Shown here: positions 1 through 64,000 of the stretch, piece by piece
Layout of the letters: every line of letters begins with the position of its first letter
How positions within the stretch are numbered: position 1 is the first letter of the stretch
From: Sphingobium sp. 66-54
GTDB taxonomy: Bacteria; Pseudomonadota; Alphaproteobacteria; Sphingomonadales; Sphingomonadaceae
Reading direction: 5' to 3'
Length of the DNA stretch: 64,000 nucleotides
Assembly: GCA_001899715.1 (NCBI GenBank)
Contig: MKWI01000003.1
Coordinates: 124,001-188,000 of the forward strand
Made by a program: the position numbers and the translations under genes
The notes under the pieces: model-generated
The model's input: the letters and a program-made list of their open reading frames with translations, nothing else
What the model was told of the DNA's origin: nothing
The model's database searches: none

Positions 1-184
1 TCCGGCCGAGGCCAAGACGCTGGTGCCGAAGATCCGCGCCGGCAGCGTGTTCGTCAACTCGGGCGGGCTGGACTTCAACTCGCCCTTCGGCGGCTACAAG
101 CAGTCCGGCAACGGCCGCGAGTTCGGCAAGTTCGGGCTGGAGGAGTTCATGGAGAAGAAGTCGGTCATCGGCGAACTCGCCTGA
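1..184 (+). CDS. Aldehyde dehydrogenase, C-terminal fragment (cut by window edge)
   Basis: Only the last 60 residues are in the window, read from base 2 to a TGA at 182-184. The peptide has the end-of-protein signature of NAD(P)-dependent aldehyde dehydrogenases: a GSVFVN-type strand, then SPFGGYKQSGNGRE, then GLEEFMEKKSV. In this family the segment follows the catalytic domain and forms part of the oligomerisation strand. Which aldehyde it oxidises cannot be told from the tail. A hairpin terminator follows about 25 bases after the stop. Confidence 0.9.
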   Translation, partial: PAEAKTLVPKIRAGSVFVNSGGLDFNSPFGGYKQSGNGREFGKFGLEEFMEKKSVIGELA

Positions 185-207
185 TCGGCCTCCGCAAGAC
201 ATGATGG

Positions 208-235
208 AGGGCCCCGGAGCGATCCAGGGCCCTTT
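208..235 (+). terminator. Intrinsic terminator after the aldehyde dehydrogenase gene
   Basis: Perfect 7-bp arms AGGGCCC (208-214) and GGGCCCT (227-233) enclose a 12-base loop, and a short T run follows. It lies 24 bases after the stop codon, where a rho-independent terminator is expected. Confidence 0.7.
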
Positions 236-541
236 CTCGATAGAGCGGGCGTAGGCACGCTGATAGGGGCGCCCGCGTTGGCGCCGATCCAGACTCGGCT
301 GATTGTGATCGAATAGCCCCGTTCACCCGAAGTTGGTCGAACGGAGGGGAGTGGCTCCGTCCGCTCACAATCCGCTCCAGCTGCCCGACAGAACCAGCCT
401 TTTCTCCCGCGAAAGCACGAGCCCAGGGTCCAGCCGACCGTCCTCGCCTCCGAGAAGTCGCACAAGGTTGCAACGCTAACGACTTGCGCTCCGCCCCGCG
501 CCGGATATGGTCAAACCCGACATGCGAGCGCGGAGGATCGA
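236..541. other. Intergenic region with degenerate dispersed repeats
   Basis: No convincing gene is seen here. Bases 321-346 carry a degraded palindrome-like element of the type common in sphingomonad intergenic DNA (GTTCACCCGAAG ... GTCGAACGG). Bases 404-428 resemble the CTCCTGC-GCAGGAGCCCAGGG element that is intact near 51.5 kb. The promoter of the small gene at 542 must lie in the last 100 bases; a GGAG ribosome binding site is at 533-536. Confidence 0.4.
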
Positions 542-844
542 ATGAACGAGGTCAAGGAGACGATCAAGGATGGCATCTTGCGCGGTCTCGCCGATGCCGC
601 GCGCGGTCATCCCGATCCGGAAGCGCCGCAAAGCTATGCGGTCGGCAATATCGAGAATGCGGCAATCGGCGTTTTCGAGAGCAACGACCGGCTGGCCAAA
701 TGGATGCGCGGCCTCGGCCTCGATCCTTACAAGGGCCCCGACGCAGTGCTGGGCCTCGGCCTGCTGCTGACGCTCGACGTGAAGAATGGTCGCCGGCCAG
801 ACCCCGTGATCGACGAGGATTTCGAGTGGCCGGAGGAGCATTGA
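542..844 (+). CDS. Small acidic protein of unknown function
   Basis: This is a 100-residue protein that I do not recognise. A GGAG ribosome binding site at 533-536 sits 5 bases before the ATG, which supports it as a real gene. The product is soluble, has no signal peptide, and ends in an acidic tail (DEDFEWPEEH). A central stretch reads NDRLAKWMRGLGLDPYKGP, followed by a hydrophobic GLGLLLTLDV segment that is too short for a membrane span. It stands alone, convergent with tamB whose stop is 43 bases away. Function unknown. Confidence 0.6.
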   Translation: MNEVKETIKDGILRGLADAARGHPDPEAPQSYAVGNIENAAIGVFESNDRLAKWMRGLGLDPYKGPDAVLGLGLLLTLDVKNGRRPDPVIDEDFEWPEEH

Positions 845-886
845 CCGCGCTCACTTTGCCTTGTTGACCACGCGCAAGGGGCCGCC

Positions 887-3800
887 TCAATAATCCTTCG
901 ACACCCGCGCGCTCACGCTTTGCCGGCCGATCGTCGAGACGCTGGAGAGCAGCGCCAGCCAACGGGTGATCTGATATTCGACGCGGGTCGCGCTGTAGCC
1001 CTGCCCATCGGTAATCAGTTCCACATAGAGGTTGCGGCCGATATTCTTGCCCGCCGCGATCGAGGTTTTCTGGCCCGTCGTGGTATCCCCCGGCAGGATG
1101 CGCAGGCGCGAGAGGCCGGTGGCACGGCGCAGGGCGTTGATCGGATCGAGCCCGCCTCCCCCGCCCTGGAAGGCAGCCACGGCGGAGGCGAGCTGGATCG
1201 CCTCGGGTGCGGAGAGATTGGCGATCGACGTGCCGAACAGCAGCCGCGCCAGCAGCTCGTCCTGCGGCATGGCGGGAATGCTGGAGAAGGCGATAACCGG
1301 CCGCAGGCTGGTGCCGGTCACGGTGATGGTGGCGCTCAGATCCTGCACATCGGCGGTGGCGCGGATGTCCAGCGTGGGATTGACCGGCGACTCGCCCCGG
1401 AAGGTCAGCCGCCCTTCTTCCAGATCGAACCGCTTGCCCGCGAAATCGTAGCTGCCGCGAATGAGGTTCGCCGTGCCGCTGAATTGCGGCGCGGTGACGA
1501 GGCCGCCGATGGTGAGATCGGCCGACCATTCGCTCTGCATGCCCAGCCCCTCGACCATCAGCCGGCTCGGCGCGCGGGCCTTGACGTCCAGCCGCCACGG
1601 CGCGGCGGCGCGGGTGCGCTCCACCTCCTCGCCCGAGCGGTTGATCTCGACAAGGCGCAGTTGTGGAATCTCCGCCACCGCCGACGCCTTGCCGAGCACG
1701 AAGCGGCTGGCCGGTACATCGAGATCGCCCGAAATCACCCCGCCATTGCCCGAGGAGCGGATGCGCAGCGGGCCAGTGACGGTCGCGCCCACATCGTCGC
1801 GGTCCAGCACCACGGCGCGGTTGGCCTGCACGGCGATGTCCATGCCAATGCCACGCTCGAACGAGATGTCGAAGGCAGCGGTGCCGCTCACCGTGCCGTT
1901 CCCCGCCGTGCGCCCGGTCAGCTCGCCGATGGTCAGCCGGGCGCCGTTGAACGTACCGCGCGCCGTGATATCGGTGAGTGTCATGCCGGTGACGGGGCTC
2001 TGGATCCGCGCGCCGCGCGTCTCGAGCGTGCCCTGGATCTGCGGATCGGCCAGCGTGCCGCCGGCATTGGCGTTGATTCGCAGGTCGCCGCCCAGCGAGA
2101 TGATCTCGACATTGGTGAGGCGCCAGAGTGTATCCGCATCGCCCGCATAACGCAGTTGTGCGCGCAACGGCGCATGGATGATCCTGTCGCTGAGCGAGCC
2201 CGCCCCCAGCGGCGCGACCAGCGCCTGCCAGCGGCCGACCACCGCGCCGCCCTTGGCGACCAGTGCGCGCGCGGCGAGGCGCTGGCTATCCAGCACGGCG
2301 TTGACGCCGATGTCGATCGGCGCGGAGCTGAGCGCCAGCCCGGAGCGAGTCAGGCCCTTGATCCGCAGGTTCATCTTGCCGGTCGGCACGCCGCCGCGCG
2401 GCTGGTCGAAGGAGAGGTCGCCATCGGCCGTGCCACCCAGCCCAAGGTCGCTGTTGACGATATCGAGCAGCGCCAGCGGCAGCGCCCGCGCCTGAGCATC
2501 GAGATGCGTCGCGCTCGATCCGAAGAAGCCGGCGAGCCGCAAGGCCCCACCCTGCATACGCAAGGTCACCGGCGCCAGCCGCCAGCCTTCCTCCTCGCCG
2601 GTCAGCACCAGCGGTCGGTCGAGCGTAATCGCGCGCTGATTGACCGATCCGCGCATGTCCACCCGGATGCGCTGCGCCGCGATGGCCGCCCGCGCCTGCA
2701 AATCGAACAGGCGGCCGTTGCCGGTGTTCATCGAGACGGTCGCCGTGCCCTCACCGTTCATCAGGTCCACGGCGCCGGCAAAGCGCCCTACCCGCAGGCC
2801 GCCGATGCGCAGGCCGCGCCCCTGCGCATCGCCCTTGATGGTGACGGCGCCGGGGCGTAGCAGCACCTCGCCGCGCACGGTGCCGCGATTGACGGTGATC
2901 TGCGGCGAGCCGGTGAAATTGGCGCCGCCCAGATCGACGTTGACGCCGAGGCGCTGGATGCCCTCGACCATCGACAGCGCGATGCTCCCCTCCGCCGGGC
3001 CGGAGAGCGCCAGCGTGCCCTGTAGCCCGCCGTCCACGGGGACGAGATCGCCCTTCACGGTCACATCGCTTACGCCGAGGCCAGCGATCGAGATGGTCGC
3101 GTCGCCATTGGCGGGGAGCAGGATCGCCCCTTCGCCCTTGAACGGCCCGAGCATCGAATCGCCCTCGGCGGTGACGGCATAGCCCTGCGCATCCGGCACC
3201 AGCAGCGCGCGCACATCCTTGAGCCGCAGCGCCGGCAGCGGACTGGCGAGCACCAGCGCGACGCGCGGCCGGTCCGGCTGGCCGGAGAGAGACAGGCGCA
3301 GCGGCCCGTAAGCGCGGTGCCGCCCGCTTCCCTCAAGCTGGAGTGTACCGGCGCTGGTGTCATAATAGCCGTTGCCGGCCAGCGTCAGCGCCGGTGCACC
3401 GAGCCGCAGGTTGCGCAGGGCGATGCGCTTGCCGGCCAGCGCGAGGTCGCTGGTAATGGTCGGCAATCCCTCGCCGAGACCGCGCAGGAAGCCATTGTCG
3501 AGCCGCCGCATGATCGCGCGAGCGGTGCCGGTGAACGCCACGGAGCCCTGCGCCGGCTTGACCAGCCGCAGCACGGCGGCGAGATCGAGCCGGCCCAGTC
3601 CCTTCACCTCCAGCCCGTTGAACCCACCCCGGAAATTGCCGGCAAAGCTGCCCAGCCCCCCATCGGCCTGCCCGTCAAGCTGCCCGGCGAAGCCGCTCGC
3701 GCGGATAGCGGTCGGCGCGAGGCGGAACTGCCCCGCCGCACGCTGAATGCGGCCATCGACCACGAGGTTGCGCAGCCGTTCGTCGATCTGCGGCGCTCCC

Positions 3801-5080
3801 ACCGCCAGCGCCTGCGCAGTCAGCCGGAAGGGGAAACTCCCCTCCTGCCCGGCCAGGCGCGCCTCGCCGGCAAGGCGCAGGTCACGCACGCCCATCTTGC
3901 CTTGGCGCAGGTCCGGCGCGGTCAGCAGATAGTCGAAGGCGGCGTTGCCGAACGGCCCCGCCAGCCGCGCACGCAGCAGCACCGGCCGGCCGGTGACGCC
4001 CGCCGCGAGCCGCCCCGGCTGGGCAACCGCCGCCTCCAGCCGCAGTTCATCGAAGCGATTGCGAGCCAGATCCAGCCCGCCGGTCGCCTTGAGCTGCACC
4101 GCCGGCAAAGCGGCCGACGCCGTGCCGCTGAGCAACCGATTATCGAAGCGCAGGTCCGCGTCGAGCGCCATCTCGCCGCTGCCCAGCGCGGCCAGCGGTC
4201 CGATCAGCGCGACCGGGCCGTTCACATGATAGCGCCCCTCCTGCATGCGCAGCGCGAGCCGCGCCGCCCGCTGCCCGCCGCTCACCGCGACGAGGCCGCC
4301 GCGCCAGTCGCGCCAGTCGCCATCGCCCTTGATCGCCAGCGCCACCGGCTGATCGGTGCCGATCAGGCCGGTAACGATTCCCCCGCGCGGTCCTGCTACG
4401 AGCAGGTCGAGATCGAAACGCTTGTCGTCCGGCCGGCTGTCGAGATCGAGCCGCAGCGCGTCCGCCGTGTCGAGCGCGGAGGCGGAGAGCGCGATGACGG
4501 CGCGGCCCTTGCGCACGTCCGCCTTGCCGACGCCGCGCACGACATGCGGCTTGCCCGCCACCGCCGCGCCCAGCGCCAGCCGGTCGACGCGCAACTCGGC
4601 CAGGCGGATATCGAAGCCGGGCAGGATCGACTCGCGCGCCTCGCTCGGCACGAATTGCGGCAGCCGCGCCAGCTCCGCCGCATGGATGTGCAGCCGGTCG
4701 ATATCCAGCCGGTTGGAGAGCCAGCCGAGCGGATACCAGTTCAGGTCCGCCCGCTCGATCCGCGCGAACCCGCCCTTGGGATCGGCCAGCCGCACGTCGC
4801 GCAGCACCATGGCCTTGAACACCCGCCCCTCGATCGACCCGACCGAGACGCGCAGCCCCGTGACCGGCCGCCAGCCGGCGATCTGGCGAATGAGGAAGCG
4901 GTGGCCGGCATCCGTGTCGATCCAGCGCACCGCCGCCCAGCCCGCAACCAGCAAGGCCAGCAACAGGCCGAGCACGCCATAGCCGATCCAGCGACGGATG
5001 CGGCGGCGCGGCGGAGGCGATGGCGGTTCCACCGGCGGCAGCATCTCGGCGGGCGGATCGGGCGGAGGCGCGGCAGCCAT
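887..5080 (-). CDS. tamB: TamB, inner-membrane-anchored translocation and assembly module protein
   Basis: Predicted 1397-residue TamB (DUF490/AsmA-like). In the family this protein spans the periplasm from a single N-terminal anchor and works with the Omp85 protein TamA in outer-membrane protein assembly and phospholipid transport. Visible here: a proline-rich cytoplasmic N terminus, an Arg patch, one membrane segment at about residues 32-52, then about 1,300 residues of repetitive beta-rich sequence. The conserved C-terminal domain holds RGxYDFAGKRFDLEEGRLTF and ends in ARVSKDY. The start ATG overlaps the tamA stop in a TGATG arrangement (5078-5082), so translation is likely coupled. The length fits the family. 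Long frames on the opposite strand are composition shadows. Confidence 0.95.
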   Translation of the reverse strand: MAAAPPPDPPAEMLPPVEPPSPPPRRRIRRWIGYGVLGLLLALLVAGWAAVRWIDTDAGHRFLIRQIAGWRPVTGLRVSVGSIEGRVFKAMVLRDVRLADPKGGFARIERADLNWYPLGWLSNRLDIDRLHIHAAELARLPQFVPSEARESILPGFDIRLAELRVDRLALGAAVAGKPHVVRGVGKADVRKGRAVIALSASALDTADALRLDLDSRPDDKRFDLDLLVAGPRGGIVTGLIGTDQPVALAIKGDGDWRDWRGGLVAVSGGQRAARLALRMQEGRYHVNGPVALIGPLAALGSGEMALDADLRFDNRLLSGTASAALPAVQLKATGGLDLARNRFDELRLEAAVAQPGRLAAGVTGRPVLLRARLAGPFGNAAFDYLLTAPDLRQGKMGVRDLRLAGEARLAGQEGSFPFRLTAQALAVGAPQIDERLRNLVVDGRIQRAAGQFRLAPTAIRASGFAGQLDGQADGGLGSFAGNFRGGFNGLEVKGLGRLDLAAVLRLVKPAQGSVAFTGTARAIMRRLDNGFLRGLGEGLPTITSDLALAGKRIALRNLRLGAPALTLAGNGYYDTSAGTLQLEGSGRHRAYGPLRLSLSGQPDRPRVALVLASPLPALRLKDVRALLVPDAQGYAVTAEGDSMLGPFKGEGAILLPANGDATISIAGLGVSDVTVKGDLVPVDGGLQGTLALSGPAEGSIALSMVEGIQRLGVNVDLGGANFTGSPQITVNRGTVRGEVLLRPGAVTIKGDAQGRGLRIGGLRVGRFAGAVDLMNGEGTATVSMNTGNGRLFDLQARAAIAAQRIRVDMRGSVNQRAITLDRPLVLTGEEEGWRLAPVTLRMQGGALRLAGFFGSSATHLDAQARALPLALLDIVNSDLGLGGTADGDLSFDQPRGGVPTGKMNLRIKGLTRSGLALSSAPIDIGVNAVLDSQRLAARALVAKGGAVVGRWQALVAPLGAGSLSDRIIHAPLRAQLRYAGDADTLWRLTNVEIISLGGDLRINANAGGTLADPQIQGTLETRGARIQSPVTGMTLTDITARGTFNGARLTIGELTGRTAGNGTVSGTAAFDISFERGIGMDIAVQANRAVVLDRDDVGATVTGPLRIRSSGNGGVISGDLDVPASRFVLGKASAVAEIPQLRLVEINRSGEEVERTRAAAPWRLDVKARAPSRLMVEGLGMQSEWSADLTIGGLVTAPQFSGTANLIRGSYDFAGKRFDLEEGRLTFRGESPVNPTLDIRATADVQDLSATITVTGTSLRPVIAFSSIPAMPQDELLARLLFGTSIANLSAPEAIQLASAVAAFQGGGGGLDPINALRRATGLSRLRILPGDTTTGQKTSIAAGKNIGRNLYVELITDGQGYSATRVEYQITRWLALLSSVSTIGRQSVSARVSKDY

Positions 5081-7194
5081 CAGAAGGCTTGCCCCAGCGA
5101 CACATAGACGCCGATGCGCGGATCGCCCGGCTGCGGATTGATCGGCGTGCCGACATCGACGCGGATCGGCCCGAAGTTGCTATAATAGCGGAAGCCGATA
5201 CCGGCGCCGACGCGCATCTCGCTCAGCGTCGGCAGCGATTTGGCGGAAATAGTGCCGGCATCGACGAACGGCACGATGCCGAACTGGTTGAGGCTGCCGA
5301 AGCGGAAGCGCGCCTCCACCGAGACCTCGCCCAGGCTGCGGCCGCCGATGGGATCGTTATTGGCGTCGCGCGGGCCGATCGCCTGATAGCTGTAGCCGCG
5401 CACCGATCCGCCACCGCCGGCATAGAAGCGCCGCGTCGGGGCGATACGGTCTGCCGAGGCGCCGACGATGGTGCCCAACCGCACGCGCCCGGCCAGCGTG
5501 AACCGCTCCCCCATCGGCACATAGGCGCTGCCGTCCATCTGCGCGCGGACATAGCCGAAGGCGCCGCCTTGCAACGACAGCTCGGGGGACAGCCGCCCGC
5601 CGAGACGGAAGCCCTTGCGCGGATCGAGCAGATCGTCGCTGCCGTCATAGGTGAGGCTGCCCGGCAGCGCGGCGATCACGAATGTGCGCCGGCGCGGGAT
5701 CAGCGTCGTGCCATAAAGGTCGCGCTCGTCGCTGATCCGCAATTCGGTGCCGAGCGACCAGACCCAGTTCTTCTGGAAGATGAGATTGGTCTGCCGCTCC
5801 AGGCTCGCCGCCACGCCCGCCGTCAGCGCGCGATAGGCCGGCTGGTCGATGTTGGCCAAGCCCACCTCTACATTGAGCACCCGGTCGCGTTTGCCAAAAT
5901 TGTTGCGCCGCAGGATGGCGGTGAGGCTCTGCTCCTGCGTGCCGAGCACGGCGCGCGCGGTGAGCGCGCCTTCCGGCGGGAAGAAGTTACGGTGCTGCCA
6001 GCTTCCCTCGACGCGGAAGCCTTCCCCGGTGCCGTAGCCGACTTCGCCTGCAACCGTGCGCGGCGGCGCGGGCGCTATATTCACGGCGAGATCGACCGTC
6101 TCCTCGTCCTTGCCTTCCTCGGGTGTGATCGTCACCTGCGAGACGAGGCCGGTGGCGATCAGCGCGCTGTTGAGATCGGTAAGATCGCTCTGCTTGAACG
6201 GCTCACCGGGCGAAAACCGGCTGATGACGCCGACATGCCGGGCACTGAACGGCGCCTCCGCATTGACCTTTATCTCGCCGAACCGCCGGAAGCCGCCGGT
6301 ATCGACATTGAGGTTGAGGATGGCCTCGCGCTGCTGGTGATCGACGGTGAGCACCGGCTCGCGCACGTCGGCAAAGGGATAGCCGCCCTCGCCCAGCCCC
6401 ACCCGCAGCTTGGCGGTGGCATCCAGGATCGCGTCGGTATCCGCCGGGTCGCCCACCGAAACAGGGAACAGCGCGCGCAGATCCTGGCCGAGCGGGCTCA
6501 CCCCCTCCAGCCCGTCGACATTGACCGCGTCGAGCATATAGCGCGGTCCCGGATTGGCGCCGAGAACGACGGCGACGCGCGGGTCGCTGCCCGCCTCGGC
6601 GCGCAGGCGTATACGGGCGCGGCTGTCATAATAGCCCCGCGCGCGCAGCAGTTCGTCGAGCAATTCGGTGTCGCTCTGTCCCCGGCGGCGGATCTGCGCG
6701 ATGTTGGCCCGGTCGTCATCCGCCTGCTTGAGCGCTGAAAGCGCATCGAAGCGGGTGAGCAGCATTTCATCGGCGGCCCCGTTGAACCCCTCCAGTTCAA
6801 CGCGGTAGCGCAGCGGCGCGGCAGGGTCGATCGCCGCGAGCGCATCCGCTTCGGCGGACGGCGGCGGGGCTTCGGGTGTGGCCAGCGCATCCCCATCGGA
6901 CGGCGGGCCGGGCAGAGACTCCTCCCCGGCACTCGCTCCATCCGGCACTACCGGCAGGTCCGCCAACGGCGCGGCGGGCGTATCCAGGTCGGGCCAGTCG
7001 ACGCCGAGATCCGGCAGATCATCAAGCGCCAGCGGATCGTCGGCCGGCGCGGTCGGCGGCAGCGGCGGCGTCTGGCTCGCAGCGGGTTGGGCATGGATCG
7101 GCTGCGGCGCAGCGGCGGCCGTCACGGCCAGCAGAGCCAGCACGGCAGTCCAACCGCCAGGGCGAGACCAGCAGCGGATCGTCCGTCGCAGCAT
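5080..7194 (-). CDS. tamA: TamA, outer-membrane Omp85-family assembly protein
   Basis: A 704-residue Omp85-superfamily protein. The first 36 residues form a signal peptide ending IHAQ. About 100 residues of Pro/Ala/Asp-rich linker follow. POTRA-type repeats run to about residue 370, for example the stretch RYRVELEGF and the segment ending LNVDTGGFRRFGEIKVN. The C-terminal half is a beta-barrel (surface antigen D15 domain) with the characteristic GGGGSVRGY motif and a terminal aromatic residue (GQAF). It is the partner of the overlapping tamB gene. The Pro/Asp-rich linker after the signal peptide is longer than in enterobacterial TamA. Confidence 0.93.
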   Translation of the reverse strand: MLRRTIRCWSRPGGWTAVLALLAVTAAAAPQPIHAQPAASQTPPLPPTAPADDPLALDDLPDLGVDWPDLDTPAAPLADLPVVPDGASAGEESLPGPPSDGDALATPEAPPPSAEADALAAIDPAAPLRYRVELEGFNGAADEMLLTRFDALSALKQADDDRANIAQIRRRGQSDTELLDELLRARGYYDSRARIRLRAEAGSDPRVAVVLGANPGPRYMLDAVNVDGLEGVSPLGQDLRALFPVSVGDPADTDAILDATAKLRVGLGEGGYPFADVREPVLTVDHQQREAILNLNVDTGGFRRFGEIKVNAEAPFSARHVGVISRFSPGEPFKQSDLTDLNSALIATGLVSQVTITPEEGKDEETVDLAVNIAPAPPRTVAGEVGYGTGEGFRVEGSWQHRNFFPPEGALTARAVLGTQEQSLTAILRRNNFGKRDRVLNVEVGLANIDQPAYRALTAGVAASLERQTNLIFQKNWVWSLGTELRISDERDLYGTTLIPRRRTFVIAALPGSLTYDGSDDLLDPRKGFRLGGRLSPELSLQGGAFGYVRAQMDGSAYVPMGERFTLAGRVRLGTIVGASADRIAPTRRFYAGGGGSVRGYSYQAIGPRDANNDPIGGRSLGEVSVEARFRFGSLNQFGIVPFVDAGTISAKSLPTLSEMRVGAGIGFRYYSNFGPIRVDVGTPINPQPGDPRIGVYVSLGQAF

Positions 7195-7314
7195 GGAGTC
7201 TGTCTATGGGTTCGCCGCTCGACTGCAAGCGCCATTCGCGCTCAAACGGCGCAATTGCGCCAAGCCGACGCCGAAATCGGGGACGCAGCGGACCACAGTC
7301 ACGCCGATTGCGGC

Positions 7315-7794
7315 TCAAAAGGCACGTTCGAGCCGGTCGAGTAACGCACGCGCGGGGCTAGGCGGCATCGGCGAGCGGCTCCGCATCCGCTTGATGAGTT
7401 GCCCTTCCAGGCGGGCCACACGTTGGTAGAGATCCTCACTGCTCAGGATCAACGCGGCCATATCGGGGCTGAAGCGCTGCGCTACGGAAATGACCGTCCG
7501 CGCGGCCTCGCCAAGCTGAAACCGTTCCTCGTTCCGCACGGACTCCGCCAGTTCGCCGTTGAAGATGGCGCGCTGGGCGAGCAGCCAGGCGATGACGTGC
7601 ATCAGCCGCGTCGTCACCTTGAGCGATTCGCAGGCGAAGGTCACGCGGTCCATTTCCCCCAGCGCGCGGCGCTGCACCTCGCCCTGCCCGTCGAAGAAAG
7701 AGCGCGCTTCGTCCGCCAGCACCATCGCTTCCACATAGAGGCTGTCGATCAGGCGCTGATCGAAATGGCCCAGCAAAGTGGTCGAGTCGCTCAT
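7315..7794 (-). CDS. rcdA: DUF1465 protein, RcdA-type adaptor of CtrA degradation
   Basis: Helical cytoplasmic protein of 159 residues from the ATG at 7794 (MSDSTTLLG). An in-frame GTG at 7818 would add eight residues. It matches DUF1465, the family of Caulobacter RcdA, an adaptor that helps ClpXP degrade the cell-cycle regulator CtrA. Key matches are SLYVEAMVLADEAR, the CESLKVTTRLMHVIAWLLAQRA helix and a conserved C-terminal basic helix. It sits next to two YdcH-type small proteins, a common alphaproteobacterial arrangement. The adaptor role is transferred from the family. Confidence 0.8.
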   Translation of the reverse strand: MSDSTTLLGHFDQRLIDSLYVEAMVLADEARSFFDGQGEVQRRALGEMDRVTFACESLKVTTRLMHVIAWLLAQRAIFNGELAESVRNEERFQLGEAARTVISVAQRFSPDMAALILSSEDLYQRVARLEGQLIKRMRSRSPMPPSPARALLDRLERAF

Positions 7795-7875
7795 ATCCGG
7801 GTGCTGCCACAACCACACGGGGCTGTCAGGCCGATTAACCTCGAATCGGCAGTGCCCACGCCATACGCTGCCCGA

Positions 7876-8076
7876 TCAGGCGATGATGTCCGGCACCAGG
7901 CTGCTCTCCAGCATCAGTATCTCGTCGCGCAGCCGCAGCTTGCGCTTCTTCATGCGGGCGAGCTGGATCTGGTCCGGCCGCGCCACCTGGCCGAGCGCGG
8001 CGATCGCGCAATCCAGGTCCCGGTGCTCGACACGCAGAAGCTCAAGTCGCCGCTCGACTTCCTCCACCGACAACAC
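7876..8076 (-). CDS. YdcH-like small coiled-coil protein (DUF465), GTG start
   Basis: 66 residues when begun at the GTG at 8076, which lies about 10 bases after an AAGGAGG site; a TTG at 8073 is also possible. The open frame runs further upstream to 8274, but that part is Cys/Arg-rich and not protein-like. The remaining sequence is a single amphipathic helix ending LARMKKRKLRLRDEILML, typical of DUF465/YdcH proteins. Their molecular role is poorly defined. A second YdcH-like gene lies divergently at 8352. Confidence 0.7.
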   Translation of the reverse strand: MLSVEEVERRLELLRVEHRDLDCAIAALGQVARPDQIQLARMKKRKLRLRDEILMLESSLVPDIIA

Positions 8077-8351
8077 CGACTCGCATCCTCCTTGCCTCGA
8101 TCGACCAGGCGCATCATCGCATTGCCGCCAGGCTCCGGCAATGGCTGGGCGCCGGCAACAAAAAATCATCCTCAACGATCTTTGTTCCACCGCGGCGCAA
8201 CGAGCGGACGAGCCAGCGACACGATCGTTAACGCGCGCCCTCATGAACGCGGCCCACCGGTCACTTCGTCGCAAACGCGCAGGTAGGGCGAGACTTGCCC
8301 GGCGAAAGATGCTCTATTCCTCTTTCCACTTGTGGAACGGCTAAGGAGGAC

Positions 8352-8516
8352 ATGATGGATTCAACCCATATTTCCGCACTTCACGCCAAACATGCCGGGC
8401 TCGAGGCCCGACTCCGCAACGAGACGGCGCGCCCCGCGCCGGATACTATGCTCGTTGCCAATCTCAAGAAGCAGAAACTGATCCTGAAACAGCAGATTGC
8501 CCAGGCGACCGGCTGA
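8352..8516 (+). CDS. YdcH family small protein (DUF465)
   Basis: Encodes 54 residues from ATG 8352, or 53 from ATG 8355. The AAGGAGG site at 8343-8349 has better spacing for the second ATG. The sequence HISALHAKHAGLEARLRNE followed by LKKQKLILKQQIAQ is the hallmark helix of DUF465/YdcH proteins. It is probably a short soluble coiled coil. A strong hairpin terminator follows at 8535. Confident family call; the role is unknown. Confidence 0.85.
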   Translation: MMDSTHISALHAKHAGLEARLRNETARPAPDTMLVANLKKQKLILKQQIAQATG

Positions 8517-8534
8517 CCCACGCCGCAAATGACA

Positions 8535-8557
8535 TGGGGCGCTGGATAAGCGCCCCA
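8535..8557 (+). terminator. Hairpin terminator after the ydcH-like gene
   Basis: Perfect 9-bp arms TGGGGCGCT (8535-8543) and AGCGCCCCA (8549-8557) close a 5-base loop 18 bases after the stop. The downstream T tract is weak (CATCTTTCCC), so termination strength is uncertain. Confidence 0.6.
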
Positions 8558-8846
8558 GACCATCTTTCCCGTTTTATGGATGACACTCCCTGACCCGGAG
8601 CGGGCTGGCGGCCTGCGAGACGAGACGGCCCTGAACCGGCTGTCCAAGGGGGTTCGCTCAGGGGCACCCTTTCTCCGATAAGATTAAAGAAGAGCGCTTC
8701 TGCGACGGCCTTGGGACCAGCCGGCCGATTGTCGATGGCGATTATCGAACGCAATCATGAGGCCATTCGCAAGCCTATAATCGCCGATCCGGTAGACGTC
8801 CGAGGCCATCGGATAACGACCCGGTTCAAATGCGCCGCTCTAATCT
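8558..8846. other. Intergenic region, no gene seen
   Basis: Lies between two convergent transcripts (ydcH-like and the methyltransferase). No credible start plus ribosome binding site and no protein-like sequence was found on either strand. Confidence 0.4.
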
Positions 8847-9590
8847 CTAGCGACGTCGCATCAGCAGGTCGGCGAACCGGAAGCGGTGATCGGCGGAGAA
8901 TTCGATGACGCAGGGCCCGAAATTCGCGGCATCGGCCAAGGCGAGAACCGCGTCGAGCGGGTAGGCGTTCATCTGCATGAAGGGCTCGCGCCAGCGCCGG
9001 CCTCGCTTGATGTTCACCAACTCATGCACGCCCGGCACATTGCATTGGGCCCAGAAGCACAGTCGTGAGACCAGGCCGTGGTACCGACCGATGCAGAGCT
9101 GGATCGCCATCACGCCGCCGGGCGCAACCTTGCGCATGAGCCCGTTCAGAATGCGCAGGCCCCGCCGCGTCGGGATATGCTGGAAGACGATGCTGCTCAG
9201 TATGAAATCGAACGCTCCCTCCGCCGCGCTCAGCGCATCGTCCGAGAGCGCGAAGTGGATATTGTCGATCCCCCGCGCTCGCGCATTACGCATCGCCTCG
9301 GCGAGCATCGCCGGCGCAATGTCGAGCGCAGTCACCTGCTCGAACGCCTGCGAAAGCGGCAGCGTCAGCCGCCCGACTCCGCAGCCGAACTCCAGCGCAT
9401 ACCGACGTGCGAAGGGTCCGAAATGCCGTACCGCCGCTGCCAGCCGCTCCTCCACCACCGGCGGGCCGGAGGCGAAAAAAGCCTCGCGGTTGCGCTCTAT
9501 AGCATCCGCGCGAAAACGCTCGTCGGCCAAGACGCCGAAATAGGGATCGTTCTGCCCCCAGCGACGCCAATGACTGTCGCTATCCGCCAT
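8847..9590 (-). CDS. Class I SAM-dependent methyltransferase
   Basis: 247 residues. The SAM-binding motif I is ALEFGCGVGRLTLPL at about residues 65-79, followed by an acidic strand end (VTALDIAP). A motif IV-like FDFILSSIVFQHIP and a post-motif GGVMAIQL strand complete the Rossmann-like methyltransferase fold. The substrate is unknown; close relatives include small-molecule and lipid-linked sugar methyltransferases. It begins 35 bases after the sdhA stop on the same strand, occupying the place where sdhB often sits, and may be read through from the sdh operon. Confidence 0.8.
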   Translation of the reverse strand: MADSDSHWRRWGQNDPYFGVLADERFRADAIERNREAFFASGPPVVEERLAAAVRHFGPFARRYALEFGCGVGRLTLPLSQAFEQVTALDIAPAMLAEAMRNARARGIDNIHFALSDDALSAAEGAFDFILSSIVFQHIPTRRGLRILNGLMRKVAPGGVMAIQLCIGRYHGLVSRLCFWAQCNVPGVHELVNIKRGRRWREPFMQMNAYPLDAVLALADAANFGPCVIEFSADHRFRFADLLMRRR

Positions 9591-9625
9591 GATGGAACGC
9601 GCGCAAGGCCTCCCGCCGGGCTGCC

Positions 9626-11443
9626 TCAGTAAATCCGCTTCTTCGGCTCGATATAGGAGACCTCGTCGGTGAGCGTGTAGTCATGCACCGGGCGATAGTC
9701 GATCTTGACCTGGCCGCCCTTGCCGCCCCAGCCATCGAACCAGCTTATCGTGTGCTTCATCCAGTGCTTGTCATCCCGCTCGGGATAATCCTCGTGCATA
9801 TGCGCCCCGCGGCTTTCCTTGCGGTTGCGCGCGCACTGGATGGTGCACATCGCCTGCGCGATCAGATTGTCCAGCTCCATCGTCTCGACCAGATCGGTGT
9901 TCCAGATCATCGAGCGGTCGGTAATGCCGATGTCGCTCATGCCAGCGTAGATCTTGTCGAGCTGCTCGATGCCCTCCGCCATCAGGGCGTCGGTGCGGAA
10001 CACGGCGGCGTGTGCCTGCATGCAGCGCTGCATCTCCAGGCGGATCTTCGCCGTCGGCGAGCCGCCCTTGGCGTGGCGGAAATGGTCGACGCGGCCGAGC
10101 GCCAGTTCTTCCGACCCGGCCGGCAGCGGCTTGTGCGGCGTGTCGGGCTTGACGATCTCCGCGATGCGCTTGCCGGTCGCCCGGCCGAACACCACCAGGT
10201 CGATGAGGCTGTTCGAGCCCAGCCGGTTGGCGCCGTGGACGGAGACGCACGCCGCCTCGCCCACCGCAAACAGGCCCGGCACCACCGTATCCGGGTTGCC
10301 GTCCTTCAGCGTCACCACCTCACCATGATAGTTGGTGGGGATGCCGCCCATATTATAGTGGACGGTCGGCACCACCGGCAGCGGCTGGCGGGTCAGGTCC
10401 ACGCCGGCAAAGATCTTGCCCGTCTCGGTGATGCCGGGCAGCCGCTCGTGCAGCACCTTGGGGTCGATATGATCGAGGTGCAGATGGATATGATCCTTGT
10501 TCTTGCCGACACCCCGGCCTTCGCGAATCTCCATGGCGATGGAGCGCGAAACCACATCGCGGCTCGCCAGATCCTTGGCAGAGGGTGCATAGCGCTCCAT
10601 GAAGCGTTCGCCCTCGCTGTTGGTCAGATAGCCGCCCTCGCCGCGCGCGCCCTCGGTGATGAGCACGCCGGCGCCGTAGATGCCGGTCGGGTGGAACTGG
10701 ACGAACTCCAGGTCCTGCAATGCCAGCCCGGCGCGCAGTGCCATGCCGCCGCCGTCGCCGGTGCAGCTATGCGCGCTGGTCGCGGAGAAGAAGCAGCGGC
10801 CATAACCGCCGGTCGCCAGCACCACGGCATGGCTGCGGAAGCGATGGATGGAGCCATCCTCCAGACACAGCGCGATGACGCCCCGGCACTCGCCATTTTC
10901 CATGATGAGGTCGAGCGCGAAATATTCGATGAAGAAGTCCGCGTCATACTTCAGGCTCTGCTGGTAGAGCGTGTGCAGCATGGCATGGCCGGTGCGGTCG
11001 GCGGCGGCGCAGGTGCGCTGCGCGGGCGGGCCGGCACCCATATTCTGCATCATGCCGCCGAACGGGCGCTGGTAGATTTTGCCTTCCTCGGTGCGGCTGA
11101 ACGGCACACCGGCATGCTCCAGCTCATAGACGGCGGCCGGCGCCTCGCGGCAGAGATATTCGATGGCGTCCTGATCGCCCAGCCAGTCCGATCCCTTGAC
11201 GGTATCGTACATGTGCCAGGTCCAGTGGTCCGGCCCCATATTGCCGAGCGAGGCGGCGATACCGCCCTGCGCGGCAACCGTATGGCTGCGTGTGGGGAAC
11301 AGCTTGGTGATGCAGGCGGTCTTGAGGCCGCTCTCGGCAATGCCCATGGTCGCGCGCAGGCCGGACCCGCCCGCACCCACCACCACCGCGTCATAGCTGT
11401 GGTCGATGATCTTGTAGGCGGCGGTGGAATTACTGTCCGACAT
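9626..11443 (-). CDS. sdhA: Succinate dehydrogenase flavoprotein subunit
   Basis: 605 residues from the ATG at 11443 ([18 protein letters not shown]), chosen because it overlaps the sdhD stop in TGATG form; the frame extends 16 codons further upstream without need. SdhA carries covalent FAD and oxidises succinate to fumarate in complex II. Visible are the FAD-binding [12 protein letters not shown], the SHTVAAQGG motif with the FAD-linked His at about residue 54, the active-site region [14 protein letters not shown] [13 protein letters not shown], and the [19 protein letters not shown] motif. The C terminus is complete (IEPKKRIY). Confidence 0.97.
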
Positions 11444-11832
11444 CAGAGCGAACCTCCGGCGAATGCGATTCTGGCGATCGAGAACAGGCACAGTGCCGCC
11501 GCGCCGATCGCATAGAAATTGACAAGGATGAGCGTGGCGAACTTGAGGCCGTCATCATGCACATAGTCCTCGACGAACACCTGTAGCCCGAGGCGGATGT
11601 GATAAAAGACGCTGACGATCATCAGCATCAGCGGCACGGCCACGATTCCCTGACTCATCCATCCGCTCACCGCCGCATGGTCATAGGCCGGCAGCATCGC
11701 GAGGCTGGCGACCAGCCACGTCACCAGCAGCGCATTGCCCACAGCGGTGATGCGCTGCGCGATCCAGTGGTGGGTGCCGCTCTTCGCCGATCCCAGGCCG
11801 CGAACCCGGCCGACTTCCGTTCCCGTGCCCAT
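11443..11832 (-). CDS. sdhD: Succinate dehydrogenase hydrophobic membrane anchor subunit
   Basis: 129 residues from the ATG at 11832, which overlaps the sdhC stop by one base; its own stop overlaps the sdhA start. Three membrane segments are visible at about residues 28-50, 57-78 and 98-122. The pattern [17 protein letters not shown] and the haem/quinone-side [17 protein letters not shown] motif are typical of SdhD. An upstream in-frame codon would add 11 residues, but the coupled start is preferred. Confidence 0.93.
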
Positions 11833-12266
11833 CAGCCGGCCCTCCCCACGCACAACCAGATCCACAAGGCAGCGGTCGCCAGCGGCGCGGCCACGACGAT
11901 GGCTTTCGACCAGCGCCGGTTGGTCCGCAGTTCATAACCCGCGCCCATGTCCAGTACGAGATGGCGCAGGCCCGAGAACAGATGCTCGAAGAACGCCCAG
12001 GTGAGGCCGATCAGCACGATGCGTGCCAGCACATTGACGATCAGGCCCGGCACATCGCCCGCGTCGGCCGCCCACACATAATAAAGGAAGCTCTCATAAG
12101 CCGCCGGCCCGCTCGCGATCGCCCACAGCCACCAGGTCAGCAAGATGCCGCCGACGATGGCAAGGCCGTCCCCCGTCACACGGTGCAGGATGGAGACCAG
12201 CATGTGCGCCCCCCATCGCCAGATAGTGAGATGTGGAGAAAGCGGTCTTGGAGCGGATTTCGCCAT
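11832..12266 (-). CDS. sdhC: Succinate dehydrogenase cytochrome b556 subunit
   Basis: 144 residues from the ATG at 12266 (MAKSAPRPLSPHLTIWRWGAHM). An alternative in-frame start at 12311 lacks support. The RPLSPHLTIYxW-type N terminus, the SILHRVTGDGL motif and the HLFSGLRHLVLDMG motif with the haem-ligand His are diagnostic of SdhC. It forms the membrane anchor of complex II with SdhD. It is the first gene of the sdhC-sdhD-sdhA unit; the promoter must lie in the 186-base divergent gap before the chemoreceptor gene at 12453. Confidence 0.93.
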   Translation of the reverse strand: MAKSAPRPLSPHLTIWRWGAHMLVSILHRVTGDGLAIVGGILLTWWLWAIASGPAAYESFLYYVWAADAGDVPGLIVNVLARIVLIGLTWAFFEHLFSGLRHLVLDMGAGYELRTNRRWSKAIVVAAPLATAALWIWLCVGRAG

Positions 12267-12452
12267 AGCGGGCCATCCTGTTCTTGAAAGGTTGCCGCCC
12301 CCATAGCGCAAAGCGGCTGGACTGCAAACGCTCCGGCGCTCTCATCCACCATGTCAACGAACCGCTAACGATAACCAGCGATTAACGATCGGCCGCTATG
12401 CCCGCGCTCTGGGATAGAGAGCCGCAAGGCCGGCGCAGAGGACCGTTGCACG

Positions 12453-13808
12453 ATGACCGAATTTACCAGCGACACGATTTCCATGGCTGATCGCCTGCGC
12501 GAATTCGATCCCGCCGGAACGCTGCCGGGCATGGCGGCGCGGATCAAGGCGACGCTCGGCGAGCGTATCGACGAACTGGGCGATGTCGCGTTCGAGGGCT
12601 ATGTGGCGAGTGCCGGCAGCCGCCATCACAGCCCCGCCGAGCTGGAGGCGATCCACCGCAACGCGCAGGAATTCTACCGCGAACTGCTCGGCAATCTCGC
12701 CGGCGAGCGCTGGGGCGAGCAGGCCCGTGTTTTCCTCAACGGCGTCATCGCCGCCGGTCTCTCGCTCCGCGCGCAGATCCATGCGGTCAACAGCGTTGTG
12801 GACAAGGTGCGCGATATCGTCACCGCTGTCGTGCAGGACCCTGAGGAGCGGGCCGACCTGATGAGCGCGATGCGTTACATCTCGCTGGTGCAGGTCGAGC
12901 TGTGCTGCGCGGCCTATGCCGATTCGATCCGCGAGAAGGACCGGCAGGAGCGCGACCTTCAGCGCGAACAATTTTCCGACCTGCTCACCAACCAGATCGA
13001 CCGCGCCGCCGATCTCGGCGACCGGCTGCGCGATCAGGCGCGCGAAGCCTCCAGCGCGACGCGCGGCATGCTCGACAAGGCATCGGAAGTCGCCGCCGCC
13101 GCCGAGCAGTCCGCCATCGCCATGCGCGAGGCGGCGCACACCTCGTCCGGCCTCATCCGCGCTATCGAGGAAGCCCGCACGGAGGTCGATCAGGCGGCCG
13201 AAGTCGCACTCAAGGCATCGCATCAGGCCGGCGAGGCCGTGGAAATGTCCAGCGCCCTCTCCGAACACGCCCAGTCGATCGAGTCGATCCTCGGCCTCAT
13301 CCGCGACATTGCCGGGCAGACCAACCTGCTCGCGCTCAACGCCACTATCGAGGCGGCCCGCGCCGGTGACGCCGGCCGGGGCTTCGCGGTCGTCGCGCAG
13401 GAGGTGAAGTCGCTCGCCAGCCAGACGGCCCGTGCGACCGACGACATCGCCCAGAAGATCGCGGCGATCCAGCACGCCACGCGCCAGTCGGTCGAGACCA
13501 ACGAGCGCATCCGCGCCACCGTGCAGGACGTGCAGACCACCGGCATGCGCATCCGCGCCGCCATGGACGCGCAATCGCAGACCGTGACGATGATTACCGC
13601 CGCTGTCGACGAGACCGCGCTGGCCGCCGACTCCATGTCCTCCAACATCTCCGCGATCCGGCAGGATACCGAGATCGTCGCCTCCGAGATCGACGAGCTG
13701 GAGGGCGGCTTCAACGAGGTGCGCAATCACCTTGGCGTGCTACGCGATCGCTCAACGAACTTCGTAAAGACGGTCGTCGGCGACGAGCCACAGCGCGCCG
13801 CCGGTTAG
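12453..13808 (+). CDS. Soluble methyl-accepting chemotaxis-type signal transducer with globin-like sensor
   Basis: 451 residues without any membrane span, so a cytoplasmic receptor. The C-terminal half is an MCP signalling domain with the hairpin motif [20 protein letters not shown] followed by [15 protein letters not shown]. The N-terminal 160 residues are all-helical and resemble the protoglobin sensor of globin-coupled receptors ([18 protein letters not shown], then [13 protein letters not shown]). However, the expected haem-ligand His in the H-x-R-I-G-L-type motif is not seen, so haem binding is doubtful. No che genes are nearby. The ligand is unknown. Confidence 0.85.
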
Positions 13809-13872
13809 GGGGACAGGCGGCGAGCGCCGTTTCGCTGTCGCCAACCTTCTCAAATCGGGTAGAGAAGCGGGC

Positions 13873-14886
13873 ATGGCAAAGCCTCGCCCCGTCCGCAAAG
13901 CGTCCCCCGCCCCCGCCTGGCAGATGACCGTGCCATGCACGCGCGACCGCGCCGAGCAGGTGCAGGAACAGGCGGACGAGCTGTTCGGCGCATGGCCGGT
14001 TCCGCCCGCCGTCATCGCCAGCGAGGCCGAGCCGGACAACCCCGCGCGCTGGCAGATCGACATCATCTTCGAAGGCAAGCCGGTCGAGGCGCAGATCAAG
14101 GCTATTCTGGCGCTATTGCCGAAGGGTGCGCGCACCACGATGACGCTCACCCCGGTGCCGGAGACCGACTGGGTGACGCAGAGCCAGGCCGGTCTGGAGC
14201 CGATCACCGCCGGGCCGTTCCACGTGCGCCACGACGCCGCCGAGCCAACGCGCGCCGGCCTCACCAACTTCCTCATCCCCGCGAGCCGCGCCTTCGGCAC
14301 CGGTCAGCACGAGACGACGCGCGGCTGCCTGGAGATGCTGGCGCGGCTGGCGCAGAGCGGCCACCGCTTCGGCAATATCGCGGACATCGGCACCGGCACC
14401 GGCCTGCTCGCCTTCGCCGCCCGCTCGCTCTGGCCCCGCGCGCATATCCTCGCCTCGGATATCGACCCGGTCGCGGTGGAGGTCTCGGCGGAGAATGCCG
14501 GACGCAACGGCGTGCCGCTGGGCGGCGGCGCGGGCGAGGTCCAGCTTGTTGCGGCGCCGGGTGTCGATCATCCGCTGATCCAGACCATCGCGCCCTATGA
14601 TCTGGTCATCGCCAACATCCTCGCCGGGCCGCTGATCGAACTCGCCCCCGGCCTCGCCGCGCAGGTGGCCGAAGGCGGATCGCTGATTCTCGCCGGCCTG
14701 CTCACCGAACAGGCCGACCGCGTCATCGCCGCCTACCGCCGTCAGGGGCTGCGCCTTGCGGCACGCATCGACAATGGCGAGTGGCCGGCCCTGCATCTGC
14801 GCAAGCGCCGCCGCTTCGGCTGGCGCCGCCCCGTCCACTGGCGCGCCGAGGATTTTGGCGAGGCGCCGGGCTACGGAAGCTGGTGA
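13873..14886 (+). CDS. prmA: Ribosomal protein L11 methyltransferase
   Basis: 337 residues. PrmA trimethylates lysines of ribosomal protein L11. Seen: an N-terminal L11-recognition domain, the FGTGQHETTRGCLE motif, SAM motif I (IADIGTGTGLLAFAA) and DLVIANILAGPL, which serves as motif IV. The C-terminal tail RKRRRFGWRRPVHWRAED is longer and more basic than in E. coli PrmA. It stops only 10 bases from the convergent phenylalanine hydroxylase gene. Confidence 0.92.
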   Translation: MAKPRPVRKASPAPAWQMTVPCTRDRAEQVQEQADELFGAWPVPPAVIASEAEPDNPARWQIDIIFEGKPVEAQIKAILALLPKGARTTMTLTPVPETDWVTQSQAGLEPITAGPFHVRHDAAEPTRAGLTNFLIPASRAFGTGQHETTRGCLEMLARLAQSGHRFGNIADIGTGTGLLAFAARSLWPRAHILASDIDPVAVEVSAENAGRNGVPLGGGAGEVQLVAAPGVDHPLIQTIAPYDLVIANILAGPLIELAPGLAAQVAEGGSLILAGLLTEQADRVIAAYRRQGLRLAARIDNGEWPALHLRKRRRFGWRRPVHWRAEDFGEAPGYGSW

Positions 14887-14896
14887 GGGCGCCGGC

Positions 14897-15763
14897 TCAA
14901 CCGCGCCGCCCCCGCGCATAAGCCTGCGCGCCGCGCGTGAACAGCCGATCCTCCGCCAGCACCGCGTCGGGCGCAAGATCGTCCAGTGCCTCCAGCGCCG
15001 CATAGACCGGCGCGAAATCGACCGCCACCGTCGCGTCAAGCAACGCCGCGAAGGAGGGAATGACGAAGTAGCTCTGCTGATAATCGTCGATCCGGTAGTG
15101 CGTGCGCATCACCCGCATCAGATCGAAGGCGATGCGGTTGGGGCTGGGATCGTCCAGCGCGAAAATGCTCTCGCCATGACTGGAGACGATGCCCGCACCG
15201 AATAGCCGCAGCCCGTCCGCCTCCTCGATCAACCCGAACTCAACCGTATACCAATAGAGCCGCGCCAGCCGATGCAGCGCATCGAAACGCAGGCTGCGCA
15301 GCCCGCCCTCGCCATAAGCCTGCATGTAATCGGCATAGGCCGGATCGGCGAGCAGCGGCACATGGCCGAACACGTCGTGAAAAACGTCCGGCTCCTCCAG
15401 ATAGTCGAGCTGATCCGGCCGCCGAATGAATCGCCCGGCGACGAAGCGGCGATGCGCAAGATGGTCGAAGAACACCGCATCGGGCACCAGCCCCGGCACC
15501 GCGACGACCCGCCAGCCGGTCAACGCCGCCAGCCGCTCCGACAGCTCCGCGAAATCGGGGATTCCCGGCCGCGACAGGTGCAGCACATCGGGCCCGCGCA
15601 GAAAGGCCGCGCAGGCCCGGTCGGGAAGCTGTGCGCTCTGGCGGGCGAACAGCCGGTCCCACGTCGCATGCTCCTGCGCCGTATAGGCCCGCCAGTCCTG
15701 CGGGATCGTCCAGTCGAGCGCGGCGCCCGGCGGCGGGGTGTCGGGGATAGGGTGCGCGCTCAT
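14897..15763 (-). CDS. phhA: Phenylalanine 4-monooxygenase
   Basis: 288 residues, the normal size of bacterial monomeric phenylalanine hydroxylase. It converts Phe to Tyr with tetrahydropterin and non-haem Fe(II). The iron ligands are visible as His129 and His134 in PDVFHDVFGHVPLL and Glu175 in YWYTVEFGL. The C-terminal SSHGESIFALDD and pterin-side motifs are also conserved. No pterin recycling gene (phhB) lies beside it. It is convergent with prmA. Confidence 0.95.
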   Translation of the reverse strand: MSAHPIPDTPPPGAALDWTIPQDWRAYTAQEHATWDRLFARQSAQLPDRACAAFLRGPDVLHLSRPGIPDFAELSERLAALTGWRVVAVPGLVPDAVFFDHLAHRRFVAGRFIRRPDQLDYLEEPDVFHDVFGHVPLLADPAYADYMQAYGEGGLRSLRFDALHRLARLYWYTVEFGLIEEADGLRLFGAGIVSSHGESIFALDDPSPNRIAFDLMRVMRTHYRIDDYQQSYFVIPSFAALLDATVAVDFAPVYAALEALDDLAPDAVLAEDRLFTRGAQAYARGRRG

Positions 15764-15913
15764 GAGGATCAGCCGCCTCCTTCGTCACGTACGAGCGGGC
15801 TGACGCACAAGCAGGGCATCCGCATATCGACCATCGTGGCCTCCAAAGCCATGATATGGGAAATCGCCGACCAGCAGCAAGCGCGGATCAGCTCGCCCGC
15901 GACTGCCCCGGCG

Positions 15914-18204
<2,291 letters not shown>

Positions 18205-18226
18205 TACACGGACATGCCTGCTGCCA

Positions 18227-19891
18227 TCACACCCCCTCCAGCAGCCGATCGGCCTGCGCGCGGGCCTCGTCGGTGATGGCGGCGCCGGAGAGCATGCGGG
18301 CGATTTCCTCGCGCCGTTCCGCCTCGTCCAGCGGATGGACGCCGGTGCGGGTGATCGTGCCTTCCGACGATTTGGCGATGAGCAGATGCCCCCGCCCGCG
18401 CGCCGCAACCTGCGGGCTGTGCGTCACCACGATCACCTGCGCGCCGCCGGCCAACCGCGCCAGCCGCTCGCCGATGGCGCCGGCCACCGCGCCGCCCACG
18501 CCCCGGTCGATCTCGTCGAAAATCATCGTGCCCGCGCTGCCCTGCGCCGCCAGCGCCACCTTGAGCGCGAGGATGAAGCGCGAGAGTTCGCCGCCGCTGG
18601 CGATCTTGGCGAGCGGCGCGAAGGGCGCGCCCGGATTGGTCGAGATCATATACTCGATCCGATCGCGCCCGCTCGCGCGCCATTGCCCCTCCGGCAGCGG
18701 CTCGACAGCGGTGCGGAACCGCGCGGCATCCAGTTTGAGCGGCGCCAGCTCGCCGGCCATGGCGGCATCGAGCCGCAGCGCCGCCGCCTGCCGCGCCACG
18801 CTCAGCGTCTGCGCCGCCGCCTCATAAGCCGCCCGCGCCTGCTTCGCCACCGCTTCGAGATCGGCCAGCCCCGCCTCGCCCGCGTCGATGCGGGCAAGCT
18901 GCGCGCTCATCTCGGCGGCCAGCGCGGCGAGATCGTCCGCCGCGACCTGATGCTTGCGAGCGAGCGCGCGCAGGTCGAACAGCCGTGTCTCGATCGCATC
19001 CAGCCGTGCGGGGTCGACGGAAAGCGCCTCGCCCGCCCGCTCCAGCAGATCCTCGGCATCCGCCGCCTCGATCACCGCCCGGTCGAACGCCGCCAGCGCG
19101 CCGGCCAGCAGCTCGTGCTCGGGCGCGATCCGGTCCAGCCGCCGCGCCGCCTGCCGCAGCCGCGCCAGCGCGCCCTCCGATCCGCCGAGCAGATCGTCGA
19201 GCGCCGCCAGATCCTCGGTCAGCCGCGCGCCCTTCTGCATGGTCGCGCGCTCCCCCGCGAGCGCCTCCTCCTCGCCCGGCTCGGGCGCAAAGGCGGTCAA
19301 CTCCGCCACCGCATGGGCGAGATAGTCGCGCTCGCGCGCCGCGCTCTCCAGCGCCGTCCGCGCCGCTTCAAGCTGCGCCTCCGCCTCCTGCCACGCACCA
19401 TGGGCCGCACGCACCGCGCCGCTGTCCAGCCCGCCAAAGGCATCGAGCAGGTCCATGTGGCCGCGCGGATTGAGCAGACCGCGCTCGTCATGCTGGCCAT
19501 GGATCTCGACCAGACAGGCGCCCACGTCGCGCAGCAGCGCGGCCGAGCAGGGCTGGTCGTTGATGAAGGCGCGGCTGCCCCCGTCGGCGCGAAGCGTGCG
19601 GCGGATGAGCAGCGGTTCGCCCGGCTCCTGCGCAATCTCGTTCTCGGCCAGCAGCAGCGCCAATGGCGATCCGGCGGCAGGCGCCTCGAAGCTCGCCGTC
19701 ACGCTCGCCTGCGCCTCGCCCGCGCGGACCAGCGCGCTGTCCGCCCGCATGCCGAGCGCCAGCCCCAGTGCGTCGAGCAGGATGGATTTGCCCGCGCCGG
19801 TCTCGCCGGTCAGCACGGTCAGCCCGCGCTCGAAAGCAAGATCGAGCGCCTCGATGAGCACGATGTTACGGATGGCAAGGCCGGTGAGCAT
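18227..19891 (-). CDS. recN: DNA repair protein RecN
   Basis: 554 residues, an SMC-like ATPase of double-strand break repair. The Walker A motif LTGETGAGKSILLDAL is at the N terminus. Coiled-coil arms rich in Ala/Glu/Arg fill the middle. The signature FILALKVALA and Walker B TMIFDEIDRGVGG are near the C terminus, followed by the QVIVVTHSPQVAARG D-loop/H-loop region. Upstream (minus strand) lies bamD. Very long frames on the opposite strand are shadows of this GC-rich gene. Confidence 0.96.
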   Translation of the reverse strand: MLTGLAIRNIVLIEALDLAFERGLTVLTGETGAGKSILLDALGLALGMRADSALVRAGEAQASVTASFEAPAAGSPLALLLAENEIAQEPGEPLLIRRTLRADGGSRAFINDQPCSAALLRDVGACLVEIHGQHDERGLLNPRGHMDLLDAFGGLDSGAVRAAHGAWQEAEAQLEAARTALESAARERDYLAHAVAELTAFAPEPGEEEALAGERATMQKGARLTEDLAALDDLLGGSEGALARLRQAARRLDRIAPEHELLAGALAAFDRAVIEAADAEDLLERAGEALSVDPARLDAIETRLFDLRALARKHQVAADDLAALAAEMSAQLARIDAGEAGLADLEAVAKQARAAYEAAAQTLSVARQAAALRLDAAMAGELAPLKLDAARFRTAVEPLPEGQWRASGRDRIEYMISTNPGAPFAPLAKIASGGELSRFILALKVALAAQGSAGTMIFDEIDRGVGGAVAGAIGERLARLAGGAQVIVVTHSPQVAARGRGHLLIAKSSEGTITRTGVHPLDEAERREEIARMLSGAAITDEARAQADRLLEGV

Positions 19892-19972
19892 GGTCAGCCG
19901 AGACCTAGAGCATTTTCATGGCCGGCGGAACCGCCTGCGACTCGGACCCATGCGGCAGCGCGGGAGTGCCCG

Positions 19973-20758
19973 TCAGGCGCCGACCCCATGCTCCTGCATC
20001 AGCCGGTAGGCGCGCTGATACCATTTCGAGCCGGGGTAGTTCTGGCCGAGCACCGCCGCCGCACGCTTGGCCTCCTCGGGGATGCCGAGCGCCAGATAGG
20101 ATTCGACCAGCCGCTCCAGCGCCTCGGGCGTGTGGCTCGTCGTCTGATACTCGTCCACCACCTTGCGGAACCGTAGCGTGGCGGCGATCCACTCGCGGCG
20201 GCGCTGGTAGAAGCGGCCGACCTCCATCTCCTTGCCGGCCAGATGGTCGTTGACGAGGTCGATCTTGAGCCGCGCGTCGGCGGCGTAGCGGGAGTCGGGG
20301 TAGCGGCGGATCAGTTCGCTGAGCGAGGCCTGCGCCTGGTTCGTGATCTTCTGGTCGCGCGTCACGTCGCTGATCTGCTCATAATAGCAGAGCGCGATCA
20401 GATAATAAGCGTAGGGCGCGTCGCGGTTGCCGGGGTGGATCGAGAGGAAGCGCTGCGCCGACTGGATCGACTTGGTATAGTCGCGCGCGGCGTAATAGCT
20501 GAACGAACTCATCAACTGCGCCCGGCGCGCCCAGGGCGAATAGGGGTGCTGGCGCTCCACCTCGTCGAACAGGATCGCCGCCTCGCGGAACTGGCCGCGG
20601 TCGAGCCGCTGCTTGCCCGCCATGTAGAGCGTGCTGACGTCGCGCGCGACATATTGCGTATCGGCGCTGTTCCGGTTCTTCGCGCAGCCCGCGACCAGAA
20701 GCATGGGGAGGATGCCAGCGACCAGAAAGGCGGCGCGACGCGTCGAAAGAGCCATCAT
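19973..20758 (-). CDS. bamD: Outer-membrane assembly lipoprotein BamD
   Basis: 261 residues from the ATG at 20758, preceded by AAGAGG six bases upstream. The open frame continues to 21145, but that extension is not protein-like. A lipoprotein signal with lipobox LVAGC places the mature Cys at about residue 27. Five TPR-like repeats follow, including the FDEVERQHPYSPWARRAQLM and SRYAADARLKIDLVNDHLAGKEMEVGRFY-type motifs that define BamD/ComL. It is an essential partner of BamA in beta-barrel insertion. It lies upstream of recN on the same strand. Confidence 0.95.
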   Translation of the reverse strand: MMALSTRRAAFLVAGILPMLLVAGCAKNRNSADTQYVARDVSTLYMAGKQRLDRGQFREAAILFDEVERQHPYSPWARRAQLMSSFSYYAARDYTKSIQSAQRFLSIHPGNRDAPYAYYLIALCYYEQISDVTRDQKITNQAQASLSELIRRYPDSRYAADARLKIDLVNDHLAGKEMEVGRFYQRRREWIAATLRFRKVVDEYQTTSHTPEALERLVESYLALGIPEEAKRAAAVLGQNYPGSKWYQRAYRLMQEHGVGA

Positions 20759-21141
20759 GCGCAGCCTCTTAGCCGAGCGATCAAGGGTCGCCAAGCGATT
20801 GATGCGGCATGGCGTCGCGCAAAGGTCTCGGGTTCCGGCATGGCGGAATGGATGCGCCCGCCGCTTGAACGCCGCCTGAACGATATGGGGGAGAACTGTG
20901 CCGCTGCCCTTGTGGGAGGGGGAGAGACGGCAGCGGCACAGCGAGAGCTGGCTTGCGCACGGAATACGCCTGCTGCTCTCCTTATATTTTCCCCTTGCAG
21001 CCTCGTTCGGGATCTCGCGAACGACCCGGTCCGTCCCTGCCCCGATGCAAGGTTGGATCAGCGCCCCCGGAGCCGCATCACGCCGGCCAGGGTGGGAGTT
21101 GCCGCCGTGCGAGCTCGCAAGGGCGCCGATCCGCGAAGTCG
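20759..21141. other. Intergenic region containing a long stem-loop
   Basis: No gene is supported. The promoter of bamD should lie near its left end. A 13-bp perfect inverted repeat sits at 20896-20941. A short AT-rich patch (CCTTATATTTTCCCC) lies around 20980-20995. The rest is featureless GC-rich sequence. Confidence 0.4.
20896..20941. repeat. Perfect 13-bp inverted repeat (stem-loop)
   Basis: Arms CTGTGCCGCTGCC (20896-20908) and GGCAGCGGCACAG (20929-20941) flank a purine-rich 20-base loop. No T run follows on either strand, so it is not a standard terminator. It could be an mRNA hairpin or a dispersed palindrome. Confidence 0.6.
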
Positions 21142-21549
21142 TCAAACGTCAGGATAGTCGTTCACGAAACTCCGCATCCGCGCGGACCCGAGCGGCGTCA
21201 GCCCCACGGTCCGGCGATCTCCTTCATGATTGACGACGGCGGCCAGGCCCGCATTGACCAGCTTGTCGATCATCAGATCCGTATCCTCGCGGCTGAGCAT
21301 ATTGCCCACCGCCAGCGCCGTGTCGCTCACCGCGATTCCCTGCAACGCCCCTACCAACAGGCTGAGCATCACATCCATCGCGCTGTCCGCCATGACGGGG
21401 ATGAGAAAATGCTTGCCGCGCAGGCGCCCCAGCCCGTGCATGCGCGTGGCCTTCGCCTCAAGGGCATCGGGCAGCATATCGCCGATATACGTCACCGGCC
21501 GCTCCATTGCAGGCGCGGACGAACCGGCGCGCCATGCCGAACTCGACAT
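21142..21549 (-). CDS. Winged-helix (MarR-like) regulator, first of a tandem paralogous pair
   Basis: 135 residues from the ATG at 21549, which has AGAGG nine bases upstream. The core reads RLRGKHFLIPVMADSAMDVMLSL, then a short wHTH-type segment, then the wing DRRTVGLTPLGSARMRSF. This pattern matches the small MarR-like winged-helix proteins that are numerous in sphingomonads, although the middle recognition helix is poorly conserved here. It is clearly related to the next gene at 21839, with which it shares the C-terminal GLTPLGSARMRS and DYPD motifs. Target unknown. Confidence 0.65.
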   Translation of the reverse strand: MSSSAWRAGSSAPAMERPVTYIGDMLPDALEAKATRMHGLGRLRGKHFLIPVMADSAMDVMLSLLVGALQGIAVSDTALAVGNMLSREDTDLMIDKLVNAGLAAVVNHEGDRRTVGLTPLGSARMRSFVNDYPDV

Positions 21550-21838
21550 CTCACAAAACCTCTGAATCCCGGAAGCGCTACAGCAATATCGCACGGAGCC
21601 CACGCTCCGCGTCCCGCCGGCCACGCCTTGTTATCCGGGAGCCGATAGGGCGCCGGTGCGCACCCGGCATGTCCCGTAACTGGTGGACAGGCCCGCTTGC
21701 CGCGCGCACCGCGCCGGCAAGGCCCTTCACCGGGCCGGACGGGTGGGCCAGCGCGCCATGATCGTGTGGGATTGCCATGCTCCGCGTGGGTTCTGGAGGA
21801 TGGCGGCACGATCTCGGCGCACTGGCCCGCGAAGCACA

Positions 21839-22240
21839 TCAGATATCCGGGTAGTCACTGATGTAGCTTCGCATCCGCGCGGACCCGAGGGGCGTTAGCC
21901 CGACTGTTCGCCTGTCCGGGTTTGCCCCGGTTTGGGCGACCAGCCCCGCATGGATGAGGCACTCGACGACGCGTTCGGCCTCGTTGCCGTCGAGAAGATT
22001 GGTGAGGGCCAGATTGGCCCGTGTCAGCGGGATTGCCGCCCGGTCCGCCAGAAACAGCGAGAGCATGACGGTCATCGCGCCATCGCCCATCACGTCCCGG
22101 CGGAAATGCTCGTCGCGCAGCCGGGCCAGCCCAAGCAGCCGGCGCGCCCTGGCTTCCAACGCGGCATCGGCCGGATCGGCATCGGCACACATGATATCGA
22201 CGCCCGCCTCCGGCGAGCCGTCCCCTGCTCCAAACGTCAC
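21839..22240 (-). CDS. Winged-helix (MarR-like) regulator, second of a tandem paralogous pair
   Basis: 133 residues if begun at the GTG at 22240; an ATG at 22192 is an alternative. The protein matches its neighbour at 21142: LARLRDEHFRRDVMGDGAMTVMLSLFLA, then DRRTVGLTPLGSARMRSYISDYPDI. About 290 non-coding bases separate the two, so they may be transcribed separately. They look like products of a local duplication that have diverged in the N terminus. The start codon is uncertain. Confidence 0.65.
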   Translation of the reverse strand: MTFGAGDGSPEAGVDIMCADADPADAALEARARRLLGLARLRDEHFRRDVMGDGAMTVMLSLFLADRAAIPLTRANLALTNLLDGNEAERVVECLIHAGLVAQTGANPDRRTVGLTPLGSARMRSYISDYPDI

Positions 22241-22431
22241 GCTGGATGTCCCGGAAACCCGTAAAACAAAATGGCCGCCCCAGCCCGCACAGCAAAGCGC
22301 TAGGCTGGCCTGGACAGGCCGCGGTTAGTCTCCGTTGATCCTGACGTCATGTCCCGCAGATGGCTGACATGGTTTTGCGACCCCTGTGCTGGCCCCGGAG
22401 CCTTTCCGGCTCTCTGAAGCATCTGTTTTAT

Positions 22432-22443
22432 TTAGCACGCTAA
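22432..22443. promoter_or_regulatory. Palindrome, possible operator
   Basis: TTAGCACGCTAA has 5-bp perfect arms around two bases and lies in a local AT-rich patch upstream of the paired winged-helix genes. The assignment as an operator is a guess from shape and position. Confidence 0.35.
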
Positions 22444-22481
22444 TTATGCACGGCATCAATCTCGCAAGTCAAGGGACATAA

Positions 22482-22514
22482 AAAGGGCGACGCTACGGAA
22501 TCGCAGCGTCGCCC
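22482..22514 (-). terminator. Intrinsic terminator of pnp
   Basis: On the minus strand GGGCGACGCT and AGCGTCGCCC form a perfect 10-bp stem with a 10-base loop, followed by TTTTT. It lies 38 bases after the pnp stop. Confidence 0.9.
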
Positions 22515-22552
22515 CAATTTCGGACAGCATCCCGATACGGGACGAAGGGTCC

Positions 22553-24844
<2,292 letters not shown>

Positions 24845-25012
24845 CTGGTTTCCTTCCACCCACGGCGCCCTATTGCGCGGTGGGGCTTCTGCGGGGCTGT
24901 CCGGCCCCGTGCGGTTCGGGGCATCGGTTCGGCCCCTGATTGACGCCCCCGCCGGATTGCGGGCTTGTCGCCTGACGGGGCGCCCGCTGTCTTTGGGCGC
25001 CCATACGGAAAC

Positions 25013-25030
25013 GGCCCGCCGAAGCGGGCC
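25013..25030 (-). terminator. Hairpin between rpsO and pnp
   Basis: On the minus strand GGCCCGC-TTCG-GCGGGCC forms a 7-bp stem with a stable UUCG tetraloop 12 bases after the rpsO stop, followed by GTTTCC. A second possible stem of GGGCGCCC repeats lies at 24978-25002. One of these may act as an attenuator or as the RNase III-type processing site often found in pnp leaders. Confidence 0.65.
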
Positions 25031-25041
25031 GGAACATCATG

Positions 25042-25311
25042 TTATTTGCGGATGCCGAGCTTCGCGATGAGTGCGGTATAGCGTCCTGCATCCTTCTTTT
25101 TGAGATAATCGAGCAGCGAGCGGCGCTTGTTGACCAGCATCAGCAGGCCACGGCGGCTGTGATTATCCTTGTGGTGGCCCTTGAAGTGCTCGGTGAGGTT
25201 GGAGATACGCTCGGTGAGGATCGCCACCTGCACTTCCGGCGAACCGGTGTCGCCCTCATGCTGGGCGTTGTCCTTGATGAGTTCCTGCTTGCGCTCGGCC
25301 GTAATCGACAT
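25042..25311 (-). CDS. rpsO: 30S ribosomal protein S15
   Basis: 89 residues, full length. The sequence [36 protein letters not shown] and the motif [29 protein letters not shown] are diagnostic of S15, which binds the 16S rRNA central domain. It lies between truB and pnp as usual. Confidence 0.98.
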
Positions 25312-25329
25312 CGTCCATTCCTTTCGTCT

Positions 25330-26259
25330 TTAGAGATTGAAACCCCGCACGACCCGGACAAGGGCCTCGGAAGCCTCCACCAGCGCCACCGGGGTTTCGC
25401 CCTGGGTCGCCAGCATCAGCCCCTGCATGCGAGGGTCTCCCGCGAGCGTCCGGCCCTGTTTCAGGGCCATGGCTTGGTCGGGAGTGACGGGCAGAGCCGG
25501 GATGTCGTCCAGCCCTGCCGTCAATGGCAGCATATGCCGCTCTATGGCGCGCGCCTTAGCAGCATCGTTCAGAATGTCCAGTGAAATCGCCTGTTCCAGC
25601 GTGAACGGACCAGCCTTTGTGCGGCGCAACATCGTGACGTGACCGACCGTGCCGAGCGCCAGCGCAAGGTCGCGCGCGAGGCTGCGGATATAGGTGCCCT
25701 TTGAGACGGATGCGGTGAGCGTGACGCTCTCCACCGCATCCGCCGGCCCCTCCATCTCCCGCACGGCCAGCGCATGGATCGTCACCGCCCGCGCCGCCAT
25801 GGCCACCGTCTCACCCGCCCGCGCCCGGTCGTAGGCACGCTGGCCGTCGATCAGGATCGCGCTGTAGGCGGGCGGTGTCTGTTCGATCGGTCCGGTGAAG
25901 CGCGGCAGCGCCGCCGCCACCTGCGCCGCGCCCGGCCGCACATCGGACCTCGCGATCACCGCACCCTCAAGGTCCAGCGTATCGGTCTGCGCGCCGAAGC
26001 GGACGGTGAACTCATAGACCTTGTCGCTGTCGAGCATCCGCCCGGCGAGCTTGGTCGCCTCGCCCACCGCCACCGGCAGCACGCCGGAGGCCAGCGGATC
26101 GAGCGTGCCGCCGTGGCCGACCTTGGCCCTCGGCAGTCCCGCCTCGCGCAGCGCGCGCTTCACCGCGCCCACCGCCTGGGTCGAGCCCAGGCCGACGGGC
26201 TTGTCGAGGATCAGCCAGCCATGGAGCGGCGCGGGACGGGGCAGGTCGGGAGCGGTCAT
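25330..26259 (-). CDS. truB: tRNA pseudouridine(55) synthase
   Basis: 309 residues from the ATG at 26259; the frame extends upstream without support. It makes pseudouridine 55 in the T loop of tRNAs. Catalytic-site motif GHGGTLDPLASGVLPV contains the active Asp. LDKPVGLGSTQAV and the later KGTYIRSLARDLALALG are also typical. It is the usual neighbour of rpsO, but here rbfA is 1.9 kb upstream because of inserted genes. Confidence 0.96.
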   Translation of the reverse strand: MTAPDLPRPAPLHGWLILDKPVGLGSTQAVGAVKRALREAGLPRAKVGHGGTLDPLASGVLPVAVGEATKLAGRMLDSDKVYEFTVRFGAQTDTLDLEGAVIARSDVRPGAAQVAAALPRFTGPIEQTPPAYSAILIDGQRAYDRARAGETVAMAARAVTIHALAVREMEGPADAVESVTLTASVSKGTYIRSLARDLALALGTVGHVTMLRRTKAGPFTLEQAISLDILNDAAKARAIERHMLPLTAGLDDIPALPVTPDQAMALKQGRTLAGDPRMQGLMLATQGETPVALVEASEALVRVVRGFNL

Positions 26260-26332
26260 GGCGGCGCCATAGCCGCCCCGGCCCGGCCTGTCAGTCCCCG
26301 CCTGCCAGTCTCCGCCCGTCAACCCCCGCCTG

Positions 26333-26722
26333 TCAGCCGTTCGCGTCCGCTTTCACCTTCGCGCGCTTGGCGGGTGGCGCCGCAACCCGCTCGAACGATT
26401 GCAGCGGATAGCGCTGGCCACGAATGATGACGGTGCTCCAGCGGTCCAGCGATCCGAGCGGCCCGGTATCGAAACCGATGGCCTGCACGAACGGCAGGTC
26501 GGTCGCGGGCGCGAACAGCGTCGCGCGATACCAGCGGCGGGCACTGTCCTGGAAGTAGATGGTCTGGTCTCCCTCCGCCACCCAGTCGCGCACGCCATGA
26601 TGATTGGCGAACGGAATGGACGCGGCCGGCGGCTTCGCGACCGTGAGCGGCTTGGCCGCCAGCGCTGGCGATGCGGCGAGAGAAAGAGCCAGAAACGGCG
26701 CAAAAGCGATCGTGCGTTTCAT
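26333..26722 (-). CDS. Secreted DUF6491 family protein
   Basis: 129 residues from the ATG at 26722. A signal peptide ending SPALAAKP leads to a short periplasmic domain with IPFANHHGVRDWVAEGDQ, then IYFQDSARRWYRATLFAP, then RGQRYPLQSFERV. These are the hallmarks of DUF6491. A paralog with the same motifs is at 27680. Known members have no assigned function. Both sit between rbfA and truB, an unusual location. Confidence 0.8.
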   Translation of the reverse strand: MKRTIAFAPFLALSLAASPALAAKPLTVAKPPAASIPFANHHGVRDWVAEGDQTIYFQDSARRWYRATLFAPATDLPFVQAIGFDTGPLGSLDRWSTVIIRGQRYPLQSFERVAAPPAKRAKVKADANG

Positions 26723-26862
26723 GATCTCTGCCTTTCCTGTCTGGTCAGGCCATGAATCTGGGAAGCCGCGCGGCGGCGGCAAGGGCCGGTTGCGCTTTGC
26801 CAGCCGATGCGACACTTTATTACAGTGCTTACACCATCACTCCCCGGCACAAGAGCGAGGAA

Positions 26863-27432
26863 ATGAACGGGCTTCGCGACCAACTTCTGACGCCACTGCG
26901 CACCGGCACGCTCTTGCTGACGCCGCTCGGCGAGCCGCACCGCGCTCCTTTGCGCGCGGCCTGCGCCGCCGATCCCGCCATCTGGCCGATTTACGCGACC
27001 AGCTACGCCCCGCCGCAGTTCGATGCCAGCTTCGACGCGCTGCTCGCCAACCCCGGCCGCCTGCCCTTCGCGGTTTTCGATGGCGATGCGCTGGTCGGCA
27101 TGACCGCCTATCTGCGCCTTGATCCCGGCGCGCAAACACTGGAGATCGGCAACAGCTACCTCGTACCCATCGCACGCGGCACCGGGCTCAACACGGCCAT
27201 GAAACGGCTGATGATCGCGCATGCCTTCGCCTGCGGCTTGCGGCGCATCGAATTCCGTATCGACACGCGCAATGCGCGCAGTCAGGCCGCCGTCCGCAAG
27301 CTGGGCGCGGTGCACGAGGGCACGCTGCGCGCCGAGCGCATCACCTGGACCGGCCATGTCCGCGACACCGCCTTGTTCGCCTTGCTGCGGGAAGATTGGG
27401 AAGCGGCGGCGCCTCGGTCGCCTGTCCCCTGA
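26863..27432 (+). CDS. GNAT family N-acetyltransferase (RimJ/RimL type)
   Basis: 189 residues from the ATG at 26863. Acetyl-CoA binding is suggested by the segment VPIARGTGLNTAMKRLMIAHAF and by RIEFRIDTRNARSQAAVRKLGAVHEG, typical of RimJ/RimL-like GNAT enzymes acting on protein N termini or small amines. The gene is on the plus strand inside an otherwise minus-strand operon, divergent from the DUF6491 gene at 26333. The GAGGAA before the ATG is very close; an alternative start upstream is not excluded. Confidence 0.8.
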   Translation: MNGLRDQLLTPLRTGTLLLTPLGEPHRAPLRAACAADPAIWPIYATSYAPPQFDASFDALLANPGRLPFAVFDGDALVGMTAYLRLDPGAQTLEIGNSYLVPIARGTGLNTAMKRLMIAHAFACGLRRIEFRIDTRNARSQAAVRKLGAVHEGTLRAERITWTGHVRDTALFALLREDWEAAAPRSPVP

Positions 27433-27679
27433 AGTGCATCCACGTCAGCTTGACCATGCCGTGCTCCCACGACGGCAAGAGCCAGAGCGCATAGGCAGCC
27501 TCTTCCCCCTCGCCCCGCCTTCATAGAAACACCGGCGGACGACCTCCGGCGCAGCTTGATCGCAAAAAACCCACCCATCCATGTCACGCATAGCCGACGC
27601 GAACGGTCCCCGCTCCATCTGAACGGAGCCTGCTTCGCTCGCAGCCCATCCCGGTCGAGCCACCCCCGGTCAGGCCAGC

Positions 27680-28072
27680 CTATTTCTTCTTGGGCGGCGG
27701 GCCGCTGTTCACCAGCGACTTGAGCGGATAGCGCGTTCCCCCGACCACAACGACGCCGAACTTGTCGAGCCGGTCCACACCCTTGGTCTCAAAGCCGATA
27801 TTGGTCGCAAAGGAGAGGTCCGGCGCGGGCGTGGCCAGCGTCGCCAGATACCATTTGCGCTGTGCGTCCTGGATATAGAGCTTGTCGTCGTCCACTGCCT
27901 GCCAGTCGCGGATGCCGCTGCGATTGGCGAAGGGGATGGATGTCTCCGTACCGGCTGTCGCCGCGGCTTCCTCCGCCGCGACCGCCTGCTCGGCCGCCCG
28001 CAGACCACCGCTGGCGATGAACGCGGCTGTCGCCAGCACCGTGGCAAGGGCGAAACGGTTGAACTGACTCAT
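27680..28072 (-). CDS. Secreted DUF6491 family protein (paralog)
   Basis: 130 residues with an AAAGGAG site upstream. A signal peptide is followed by a short Ala/Glu-rich linker and then IPFANRSGIRDWQAVDDDKLYIQDAQRKWYLATL. Near the end comes GTRYPLKSLVNSGPPPKKK. It aligns along its length with the gene at 26333. Cell location is predicted periplasmic. Role unknown. Confidence 0.8.
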   Translation of the reverse strand: MSQFNRFALATVLATAAFIASGGLRAAEQAVAAEEAAATAGTETSIPFANRSGIRDWQAVDDDKLYIQDAQRKWYLATLATPAPDLSFATNIGFETKGVDRLDKFGVVVVGGTRYPLKSLVNSGPPPKKK

Positions 28073-28171
28073 GGCCGGTCTCCTTTCCCGATGGCATCCC
28101 TAACGAATGGCATGTGAAGCGGCCATGAACCGGATGACGGCGGCACTCCATCCGCCGCCCGGTCCGCACCG

Positions 28172-28576
28172 TCAGTCTTCCGAACCGTCCAGGTCCTGTG
28201 CGATGTGGGGCGAGCGCAGCAGCGCATCAATGTGGCTGCCTTCCTCAAAGCTGCAGTCGCTCAGGAACTTGAGCCGCGCCGCATATTTGAGCTTCACCCG
28301 CTTCGCCACCTCGCGCTGGAGATAGGCGGTGTTGGTGCGCAACGCCTTGAGCACCGCCTCCTCGTCCCGCCCGAGCAGGGGCTTGATGAACACGATGGCA
28401 TGCCGCAGGTCCGGCGACATGCGCACCTCGGTCACGCTCACCACATGGCTGGCGAGCACATCGTCATGCACGTCGCCGCGCTGGAGGATATCCGCCAGCA
28501 CATGGCGCACCTGCTCGCCCACGCGCAGCAGGCGCACGGATGGTTCGCCGCTGGCGATCGCATGTCTGGCCATCAT
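28172..28576 (-). CDS. rbfA: 30S ribosome-binding factor A
   Basis: 134 residues (133 from the second ATG). RbfA is a KH-like factor for 16S rRNA 5'-end maturation and cold adaptation. The central [16 protein letters not shown] and [22 protein letters not shown] motifs are diagnostic. It follows infB on the same strand after about 190 non-coding bases. Confidence 0.96.
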
Positions 28577-28767
28577 CGCGTCTCCATCGCCTCGATCATC
28601 CGCTCCAGCGAGCGGAGGGCGCGGGCTATGCCCATGCAGCCCGGATATCCCCTATGCCCCGGCCCCTCGCCCGGTGCAAAGCGCGCCGCCCTTTTGCGTG
28701 CCGCGAGCGCCGCCGGTCCGAGGCCGGGTGAACCTGTCCGCCGGGGAGCGGCGCGCCGGGTCCCGCC

Positions 28768-31314
<2,547 letters not shown>

Positions 31315-31379
31315 CGACGCAATTTAACCCTTCATCTTCCGTCCGGCCGAGCCTTCAAGCCCGCCCGAATCCTTCGTCT

Positions 31380-32051
31380 TCACGCCATCGCCTGTGGGCT
31401 GTCCCCCACGGGATCGCGGTCAGCCGAACCGGAGTTCGGCGCCGCGTTAGCGCATCCCAGATAGCTTTGCCAGCGGCCGAGCAGAGCGGCGAGGCGATCC
31501 GCGGCGGCAGCGTCCGTCACAGCGACGTGGACGACATTGTGCCTGCCTAATGCCACAGATAGGGCGTCCCGGTCCACCGGCAAGCGCTGGCCGCCAAAAG
31601 ACTCGCCCTCGCGCTCCTCGCCCACCCGCCACGCCTGGTCGAGCTTGCGGCGGCCGTCCTCACCGGCATCGCGCGCATGCAGGAGCAGCCGCACCTGCCC
31701 ACGCCGCGCCGCCGTCTCAATCTTGTCGAAGCCGCTGATGAGATTGGAGGCCCGCGCCTCCAGCCCCAGCCGTGCCAGCACCTCGCCGCGAAGCGCGGTC
31801 TCGATCCGCTCCGGCAGGTCGGCCGGCACGGTCAGCGCCTCACCCTTGAACGCGCGGGCAAGCGCACCCTTCAGCTTGCCCTTGGTGATCGCCTGCTCAA
31901 GCGCGGCGCGGTCGACGCCGATCCACGCGCCCCGCCCCGGCGCCTTGGCGCGCACGTCCGGCAGCAGCGTGCCGTCCGGCGCGATCGCCAGCCGGATGAG
32001 ATGCGCGGGATCGGCCCGCTCACCGGTGAGGATGCAGCGCCGCTCGCTCAT
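31380..32051 (-). CDS. YlxR-family RNA-binding protein (DUF448) with C-terminal L7Ae-like region
   Basis: 223 residues. The N-terminal domain has CILTGERADPAHLIRLAIAPDG and KAPGRGAWIGVDRAAL, matching DUF448/YlxR with its GRGA(W/Y) motif. The C-terminal part (LGLEARASNLISGFDKIE ... VRLLLHARDAGEDGRRKL) resembles an L7Ae/L30e-like RNA-binding fold, as often seen in alphaproteobacterial YlxR proteins. Position between nusA and infB agrees. In other bacteria YlxR relatives bind RNA or RNase P, but the role here is inferred. Confidence 0.9.
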   Translation of the reverse strand: MSERRCILTGERADPAHLIRLAIAPDGTLLPDVRAKAPGRGAWIGVDRAALEQAITKGKLKGALARAFKGEALTVPADLPERIETALRGEVLARLGLEARASNLISGFDKIETAARRGQVRLLLHARDAGEDGRRKLDQAWRVGEEREGESFGGQRLPVDRDALSVALGRHNVVHVAVTDAAAADRLAALLGRWQSYLGCANAAPNSGSADRDPVGDSPQAMA

Positions 32052-32162
32052 GCACCTATCTCCCCGGACGCAAGGCCCGCAGGCACGCGCGCACCAGCAC
32101 AGCCGCGCCCTTCCCCGGACGCGCCCCGTGGCTCAGCCTGCGCGGATTTGCGCCTCAGCGCC

Positions 32163-32393
32163 TCATTGGGAGGAGACCGCAACATGGGCGTCCTCCCTTC
32201 GCGGAGCCGCATGGCCCGAAATCAGGCGGCCGGCGACGCCCCAGTCATCCGGAGACACCTCCTGGATGACCACGAACACCTGCTCGGGCCGCTTGCCGAG
32301 GCGATCGACGAGCGACTGCGTGACATCGGCAACGAGCCCCGCCTTCTGCTCCCGGCTAATGCCTTCGATCACCTCGATCTTCACATAGGGCAT
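32163..32393 (-). CDS. 4-oxalocrotonate tautomerase-like protein inside the nusA operon
   Basis: 76 residues. After Met removal the protein begins with Pro, the catalytic base of the tautomerase superfamily: PYVKIEVIEGISREQKAGLV, then VFVVIQEVSPDDWGVAGRL. The C-terminal tail (about 15 residues, RREDAHVAVSSQ) is longer than in classical 62-residue 4-OT. The ATG overlaps the nusA stop by one base (TGATG at 32391-32395), so translation is coupled to nusA. Substrate unknown; the family acts on 2-hydroxymuconate-type enols among others. Confidence 0.88.
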   Translation of the reverse strand: MPYVKIEVIEGISREQKAGLVADVTQSLVDRLGKRPEQVFVVIQEVSPDDWGVAGRLISGHAAPRREDAHVAVSSQ

Positions 32394-34018
32394 CAGGCGC
32401 CCCCAACTTCATCGGCGCTTTCGGAGGCAGCGTTCTGATCCTGATCCGCCGCCTGATCCTCATCCTCGAACCAGTGCGCGCGGGCCGCCATGATGATCTC
32501 GTTGCCCATTTCCTCGGAGAGACCATAGGTCGCGAGCACGCCGCCCTTGTCCTCCGGCGCGTCCCGCCGCCGGCGCGGATCGACCCGCTTGCGGGCGACC
32601 AGCTCGTCGGTGGCGAGGTCGGCGAGGTCGTCCAGCGTCTTGATGCCGGCCTTGCCCAGCGTCACCAGCATCGCTTCGGTGAGGTGCGGCATCCCGGCCA
32701 GCGCATCGTCCACGCCGAGCGCGCGGCGTTCCTCGCGGGCAGCCACTTCGCGCCGCTCCAGCGCTTCCTGCGCGCGGCTCTGCAATTCTTCGGCCAGCTC
32801 GTCGTCGAAACCCTCGATGCTCGCCAGCTCGTCGATCGCTACATAGGCGACCTCCTCCAGCTCGGTGAAGCCCTCGGCCACCAGCAACTGGGAGAGCGTC
32901 TCGTCCACGTCCAGCTCGTTCTGGAACAGCTCGGAGCGCTGGACGAACTCGCGCTGGCGCTTCTCGCTCGCGTCGGCCTCGGTCATGATGTCGATGGCCT
33001 TGGCGGTGAGCTGGCTCGCGAGGCGGACATTCTGCCCGCGCCGGCCGATGGCGAGGCTGAGCTGGTCGTCGGGCACCACCACCTCGATCCGCTCCTCGTC
33101 CTCGTCGATGACGACGCGGCTGACGGTCGCGGGCTGGAGCGCGTTGACGACGAAGGTCGCCGTGTCCTCGCTCCACGGGATGATGTCGATCTTCTCGCCC
33201 TGCATCTCCTGCACGACGGCCTGCACGCGGCTGCCCTTCATGCCGACGCAGGCGCCGACCGGGTCGATCGAGCTGTCGTGGCTGATGACGCCGATCTTGG
33301 CGCGGCTGCCCGGATCGCGCGCGGCGGCCTTGATCTCGATGATGCCGTCGTAAATCTCCGGCACTTCCTGCGCGAACAGCCGCTTCATGAAGTCCGGGTG
33401 AGCGCGGCTGAGGAAGATCTGCGGCCCGCGATTTTCGCGGCGCACGTTGAGGATCAGCGCACGCACGCGGTCGCCCACGCGCACCACTTCGCGCGGGATC
33501 TGCTGGTCGCGGCGGATCACGCCCTCGGCGCGGCCGAGATTGACGACGACATGGCCGAACTCGACCGACTTGACGACGCCGGTGATGATCTCGCCCGCGC
33601 GGTCCTTGAACTCGCCATATTGCCGCTCGCGCTCGGCATCGCGCACCTTCTGGAAGATGACCTGCTTGGCCGACTGCGCGTCGATGCGCCCCAGATCCAC
33701 CGGCGGCAGCGGATCGACGATGAAGTCGCCGACAACAGCGCCCGGCTGCAACTTCTGCGCGGCCTTGAGGTCGACCTGCTTGAAATAGTCGTCCACCTGC
33801 TCGACCACCTCGACCACGCGCCACAGCCGCAGGTCGCCGGTCTCCGGGTCCAGCTTGGCGCGAATGTCGTTCTCGGCCCCGTAGCGCGAGCGCGCCGAAC
33901 GCTGGATCGCGTCCTCCATCGCCTCGATGACGATCGCCTTGTCGATCATCTTCTCGGCGGCGACCGAGTTGGCAATGGCGATAAGCTCGGCCTTGTTGGC
34001 GGAGATGGCGTTGGCCAT
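32393..34018 (-). CDS. nusA: Transcription termination/antitermination factor NusA
   Basis: 541 residues. Domains in order: NusA N-terminal RNA polymerase-binding domain, S1 domain (GEIITGVVKSVEFGHVVVNLGRAEG), two KH domains (DPVGACVGMKGSRVQAV and LSLAIGRRGQNVRLAS), then a C-terminal acidic helix-hairpin-helix region. It controls pausing, termination and antitermination. It follows rimP after four bases, and its stop overlaps the tautomerase start. Confidence 0.97.
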   Translation of the reverse strand: MANAISANKAELIAIANSVAAEKMIDKAIVIEAMEDAIQRSARSRYGAENDIRAKLDPETGDLRLWRVVEVVEQVDDYFKQVDLKAAQKLQPGAVVGDFIVDPLPPVDLGRIDAQSAKQVIFQKVRDAERERQYGEFKDRAGEIITGVVKSVEFGHVVVNLGRAEGVIRRDQQIPREVVRVGDRVRALILNVRRENRGPQIFLSRAHPDFMKRLFAQEVPEIYDGIIEIKAAARDPGSRAKIGVISHDSSIDPVGACVGMKGSRVQAVVQEMQGEKIDIIPWSEDTATFVVNALQPATVSRVVIDEDEERIEVVVPDDQLSLAIGRRGQNVRLASQLTAKAIDIMTEADASEKRQREFVQRSELFQNELDVDETLSQLLVAEGFTELEEVAYVAIDELASIEGFDDELAEELQSRAQEALERREVAAREERRALGVDDALAGMPHLTEAMLVTLGKAGIKTLDDLADLATDELVARKRVDPRRRRDAPEDKGGVLATYGLSEEMGNEIIMAARAHWFEDEDQAADQDQNAASESADEVGGA

Positions 34019-34022
34019 GGGG

Positions 34023-34571
34023 TTAGTCTTCCTGTTCCTGGGTGACGATCTCGTCCGCGCCCTCGGTGGAAAGCGGGACAGTAGCAGAAATGAGCGCGTC
34101 CGTCAGCACGAGCTTGGCGCTCTGGATGTTCGAAAAGGGCGTGGCGATGCGGCCGGATTTGGGATCGTCGAGCAGCACGCTCTCGCCTTCGGCGCCCGCC
34201 AGCACGGCCTTCACCTGCTTGCGGCCCTCCACCGGCTCGACGAATTGCACGCGCGCCTCATGGCCGGTCCAGTCTGTAAAATCCTTGAGGCGGGTGAGCG
34301 GCCGGTCGATCCCCGGCGAGCTGACCTCCAGCCGATAGGCGCCCTCGATCGGGTCATGCCCCTCGGCCTCCAGCGCGTCGAGTCGCTCGGAGATACGGCG
34401 CGAGAGCGCGGCGCAATCGTCGATGGTGAGCTGGCGCGTATCCGGCCGCTCCGCCATGATCTGGAGCGTGCGCTCATCGTCGCGGCCGAACAGCAGGACG
34501 CGCACGACATCGAAGCCGAGCGCCTGCGCCTCGGTCCCGATCATCGCCGTAAGGGCGTCCATATCCGCCAT
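34023..34571 (-). CDS. rimP: Ribosome maturation factor RimP
   Basis: 182 residues. RimP assists 30S maturation. Visible motifs are DCAALSRRISERLDA, YRLEVSSPGIDRPLTRLKDF and the C-terminal SH3-like domain ending in a family-variable tail. It is the first gene of the rimP-nusA-infB operon. The C terminus ESTEGADEIVTQEQED-like tail is acidic. Confidence 0.95.
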   Translation of the reverse strand: MADMDALTAMIGTEAQALGFDVVRVLLFGRDDERTLQIMAERPDTRQLTIDDCAALSRRISERLDALEAEGHDPIEGAYRLEVSSPGIDRPLTRLKDFTDWTGHEARVQFVEPVEGRKQVKAVLAGAEGESVLLDDPKSGRIATPFSNIQSAKLVLTDALISATVPLSTEGADEIVTQEQED

Positions 34572-34822
34572 GCCGTCTCCACGTCCCGCGCCCGCAAGCG
34601 CTTCGAATCCATGCCGCCCGAACGGCAGCCCGCTTCGCCGCCGGCCCCTTACGGTGCCGACCCCAACTCCATAACGATGTCAGGAAAGCGAGCGGGATAT
34701 AGGAGAAGTCGCGCGCCGAGACAAGATGCTCCATCGCGCGACGGCAAGGAAATATCGCAGGCAGCGGGGCGCTGCGCCGGGCCGCCGCCATCGTTCGGCG
34801 TGGCCCGGCAGCCGGGACCGGA

Positions 34823-35065
34823 TCAGAACCGGCCGACGATTTCCCAGATGGTCCACAGGACGAGCATGCCCAGCGGCACGATCATCGCGAGCGCGGGCAG
34901 GTCGTCGCCCTCGTCCCAGGTGCTGAACGCGCCCTTGTTTGCCCAGCTCAAGGCGTTCGCCCGGCTCAAGGCGATGGCGCGCACCTTGGACCTACGGGCG
35001 ATGGCGTGGGGCCTCCCTCCCGCAATCGCCGATCCCTGATGTGGGGAGGGTAAGTCGAGTGACAT
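34823..35065 (-). CDS. Possible small single-span membrane protein
   Basis: 80-residue frame with AAGGAT upstream of its ATG. Only the last 25 residues are protein-like: LPALAMIVPLGMLVLWTIWEIVGRF forms one membrane span near the C terminus. The first half reads as low-complexity Arg/Ala sequence and may be untranslated, in which case the true start is a later non-ATG codon. It lies just downstream of another small membrane protein. No family recognised. Confidence 0.35.
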   Translation of the reverse strand: MSLDLPSPHQGSAIAGGRPHAIARRSKVRAIALSRANALSWANKGAFSTWDEGDDLPALAMIVPLGMLVLWTIWEIVGRF

Positions 35066-35147
35066 GGTCTTTATCCTTCATGAAATGGCGCGAGCGTGCG
35101 CCGACGAACATTGCAGCGAGCGGCGGACAAACGCCCGCCGCCGGGGA

Positions 35148-35450
35148 TCAGGCAAACAGCCACCAGAGCACGCCCACGGCCACCAGCGTCGGGAAAGCGA
35201 GGAACGCGATCAGCGCGGCGCCCGGCGCTTGCAGCTTGCGGCCATGGTCGCGATGGAAGGCGGCGAGCTTCTCGGCCAGATGCGGGTCTGCCGACATCAA
35301 CCCCCGGTCGAGGATCGACACATAGGGGAAGATATCGACGAGGTTCGCCACCTCATGCTCGCTCAGATCGGGATAGCGCGCGATCAGCGCCTCGGCCTGA
35401 AGGGCCAGCGCCGATGGCTGCCGCGCACGGGGGAAATAGTTGGTGGTCAT
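35148..35450 (-). CDS. Small protein with C-terminal membrane anchor, unknown function
   Basis: 100 residues from the ATG at 35450, with GGAG 7-8 bases upstream. A helical soluble part (ALALQAEALIARYPDLSEHE, then FPYVSILDRGLM) is followed by a hydrophobic C-terminal segment (ALIAFLAFPTLVAVGVLWWLF). This suggests a tail-anchored inner-membrane protein. I do not recognise the family. Confidence 0.6.
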   Translation of the reverse strand: MTTNYFPRARQPSALALQAEALIARYPDLSEHEVANLVDIFPYVSILDRGLMSADPHLAEKLAAFHRDHGRKLQAPGAALIAFLAFPTLVAVGVLWWLFA

Positions 35451-36130
35451 GTCCGGTCTCCAGGAGGCGCGACAAGGCACGCGCCGGGACGACGCACAGC
35501 CTGTCGCTGTTAGGGGGAGATCGCCCTGCATCGGAGGGAACGGCGGTATGCCATCTGGAATGGAACGCGCCGGCCTGCGTGCGACACCGGACGTGGACGC
35601 GGGCGAGGCGCACGTCCGGCTAGATGCGGGTCGTCAGACGCCCCGTGCCCGGAAGGATATGGTCATAGCGTGCCATGCCCAGCAGATGGGGTTTGGAAAT
35701 TGTTTTTCAAGCATAGCAGTCGTAAATTTGAAATCCGGCAATCCAACTCCAAAAAATCACTAAATCAGTCAGAACATATTTTCTCCGGATTACGGTCTTC
35801 ACGAAGCCGATTTCCCCTTCTTACCTTGCCGTCTCTCTCCAGAATTTCTTCCCGACCTCGCGTAATGTTGAACGCGACCCGCCGCCATTCCGATCTATTT
35901 CCTGTTGAGGTGCAAGTTCCACGCGCAGGCATCCGCCACGCGGTATCCAACAAAATCCTAATTTTCTATAGAATTATCAGTATCTTGAGCAAATGTTACA
36001 GAAATCGGTAACGGTGACATAACGGTGCGCTTTAGGGTCGGTGCGATTGCGGCTGGCGCGATGGCGACATAGGCCCCGCGGCGAGGGGAGGCGGTTCTTT
36101 CGTGCGTCTCCCGGCCAAAGGGAGATTTAC
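35451..36130. other. AT-rich regulatory region before a siderophore receptor
   Basis: No gene is supported in these 680 bases. From about 35690 the composition becomes distinctly AT-rich compared with the rest of the window. It contains a palindrome at 35964-35973 and candidate -10 sequences (for example TATAGAAT), consistent with the promoter of the TonB receptor at 36131. The earlier half is featureless. Confidence 0.5.
35964..35973. promoter_or_regulatory. Palindrome in the receptor promoter region
   Basis: TTCTATAGAA is a perfect 10-bp palindrome in the AT-rich region 158 bases before the receptor start. It could be part of an iron-responsive operator or a -10 element; no full Fur box is recognisable. 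Confidence 0.3.
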
Positions 36131-38302
36131 ATGCCGTCGATGACGTCCCGACTGACACTGTCGGTCCTTCTGCTCGCGCCGATCGCGGCCGTGCCCGCCT
36201 TCGCGCAGGCCGAGCCGAGCGACGGCTCGACCGCATCCGACACCATCCTGGTCACGGGGCAGCTCGAACGCGATTCGCTCACCACCGCCAACGCGACCGG
36301 CAGCCGGCTCGACCTGACGTTGCTGGAAACGCCGGCCAGCATCTCGGTGCTCACCGGCGAGTTGATCCGCGCGCGCGGCGACCAGTCGATCATCGACGCG
36401 CAGAGCCGCGCCGTCGGCATCACCAACGTCGGCAACCCCGGCAACGGCGGCACCGCGCTGGCCGCGCGCGGGTTCGCCGGTCAGGGCTCGGTGCTCCAGC
36501 TCATCGACGGCGTGCGCCTGTTCCCGGTGGCCGGCACCGTCACCTTCCCGACCGACCCATGGATGGCCGAGCGCATCGACATCCTCAACGGCCCCGCCTC
36601 GGTGCTCTATGGGCAGGGCGCGCTGGGCGCCGCCGTCAATGTCATCATGCGCCAGCCCAACAGCGAGCGCATGGAGACGGAGGGCGAGATCGGCTACGGC
36701 TCGCAAAACACCTTCCATGCCGCGGCCGGCGTAGGCGGCCCGCTGAGCGATCCGCTCGCGGTGCGCGTGGACGCCAGCTACCGCCGCTCGGACGGCTATG
36801 TGGATCGCGGCGATTCGCACAGCCTCGCCCTCTCCGGCACACTGCGCTGGACGCCGAGCGAGACGCTCACCTTCACGCTGCGCAACGATTATGGCGACAT
36901 CCACCCGACCAAATATTTCGGCACGCCCCTCATCGACGGCAAGCTGGATACGCGCATCCGCGAGCGCAACTACAATGTCGGCGATGCGCGGATGCGCTCG
37001 GAAGACAACCGCACCACCTTCCAGATCGACTGGAGCCCCAGCGAGGCGATCACGATCAGCAACCAGGTCTATCGCCTGACCAGCCACCGCCTGTGGCGTA
37101 ATCTGGAGACCTATTGCTGGATTGGCGCGGACGGCGATTGCCCCAACGGTTATAACGGCATGACGGGCACTCCCGGCGACATCTACCGCGCCGATAATTT
37201 CGGGATCGGCCATCACCAGACCCAATGGGGCGATCAGGGCACCATCACTCTCAGGACGCCGCTCGGCAGCGGCATCGACAACGCGCTGGTGGCCGGCTTC
37301 GACGTGAACGCGATCAAGCTGCGCTACGATCATGATTTCAACGGGGATTATCAGGAAGACTTCGTCAATCCGTTCGCCTTCGATCCCGGCATCTACCTGA
37401 ACTCGGTCGATATCACGCCGCAATACCGCACCCGCACGCGCGAATACGCCTTCTTTGCCGAGGATCGGCTCCAGCTTTCCGAGCAGGTCTCGCTGGTCGG
37501 CGGCATCCGCTATGAGAGCAACCGCGTCCGCCGCTGGACCATTGGCGCTACCGGCGACACGCTGGCCTTCGAAAAGCGGCTGCACAACACGACCTGGCGG
37601 ATCGGCGGCGTCTATCAGCCCACGCCCGACATCTCGCTCTATGCGCAATACACCACCGGCGTCGATCCGCTCGGCACGCTGACCACCTATTCCGGCGGGC
37701 AGGTCGCCTTCAGCCACGCAACCGGCAATCAGGTGGAGGTAGGCGCCAAGGCGCGCTTCCTGGATGGGCGCGGCACCGCAACCATCGCCGCCTATCGCCT
37801 CGTCAAGAACGGCCTGCTCTCGCAGAAAACGCCCGCCAGTCCGATCGAGCAGGTCGGCCAGCGCTCGGCCAAGGGCATCGAGGCGACCGTCTCGCTCGAT
37901 CTGCCGGGCGGCTTCGGTATCGACGCGAACGGTACCATTCTTGACGCCCGGTTCGATGATTTCATGTCCGGCGGCGCCAGCTACAACGGCAACGATCCGG
38001 CCGGCGTGGCCGAACGGACAGCCAATCTGTGGCTGCGCTGGGATGCGACCGCATCGCTCCAGGCGCGTGCCGGCCTGCGCTACGTCGGCCCACGCTTCTC
38101 GGACGATTCCAATACGTTCCGCGTGCCCGGCTATGCGACGGTGGATGCGACACTCTCCTACGCGCTGTCGAAAAACGTCGCGCTGGACGTGCATCTCTAC
38201 AATCTGTTCGACAAGGACTATGCCATCACCACCTACAATGACGAACAGTGGGTCCTCGGCCGGCCGCAATCCTTCGATGTCTCGCTGCGCGCGAGCTTCT
38301 GA
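36131..38302 (+). CDS. TonB-dependent siderophore receptor
   Basis: 723 residues from the ATG at 36131, which has GGGAG six bases upstream; the frame extends to 36041 without support. A signal peptide ends AVPAFAQ. A TonB box-like DTILVTG, a plug domain (ETPASISVLTGELI, IDILNGPASVLYGQGALGAAVN) and a 22-strand-type barrel follow, with a C-terminal aromatic residue (RASF). The plug resembles FhuE/FpvA-type ferric-siderophore receptors. The adjacent PepSY gene supports an iron role. The siderophore is unknown. Confidence 0.9.
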   Translation: MPSMTSRLTLSVLLLAPIAAVPAFAQAEPSDGSTASDTILVTGQLERDSLTTANATGSRLDLTLLETPASISVLTGELIRARGDQSIIDAQSRAVGITNVGNPGNGGTALAARGFAGQGSVLQLIDGVRLFPVAGTVTFPTDPWMAERIDILNGPASVLYGQGALGAAVNVIMRQPNSERMETEGEIGYGSQNTFHAAAGVGGPLSDPLAVRVDASYRRSDGYVDRGDSHSLALSGTLRWTPSETLTFTLRNDYGDIHPTKYFGTPLIDGKLDTRIRERNYNVGDARMRSEDNRTTFQIDWSPSEAITISNQVYRLTSHRLWRNLETYCWIGADGDCPNGYNGMTGTPGDIYRADNFGIGHHQTQWGDQGTITLRTPLGSGIDNALVAGFDVNAIKLRYDHDFNGDYQEDFVNPFAFDPGIYLNSVDITPQYRTRTREYAFFAEDRLQLSEQVSLVGGIRYESNRVRRWTIGATGDTLAFEKRLHNTTWRIGGVYQPTPDISLYAQYTTGVDPLGTLTTYSGGQVAFSHATGNQVEVGAKARFLDGRGTATIAAYRLVKNGLLSQKTPASPIEQVGQRSAKGIEATVSLDLPGGFGIDANGTILDARFDDFMSGGASYNGNDPAGVAERTANLWLRWDATASLQARAGLRYVGPRFSDDSNTFRVPGYATVDATLSYALSKNVALDVHLYNLFDKDYAITTYNDEQWVLGRPQSFDVSLRASF

Positions 38303-38339
38303 GGCGGGCGGTCGCGCCATGCTTATGGAGCGGAGCTGA

Positions 38340-39824
38340 ATGGCCAGCATCGCCGGCCGGACCAGAGCGCAGGCGCCGGGCAAGCTCGCCCGGCGGTGGC
38401 TCTATCTGATCCACCGCTGGATCGGGATCGCAAGCTGCATCCTGTTTGCAATGTGGTTCATCTCCGGGCTGGTGATGATCTACGTGCCCTACCCGTCGCT
38501 GACGCTGGCGGAGCGGCTCGCCGGCGCGGAGCCGATCGACTGGCGGCAGGTGGCCGAGCCTCCGCCGGCAGGCGTGGAAGGGCCGCCACAAACGCTGGAG
38601 CTTGAGATGCGCGACGGCGTCCCGGTTTGGCGCATGACCGACTGGGACGGCACCCGCCTCTCTCTCTCCGCCGCGCCCGGCACGACCATGGCGGAGGCGG
38701 ACGGCGACTACGCCGCACGCGTCGCGAGCCGGTTCGCGCAGGGAGCCAAAGTCTCCACAGTCGAGCCGCTGGAGCGCGACCAATGGACTGTCGCCGGGGG
38801 CTTCAACCGCCACCGTCCGCTCTGGAAAGTCTCGTTCGGAGATGAGGCCGGGACACAGCTCTACGTCTCCTCCACCACCGGCGCCGTCGTGCAGGATACG
38901 ACACGGAGCGAACGGTTCTGGAATTGGCTGGGCTCGGTGCCGCACTGGATCTACCCCACCGTGCTGCGCCAGAACAACGAGGCATGGCGGCAAGCGGTGC
39001 TCTGGCTCTCGGGCCCCGGCATCGCCGCGGCCGTGACCGGCATCTGGATCGGCATCCTGCGCACGCGCCTTCGCGAGCGGCGCTTCAAGGGCGGGCGCAT
39101 GACGCCGTATCACGGCTGGATGCTCTGGCATCACGTCGCGGGGCTCGCCGGCGGCTTCTTTCTGCTCGCGTGGATCTTCAGCGGCTGGCTGTCGGTCGAT
39201 CCCGGCCGGCTCTTCGCGTCCGCCGGGCCGGACGAGCAGGCAATGTACAGCTATTCCGCCGGCCGGCCGATGCCGCCGCTCGACCTCCAGCGACTGGGTT
39301 CGGTCGCCCAGGGGGCCCGGCTGGTCCGCTTTTCCGGCGAGGCCGGCCAGTGGCGCGTCTCGCTCTACGATGGCGCGGGCACCCGGCGCGTCCTTGCCCT
39401 TCCGGGGCTGGACCCGCCGCCGGACGCGCGGCGAGCCATCGAGCAGGCCGCGCGCGGGCTCGTCCCTGACGGGGCGCTCGTCCGCTCTGACTGGCTTACC
39501 CGGCAGGACGCTTATTATTACGGCGTCGCCGGTCCGCCGCGCCTGCCGGTGCTGCGCCTGCGCTTTGACGATCCGGCGGCGACCTGGCTCTACATCGACC
39601 CGCAGTCCGGCGAAATCGCCCGCAACATGACCCGGCGCGATCGCATCTACCGCTGGCTGTTCGATCTGCTCCACCGCTGGGATTTCAACGCGCTGAACAC
39701 CCACCGCCCGGCGCGCGACATCGTGCTGTGGGTCTTTTCGATCTTCGGCATCGTTACCTCGGTGAGCGGCATCTGGGTCGGCTGGAAACGCCTGACCCAC
39801 AAGCCACGCCAGCGCGCGACATAG
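38340..39824 (+). CDS. PepSY-associated transmembrane protein
   Basis: 494 residues with four membrane spans, at about residues 22-48, 219-241, 260-285 and 460-485. Periplasmic loops contain PepSY-like segments (QLYVSSTTGAVVQDTTRSERFWNWLG and TWLYIDPQSGEIARNMTRRDRIYRWLFDLLH). Conserved His residues in WLYLIHRWIGI, MLWHHVAG and FDLLHRWDF may bind haem or metal. Such proteins accompany siderophore receptors and are proposed to reduce or release iron. It starts 37 bases after the receptor stop, so it is likely in the same operon. Confidence 0.88.
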   Translation: MASIAGRTRAQAPGKLARRWLYLIHRWIGIASCILFAMWFISGLVMIYVPYPSLTLAERLAGAEPIDWRQVAEPPPAGVEGPPQTLELEMRDGVPVWRMTDWDGTRLSLSAAPGTTMAEADGDYAARVASRFAQGAKVSTVEPLERDQWTVAGGFNRHRPLWKVSFGDEAGTQLYVSSTTGAVVQDTTRSERFWNWLGSVPHWIYPTVLRQNNEAWRQAVLWLSGPGIAAAVTGIWIGILRTRLRERRFKGGRMTPYHGWMLWHHVAGLAGGFFLLAWIFSGWLSVDPGRLFASAGPDEQAMYSYSAGRPMPPLDLQRLGSVAQGARLVRFSGEAGQWRVSLYDGAGTRRVLALPGLDPPPDARRAIEQAARGLVPDGALVRSDWLTRQDAYYYGVAGPPRLPVLRLRFDDPAATWLYIDPQSGEIARNMTRRDRIYRWLFDLLHRWDFNALNTHRPARDIVLWVFSIFGIVTSVSGIWVGWKRLTHKPRQRAT

Positions 39825-40244
39825 GATGGACCGCACCGTGCAGGCGCATCCCTGTCTGGGCGTTGCCTGATCGCCGGAAACCAGTCCGTGCGCTCCCGTA
39901 CCGCATCCTCCCCGACCGGACGGACCTCGGCTTCCCTCTGTCCTACGTCCATCTTTCAAGGCATGGTCTCACCGCCATGGTCTCATGCACTCCCGGCGGA
40001 ACCGGCCGTCCGGCGCATTGCTGTCTGGCTCGCCCCGTTTTTTTTCGCTTCCACCCCGCGACTTTCGTGACTTTCGACCGAATATGTCATCGCGGAGACA
40101 GAATATTACGCCCCTCTCCCACCTCATACCCGCCGCCATGCAGCCATCTCGGCCAAGCCGCGCTTCCGGTTCAGCCCCTACCCTTGCGCGCGCCTTGCCG
40201 TTATCGTCCGCCCATCACGCCACGTCCGACGGAGACCTGATGCC
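39825..40244. other. Intergenic region, no gene seen
   Basis: 420 bases without a credible coding frame. A run of eight T residues lies at 40038-40045 with no clean hairpin before it. The promoter of the sugar dehydrogenase gene should lie in the last 100 bases. Confidence 0.35.
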
Positions 40245-41375
40245 ATGAACGCGCGCATACTCGGCTTTGCCTGCACCCTGTCCCTCACGCTGCTGGCCTG
40301 TTCCGGTGCCTCCACTCCCGGCGAGGCGCAGACCGGGGACGCGACCCGCCCCTTCGAGATCGCGGCGGTCGGCACGTTCGATGCGCCCTGGGCGATGGCC
40401 TTCCTGCCCGGCGGCAAGATGCTCGTCACCCAGAAGCAGGGCGCGATGATCCTGTTCGATCCCGCGAGCGGCACCAAACAGACCGTCGCCGGCACCCCCG
40501 CCGTGGTGAGCGCCGGGCAAGGCGCGCTGATGGACGTGGTTCCCGCGCCGGACTTCGCGACCAGCAACACAATCTACTTCAGCTACGCCGAGGCGGGCGA
40601 AGGCAAGACCAACGGCGTCGCCCTCGCCACCGCCACGCTGGATCAGGCCGCGCCCGCACTCAGGAACATGAAGGTCATCTTCCGCGCCACGCCTTATATC
40701 GAGAGCGGCGCGCACTGGTCCGGCCGCATCGCCTTCTCGCCGGACAATGAATATCTCTTCTTCACCAACGGCGAGCGCGCCAAGGCCGACCCCGCGCAGG
40801 ACCCCAAATCGACGCTCGGCAAGGTGCTGCGCCTCAACCTCGACGGCACGCCTGCCGCCGGCAATCCGCTCGCCGCCAAGGGCTTCCACCCCGCCATCTG
40901 GTCCTACGGCCACCGCAACCTGCTGGGCCTCGCCTTCGACAAGGATGGGCGCCTGTGGGAAGTCGAGATGGGCCCGCTCGGCGGCGACGAGATCAATCTG
41001 GTCAAGCCGGGCGTCAACTACGGTTGGCCCAGGGCGTCCAACGGCAGCAACTACGACAAGAGCGACATTCCCGACCATCAACCGGGTGACGGATACGAGC
41101 CGCCCAAGGTGTTCTGGAACCCGTCGCTCGCCCCCGCCGCGCTGGCCTATTACAATGCGGAGCTGTTCCCGGCGTGGCGCAACTCGCTGTTCATCCCCGG
41201 CCTCTCCGGCATGGCTCTGGAACGTGTCGCACTCGATGGCGAGAACGCCAGCAAGGCCGATCGCTGGGAGATGGGCGCCCGCATCCGCTCGGTCCGCGTC
41301 GGCCCGGACGGCGCCCTCTGGCTGCTGGAGGATGGCCCGAATGCCCGCATGCTCAGGCTGACCCCAAAAGGATGA
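40245..41375 (+). CDS. PQQ-dependent aldose sugar dehydrogenase-type lipoprotein
   Basis: 376 residues. The signal peptide ends in a lipobox-like LTLLAC, so the mature protein is probably lipid-anchored. It matches the glucose/sorbosone dehydrogenase family, a six-bladed beta-propeller: the N-terminal repeat LDAPWAMAFLPGGKMLVTQK-like, HWSGRIAFSPDNEYLFFTNGER, WSYGHRNLLGLAFD and the EMGPLGGDEINLVKPGVNYGWP signature of the active-site region. Members oxidise sugars with PQQ in the periplasm. No pqq genes are nearby. Confidence 0.9.
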   Translation: MNARILGFACTLSLTLLACSGASTPGEAQTGDATRPFEIAAVGTFDAPWAMAFLPGGKMLVTQKQGAMILFDPASGTKQTVAGTPAVVSAGQGALMDVVPAPDFATSNTIYFSYAEAGEGKTNGVALATATLDQAAPALRNMKVIFRATPYIESGAHWSGRIAFSPDNEYLFFTNGERAKADPAQDPKSTLGKVLRLNLDGTPAAGNPLAAKGFHPAIWSYGHRNLLGLAFDKDGRLWEVEMGPLGGDEINLVKPGVNYGWPRASNGSNYDKSDIPDHQPGDGYEPPKVFWNPSLAPAALAYYNAELFPAWRNSLFIPGLSGMALERVALDGENASKADRWEMGARIRSVRVGPDGALWLLEDGPNARMLRLTPKG

Positions 41376-41461
41376 GAGGAGCGCCCCCCACCAGCCGCGC
41401 CGTCCCCGTCCCTACCGCTCGCGCGACCGGACGGACCACCTTCGACGGCTCGTCTGCAAGC

Positions 41462-41483
41462 CGTGCCCCTGCGAAAGCAGGCG
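41462..41483. repeat. Degenerate dispersed palindrome with GAAA loop
   Basis: GTGCCCCTGCGAAAGCAGG has a CCTGC-GAAA-GCAGG hairpin and resembles the element intact at 51.5 kb. It lies between two convergent genes, where it may serve as a bidirectional terminator. Confidence 0.5.
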
Positions 41484-41541
41484 CGCAGCGCGGCAACGCA
41501 TCGTGGCTGGGATCGGCAGGCTTTAACCGCCTACGCCGCCC

Positions 41542-42360
41542 TCAATCTCCTACCCCGAGAAACTCGACCTCACCCTCCTCGTTGATCGGGTTGCGATCGT
41601 TCTGCGCACAGACGAACTCGATCTGGTCGAAGCCGCGCTCGCGCTTGAATTTGTACACGGAATGCCACGGCGCGATGAGTGCCTCCGGGTCCTCGAATGT
41701 GTTCTCGACGATTAGCACATCCTTGTTCGCCGGATCGAGGTGGATGCGCTCGGTCAGCTTCACCTTGTCGCTGTAGGTGATGCCCCAGCGCCCCATCGTA
41801 CCGCCGTCGCGCAGGCCGATCGTGGTGACAACCAGCGTATCGCCCTCCCAATGGCCGATCGAGCTGCCATTATAGGTCGGGTCCGGATCCTCCGGCAGCG
41901 GGCGCCCATCCGTGAAGATGCGGCGCACCTGCATATAGGCTTCCTGGATCACGGTAACGCGACCGGGCGTGAACAGGAATTCGAGATTATAAGGCTGGGT
42001 CATGATGCCCGGCATCCCCGGCGGCTCGCACGCCGACGCCCGGCGCTCCACTTTGAGCAGCGCCTCCGGATCGCCGGTTTTGATGAGCGTCTGGATCTCA
42101 TCGTAATGCGCCTTGTACTTGCCCTTGAGCTGCGGAATTTCGGGCTTGGCGGCCTCTCCCATCATCGGGCTCCAGAGCCCACGCCAGTCGGGCAGCTTCT
42201 GCAGCGCGGTATAATCCACCTGCTCCGCCGAGGCCGGCCAGACCTTATCCGGCACCACATTCTGAGGCATCGGGTTCGATGCGGATTGCTGCGCGATGGA
42301 AGGTGCGGCGAGACAGACCGTCGCGAGCGCTACCAATGACGACGCGGCCCAAAACTTCAT
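41542..42360 (-). CDS. Secreted protein with YNG/WEGDTLVV motif (A')
   Basis: 272 residues from the ATG at 42360; the frame starts 13 codons earlier. A signal peptide ends APSIAQ. The mature protein has Cys111 in CEPPGMPGIM, then DPTYNGSSIGHWEGDTLVVTT (YNG at 163-165) and Cys251 near the C terminus. The gene at 43220 encodes the same three landmarks in the same order, so the two are paralogs; a disulfide between the two Cys is plausible. Similar motifs occur in uncharacterised secreted proteins of soil bacteria. Last gene of a tight four-gene operon. No catalytic function known to me. Confidence 0.8.
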   Translation of the reverse strand: MKFWAASSLVALATVCLAAPSIAQQSASNPMPQNVVPDKVWPASAEQVDYTALQKLPDWRGLWSPMMGEAAKPEIPQLKGKYKAHYDEIQTLIKTGDPEALLKVERRASACEPPGMPGIMTQPYNLEFLFTPGRVTVIQEAYMQVRRIFTDGRPLPEDPDPTYNGSSIGHWEGDTLVVTTIGLRDGGTMGRWGITYSDKVKLTERIHLDPANKDVLIVENTFEDPEALIAPWHSVYKFKRERGFDQIEFVCAQNDRNPINEEGEVEFLGVGD

Positions 42361-42395
42361 TCCAGCAGCCCTCCCCCTGTCGGCTCTCTTGCCTG

Positions 42396-42761
42396 TCACT
42401 TGTTTTCGAGCACCTTGCCATCCGGCAGGACGACCTTGACGAGAGAGCCGCCCGCCTTGCCGTTGACCAGAGGATGATAGGTCACAGTCACCTTGTCACC
42501 CGGTTTCAACGACGAACGCCGCCAACCCACACTCACAAGGTTGTTGGGGCTGGTCATCTCGATCGCCCAGTTGGTCGTGGCACCCTTGGCGTCGGCTACG
42601 TCGACATGCATCCAGGCGTGGGGGTTGGTCCACTTGAATTCCGTAACCGTCCCCTTCGCCGTCACATCCTTCTTCATGTCGAACATGGAGAAGCTGTGAT
42701 GGGCCGTCGCCGCCGCAGCAAGCGATGCCACGGCGAATGCTGCAAGCCATTTCATGCGCAT
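42396..42761 (-). CDS. Secreted DUF6152 family protein (B')
   Basis: 121 residues with a GAGGAG site. A 20-residue signal peptide ends in A-T-A, and the mature protein is predicted to begin His21-His22 (HHSFSMFD). The conserved WTNPHAW motif (44-50) and the TSPNNLVSVGWRRSSLKPGD segment are typical of DUF6152. A tandem paralog lies 12 bases upstream. Cleavage exactly before the His pair would leave an N-terminal His suited to copper binding; that is inference. Function of the family is undescribed as far as I know. Confidence 0.85.
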   Translation of the reverse strand: MRMKWLAAFAVASLAAAATAHHSFSMFDMKKDVTAKGTVTEFKWTNPHAWMHVDVADAKGATTNWAIEMTSPNNLVSVGWRRSSLKPGDKVTVTYHPLVNGKAGGSLVKVVLPDGKVLENK

Positions 42762-42773
42762 GATCGCATCTCC

Positions 42774-43196
42774 TCAGTCGGCCGTCGGCACGTTGATGGC
42801 CTTGCCATCCACTGCCCGCTCACCGCCCAGCATCTTGCCGTTGGGAAGCACGATGGTATTGAACAACCCGCCCTTCTTGCCGTTGCGCAACGGATTGATG
42901 GTGATCGTCACAGCGTCACCCGCTTTCAGGGTCGAGCGCCGCCAGCCCTGCCGCGTGAGATTGTTGGGGCTGTTGAGCTCGATCCCCCAGCGCTCCCTGG
43001 CGCCGCGCGCATTGGGTACGTCCAGCTCAATCCAGGCATGGGGATTGGTCCACTGGAATTCGACCACGGAGCCTTTCAGCGTTACCGTCTTGGTCTGATC
43101 GAACATGGCGAAGCTGTGATGGGCGCCGGCGGCTGCCGCAACCAGCACCGTCGCCAGGGCGCCACCGCGCAACATGGCCTTCCAATACATTCCCAT
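42774..43196 (-). CDS. Secreted DUF6152 family protein (B)
   Basis: 140 residues with AGAGGAG just upstream of the ATG. The signal peptide ends in A-G-A before His26-His27 (HHSFAMFD). It shares the WTNPHAW (49-55), LNSPNNLTRQGWRRSTLKAGD and VLPNGKML motifs with the following gene, and has an extra 20-residue C-terminal tail ending NVPTAD. It is predicted to be a small beta-rich periplasmic or secreted protein. Second gene of the operon. Confidence 0.85.
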   Translation of the reverse strand: MGMYWKAMLRGGALATVLVAAAAGAHHSFAMFDQTKTVTLKGSVVEFQWTNPHAWIELDVPNARGARERWGIELNSPNNLTRQGWRRSTLKAGDAVTITINPLRNGKKGGLFNTIVLPNGKMLGGERAVDGKAINVPTAD

Positions 43197-43219
43197 CCGC
43201 TCCTCTCGCGTTCTGTCTG

Positions 43220-44107
43220 CTATTCGCCGGACTCATCCAGCGCAGCCTGTCCCCGGTCGGTTCCAGGGATATTGGCGTTGCGCGCCTCGGTGCACTCCAC
43301 CTCGCCGATGTCGCTTTCCAGCACCCGGTCCCAGCGCTTCGTGTTGCGCCACTCGCCCTTCCACATCTTGGGATCTGTCATGATATATTCGATCTCCAGC
43401 GTGTTCCCGCCGTTGACCATCTTGATCCGCTCGACGATCTGGAAATCCTCGCTGATCGGGATGCCGACGTCGATCCAGTGATGGTCCGTCTCGAACCCCT
43501 TGGTCGTGACGACCAGCGTGTCGCCTTCCCACTTGCCGATGGACTCGCCATTATAGGTCGGCACGTAGATATCGGGATCGGTATGGGTGCGTCCGTCGAG
43601 ATAGATGGTGCGGAAGCTGTTGGTGAAGCCGGCGACCATATAGACCGCGGTGGGTAGCTGGACGAACATCACCGGCCAGACCCGCGTCATAATCATCGGC
43701 ATACCGGCCGGGTAGCATTGGCCGATGCTATCGCGATAATTCTCGCCGCGCGCCCGCGCTGCCGCCCCCTCGGTCAGAGCCTTCTGCCCTTCCGCATAGA
43801 ACTCCGGATAAGGCGGGCCGAACATGAATTTGTTGAAGCCCTCGCTCAGGTCGACGAACCAGGTTCCCGTCATGTCGAACGGCGCCTTGGGGCGCGGCTT
43901 GGCGAGGTTGGCAGGATCGAGCGCACCCGGAAGACCCGGATGCTTGTGCTGGAGCTGATCGAGTTCCTCGGCTGTCAGCCTGCGATCTCGGTCACGGGTT
44001 TGCGCCTGCACGGACGTGAGGGCGAACGCAGCGCATGCCATCGCCACGCAGAGGCGCTGCATCCTGCGCCCGCTCACAAGCCGCACCGGTCCGCGTGCCG
44101 CCTTCAT
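43220..44107 (-). CDS. Secreted protein with YNG/WEGDTLVV motif (A)
   Basis: 295 residues from the ATG at 44107, supported by AGGAG six bases upstream; an internal Met16 would give a more normal signal peptide (MQRLCVAMACAAFALTSVQAQ). The mature region has Cys131 in CYPAGMPMIM, YNGESIGKWEGDTLVVTT (185-202) and Cys272. It is a paralog of the gene at 41542. First gene of the operon, divergent from the TonB receptor at 44292 across a 184-base AT-rich gap. Confidence 0.8.
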   Translation of the reverse strand: MKAARGPVRLVSGRRMQRLCVAMACAAFALTSVQAQTRDRDRRLTAEELDQLQHKHPGLPGALDPANLAKPRPKAPFDMTGTWFVDLSEGFNKFMFGPPYPEFYAEGQKALTEGAAARARGENYRDSIGQCYPAGMPMIMTRVWPVMFVQLPTAVYMVAGFTNSFRTIYLDGRTHTDPDIYVPTYNGESIGKWEGDTLVVTTKGFETDHHWIDVGIPISEDFQIVERIKMVNGGNTLEIEYIMTDPKMWKGEWRNTKRWDRVLESDIGEVECTEARNANIPGTDRGQAALDESGE

Positions 44108-44291
44108 GCCAATCTCCTCTCCCCAGGATCTGACCGAACCCTATTCCAGCAAAGGGTTATATCGAATCAACAAATTGAGGAATCAATCATTAGTTTGATT
44201 CTGTCAATAATGTCTGATAGCAATTCTCCCGTTGCGGTGCTGGCCGCGACCCTCGGAGGCAATAGCCGATGGGAAAAACGGGGAGAGAATC
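44108..44291. promoter_or_regulatory. Divergent promoter region with several palindromes
   Basis: AT-rich gap between the secreted-protein operon and a TonB receptor. It contains ATTGA-N4-TCAAT (44174-44187) and TTGATTCTGTCAA (44195-44207). The latter is one base away from the TTGAC-N3-GTCAA palindrome found at three other promoters in this region. Likely a shared regulatory region. Confidence 0.5.
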
Positions 44292-46760
44292 TTGATCGGA
44301 AAACCATATCTGCCGGCGCCTCGCGCCGGCACGCTGAGGGCGGCCGCCCTCGCGACCACCGCGTTGCTTTGCCTGCAAGGTGCAGCCCTGCAAGCCCAAA
44401 CTGCCGAAGGTGCAAGCGACGGCGATGGGATAGCAGACATCGTCGTCACCGCCGAGCGGCGCGCAACGAACCTGCAGGATACGCCGCTCTCGATCGTGGC
44501 GGTGACGCCCGAGGCCGTGGCCGCCAAGGGCATCGAGGACCTGCAAGACCTATCCACCTTCACGCCAAACCTCAGCATCACCCCTTCGCGCGGCGGCGGC
44601 AACAACGCGGCGAACTTCGTCATTCGCGGCATCGGCGGCGGTGGCGGCACCACCGGCGAACGCGGCGTGGGCCTCTATATCGACGGCATATACATGCCGC
44701 GCACCAGCGGCGCAGTGCTGCGTGTGCTCGATATCGACCGGATCGAGGTGCTGCGCGGCCCGCAGGGTACGCTGTTCGGCCGCAACTCGACCGGCGGCGC
44801 CATCCGCATTTTCAGCAAGCAGCCGACCGACCAGGCGGAAGGATATATCCGCGGCACGATTGGCAGCATGGAACGGCATGATCTGGTTGGCATGGTCAAT
44901 CTGCCGCTGGGCGAAGGGCTCGCCATCCGCGCGCAAGGCGCCTATCTCGACCAGGATGGCTATGTCCGCCGCGGCTCCACCCTGCTTGGCGCCCAGCGCG
45001 ATATCATCGGCCGTCTTCAGGCGCGCTATGAAGGTGGCTCCGGCTTCTACGCCACACTGGGCTTCCTCTACAGCGACTCGAAGGCGAACGGCACGCCGAA
45101 CGTGATGACCGAGTTCGACATGCGCCCCGGTATCGAAGGATACATCCAGGGCAATTACGGCGACTGGATCAACGATTCGTTCAAGGCGGCCGGCCAGGCG
45201 CCGCTCGCCCCCTATAACGATCCGCGCATCGTCAAAAATGCCTTCACGGCAACCGACCTTTGCCTGATGGATGATTTCGACCCCGACTATGACGCGGCCT
45301 GCAACCAGCATGTGAACAGCAAATATTGGCAGGCCGACCTCAATCTGGGGATCGACCTCAGCGATACCGTCAGCGTCAGTTCGGTATCGGGCTATTCCCA
45401 GCTCAGGCACACCGGTGTCTCGGACTATCAGGGGCTCGGCACCGAACGGCGCGGCGAGAACGTCTCGTCCGACGTCTTCTATCAGGAATTGCAACTCAAC
45501 GCCGCCCTGTTCGGCGACGCGCTGGATGTCGTGACCGGCGCCAACTACTTCCACGAGAAGTCGTTCGCGCCCAACCACACCGTGACGCGGCGCGGGTCGA
45601 GCGTCTATCCCGCCAATCCAGGCACACCGCCCGATGGCGATGCCGGGCTGTTCCGCATCGCCGACACCTTCACCGAGCAGCGCTCCGATTCCTACGGCCT
45701 GTTTCTCAGCGCGACGCTTCATGCGACCGACCGGCTGAACATTACCGGCGGCGTGCGGCAAGCGTGGGACAAGAAGGACTATCGCCAGACCCGTTTCCCA
45801 GCAACCGACTTCACGCCCGCGCCGGGGACAACATCGACCACGGTCAACGCCGGCGATACCTTCACCGCGCTCGATTATCGCGGAACCATCGACTATCATG
45901 TCACCGACGACATCATGGCCTATGGCACGATCTCGAAGGCATATAAGGCTGGAAACTACAGCTACACCATCGCGAGCTGGACGGCGACGAACAACGCGAC
46001 CGGCCCGGCCCAGAGCGCGGGCATCAAACCGATCCCGAACGAGAAGGTTGTGAACTACGAAATCGGCCTTCGCATGAGCCTGTTCGACCGCAAGCTGCGG
46101 ATCAATCCGACCGCCTTCATCATGGACTATACCAACCGGCAGGCGGCGACGCAGGTGACGTGCGGAACGGGGGCGCTGGCCAACATCGCGCCGGGGAGCA
46201 CGCAGTGTCCGGTGGGTTTCCTGATTCTCGTTCAGAATCAGGGTGATGTCCGTATCAAGGGCATTGAGGTGGATGCCCAGCTTGCACTGGCACACAACTT
46301 CATCCTTGATGCGAGCGGCGGCATCACCGATCCGACGCTCAAGCACCCGCCGGCAGGGACCGTGAACCTCTTCCCTGACGCGCCCTCCCCCACCTTCAAC
46401 GTCGGCGCCACCTACTCTATGGAGCGCGCGTTCGGGAAAGCGACGCTGAACCTCAACTACGCCTATGTCGGCAAGCAGGCGACGCACCCAACCCAGGGGA
46501 CGGACTCCGCTTACACGCTGCCGGCCTACGGTCTCGTCAACGCCCGCATCCAGTTCGCGCTGGCCAAGCTGCCGGTGACGATCACCGCTTTCGCCAACAA
46601 CCTGCTGGATAACACTTATGCGGTCTATGCCCAGCGGTTCGGCGGCGGTTATTGGGATTCCGGCTCGGGCGCCGGTCCTGCCGCGCCGCCACGCAGCGCG
46701 CTCACCGAAGTGCGCGGGCGCCCACGCGAGGTCGGCCTGACGCTGCAATATGATTTCTGA
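44292..46760 (+). CDS. TonB-dependent receptor, TTG start
   Basis: 822 residues when begun at the TTG at 44292, which has GGGAGAG five bases upstream and opens directly into a signal peptide ending GAALQAQ. No ATG lies between there and the plug. Plug motifs include DIVVTAERRATNLQDTPLSI and IEVLRGPQGTLFGRNSTGGAI; the barrel ends in LQYDF. This is the large sphingomonad type of receptor often linked to uptake of aromatic or other organic compounds rather than iron. It is divergent from the four-gene secreted operon. Substrate unknown. Confidence 0.9.
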   Translation: MIGKPYLPAPRAGTLRAAALATTALLCLQGAALQAQTAEGASDGDGIADIVVTAERRATNLQDTPLSIVAVTPEAVAAKGIEDLQDLSTFTPNLSITPSRGGGNNAANFVIRGIGGGGGTTGERGVGLYIDGIYMPRTSGAVLRVLDIDRIEVLRGPQGTLFGRNSTGGAIRIFSKQPTDQAEGYIRGTIGSMERHDLVGMVNLPLGEGLAIRAQGAYLDQDGYVRRGSTLLGAQRDIIGRLQARYEGGSGFYATLGFLYSDSKANGTPNVMTEFDMRPGIEGYIQGNYGDWINDSFKAAGQAPLAPYNDPRIVKNAFTATDLCLMDDFDPDYDAACNQHVNSKYWQADLNLGIDLSDTVSVSSVSGYSQLRHTGVSDYQGLGTERRGENVSSDVFYQELQLNAALFGDALDVVTGANYFHEKSFAPNHTVTRRGSSVYPANPGTPPDGDAGLFRIADTFTEQRSDSYGLFLSATLHATDRLNITGGVRQAWDKKDYRQTRFPATDFTPAPGTTSTTVNAGDTFTALDYRGTIDYHVTDDIMAYGTISKAYKAGNYSYTIASWTATNNATGPAQSAGIKPIPNEKVVNYEIGLRMSLFDRKLRINPTAFIMDYTNRQAATQVTCGTGALANIAPGSTQCPVGFLILVQNQGDVRIKGIEVDAQLALAHNFILDASGGITDPTLKHPPAGTVNLFPDAPSPTFNVGATYSMERAFGKATLNLNYAYVGKQATHPTQGTDSAYTLPAYGLVNARIQFALAKLPVTITAFANNLLDNTYAVYAQRFGGGYWDSGSGAGPAAPPRSALTEVRGRPREVGLTLQYDF

Positions 46761-46770
46761 TCCTGAAACG

Positions 46771-46796
46771 GCGGCGGGGGGTTCATTCCCCGCCGC
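46771..46796 (+). terminator. Hairpin after the TonB receptor gene
   Basis: GCGGCGGGG (46771-46779) and CCCCGCCGC (46788-46796) form a perfect 9-bp stem with an 8-base loop, 10 bases after the stop. No T run follows, so it may act as an mRNA-stabilising hairpin or a weak terminator. Confidence 0.5.
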
Positions 46797-47086
46797 TGTG
46801 AGCGGGGCCGGCCGGAATGAATGAGGGGACGTTTTGACACGCCCCTTCAGAAAGCGTCGGGCATGTAATAAGCAGCCCTACCGTAAAGCGACGCGAGGAG
46901 CGTGTTCGCTGGCCCTGTTATTAACGGCCTGCTCCTTGATGAGCGGAGCCGGGATTTGACCGCGGATCCTTGCCACCCTGGGCTCCTGCCTTCGCAGGAG
47001 CACATCGCTTCCAGGGAGTGCCACCGTGAACTGATAGGCGGCCTCTGAACGAACAGGACAAGCCTTCGGTCGCGCCGCCCGCCTTA
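46797..47086. other. Intergenic region with a dispersed repeat
   Basis: No gene is supported between the receptor and the MarR regulator, which are convergent. One copy of the CTCCTGC/GCAGGAG palindromic element lies at 46976-47003. Confidence 0.4.
46976..47003. repeat. Copy of the CCCTGGGCTCCTGC...GCAGGAGCAC element
   Basis: The hairpin core is CTCCTGC-CTTC-GCAGGAG. It differs by one or two bases from the two copies at 51486-51562, so this is a dispersed palindromic repeat. Confidence 0.7.
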
Positions 47087-47599
47087 TCAACCCGCCTCGT
47101 CGGCATCCGCGGCACCGGCGGCTCGTTCCCGGTCGAGCAGGATCTGCGCCTTCTGCTTGACCCGATCCAGCACCTCGGACACGCGGGCGATCTCATCGTC
47201 CGGTATATCGCCGACGAGGAACTCGTTGCGCTCGATGGCGAGGGCGACCATCCGCTCGTGCAGTGCCTTGCCTTCGTCCGACAGGGTGATGTCGATGGCC
47301 GGCCCGCCGGGGCGGCGGCGGCTACTGAGCAAGCCGCGCTCCTTCATGGCCTTGACCGCGCGGCTGACCTGCCCCCGGTCGAGATTGAGCAGGTCCGCCA
47401 GATCGTTGAGCGAGAGCGGCGCGTGATCGCCGACCTGCGACATGATCCGCCACTCGATGCCCGAGAGATCGAAGTTGCGCCGGTGCGCCAGCGTGCCGCT
47501 GCGCCGCAGCAGATCGAGCAGGCTGATGATGCGGAAGGTGAACACGCCGCGCATGGGCGCCGGAGTAGCGGTTTCCCGCGCGTCATCGTCGTTGGGCAT
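47087..47599 (-). CDS. MarR family transcriptional regulator
   Basis: 170 residues from the ATG at 47599; the frame begins 14 codons earlier. The winged helix runs through LSGIEWRIMSQVGDHAPLSLNDLADLLNLDRGQVSRAVKAMKERGLL and the wing SSRRRPGGPAIDITLSDEG. It is divergent from the SDR gene at 47755. A 15-bp palindrome (47652-47666) sits 53 bases upstream of its start, the usual place for MarR autoregulation. Related palindromes at 58266 and 60450 suggest that it also controls the GST and MFS genes; this is inference. Ligand probably an aromatic compound. Confidence 0.9.
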   Translation of the reverse strand: MPNDDDARETATPAPMRGVFTFRIISLLDLLRRSGTLAHRRNFDLSGIEWRIMSQVGDHAPLSLNDLADLLNLDRGQVSRAVKAMKERGLLSSRRRPGGPAIDITLSDEGKALHERMVALAIERNEFLVGDIPDDEIARVSEVLDRVKQKAQILLDRERAAGAADADEAG

Positions 47600-47651
47600 T
47601 GTCACGGACCGTTCCAAGGATGCTTCCCTTCGCAGGATCAAGCCAACCTAT

Positions 47652-47666
47652 TTTGACATTGTCAAA
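47652..47666. promoter_or_regulatory. Probable MarR operator
   Basis: TTTGACATTGTCAAA has 7-bp perfect arms around a single base. It lies between the divergent MarR and SDR genes and shares the TTGAC-N3-GTCAA core with sites at 58266 and 60450. Confidence 0.65.
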
Positions 47667-47754
47667 TAATAGGGTTAATCAGCGTGGGAGCGCCTTATAA
47701 TGAGAATGCGCCACGTTGTCGCCCCTTCAGGAAAAAGGCGGCGGGAGAGGACAT

Positions 47755-48645
47755 ATGAAGGCTTTCGAAGGGCGGACCGCATTCGTGACCGGCGGCGCCA
47801 GCGGCATCGGCCTCGGCATGGCGAAAGCGTTCCTGGCGCGCGGCATGAATGTGGTGATGGCCGACCTGATGCGCGATCATCTCGACGAGGCCGCCGCGCT
47901 GCTGCACGGGCAGAACCGGCTCCACCAGATCCAGCTCGACGTGGCCGACCGCGCCGCCATGGCGGCCGCCGCTGAAGAGACGGCGCGGATTTTCGGCCCG
48001 GTGCACGTGCTCTGCAACAATGTCGGCGTGAGCCAGCGCAACCCGATCGACGAGGCCAGCTACGCGGACTGGGACTATGTGCTGGACGTCAATATCGGCG
48101 GCACGGTCAACGGGCTGGTGAGTTTCCTGCCGGGCATGAAGGCGCATGGGCAAGGCGGCCATGTCGTCAACACCTCGTCCATGGCCGGGATGATCCCGGT
48201 GCCCGCGTTCGCGGGCATCTACGCCACCTCCAAATTCGCCGTTCGCGGCATGACCGACGCGTTGCGGCTCGCGCTCGGCCCCTACCGCATCGGGGCATCG
48301 GTGCTCTGTCCCGGCATGACCCGCACCCGCGCGATGACGGCGGGCGACCGCTACCGGCAGGCCGCCACCACCGGCGAACAAACGCACGAGCACCGTGACA
48401 CCATCGCGCACGGCATGGACCCGGATGCGCTTGGCCGGCGCGTGGTCGAGGCCATCGAGCGCAACGAGCCGTATATCTTCCCGCACGGCGAATTCCGGGA
48501 GGAAGTCGCCGCCTATTTCGCGGAGATGCTGGACGCGTTCCCGACCGATTACGAGATCGACCCGTTCCGCAAGGCAGGCGAGGAGCGGCGCGCGCGGATG
48601 ACGGCGGAGGCGAGAGCCATCGCCCACGCCATCGACACGGAGTGA
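47755..48645 (+). CDS. SDR family oxidoreductase, LigD/LigN-like
   Basis: 296 residues from the ATG at 47755, which has GAGAGG upstream. NAD(P)-binding TGGASGIG is at 12-19, an NNVG motif at about 88-91, and the catalytic Ser-Tyr-Lys includes Tyr156 and Lys160 (YATSK). The start MKAFEGRTAFVTGGASG, the YADWDYVLDVNIGGTVNG segment and the late PYIFPHGEFREEVAAYF motif recall the C-alpha dehydrogenases LigD/LigL/LigN of sphingomonad lignin-ether metabolism. It may oxidise a benzylic or other secondary alcohol; the substrate is not proven. First gene of a three-gene unit. Confidence 0.88.
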   Translation: MKAFEGRTAFVTGGASGIGLGMAKAFLARGMNVVMADLMRDHLDEAAALLHGQNRLHQIQLDVADRAAMAAAAEETARIFGPVHVLCNNVGVSQRNPIDEASYADWDYVLDVNIGGTVNGLVSFLPGMKAHGQGGHVVNTSSMAGMIPVPAFAGIYATSKFAVRGMTDALRLALGPYRIGASVLCPGMTRTRAMTAGDRYRQAATTGEQTHEHRDTIAHGMDPDALGRRVVEAIERNEPYIFPHGEFREEVAAYFAEMLDAFPTDYEIDPFRKAGEERRARMTAEARAIAHAIDTE

Positions 48646-48676
48646 ACCGACGGACTTTCAGGTGAAGGAGGGGGAC

Positions 48677-49753
48677 TTGAGGAAGCAGCTATTCGGTCTG
48701 ACGATGTCGGCTCTGGGAGCAACTCTGGGCCTCGCCATGGCCCTCGCGCCCGCTGCGGCACCAGCGCAGCAGCCGAGCGCAACGGCGGCGGCCAAGCCCT
48801 GGTATAAGCAACCCTTCGACCCCAGGCGGGTGCAGCCATGCGACCGCGCCTGTCTGGTCGACTTCGGCACCCAATTCCTGCGCGCGATGGAGCGCAAGAC
48901 CCCCACCGCCCTGCCACTGGCGCAGGAGGTGTTCGTCACCGAGAATACCGGTCATATGGCGCTGGGCGAAGGCGTGCTGTGGCGCGCGGACATCGAGCAT
49001 ACCGGCTACCGCATCGACGTGGCCGATCCGCTGCTCGGCGAACTGGTCATGCAGCTGGTCTATATGGTCGAGGGCAAGCCGGCGATGGTCGCCATCCGCC
49101 TCAAGATCGACCGGCGGATGATTACCGAGGTGGAGCAGCTCATCGACCGCAACGTCGCTCCGCAAGCGATGGAACTGCTCGCCAGGCCGCGCCCGACCCT
49201 GCTGGCGGACGTGCCGGCGGCCCAGCGCGATTCGCGGGAGATGCTGAACTATGTCGCCCACTCCTATTTCGATGCGCTGACCGGCGAGGACGGCCGCATC
49301 GCCGCCTTCGCGCCGGACTGCGTGCGCTACGAGCAGGGCTACCAGACGGTGGCCAACAAGACGCCCGGCCGCGCCTCCCCTTCCCCGCAATTGCCCGACA
49401 CATCGACCGAGATGGGCCGCATCTTCTCGCGGCTCAGCACCATGACCTGCGAGGAGCAGGTGAGCACCGGCATCTTCGTAGGCATGAAGAAGATCTGGCC
49501 GCGTCGCATGGTGATCGACGAGCAGAAGGGGCTGGTGGCGGTGCTGCCGCTGTTCGTGCATGACGGCACCAAGCGGCCCGCCAAGCCCGGCAGCATCGGC
49601 GCGGACCGGCCGGGCATCGCCATGGTGCTCAACCTCGTGACGGTGGAAACGTTCGGCATTCGCGGCGGGCAAATCCACGAGGTGGAGGCGTTCCCGTTCG
49701 TCACCCTGCCCTATGGACTGGGCGATGGCTGGACACCCGCGACGGGGCGCTGA
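48677..49753 (+). CDS. Secreted protein of the PCxRxC family (SnoaL-like), TTG start
   Basis: 358 residues if begun at the TTG at 48677, five bases after AAGGAGG; a GTG at 48662 would add five residues. A signal peptide ends APAQQ. The mature part has PCDRACLVDFGTQFLRAM, PLAQEVFVTENTGHMALGEG, YRIDVADP and later a second repeat-like region. The gene at 51635 encodes a paralog. The pattern resembles uncharacterised SnoaL/NTF2-like secreted proteins (possibly DUF8021). It lies between two SDR genes on the same strand. Function unknown. Confidence 0.75.
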   Translation: MRKQLFGLTMSALGATLGLAMALAPAAAPAQQPSATAAAKPWYKQPFDPRRVQPCDRACLVDFGTQFLRAMERKTPTALPLAQEVFVTENTGHMALGEGVLWRADIEHTGYRIDVADPLLGELVMQLVYMVEGKPAMVAIRLKIDRRMITEVEQLIDRNVAPQAMELLARPRPTLLADVPAAQRDSREMLNYVAHSYFDALTGEDGRIAAFAPDCVRYEQGYQTVANKTPGRASPSPQLPDTSTEMGRIFSRLSTMTCEEQVSTGIFVGMKKIWPRRMVIDEQKGLVAVLPLFVHDGTKRPAKPGSIGADRPGIAMVLNLVTVETFGIRGGQIHEVEAFPFVTLPYGLGDGWTPATGR

Positions 49754-49844
49754 GGGACTGGAGGCGAGTCAGCCTCCAACCTCCCATTCGTGTCGAGCGG
49801 CAAGGGCGGGACGTGTGCCCATACGGAAAGGAATGAGACGAGCC

Positions 49845-50756
49845 ATGAAGGATCTCACCGGCAAGACCGCCTTCGTCACCGGCGGGGCGAGCGGCATCGG
49901 CCTCGGCATGGCGCGGGTGTTCGCGCGGGCGGGCATGAACGTGATCGTCGCCGACCTGCGCCGCGACCATCTCGACGAGGCAGAGGCCGTGCTGCGGGCG
50001 GACGGCGTGAGCGCGCGCGTGCGCCTGATGCAGCTCGACGTGACCGACCGCACGGCCTATGCGGCAGCGGCCGACGAAGCCGAGCGGGCGTTCGGCAAGG
50101 TCCATCTGCTGTGCAACAATGCCGGCATCGGCCTCGCCCGCAGCATCGGGCAGGCCAGCTATGCGGACTGGGACTGGGCGGTCGATATCAACCTCAACGC
50201 CATCTTCACCGGCGTGCATCTGTTCCTGCCGCGCATCCGCCGGCATGGCGAGGGCGGCCATATCGTCAACACCGCCTCCATGGCCGGCATCTTGCAATAT
50301 AGCGGCGCCGGCATCTACGTAACGACCAAGTTCGCGGTGGTCGGCTTCTCCGAGGCGCTGCGCGCCGAGCTGGCGCCGGAAGGCATCGGCGTCTCGGCCT
50401 TCTGCCCCGGCGGGGTGCGCAGCAATATCCGCGACTATGAGAAAACCCGGCCAGAACGCTTCGCGGTGACGCAGGAGGGGGGCACGGCCGCGCCGGGCCC
50501 GGGCTTCTCGTTCAACGAGGCGGATCGCGCGCGCCTCGCCTCGCTCACCGCTTCGCCCGAGGAGGCCGGCGAGCTGGTGTTGCAGGGTATCCGCGACAAC
50601 GCGCTCTATATCTTCACCGCGCCGGAGTTCCGCCCCGGCATCGAGGAACGCTTCGCGGCAATCCAGCGCGCCATCGGCCATGACGAGGCGCGCGAACAGG
50701 CTGCGCTGGACCTGATCCCCAATCTGGTGGGCAGCCCGATCTATCGCGAGGCGTGA
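49845..50756 (+). CDS. SDR family oxidoreductase, LigD/LigN-like
   Basis: 303 residues from the ATG at 49845 (MKDLTGKTAFVTGGASG); an ATG four codons earlier at 49833 is possible. Catalytic Tyr158 and Lys162 lie in YVTTK. The protein is paralogous to the one at 47755: the cofactor motif, DHLDEAEAVL, ASYADWDWAVDINL and the ALYIFTAPEFRPGIEERF tail all match. The tail is even closer to LigD-type C-alpha dehydrogenases. Probably oxidises an alcohol intermediate in the same pathway. Confidence 0.88.
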   Translation: MKDLTGKTAFVTGGASGIGLGMARVFARAGMNVIVADLRRDHLDEAEAVLRADGVSARVRLMQLDVTDRTAYAAAADEAERAFGKVHLLCNNAGIGLARSIGQASYADWDWAVDINLNAIFTGVHLFLPRIRRHGEGGHIVNTASMAGILQYSGAGIYVTTKFAVVGFSEALRAELAPEGIGVSAFCPGGVRSNIRDYEKTRPERFAVTQEGGTAAPGPGFSFNEADRARLASLTASPEEAGELVLQGIRDNALYIFTAPEFRPGIEERFAAIQRAIGHDEAREQAALDLIPNLVGSPIYREA

Positions 50757-50931
50757 GGGGGACGGCCCCGCTCTTGGGCCGCATGGACAAATTCGTCGGC
50801 TTCGCAGGATGGCGGCTGTTCAGCGTTTTCGTCTGGAAGCGGGTTGTCAGAACACGACCATTCACCGCCGCCGGGCTCATAGGCGACGCTCCTATAGCGC
50901 ACACGGCATCGTGGTTGTATCGTCGCCCTCA

Positions 50932-51216
50932 ATGGACGAACCTAAACATACCCGCTTCGATATCCGATTGCGTTCGGTTGGCTATTTGCTCCCGTTGATG
51001 GGTTTCGCGATTTGGATACTGGGCGTTGGTATCCCGGCTATCCTCTGGTTGACCGACACTCCCATCTTCAACCACGATGCAGGTCAGTTCCAAAGCCCAC
51101 GATCTCTAGGGACAATCCTGTTCGGCGTTATAGCCGCAATGGTCGGCACGGCCTTTATTAAATTAGGTGCTGCCATCAGGCGCGCATATCAAAATGGCCA
51201 GCGCAGCGGCTTCTGA
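50932..51216 (+). CDS. Possible small two-span membrane protein
   Basis: 94 residues from the ATG at 50932. Two hydrophobic segments (about 17-41 and 60-80) surround a short polar loop, and the C terminus is basic (RRAYQNGQRSGF). No clear ribosome binding site is present and the base composition is lower in GC than the neighbours. The protein-like hydrophobic pattern argues for a real gene. No family recognised. Confidence 0.5.
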   Translation: MDEPKHTRFDIRLRSVGYLLPLMGFAIWILGVGIPAILWLTDTPIFNHDAGQFQSPRSLGTILFGVIAAMVGTAFIKLGAAIRRAYQNGQRSGF

Positions 51217-51240
51217 CGACAACATTGCAGACACCAAAAA

Positions 51241-51318
51241 CCCGTTCGGGTTGAGCGAAGTCGAAGCCTTCTGCTGAGTGGAGACGAAGCGAAAAGACTT
51301 CGACAAGCACAGGACGAG
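51241..51318. repeat. Dispersed imperfect palindrome
   Basis: The left arm CGTTCGGGTTGAGCGAAGTC and the right part ACTTCGACAAGCACAGGACG form an imperfect inverted pair. Elements of this TTCGAC/GTCGAA type are common between sphingomonad genes. Confidence 0.55.
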
Positions 51319-51485
51319 TGGGGGAAGCGGGACAGCGACTTTCCCTGACTTCCGCGACATTTGGTGGCAGCCCCAGAACGCCAGAAACCGGACAATCATT
51401 CATAATCGGAATTTGTCCACGCGGCCGAACGAGAGGCGCGCCCAGATCATCGCGAGAGATCATTCGGACGTTTTAAGCCAAGCTT

Positions 51486-51562
51486 GTGCTCCTGCGCAGG
51501 CAGGAGCCCAGGGCGATAGGGACGTGTGGCTGGGCCCTGGGCTCCTGCCTGCGCAGGAGCAC
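51486..51562. repeat. Perfect 29-bp inverted repeat pair
   Basis: Two copies in opposite orientation, 51486-51514 and 51534-51562, are exactly complementary over 29 bases around a 19-base spacer. Each copy itself has a CTCCTGC-GCAGGAG-like core. Partial copies occur at 404, 41462 and 46976, so this is a REP-like dispersed element. Confidence 0.8.
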
Positions 51563-51634
51563 ATCGGTTATTCAGGGGTGCATGGTTTTCTTCAAACACA
51601 CGGGCTCCACGCATCGTCAGTGTAGAACGCCGCC

Positions 51635-52675
51635 TCAGCGCTCTCCCCAACCGGGGTGCATGTGATAGGGCACGCTGGCGCCCACCGCTTCCACCTTCTG
51701 GATGAGCTTGCCCTGCATCTTGAATGCCTCGCTGATGAGGATGCTGGAGGGCTTGCTGAACATGCCGGTGGAGACCTTCTTGCCCGAGGGCATGGTCAGC
51801 TCGTGGATCGTGCCGGCATGGTCGAACACGCCGAGCGCGAACACGATCTGGCGCTCCTCGTCCACCACCGGGAAGCGGCGGTGATGGATGCGCGTCACCA
51901 CGCCGTAGAGCCCGGTCTCGAACTGCTGGCGGCAACCCATGCCGCCGATATCGACATCGCCCATGCGGACGGTGCCGGGGTTGTTGGTGGTGAAAACGCC
52001 GTTCTCCAGCCGGTCGCAATCGTCGGTGAAGGGATATTGCTTCTTGCCGTCATTGTTCTGGAGGCTGTCGAAATAGGAGTTGGCGGCGGCGACCAGCTCC
52101 TGCCGGCTGAGGCGCTGGCCGGGGGGCGGCGCGGCGGTCCAGAAATCCTTGGGCTTGCCGGACTTGTCCAGTTCCAGCACGCCGTTGTCGTTCCAGGCCG
52201 GGCCGGTGCCGCTGCGGTAGAGCACCACCTCGATCTCGCTGATGCGGCCCAGCTCCACGCGGAGCCGCGCACCCATGACGAACGGCTTGCCATTCTCCTT
52301 CATCGTCGCGAACAGGCCGATCTGGCCGCTCTGCGGATCGGCAAAGACATGGCGGTAATTGCCCACGTCGCTCGCCGTGCCCCACAGACCGTCGCCCAGC
52401 GCCAGCGCCTGCCCCATCTCGGTGTAGCGGATCGTCCCGGCGAGCGGCAGCGCCTGCGGGTTGCGCGCGGCCAGCGCTTTGAGGAAGCGGTCTGCCAGCT
52501 CCTCCATGCAGGCGCGGGTGCAGGGCAGCGCCACGGCCGGCACCGCATTGGGCGGCGCGATCAGGATCGGCGAGGCCGGCTGCGGCATCGCCGTCTGGGC
52601 CGAGGCTGGCGCCGTGGCCAGCGGGATCAGGGCGCAGAGCGGCGCCAACGCGGTGAGCGCGAACAATGTCCTCAT
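51635..52675 (-). CDS. Secreted protein of the PCxRxC family (SnoaL-like)
   Basis: 346 residues from the ATG at 52675, supported by AGGAGGGG upstream; the open frame continues far upstream without meaning. The signal peptide ends APASAQ. PCTRACMEELADRFLKAL, PLAGTIRYTEMGQALALGDGLW and FADPQSGQIGLF match the paralog at 48677. The later half has FTDDCDRLENGVFTTNN and RRFPVVDEERQIVFALGVFDH, suggesting a second NTF2/SnoaL-like domain. It starts 17 bases after the MFS gene stop, so the two are co-transcribed. Confidence 0.8.
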   Translation of the reverse strand: MRTLFALTALAPLCALIPLATAPASAQTAMPQPASPILIAPPNAVPAVALPCTRACMEELADRFLKALAARNPQALPLAGTIRYTEMGQALALGDGLWGTASDVGNYRHVFADPQSGQIGLFATMKENGKPFVMGARLRVELGRISEIEVVLYRSGTGPAWNDNGVLELDKSGKPKDFWTAAPPPGQRLSRQELVAAANSYFDSLQNNDGKKQYPFTDDCDRLENGVFTTNNPGTVRMGDVDIGGMGCRQQFETGLYGVVTRIHHRRFPVVDEERQIVFALGVFDHAGTIHELTMPSGKKVSTGMFSKPSSILISEAFKMQGKLIQKVEAVGASVPYHMHPGWGER

Positions 52676-52692
52676 CGGATTTCCCCTCCTCA

Positions 52693-54075
52693 TCAAACGG
52701 GCTGCGGGTCGTCGCGGTTCAGGCGGCGGACCTCCTCCCGATACGGCTTCCAGCCCAGGCAGGTGACGGCCAGCGCGGTCGGCAGGAAGATGGCGTGCAG
52801 CAGCAGGATCGACCAGCGCAGGTCGTCCGGCGAGGTGAACACGTAATCCGTCACCATGCCGGTCACGAGCGGCGACAGGCCCGAGCCCACGACGAAATAG
52901 ATGAACAGGTAGAGTGCCGTCACCTGCCCGCGAATCTGGTTGGGCGTGACGATCTGGAGCACGGCGTTGAGCGACGGGCCGCTCATGCCCAGCGTCAGCA
53001 TCCCCACGCCGGAGCAGGCCAGCGCCAGCCACGGGTCCGGCATCAGCGGCATGGCGATGGCGGCGGGCAACGCGGCCAGCCGGCAATAGATGACCACGCG
53101 CATCGGCGCATCTTCCAGCCCGCGCCTGAACATGCTCTCGACCAGCCTGGTGCCGGCATAAAGGCCGATCAGCATCAGGCCGATCTGCAACACGCCGGAG
53201 GTCAGGCCATATTGCGCCGGCGACCAGCCATAGGTCCGCTCGAAGAAGGCGGCGCCCCAGGCACGCCCGCCGCCATCCAGCGAGCCGAGCGTCAGCCCGA
53301 TGAACATCGGCCCGAAAATGGCGAAATGCGTGCCGAGATAGCCCATGGCCTGCCAGAGCCCGACCTTGGGCCGGTCCATGCGCAGGCCATGGCGCGGCGG
53401 CTCCTTCACCGTCAGCATCAGCAGCGAGACGAGCACGCCGGGCAGGCCGACCGCGATGAACACCACCTGCCATGGCCGCAGCACGCCGACCAGCGGCAGG
53501 TCCGGGCTGCCGACCGTGGCGATGATCCAGATCATCGCGCCGCCGATCAGCATCGAGAGGCCCCCGCCCGCCACCGAGCCGATCTGCATGGTCGCGATAG
53601 CGCGGGGCAGCTTGTCACGCGGGAAATAGTCTGAGACGATGGAATAGCTTGCCGGCCCGTTAATTGCCTCGCCCGCGCCGACCATGATCCGCGCGAGAAA
53701 CAGGTGGATGAAGTTGGACGCCAGACCGCAGATCGCGGTGGCGATACTCCACACGAAGATACCGATGGAGATGATGATCGTGCGGTTGGAGCGATCGACG
53801 AAGCGCGACAGCGGCAGACCGAGGAAGGCATAGAAGATCACGAAGGCAGGGCCGAGCAGCAGCCCGGCCTCCGTATCGGTCAGCGTGAAATCCCGTTTGA
53901 TCTGCTGGATCAGCAGGCCGATGATCCCCTGGTCGAGCAGCGCGAAGGTGGTCGTCACCGCCAGGATGGACACGGCGTACCAGCCCTGCCGCGCGGGTGG
54001 GAAGCCGCCGTTGCTATCGACCGCCGCAACTCCGCCCGCGCCGGTCCCCGCCACCGCTGTGCTCCCGTTCGTCAT
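52693..54075 (-). CDS. MFS transporter (Spinster-like)
   Basis: 460 residues with 12 predicted membrane spans. The loop 2-3 motif GLPLSRFVDRSNRT and the following IGIFVWSIATAICGLASNF resemble the Spinster/hexuronate-like MFS group that is abundant in sphingomonads. It lies between a TonB receptor (85 bases upstream) and the secreted PCxRxC protein, so it may carry the receptor's substrate across the inner membrane. Substrate unknown. Confidence 0.9.
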   Translation of the reverse strand: MTNGSTAVAGTGAGGVAAVDSNGGFPPARQGWYAVSILAVTTTFALLDQGIIGLLIQQIKRDFTLTDTEAGLLLGPAFVIFYAFLGLPLSRFVDRSNRTIIISIGIFVWSIATAICGLASNFIHLFLARIMVGAGEAINGPASYSIVSDYFPRDKLPRAIATMQIGSVAGGGLSMLIGGAMIWIIATVGSPDLPLVGVLRPWQVVFIAVGLPGVLVSLLMLTVKEPPRHGLRMDRPKVGLWQAMGYLGTHFAIFGPMFIGLTLGSLDGGGRAWGAAFFERTYGWSPAQYGLTSGVLQIGLMLIGLYAGTRLVESMFRRGLEDAPMRVVIYCRLAALPAAIAMPLMPDPWLALACSGVGMLTLGMSGPSLNAVLQIVTPNQIRGQVTALYLFIYFVVGSGLSPLVTGMVTDYVFTSPDDLRWSILLLHAIFLPTALAVTCLGWKPYREEVRRLNRDDPQPV

Positions 54076-54160
54076 CCCCGCCTCCGAACCCGCCCGCCTG
54101 CCGGGCTATTTTTCATATCGTCCCATCCGTGCGACCGTCCGGGCTCAGCACCGCCCGGCG

Positions 54161-56617
<2,457 letters not shown>

Positions 56618-56677
56618 TGCATCCCTCCTTTGATTGTTCCACACCGCTCGTGCGGCTCTGGATTATTATTTTAATTC

Positions 56678-56695
56678 AATATGTTACTTCATATT
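56678..56695. promoter_or_regulatory. Inverted repeat before the TonB receptor
   Basis: AATATG (56678-56683) and CATATT (56690-56695) form 6-bp arms around TTACTT in an AT-rich gap, 61 bases upstream of the receptor start. It may be an operator distinct from the TTGAC-type sites. Confidence 0.35.
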
Positions 56696-56703
56696 ATCGG
56701 CAA

Positions 56704-57432
56704 TCATCCCCATCGCCCGCGCTCCGGCCCCATGGTCGCGGCGGCCGCAACGAGGCTCTGCTCGCCAAGCGCCTGCCGGACGGCGGAGCGTTGCCCGACG
56801 CGCTCCAGCCAATCGGCCACGGTCGCAGGCACGGTGAGTCCCAGCGCAGCGAAGCGCGCGGCATGCGGAAAAACGATGATATCGGCGAGGCTCCACCCAT
56901 CGCCCGCGAGCCAGCCGGTGCTGGCCAGATCCTCGGCGATGCGGTCAGCCGCCTTGGCGAGCGCCGCGCGGGCGGCCTGCACCTCCTCGGCGGAAAAGCC
57001 TTGCAGCGCCTGCGCCCATAGCGCGCGCCGCTCCGGCGGGAGGCGCTCGAACCCCGCGCGCGCCGCCTCATCGGGCGCCTGCCCGCGCATCGCCCAGTCC
57101 ACGATGGCCAGATTGGGAGCGATGTGGGTTTCCACATATTTGCCCCACTTCTGGACCGTATAGCGCGCCTCTGGATCGGCGCCGCCGAGCGGCGGATCGG
57201 GATAGCGTTCGTCCAGATAGAGCAGGGTGAAGAAGGTCTCGGTCAGCGTCCGGCCGCCCTCCCGCAGCACCGGCACCTGCCCGGCGGGATTGACCGCGAG
57301 AAAATCCGGCGCGTGCTGGGCGAAGGCGGCGAGATCGAGCCGATGATCCTTATAGGCCAGCCCCTTTTCCGCGAGCGCGATCAGCAGCGAGGCCGAGTGC
57401 CCGCTCGGGCCACCATGGTAGAGCGCGATCAT
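56704..57432 (-). CDS. Glutathione S-transferase family protein
   Basis: 242 residues from the ATG at 57432, which overlaps the stop of the preceding GST gene as ATGA. The N-terminal thioredoxin-like domain (YHGGPSGHSASLLIALAEKGL, then NPAGQVPVL and the glutathione-binding TETFFTLLYLDERYP) is followed by an all-helical domain with GDGWSLADIIVFPHAARFAALG. A Ser occupies the catalytic turn position. It is translationally coupled to the GST at 57429. Likely acts in glutathione-dependent ether cleavage, isomerisation or detoxification; the exact role is unknown. Confidence 0.88.
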   Translation of the reverse strand: MIALYHGGPSGHSASLLIALAEKGLAYKDHRLDLAAFAQHAPDFLAVNPAGQVPVLREGGRTLTETFFTLLYLDERYPDPPLGGADPEARYTVQKWGKYVETHIAPNLAIVDWAMRGQAPDEAARAGFERLPPERRALWAQALQGFSAEEVQAARAALAKAADRIAEDLASTGWLAGDGWSLADIIVFPHAARFAALGLTVPATVADWLERVGQRSAVRQALGEQSLVAAAATMGPERGRWG

Positions 57433-58208
57433 GCCGCCGCCTCCCCGACGCCGAGCAGGCGCCGCGCCTCGGCGGCGCGCTGGCCGATATAGCCCTTGCC
57501 CAGCTGGAACGCCTGCTGGATGCCGGGGCGCGCATGGCAGCGCCGCAGCCAGTCCCACAGATGCGGGGTCGCCTGCGCGTTGACCTGCTCGGGCTGGCTG
57601 GTCGGCAGGCCGTAGAAGGTCGCGATCACATTGATGTCCGCAAGCGAGAAATCCGGGCCGGCCAGCCACGGCGTCTCGGCGAGCAGCGCGTCGAAATGGC
57701 GGATCGCCTCGCGCACGCGGCGTGCCGACTCGTCCAGATCGGCCGGCGGCGTCTTGTTGAACATCAGCTTTTCCCAAGCCGCGCGGCGCTCGGGTAGCGG
57801 AATCTTGTCCAGCTCGCGCTTCAACTCGGCCGGGTCGGCGCCCTGGAACTGGGGCGCCGCCAGCCGGTTGGAGGCAAGCATCGCCAGCGAGGGCGCTACC
57901 TGATTGTCCATGAAGCGCATCACCTGCCGCATGCGCCAACGCCAATAGGGATCGGCCGGGCGCAGCGCCGGGCCATCGAAGGCGTCGTCGATATATTCCA
58001 TGATCGGCGTCGACTCGGTCATGACGAAGCCGTCATGGACGACGGCGGGGATCGTGCCGTCGCGATTGACCGCGAGGAAGGCGGGCGAGAAATGCTCGCG
58101 CTTGCCCATGTCGATATAGTGGAAGACGAACGGGACCTGCTTTTCCTTCAGGCAGAACAGCGGCTTGCCTGAATTGGCGTTGGGTTCCCAGGTGTAGACT
58201 TCCAGCAT
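57429..58208 (-). CDS. Glutathione S-transferase, LigF-like
   Basis: 259 residues from the ATG at 58208 with GGGAG upstream; the frame extends 15 codons further. NANSGKPLFCLKEKQVPF supplies the Asn-Ser catalytic turn, and NRDGTIPAVVHDGFVMTEST the glutathione site. LRPADPYWRWRMRQVMRFMD is reminiscent of the LigF/LigP beta-etherase group. The C-terminal domain has WLAGPDFSLADINVIATFY. The gene overlaps the next GST. A TTGAC-type palindrome at 58266-58284 is 58 bases upstream, and the MFS gene at 58409 is divergent. Confidence 0.88.
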   Translation of the reverse strand: MLEVYTWEPNANSGKPLFCLKEKQVPFVFHYIDMGKREHFSPAFLAVNRDGTIPAVVHDGFVMTESTPIMEYIDDAFDGPALRPADPYWRWRMRQVMRFMDNQVAPSLAMLASNRLAAPQFQGADPAELKRELDKIPLPERRAAWEKLMFNKTPPADLDESARRVREAIRHFDALLAETPWLAGPDFSLADINVIATFYGLPTSQPEQVNAQATPHLWDWLRRCHARPGIQQAFQLGKGYIGQRAAEARRLLGVGEAAA

Positions 58209-58265
58209 AGTCTCCCCCGTCGCCGTGCGGTGGTCCGCATCGCTCGCCTCCATGGCTAGGGATAT

Positions 58266-58284
58266 TTATTGACTTAGTCAATAA
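58266..58284. promoter_or_regulatory. Probable operator between the GST and MFS genes
   Basis: TTATTGACTTAGTCAATAA has perfect 9-bp arms around one base. It lies in the divergent promoter region and shares the TTGAC-N3-GTCAA core with the sites at 47652 and 60450. Confidence 0.65.
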
Positions 58285-58408
58285 GCTCTCATAGCAAAAT
58301 CTGCGTCGGGCCGCCTCCCGCCCTTCACAGGTACGGCACCCACCCATGGATTTCCCACGCCGGCAGCCGCAGCTGCCCCGCAATCGCGACAGATCGGGAG
58401 AATGAGTC

Positions 58409-59638
58409 GTGGCAACGACGGCTGACCGCAAACCTTCGGCCATGTCGCCTGCATCCCGGCGCGCCGTTGCGCTCATCACAGTTGTGTCGCTGCTCAACTC
58501 GATGGCGGCGATGATTATCGTGCCGGTTCTGCCAATGCTGGTGAAGGAGTTCACCGGCGATACCGAGCATGCCGCCGCCTATGTCGGTGAATTCGCAGCG
58601 ATTTTCGCCGTTGCGCAGTTCCTCGCCGCGCCCGTGCTCGGTGCTCTGTCCGATGCGTTCGGGCGGCGGCGGGTGATCCTCATCTCCGCCTTCGGCCTCG
58701 CGGCGGACTATCTCCTGATGGCCCTCGCGCCGAGCGTCGGCTGGCTGCTGATCGGGCGGACCATCGCCGGCGTCACATCCGCATCGGCCCCGGCGGTCAA
58801 CGCCTATATCGCCGACTCGCTGCCGGCCGAGGAGCGTGCCGGCGCCTATGGCTGGACCGGCGCCGCCTTCGCGATCGGTTTTCTGGCCGGACCGGCAATC
58901 GGCGGGGTGCTCGGCCATATCGACCCGCGCCTGCCCTTCTGGGTCTCTGCCGCCTTGTGCTGCGCGCTGGCGGGCTATGGCGCGTTCCTCCTGCCCGAGT
59001 CGCTGCCAAAGGAACGGCGCGTGCCGTTCCGCTTCGCGCACGCCAGCGTGTGGAGTTCCTTCCGCCTGCTCGCCGAGAACCGCACGGCGCGGGGCCTGCT
59101 GCTGGTCCTCACCATGATGATGATGGCGGCGACCTGTCTGCCGACCACGCTCGTGCTCTACACGGATTATCGCTTCGGCTGGTCGACGGCCACGGTGGGG
59201 CTCTATCTCACCTTCGCCGGCGCCGGGCATCTGCTGGTGCAATCGCTGCTGGTCCGGCGCTTCGTCGCCCGCTTCGGAGAGCGGGCCGCCGCTGTGACAG
59301 GCTATAGCAGCGTGGCGATCGGCTTCCTGATCTTCGCGACAGTCCCCCATGGCGCGCTGTTCCCCATCGGCACGCCTTTCTATGCCCTCGCTGGGCTGGT
59401 GACGCCCGCCGTGCAGGCACGACTTACGCAGGCCGTTGCGCATGACCAGCAGGGGCGCTTGCAGGGCACTGTCGCGGGCGTCCAGGCCCTCGCCGGCCTG
59501 CTCGCGCCGATCTTGTTCACGCAGCTCTTTGCCTTCGCCATCGGCCCCGCGCACGGCTGGGCGCCGATTGGCCTACACCTTTATGGCGCGGCCGCGCTGC
59601 TCATCTGCGGCGGCGTGCTGGCATGGCGGAAGATGTGA
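58409..59638 (+). CDS. MFS transporter (TetA/DHA1-like efflux type), GTG start
   Basis: 409 residues from a GTG with GGGAG eight bases upstream; later Met codons exist. Twelve spans are predicted. The loop 2-3 motif GALSDAFGRRRVILIS and the motif C-like GFLAGPAIGGVLG are typical of drug:H+ antiporter-1 proteins such as TetA. It could export a toxic intermediate or import substrate. It is divergent from the GST pair and shares the palindrome with it. Confidence 0.88.
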   Translation: MATTADRKPSAMSPASRRAVALITVVSLLNSMAAMIIVPVLPMLVKEFTGDTEHAAAYVGEFAAIFAVAQFLAAPVLGALSDAFGRRRVILISAFGLAADYLLMALAPSVGWLLIGRTIAGVTSASAPAVNAYIADSLPAEERAGAYGWTGAAFAIGFLAGPAIGGVLGHIDPRLPFWVSAALCCALAGYGAFLLPESLPKERRVPFRFAHASVWSSFRLLAENRTARGLLLVLTMMMMAATCLPTTLVLYTDYRFGWSTATVGLYLTFAGAGHLLVQSLLVRRFVARFGERAAAVTGYSSVAIGFLIFATVPHGALFPIGTPFYALAGLVTPAVQARLTQAVAHDQQGRLQGTVAGVQALAGLLAPILFTQLFAFAIGPAHGWAPIGLHLYGAAALLICGGVLAWRKM

Positions 59639-59648
59639 AAGTTCAGCG

Positions 59649-60365
59649 CTAATAGACCCGCGCGAACATCGCCTTGACCGCCGGCCGTGCCTCGACCCGC
59701 CGCAGCCATGCGTGGACGTGCGGCGACACCGTCTCGTTGCACAGATCGGGCGCCACACGCTCGACGCCGGGTGTCATGGAGAAAATCTTGATGTCGGCCA
59801 GCGAATAGGCATCGCCCACGAACCAGTCGCCATTGGCGGCGAGCTGGGTTTCCATCTGCGCAACGGCGCGGCCCAGGCGCGTCCGCGCATCCTCAAGCTG
59901 CTCGGGGGTGAAGCCGCCGCTGGACACGATCCGCCATTTCTTGCGGATCTCCGGGTCCGGCATGCGCTGGAGGATGGTCTGCATCTCGGCCTTGTCGATG
60001 CTGCTCGCGAAGGACGAGGCGTTGTTCGCGCCGATCACCGTCAGCGCGGGGCAGAGATATTCGTCCACGAACTTGGTCCAGACACGCACCTGCGCGCGGC
60101 CCCACGCATCGGCGGGCCGCAGCGGCGCCTCCGGGAAGACGTCCTCCAGATATTCGTTAATGACCGTCGACTCGGTCACGACATGCTCGTCGTGGATGAG
60201 GACGGGCACCTTCCCTTCCGGGTTGATCGCCAGGAAGGCGGGCGCGTGATGCTCCCAGCGGCGGCTGCTCAGAAAACGGTCGTCGAAATCCAGCCCCTTC
60301 TCGATGAGGCACAGCAGTGGGGTGAGGGAGTTGGCGATGGGACCGAAATGATAGAGCGCCAGCAT
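59649..60365 (-). CDS. Glutathione S-transferase, LigF/beta-etherase-like
   Basis: 238 residues from the ATG at 60365 with AGAGG six bases upstream; the open frame extends to 60437. FGPIANSLTPLLCLIEKGLDF, NPEGKVPVLIHDEHVVTESTVI, EYLEDVFPEAPLRPADAW and AQVRVWTKFVDEYLCPALTVIG follow the order and wording of LigF, the stereospecific glutathione-dependent beta-etherase of Sphingobium, as I remember it. The C-terminal domain ends in AWLRRVEARPAVKAMF. The TTGAC-type palindrome at 60450 is 85 bases upstream. Beta-etherase activity is a hypothesis; related GSTs have other substrates. Confidence 0.88.
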   Translation of the reverse strand: MLALYHFGPIANSLTPLLCLIEKGLDFDDRFLSSRRWEHHAPAFLAINPEGKVPVLIHDEHVVTESTVINEYLEDVFPEAPLRPADAWGRAQVRVWTKFVDEYLCPALTVIGANNASSFASSIDKAEMQTILQRMPDPEIRKKWRIVSSGGFTPEQLEDARTRLGRAVAQMETQLAANGDWFVGDAYSLADIKIFSMTPGVERVAPDLCNETVSPHVHAWLRRVEARPAVKAMFARVY

Positions 60366-60449
60366 TCGTTTCCTCTCCCAGCCCGCGAACCTGCCAGCGC
60401 ATCGTCCGTGAACGGACCGCCGGCTACGCCGCAGCAATGGAAGATATAT

Positions 60450-60462
60450 TTGACTTAGTCAA
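60450..60462. promoter_or_regulatory. Probable operator upstream of the LigF-like GST
   Basis: TTGACTTAGTCAA has perfect 6-bp arms and is flanked by TATAT on both sides. It is identical in its 13-base core to the site at 58269-58281. Confidence 0.65.
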
Positions 60463-60559
60463 TATATTCGTTTTCGGCACAAAACCGCGCACCGTCCCCG
60501 CTGCTGGCGGAGTGGCTATCGTCAACCTTGAGGATCATGCGCGCCGGCCGGCGCCCGGA

Positions 60560-61897
60560 TCATTCCATCCGGCCGAGAATGTCCCTGATATCGGCGAAGG
60601 CGAAGGCGACCGAGCTGTCCGCCAGCCCATAGGGCAGGAACAGCACGTTGCCCAGCCGCAGCGCGCCGCAGGTATAGACGACATTGGGCACATAGCCCTC
60701 GCGGTCGTGATCGGCGGCTGCCAGCAACGGCTCGGGTGTCCGCGCGAGCACGCGGGAGGGATCGTCGCGGTCGAGCAACACCGCGCCCAGCGCATATTTG
60801 CGCATCGGCCCCACGCCGTGGGTGAGCAGCAGCCAGCCCTCTTCCAGCTCGATCGGCGGGCCGCAGTTGCCGATCTGGACGAACTCCCACGGGTAACGCG
60901 GTTCGAGCAGCCGCGCGCCGCCCGACCAGTTCGAGAGGCGGCCGGATTCAAGCAGATAGAGGTTCTTGCCGTCCTGCCGGCCGACCATCCGGTAGCGTCC
61001 GCCGATCTTGCGGGGGAACAGCGCCATGCCCTTGTCGACCGCCGCTGTACCAGTCATCGGCACCAGCGAGAAGGATCGGAAATCGCGCGTGCGCAGCAGC
61101 TCGGAGCGGATCGCGCGGCCGCTATACGCGGTGTAGGTGCCGATCCATTCCGCCTCGCCATCGTCATGGATGAACTGCGTCAGCCGCAGGTCCTCCAGCC
61201 CGTTGGCCTGCGCCGGCGTGACAGGAAAGAGCACGGTGCCGGAGAGAGTGCTGTCCCGATCCCGCTCGACGACCAACGTGCCATCCTCGCGGATGCGCTG
61301 GCGCGGCTGGACGATGGCGGCGGTCGCGATGCGCGGCTCGGGCGACAGTTCGAAGCGGCCGTCCGGCCCGACCAGCCCATCGCGGAAGGCGATGGAGCTG
61401 ATATGCCCCTCCCCCACCGCGCGCAGCGACATGATGAAGCGCACCATGCCATCGCCCAGATGGCTCTGGTCGGGGTGCGGCACAATGGAGGGGTTCATCA
61501 GCGCCGCCGCCTGAAAGCTGTATTCGTGGGAGAAATAAGCGCCGATGAGCTGGCGCTGCGCCTCGCTCAGCGGCTTGGGATCGAGTTGCAGGTCCTGCGC
61601 CACCTGCTCGAACCGCGTCTCGAACACGCGGCGGATCTGCCAGTGCCGCTGCTCGAAATCGCGCAGCACAGTGGCAAGCGAACGCTCGACCGCCTGCCTC
61701 TCCATCCCCAGAACATCGCTGACCAGCTTGGCGCCCCGGCTGGACGCGATACCGGCGGCATGCCACGAAAGCTGGAACGGGCGCACCACGACGCGCGACG
61801 GATCGGCGGTCAGACGCTGATCGAGGCGGCGAAATATCGGCAAGGTTCTCCCGTCGGCGCTCTCGTCAGACTGCGCCCGCGCTTTGTGACGAAGCAT
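60560..61897 (-). CDS. Glycoside hydrolase family 130-type protein (mannoside phosphorylase-like)
   Basis: 445 residues. A five-bladed propeller-like core carries PSIVPHPDQSHLGDGMVRFIMSLRAVGEGHISSIAFR and GMALFPRKIGGRYRMVGRQDG. Later come WEFVQIGNCGPPIELEEGWLLLTHG and DREGYVPNVVYTCGALRLG. These fit GH130, whose members phosphorolyse or hydrolyse beta-mannosides. About 100 extra helical residues at the N terminus set it apart from the simplest GH130 enzymes. It follows the glycosyltransferase gene after 25 bases, a pairing seen in other proteobacteria. Substrate unproven. Confidence 0.85.
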   Translation of the reverse strand: MLRHKARAQSDESADGRTLPIFRRLDQRLTADPSRVVVRPFQLSWHAAGIASSRGAKLVSDVLGMERQAVERSLATVLRDFEQRHWQIRRVFETRFEQVAQDLQLDPKPLSEAQRQLIGAYFSHEYSFQAAALMNPSIVPHPDQSHLGDGMVRFIMSLRAVGEGHISSIAFRDGLVGPDGRFELSPEPRIATAAIVQPRQRIREDGTLVVERDRDSTLSGTVLFPVTPAQANGLEDLRLTQFIHDDGEAEWIGTYTAYSGRAIRSELLRTRDFRSFSLVPMTGTAAVDKGMALFPRKIGGRYRMVGRQDGKNLYLLESGRLSNWSGGARLLEPRYPWEFVQIGNCGPPIELEEGWLLLTHGVGPMRKYALGAVLLDRDDPSRVLARTPEPLLAAADHDREGYVPNVVYTCGALRLGNVLFLPYGLADSSVAFAFADIRDILGRME

Positions 61898-61922
61898 CGG
61901 CTATCTCGTCAAGCCGTGACCT

Positions 61923-64000
61923 TCATTGCACCGCTGAGAGCTGCGGGGTGCCATCCTGCGCGCGGTTCAGTTCAGCCATCGCCTGCCGCGCCATCTGCAT
62001 CGCCAGGATCGACTCGGCGCCGAGGTTGAGATTGACCCCTTGCGGCGTCAGCCCATCGTAGCAGAATGCGCCATCCTCGCTCGCCAGCGGCAGGCCGAGA
62101 TCGTTGTCGCCCTCGAACCAGGTGAACGCCCGCTCCGCCGCCTCCACCCAGCCCGCGTCGCCATCGACCCGGAAGGCGGAGAGGCAGGCGTCAATGGTCG
62201 CGGCGGCCTCCAGCGGTTGCTGGTCGAAGGTGGCGGGGGGCGCGAACGGCTTGCCGAAGCTCTCGGTGCCGACCGGGCGGAAATGCCCCGCCGGCGCCTT
62301 CTGTTGCTCCATCAGCCAGCGCAACGTCGCGAGGCCGGTGGCGACCACCGCCTTATCATCCAGCACGCGCCCCGCTTCGATCATCGCCTGCGGCAGGCGA
62401 GCATTGTCATAGGCGAGGACGATCTCGAACCATGACCAGTCCGGCCGCTGCGCCTGATTCAGCAAGCGCGAGAAGGTCTCGGTCGAGCGGCGCAGCAAGA
62501 GGCGCCCTTGCTCATGGCCCGGATCGGCCTCTACCGCAGCGGCGACACCAAGCATGGCGAAGGCCATGGCACGCGGTGAGTGAAGCTGCTCGGCCAGCGG
62601 CAACGCTCGCTCGAACAATCCGGTCGCCCAGCGGCGGAGGAAATCGTGCGGCGCCGCACGCATCACCCGGCCGAGCGCCCACAAGGTGCGGCCGTTGGAA
62701 TCTTCCGACCCCGCCTCTTCCAGCCAGCGCCGGTCGAAGCCCATGAAGTTGCGGAAGCGCCCGGTCTCCTCGTTCCACGCATGCTGCAGAAAGGCGGCAT
62801 AGATGCGGATGAGGTGCAGCCGCGCGGCAGGATCGCCGGCCCGCGTCTCGCATAGCAGCTTGAGCGCCCGCGCATTATCGTCGATGCAATAGCCGTGGTG
62901 CCGGTCCGGCACGCCGTGGACGCTGTGCTGGATGATGCCGACGCCATCGGTCATCGCCGCGATCCCATCGAGGCGGAGGAGGAATGGCTCGCCGGTCCTG
63001 CGCTGTTCCGGCAGCGCAACCGGCCGGCTCGCCTTCGCGTCGTTCATCACATCCATGACAGCCCTCGCATTTCTCGCCCAGATGGTCGGCCGCGCCGCGC
63101 GCCAAATCCGCCGCGCCTGTTCGGCGAGGCGGGCGGGATCGGCCAGCAACTCAATCAGCGCGCCGGCCATGGCGGCAGCATCGCCGAACGGCACCAACGT
63201 GCCGACGCCGTTGGCGAGTGCCTCGCGCGCGTGCACATAAGGCGTGGAGACGACAGGGCGGCCAAGCGCGAGCGCATAGGCCAGCGTGCCGGAGGTGATC
63301 TGCTCCTCACCCGGATAGGGGGTGAGATAGATGTCCGCCGCTTGCAGATAATCGAGCAGCTCCTCGTCTTCCAGGAAGCGGTCGACGAACCGGACATGCT
63401 CCCCCATGCCGAGGCGCGCGGCGAGTGCGATGAGGCTCTCGCGATAGGTCTCGCCCTGATCGCGCACCAGCGCCGGATGCGTCGCGCCGACGACCAGATA
63501 GCGCAGATCGGGTTGCTTCGCGACGACCGGCGGCAATGCCTGAATCGCCGTCTCGATGCCCTTGCCCGGCGAGAGCAGGCCGAATGTGAGCACGATCGGC
63601 CCGTCGCCCAGGCCCAGCTTCTCTTTGAGCCGCCCGGACTCGCGCAGCGGCCGGTCCGGCGCACCGTGCGGGATCATCCGCACGATCCGGGGATCGACCT
63701 GATACTGGTCGGCCAGCATCCGCGCTCCTTTTCGCGCCATGACGATCAGCCGGTCGGACGCGGCGAGGAGGCCCTGCATCACCCGCGCCTGATCGGGGTC
63801 CGGGTGGGAAAGCAGCGTGTGCAGCGTCGTCACCACTGGCAGGTCGAGATGCTCCAGCAGCACGAGCAGATGCCGGCCGGCAGGGCCGCCGAAGATGCCG
63901 AACTCGTGATGGACCCAGAGCAGTTGCGCACCCGAGCGCCGGATGGCGGCCGCCGCCCGGACATAGGCCGAGACATCGTCCGCCGGGATGGTCATGGCAA
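61923..64000 (-). CDS. Glycosyltransferase family 4 protein with C-terminal glycosidase-like domain (5' end cut)
   Basis: At least 690 residues; the usual first strand of a GT4 enzyme is missing, so the true start is beyond the window. The N-terminal half has HHEFGIFGG, GPIVLTFGLLSPGKGIE and the EEQITSGTLAYALALGRPVVSTPY segment with the E-x7-type nucleotide-sugar motif. From about residue 345 there is a helical repeat domain with HGYCIDDNARALKL, SNGRTLWALGRV and AYDNARLPQAMI, resembling alpha/alpha-barrel glycosidases. It is upstream of the GH130-type gene and probably works with it on one oligosaccharide. Confidence 0.85.
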   Translation of the reverse strand, partial: AMTIPADDVSAYVRAAAAIRRSGAQLLWVHHEFGIFGGPAGRHLLVLLEHLDLPVVTTLHTLLSHPDPDQARVMQGLLAASDRLIVMARKGARMLADQYQVDPRIVRMIPHGAPDRPLRESGRLKEKLGLGDGPIVLTFGLLSPGKGIETAIQALPPVVAKQPDLRYLVVGATHPALVRDQGETYRESLIALAARLGMGEHVRFVDRFLEDEELLDYLQAADIYLTPYPGEEQITSGTLAYALALGRPVVSTPYVHAREALANGVGTLVPFGDAAAMAGALIELLADPARLAEQARRIWRAARPTIWARNARAVMDVMNDAKASRPVALPEQRRTGEPFLLRLDGIAAMTDGVGIIQHSVHGVPDRHHGYCIDDNARALKLLCETRAGDPAARLHLIRIYAAFLQHAWNEETGRFRNFMGFDRRWLEEAGSEDSNGRTLWALGRVMRAAPHDFLRRWATGLFERALPLAEQLHSPRAMAFAMLGVAAAVEADPGHEQGRLLLRRSTETFSRLLNQAQRPDWSWFEIVLAYDNARLPQAMIEAGRVLDDKAVVATGLATLRWLMEQQKAPAGHFRPVGTESFGKPFAPPATFDQQPLEAAATIDACLSAFRVDGDAGWVEAAERAFTWFEGDNDLGLPLASEDGAFCYDGLTPQGVNLNLGAESILAMQMARQAMAELNRAQDGTPQLSAVQ

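Follow-up and report, generated by a model that had tools for sequence, protein, structure and literature searches.

Four closely spaced genes whose products all appear to be secreted lie in the mirror order A-B-B'-A' within a 64,000-nucleotide stretch of the 4.0 Mb genome of Sphingobium sp. 66-54; this whole stretch is referred to here as the window. The arrangement raises two questions: what exported proteins of two different families would do side by side, and how such a symmetrical gene order arose.

The four genes and the divergent receptor

The four tight minus-strand open reading frames that an earlier note had described from this DNA are all present with their motifs and spacing (Table 1). 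The gaps are 23 bp between A and B, 12 bp between B and B', and 35 bp between B' and A' when A' is read from the ATG at 42360; an alternative in-frame GTG at 42399 would give a 4 bp overlap with B'. Judged by eye, each product starts with a Sec-signal-peptide-like stretch, as had been claimed. The tandem DUF6152 pair is likewise confirmed, with B and B' matching PF19649 at E 1e-39 (135 bits) and 8.5e-38 (128.8 bits) against a Pfam gathering cut-off of 27, and the two are 61% identical over 98 aa. A and A' are 35% identical over 160 aa and share an early motif (CYPAGMPMIM in A, CEPPGMPGIM in A'), a second motif (YNGESIGKWEGDTLVV and YNGSSIGHWEGDTLVV, respectively) and a late cysteine. The closest cassettes are in Sphingomonas and Sphingobium records. 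A gene for a PQQ glucose/sorbosone-type dehydrogenase, convergent with the cassette, ends 166 bp from A'. Three of the subjects treated below, namely the His-His at the predicted mature N-terminus of B, the fold predicted for the A family, and DUF6644, go beyond the earlier note.

Table 1. The A-B-B'-A' cassette, selected codons and the adjoining receptor; positions are those of the window.
Feature	Positions	Strand	Description	Basis
A	43220..44107	-	295 aa, secreted; A clade, 5' gene of cassette	ORF, tree
B	42774..43196	-	DUF6152 (PF19649), predicted OB-fold, candidate N-terminal-histidine metalloprotein	
B'	42396..42761	-	Second DUF6152; HHSFSMFD is the predicted mature N-terminus after ATA; N-P-H at His48	
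A'	41542..42360	-	Secreted; A' clade, 3' gene of cassette; predicted calycin/fatty-acid-binding-type barrel with helical lid	
His26-His27 codons of B	43116..43121	-	Predicted mature N-terminus H1-H2, straight after signal end AGA	
His53 codon of B	43038..43040	-	N-P-H histidine (mature His28); His in 182/182 B proteins	
Early conserved Cys codon of A' (Cys124 from GTG)	42028..42030	-		Conservation in A proteins
Late Cys codon of A'	41608-41610	-	Putative disulfide partner of early Cys	
AT-rich intergenic region between A and receptor	44108..44261	.	Probable shared promoter region	G+C
TonB-dependent receptor	44262..46760 (start 44232 or 44262)	+	PF00593, PF07715; divergent from A	

The AT-rich gap reported between A and the divergent receptor gene is evident from its composition, a 120-bp stretch within it (44120-44239) having a G+C content of 41.7% compared with 66.6% for the window and ranking 4 of 3194 stretches; the region is a probable shared promoter. 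The link between cassette and receptor that the earlier note had proposed holds for one class of loci only. Of 46 loci in which B genes occur as a pair, 17 have a TonB receptor no further than 1.5 kb from an A or B gene; in 16 of them it adjoins the 5' A, divergently or upstream in the same direction. Of the 63 other loci only 3 have one, and one of these 3 (L089) is really a cassette. These counts rest on a receptor model seeded from neighbours of the same loci, by which divergent receptors are missed.

Linkage and age of the two families

The earlier note had made its two-component proposal depend on the co-occurrence of the two families, and they do co-occur within the source genome, across loci collected from other genomes, and in a survey of genomes. 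The source genome contains 12 DUF6152 genes and, in the stretches examined, 20 A-family open reading frames (whole-genome searches for the A family returned 18 and 21 match rows). An A gene lies no more than 500 bp away from 11 of the 12 DUF6152 genes, a linkage far above chance; the one without is on contig C16 (L050). When all loci are pooled, an A reading frame lies within 500 bp of 171 of 182 DUF6152 reading frames. This set comprises the window, 13 further stretches of its genome, 16 stretches of relatives, and 80 loci (up to 10 kb on each side) recovered by searching with six DUF6152 proteins of the source genome; it includes duplicates (175 distinct proteins), many of its genomes are MAGs, and loci L165, L166 and L167 repeat genomes already represented by L123 and L112. 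The 11 B genes without an A gene in that distance, counted by eye, are in L050, L094, L098, L111 (two), L122 (two), L133, L178, L132 and L135, and in the last two, with one B each, an A gene lies slightly past 500 bp.

DUF6152 is abundant in some genomes, with 51 and 57 matches in two of them. The latter is a Bryobacterales (Acidobacteriota) MAG, G207, reached through locus L155, and in 20 stretches around its best-ranked DUF6152 matches 24 of 28 B genes have an A gene alongside. Among 200 genomes of the phylum that was surveyed, DUF6152 is present in 17 and A in at least five, every one of them among the 17; because at most 14 candidates per genome were scored for A, the A counts are lower bounds. 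The best DUF6152 match exceeds 80 bits in six of these genomes, five of which have A; in the sixth (G010) A was not found among the candidates scored, up to 14 in number, nor was it found at E ≤ 1e-8 in the 11 genomes whose DUF6152 matches are all weak and divergent. The data as a whole support the conclusion that the A and B families belong together.

A mirror order could have been produced by recent duplication in place, and we considered this as its source, but the A proteins argue otherwise. For 85 A proteins found on either side of B pairs, a tree (a quick method, LG+G4) shows two clades, one with 45 rows and the other with 40; the branches that separate them measure 1.67 and 1.74 changes per column and have 100% SH-aLRT support, and each clade is shared across phyla. 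Since the A and A' clades are deep and common to several phyla, a recent local duplication is ruled out. In same-strand cassettes the 5' gene falls in the A clade and the 3' gene in the A' clade; L099 and L132, two loci that have no 5' A, are exceptions in that their 3' gene is in the A clade.

Acidobacteriota show a second arrangement, A'(-) B(+) B(+) A(-), which also occurs in proteobacterial records, most of them gammaproteobacterial. Before the tree was built we had expected that inversion of a B pair between fixed A genes would place A' at its 5' side and A at its 3' side; the left gene is A' in 12 of 12 flipped loci and the right gene is A in 12 of 12, which fits a B block that has been turned round between fixed flanks. 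By eye, 10 of the 35 loci with all four genes are flipped. The flip is not a rule of phylum, as L091 (Gammaproteobacteria) is same-strand and several Bryobacterales loci are in other orders, including B-A-A-B (L154, L163 and L164), nor is the mirror order universal, the majority of B genes in the set being in other arrangements. That the gene set is kept while strands vary suggests selection on the set, and not on one transcript alone. In a tree of B proteins, which has few columns, first and second B genes are mostly apart in Proteobacteria and cluster together in Acidobacteriota, so that the tree does not establish an ancient division of B from B' in every group. As judged from these gene sequences, A-B-B'-A' is a fixed set of four old genes, a conserved cassette.

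How the four products might be partnered is less clear. The earlier note had suggested two heterotypic pairs, A with B and A' with B', and this pairing is not singled out by partial correlations of pairwise distances among 35 cassettes, which are weak evidence, with one species tree behind them: values are 0.17 for A:B and 0.00 for A':B', compared with 0.49 for A:B', -0.04 for A':B, 0.53 for A:A' and 0.56 for B:B'. The two-pair proposal is thus unsupported.

The predicted mature N-terminus of B and the predicted folds

A new point about the B proteins concerns their N-termini. In 181 of 182 the signal peptide is followed by His-His, the remaining protein beginning at a contig end, and in 173 of 182 the residues at -3 and -1 fit, by motif, a signal-peptidase (AxA-type) site directly before it. 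The histidine of a downstream N-P-H motif is invariant (Table 1), so that all three histidines, two of them right at the cleavage site, are found together in 181 of 182, and a conserved glutamate is present in 179. The other eight B proteins have Val at -1 and each is the product of a second B gene; by eye, seven have an alternative fitting site two residues upstream, cleavage at which would leave an X-Val-His-His end of the ATCUN type, another kind of copper-binding pattern. A naive cleavage-site picker could place a site in 115 of the 182 B proteins (67 were unplaced), and in 82 of the 115 His is at +1. In the A family a site was placed in 133 of 192 proteins, and the 11 residues listed at +1, accounting for 128 of the 133, do not include His. 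The pattern recurs in the Bryobacterales MAG, where HH[SAG] follows a signal-like stretch in 28 of 28 B proteins. Divergent DUF6152 proteins without A keep AxA followed directly by HHG, together with (N/G)-P-H, in nearly all cases, with the protein start uncertain in L236 and L239 owing to ORF extensions.

An N-terminal His-His with an invariant N-P-H is, at the level of sequence, the signature of N-terminal-histidine metalloproteins, and published precedents make N-terminal metal binding by B credible. YcnI was suspected from the same N-terminal His signature and then shown to bind one Cu(II) (PMC8424229), and other N-terminal-histidine families bind Ni(II) and further metals (PMC12537917). 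The method of the latter paper dropped sequences with a second ligand at position 2; B has such a His, in addition to the distant N-P-H. We think it probable that B binds metal at its N-terminus. Were no metal involved, HHS and N-P-H would have a structural role and A and B would form a complex that handles only lipids or polymers, in line with fold searches that return generic OB and calycin folds only; this we find improbable, as a structural role needs no His exactly at +1 and the three histidines, two at the cleavage site, are kept in 181 of 182 and in divergent A-less members as well.

AlphaFold2 confidently models mature B, with 110 aligned sequences, as a small beta barrel (pLDDT 87, pTM 0.78) whose PDB neighbours are OB-folds of the SSB and PriB type, and B is accordingly predicted to be an OB-fold; a Foldseek search of the model against the PDB gave no match at E ≤ 0.001. 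The OB-fold heme chaperone CcmE, at Foldseek rank 50 (E 0.025), is a weak lead. Sequence searches of the PDB with A and with B found no convincing relative, the best matches (E 0.43 and 0.037) being judged to be chance.

Neither A nor A' has a Pfam or NCBIfam match at E ≤ 1, and none of the 20 A-family proteins of the source genome has a Pfam match above cut-off, two of them giving weak single-member matches (E 0.015 and 0.059). A search of plasmid sequences gave eight records with an A' relative, and in each of them the best-matching place carries a hypothetical protein or no listed gene. A' is predicted to fold as an up-and-down beta barrel of the calycin or fatty-acid-binding type, with a helical lid joining its first two strands, and by homology A would share the calycin fold. 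The early and late cysteines are both present in 179 of 192 A proteins, with neither in eight and the early one only in five, and they probably form a disulfide in A'. From the modelled barrel we consider it rather likely, if a little less so than metal binding by B, that A binds a lipophilic ligand.

A possible membrane partner, a proposed module and known systems

A third family, DUF6644 (PF20349), whose sequence indicates a small integral membrane protein, is present as two copies in each of 27 of the 130 A/B loci scanned (26 distinct at most, L155 and L215 being the same contig) and is absent from 103. The window has no DUF6644, and in its closest relatives (L085, L086, L087 and L089) two copies follow the TonB receptor; in the source genome three of four DUF6644 pairs lie within 5 kb of an A or B gene. 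Of the 14 loci where DUF6152 is found without A, 12 have a DUF6644-like gene on the same strand, which in nine of them is 0-18 bp downstream, as detected by a model seeded with seven of the 14; an independent BLAST cluster links 11 of the 14, and the Pfam model matches eight of the 10 that were scanned at E ≤ 0.01, three above cut-off. In L239, where the DUF6152 match is weak, the DUF6644-like frame is upstream. Because A-less B adjoins DUF6644 in 12 of 14 loci, B with DUF6644 has a wider range than B with A, and A may be a later addition to these two.

The 27 DUF6644 proteins show weak matches to DUF2214 (eight), CopD (four, E ≤ 0.01), SirB (two) and UPF0093 (one), and the CopD model (PF05425) matches one from the source genome at E 5e-5, below cut-off. 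Alignment by hhalign gives 76% with CopD-like 4-TM proteins and 0.9% with longer CopD proteins; an assignment as CopD through the longer profile thus found no match. Other neighbours within 8 kb, each cluster identified in Pfam from one representative, recur among 109 loci: TonB receptor (31), PQQ alcohol dehydrogenase (16), SnoaL-type protein (10), MarR regulator (10) and cytochrome b561-YceI (7). SDRs and a GST also recur.

We propose that the cassette encodes a periplasmic module with a probable copper centre and a lipophilic ligand that A and A' present to B and B', and we give this a probability of roughly 40%. Removal of the signal peptide would leave B and B' beginning with His-His, and the free N-terminus of B, His1, His28 and perhaps Glu48 would hold one metal ion, most likely copper, in a histidine-brace-type site. 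The A and A' barrels would hold a lipophilic molecule delivered through the adjoining TonB receptor and present it to B and B', whose metal centre would act on it or take its electrons; DUF6644, which is CopD-like, would be the inner-membrane partner where present. That A and B act together on the same ligand is itself a tentative step, falling somewhat short of even odds. The 51 and 57 DUF6152 matches in single genomes suggest many substrates rather than a general metal supply.

The link of DUF6644 to CopD points the other way, and metal acquisition is therefore kept as a serious rival, if on balance an unlikely one. Drawn in analogy to CopC-CopD and anglerase-HupE, it would have the receptor import a metal-metallophore complex, the barrel A catch the metallophore as siderocalin does, B take the metal with its N-terminal histidine, and DUF6644 carry it across the inner membrane. 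The B-DUF6644 pairs in 12 of 14 A-less loci, the weak matches to CopD, DUF2214 and SirB, and the receptor beside the cassette all fit this, but the DUF6152 copy numbers exceed the expected need by far, 103 of 130 A/B loci have no DUF6644, and PQQ alcohol dehydrogenases, SDRs, a GST and MarR regulators recur among the neighbours. Published N-terminal-histidine families are proposed to be metal carriers (PMC12537917), which also favours acquisition.

The dehydrogenases bring in a further possibility, that B is a copper carrier passing electrons between PQQ alcohol dehydrogenases and DUF6644, with A bringing lipophilic alcohols or aldehydes. Relatives of these enzymes are near A/B genes in 16 of 109 loci, three of the 10 PQQ alcohol dehydrogenase genes of the source genome are in one A/B/DUF6644 cluster (contig C14), and the convergent glucose/sorbosone-type dehydrogenase gene of the window is close to A'. 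We nevertheless consider electron transfer a poor candidate: the other 93 loci have no dehydrogenase of that cluster within 8 kb, the representative scanned carries a fused cytochrome c, PQQ-dependent alcohol dehydrogenases normally use cytochrome c, and we know of no OB-fold copper electron carrier of such a kind. Most speculative is a sharper form of the module we propose, in which DUF6152 would be a large family of OB-fold histidine-brace copper enzymes, the A proteins substrate-presenting barrels, and the whole a TonB-fed system for periplasmic oxidation of lipophiles. This we regard as a long shot; if true, some soil Acidobacteriota have expanded the system to over 50 copies.

Metalloproteins with an N-terminal histidine are a known kind. 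A search of the open-licence literature found no paper on DUF6152 or DUF6644, and the signal-strapping paper does not contain the name DUF6152. As far as our searches of that literature show, what is new is DUF6152 as a candidate member with a predicted OB-fold, together with the predicted calycin that accompanies it and the conservation of the cassette. Some bacteria carry tens of copies per genome of these two families, for which no function has been described, and a role that can be tested is now available for them. Should B bind copper or nickel, the N-terminal-histidine metalloproteins gain an OB-fold branch, and if A presents its ligand, the result is a partnership of a metal protein and a lipocalin-type protein, of which we know of none from other systems.

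Among known proteins, CusF is a small periplasmic OB-fold copper chaperone, as B is predicted to be a small periplasmic OB-fold, but its copper site consists of internal Met, His and Trp residues and not of an N-terminal His, and CusF is not among the structural matches listed for B. A' resembles fatty-acid-binding proteins, lipocalins and other calycins in its predicted barrel and the helical lid placed after strand 1; it differs in being exported, in its larger helical part and in a likely disulfide joining that part to the C-terminus, and the A family differs in having no Pfam match above cut-off and no PDB relative by sequence. In the copper import systems CopC-CopD and YcnI-YcnJ there is likewise a periplasmic N-terminal-His protein, and B adjoins the weakly CopD-like DUF6644; however, as far as the matches listed go B is DUF6152 and not CopC, these being to PF19649 and to OB-fold structures, DUF6644 does not match the longer CopD proteins, and the window is without DUF6644.

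The closest comparison is with the N-terminal-histidine and histidine-brace metalloproteins as a group (CopC, YcnI/DUF1775, DUF4198, DUF6702, anglerases and LPMOs). Like them B has a His straight after the signal, and a second conserved His far along the chain is common to B and all of these except YcnI. The genes nearby are also alike, the partners of these families including TonB receptors (DUF4198) and membrane permeases (CopC-CopD and Ang-HupE). What sets B apart is that His is also at position 2, that its predicted partner is a calycin, and that there are as many as 57 copies per genome; its predicted OB-fold likewise contrasts with the cupredoxin fold of YcnI and the beta-sandwich of DUF6702 and the anglerases, as described for these families (PMC8424229, PMC12537917).

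DUF6152 genes without A, and in large numbers

Among the 14 loci from other proteobacteria in which a DUF6152 (B-family) gene occurs without an A-family gene (L229-L242), 12 have one DUF6644-like gene adjoining it, and these loci offer a simpler system in which to test B. DUF6152 paralog expansion is extreme in two Bryobacterales MAGs, with 51 matches in G202 (reached via locus L163) and 57 in G207 (via L155).

Tandem A-family genes and other genes of the window

In locus L048 the tandem A-family genes share their cluster with one B-A pair, a pair of DUF6644 genes and three genes for PQQ alcohol dehydrogenases. The 363-residue protein of the window matches no family in Pfam or NCBIfam, and its gene is flanked by two SDR genes. 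The TonB receptor and the PepSY protein make up an iron-uptake-like pair.

Coordinates of the features discussed
Feature	Location	Position
TonB receptor, then PepSY transmembrane protein	window	36041-39824
MarR regulator near the 363-aa protein gene	window	47087-47641
SDR gene, one side	window	47716-48645
Secreted-looking protein, 363 aa	window	48662-49753
SDR gene, other side	window	49713-50756
Three longer tandem A-family genes, without B of their own	L048	12320-15580

Cleavage-site variants of B'

In eight B' proteins (the second B of L091, L099, L101, L102, L106, L129, L132 and L136) A/G-x-V replaces the AxA-type site before His-His. Cleavage two residues upstream would give seven of the eight an X-Val-His-His N-terminus, which is an ATCUN-type copper motif.
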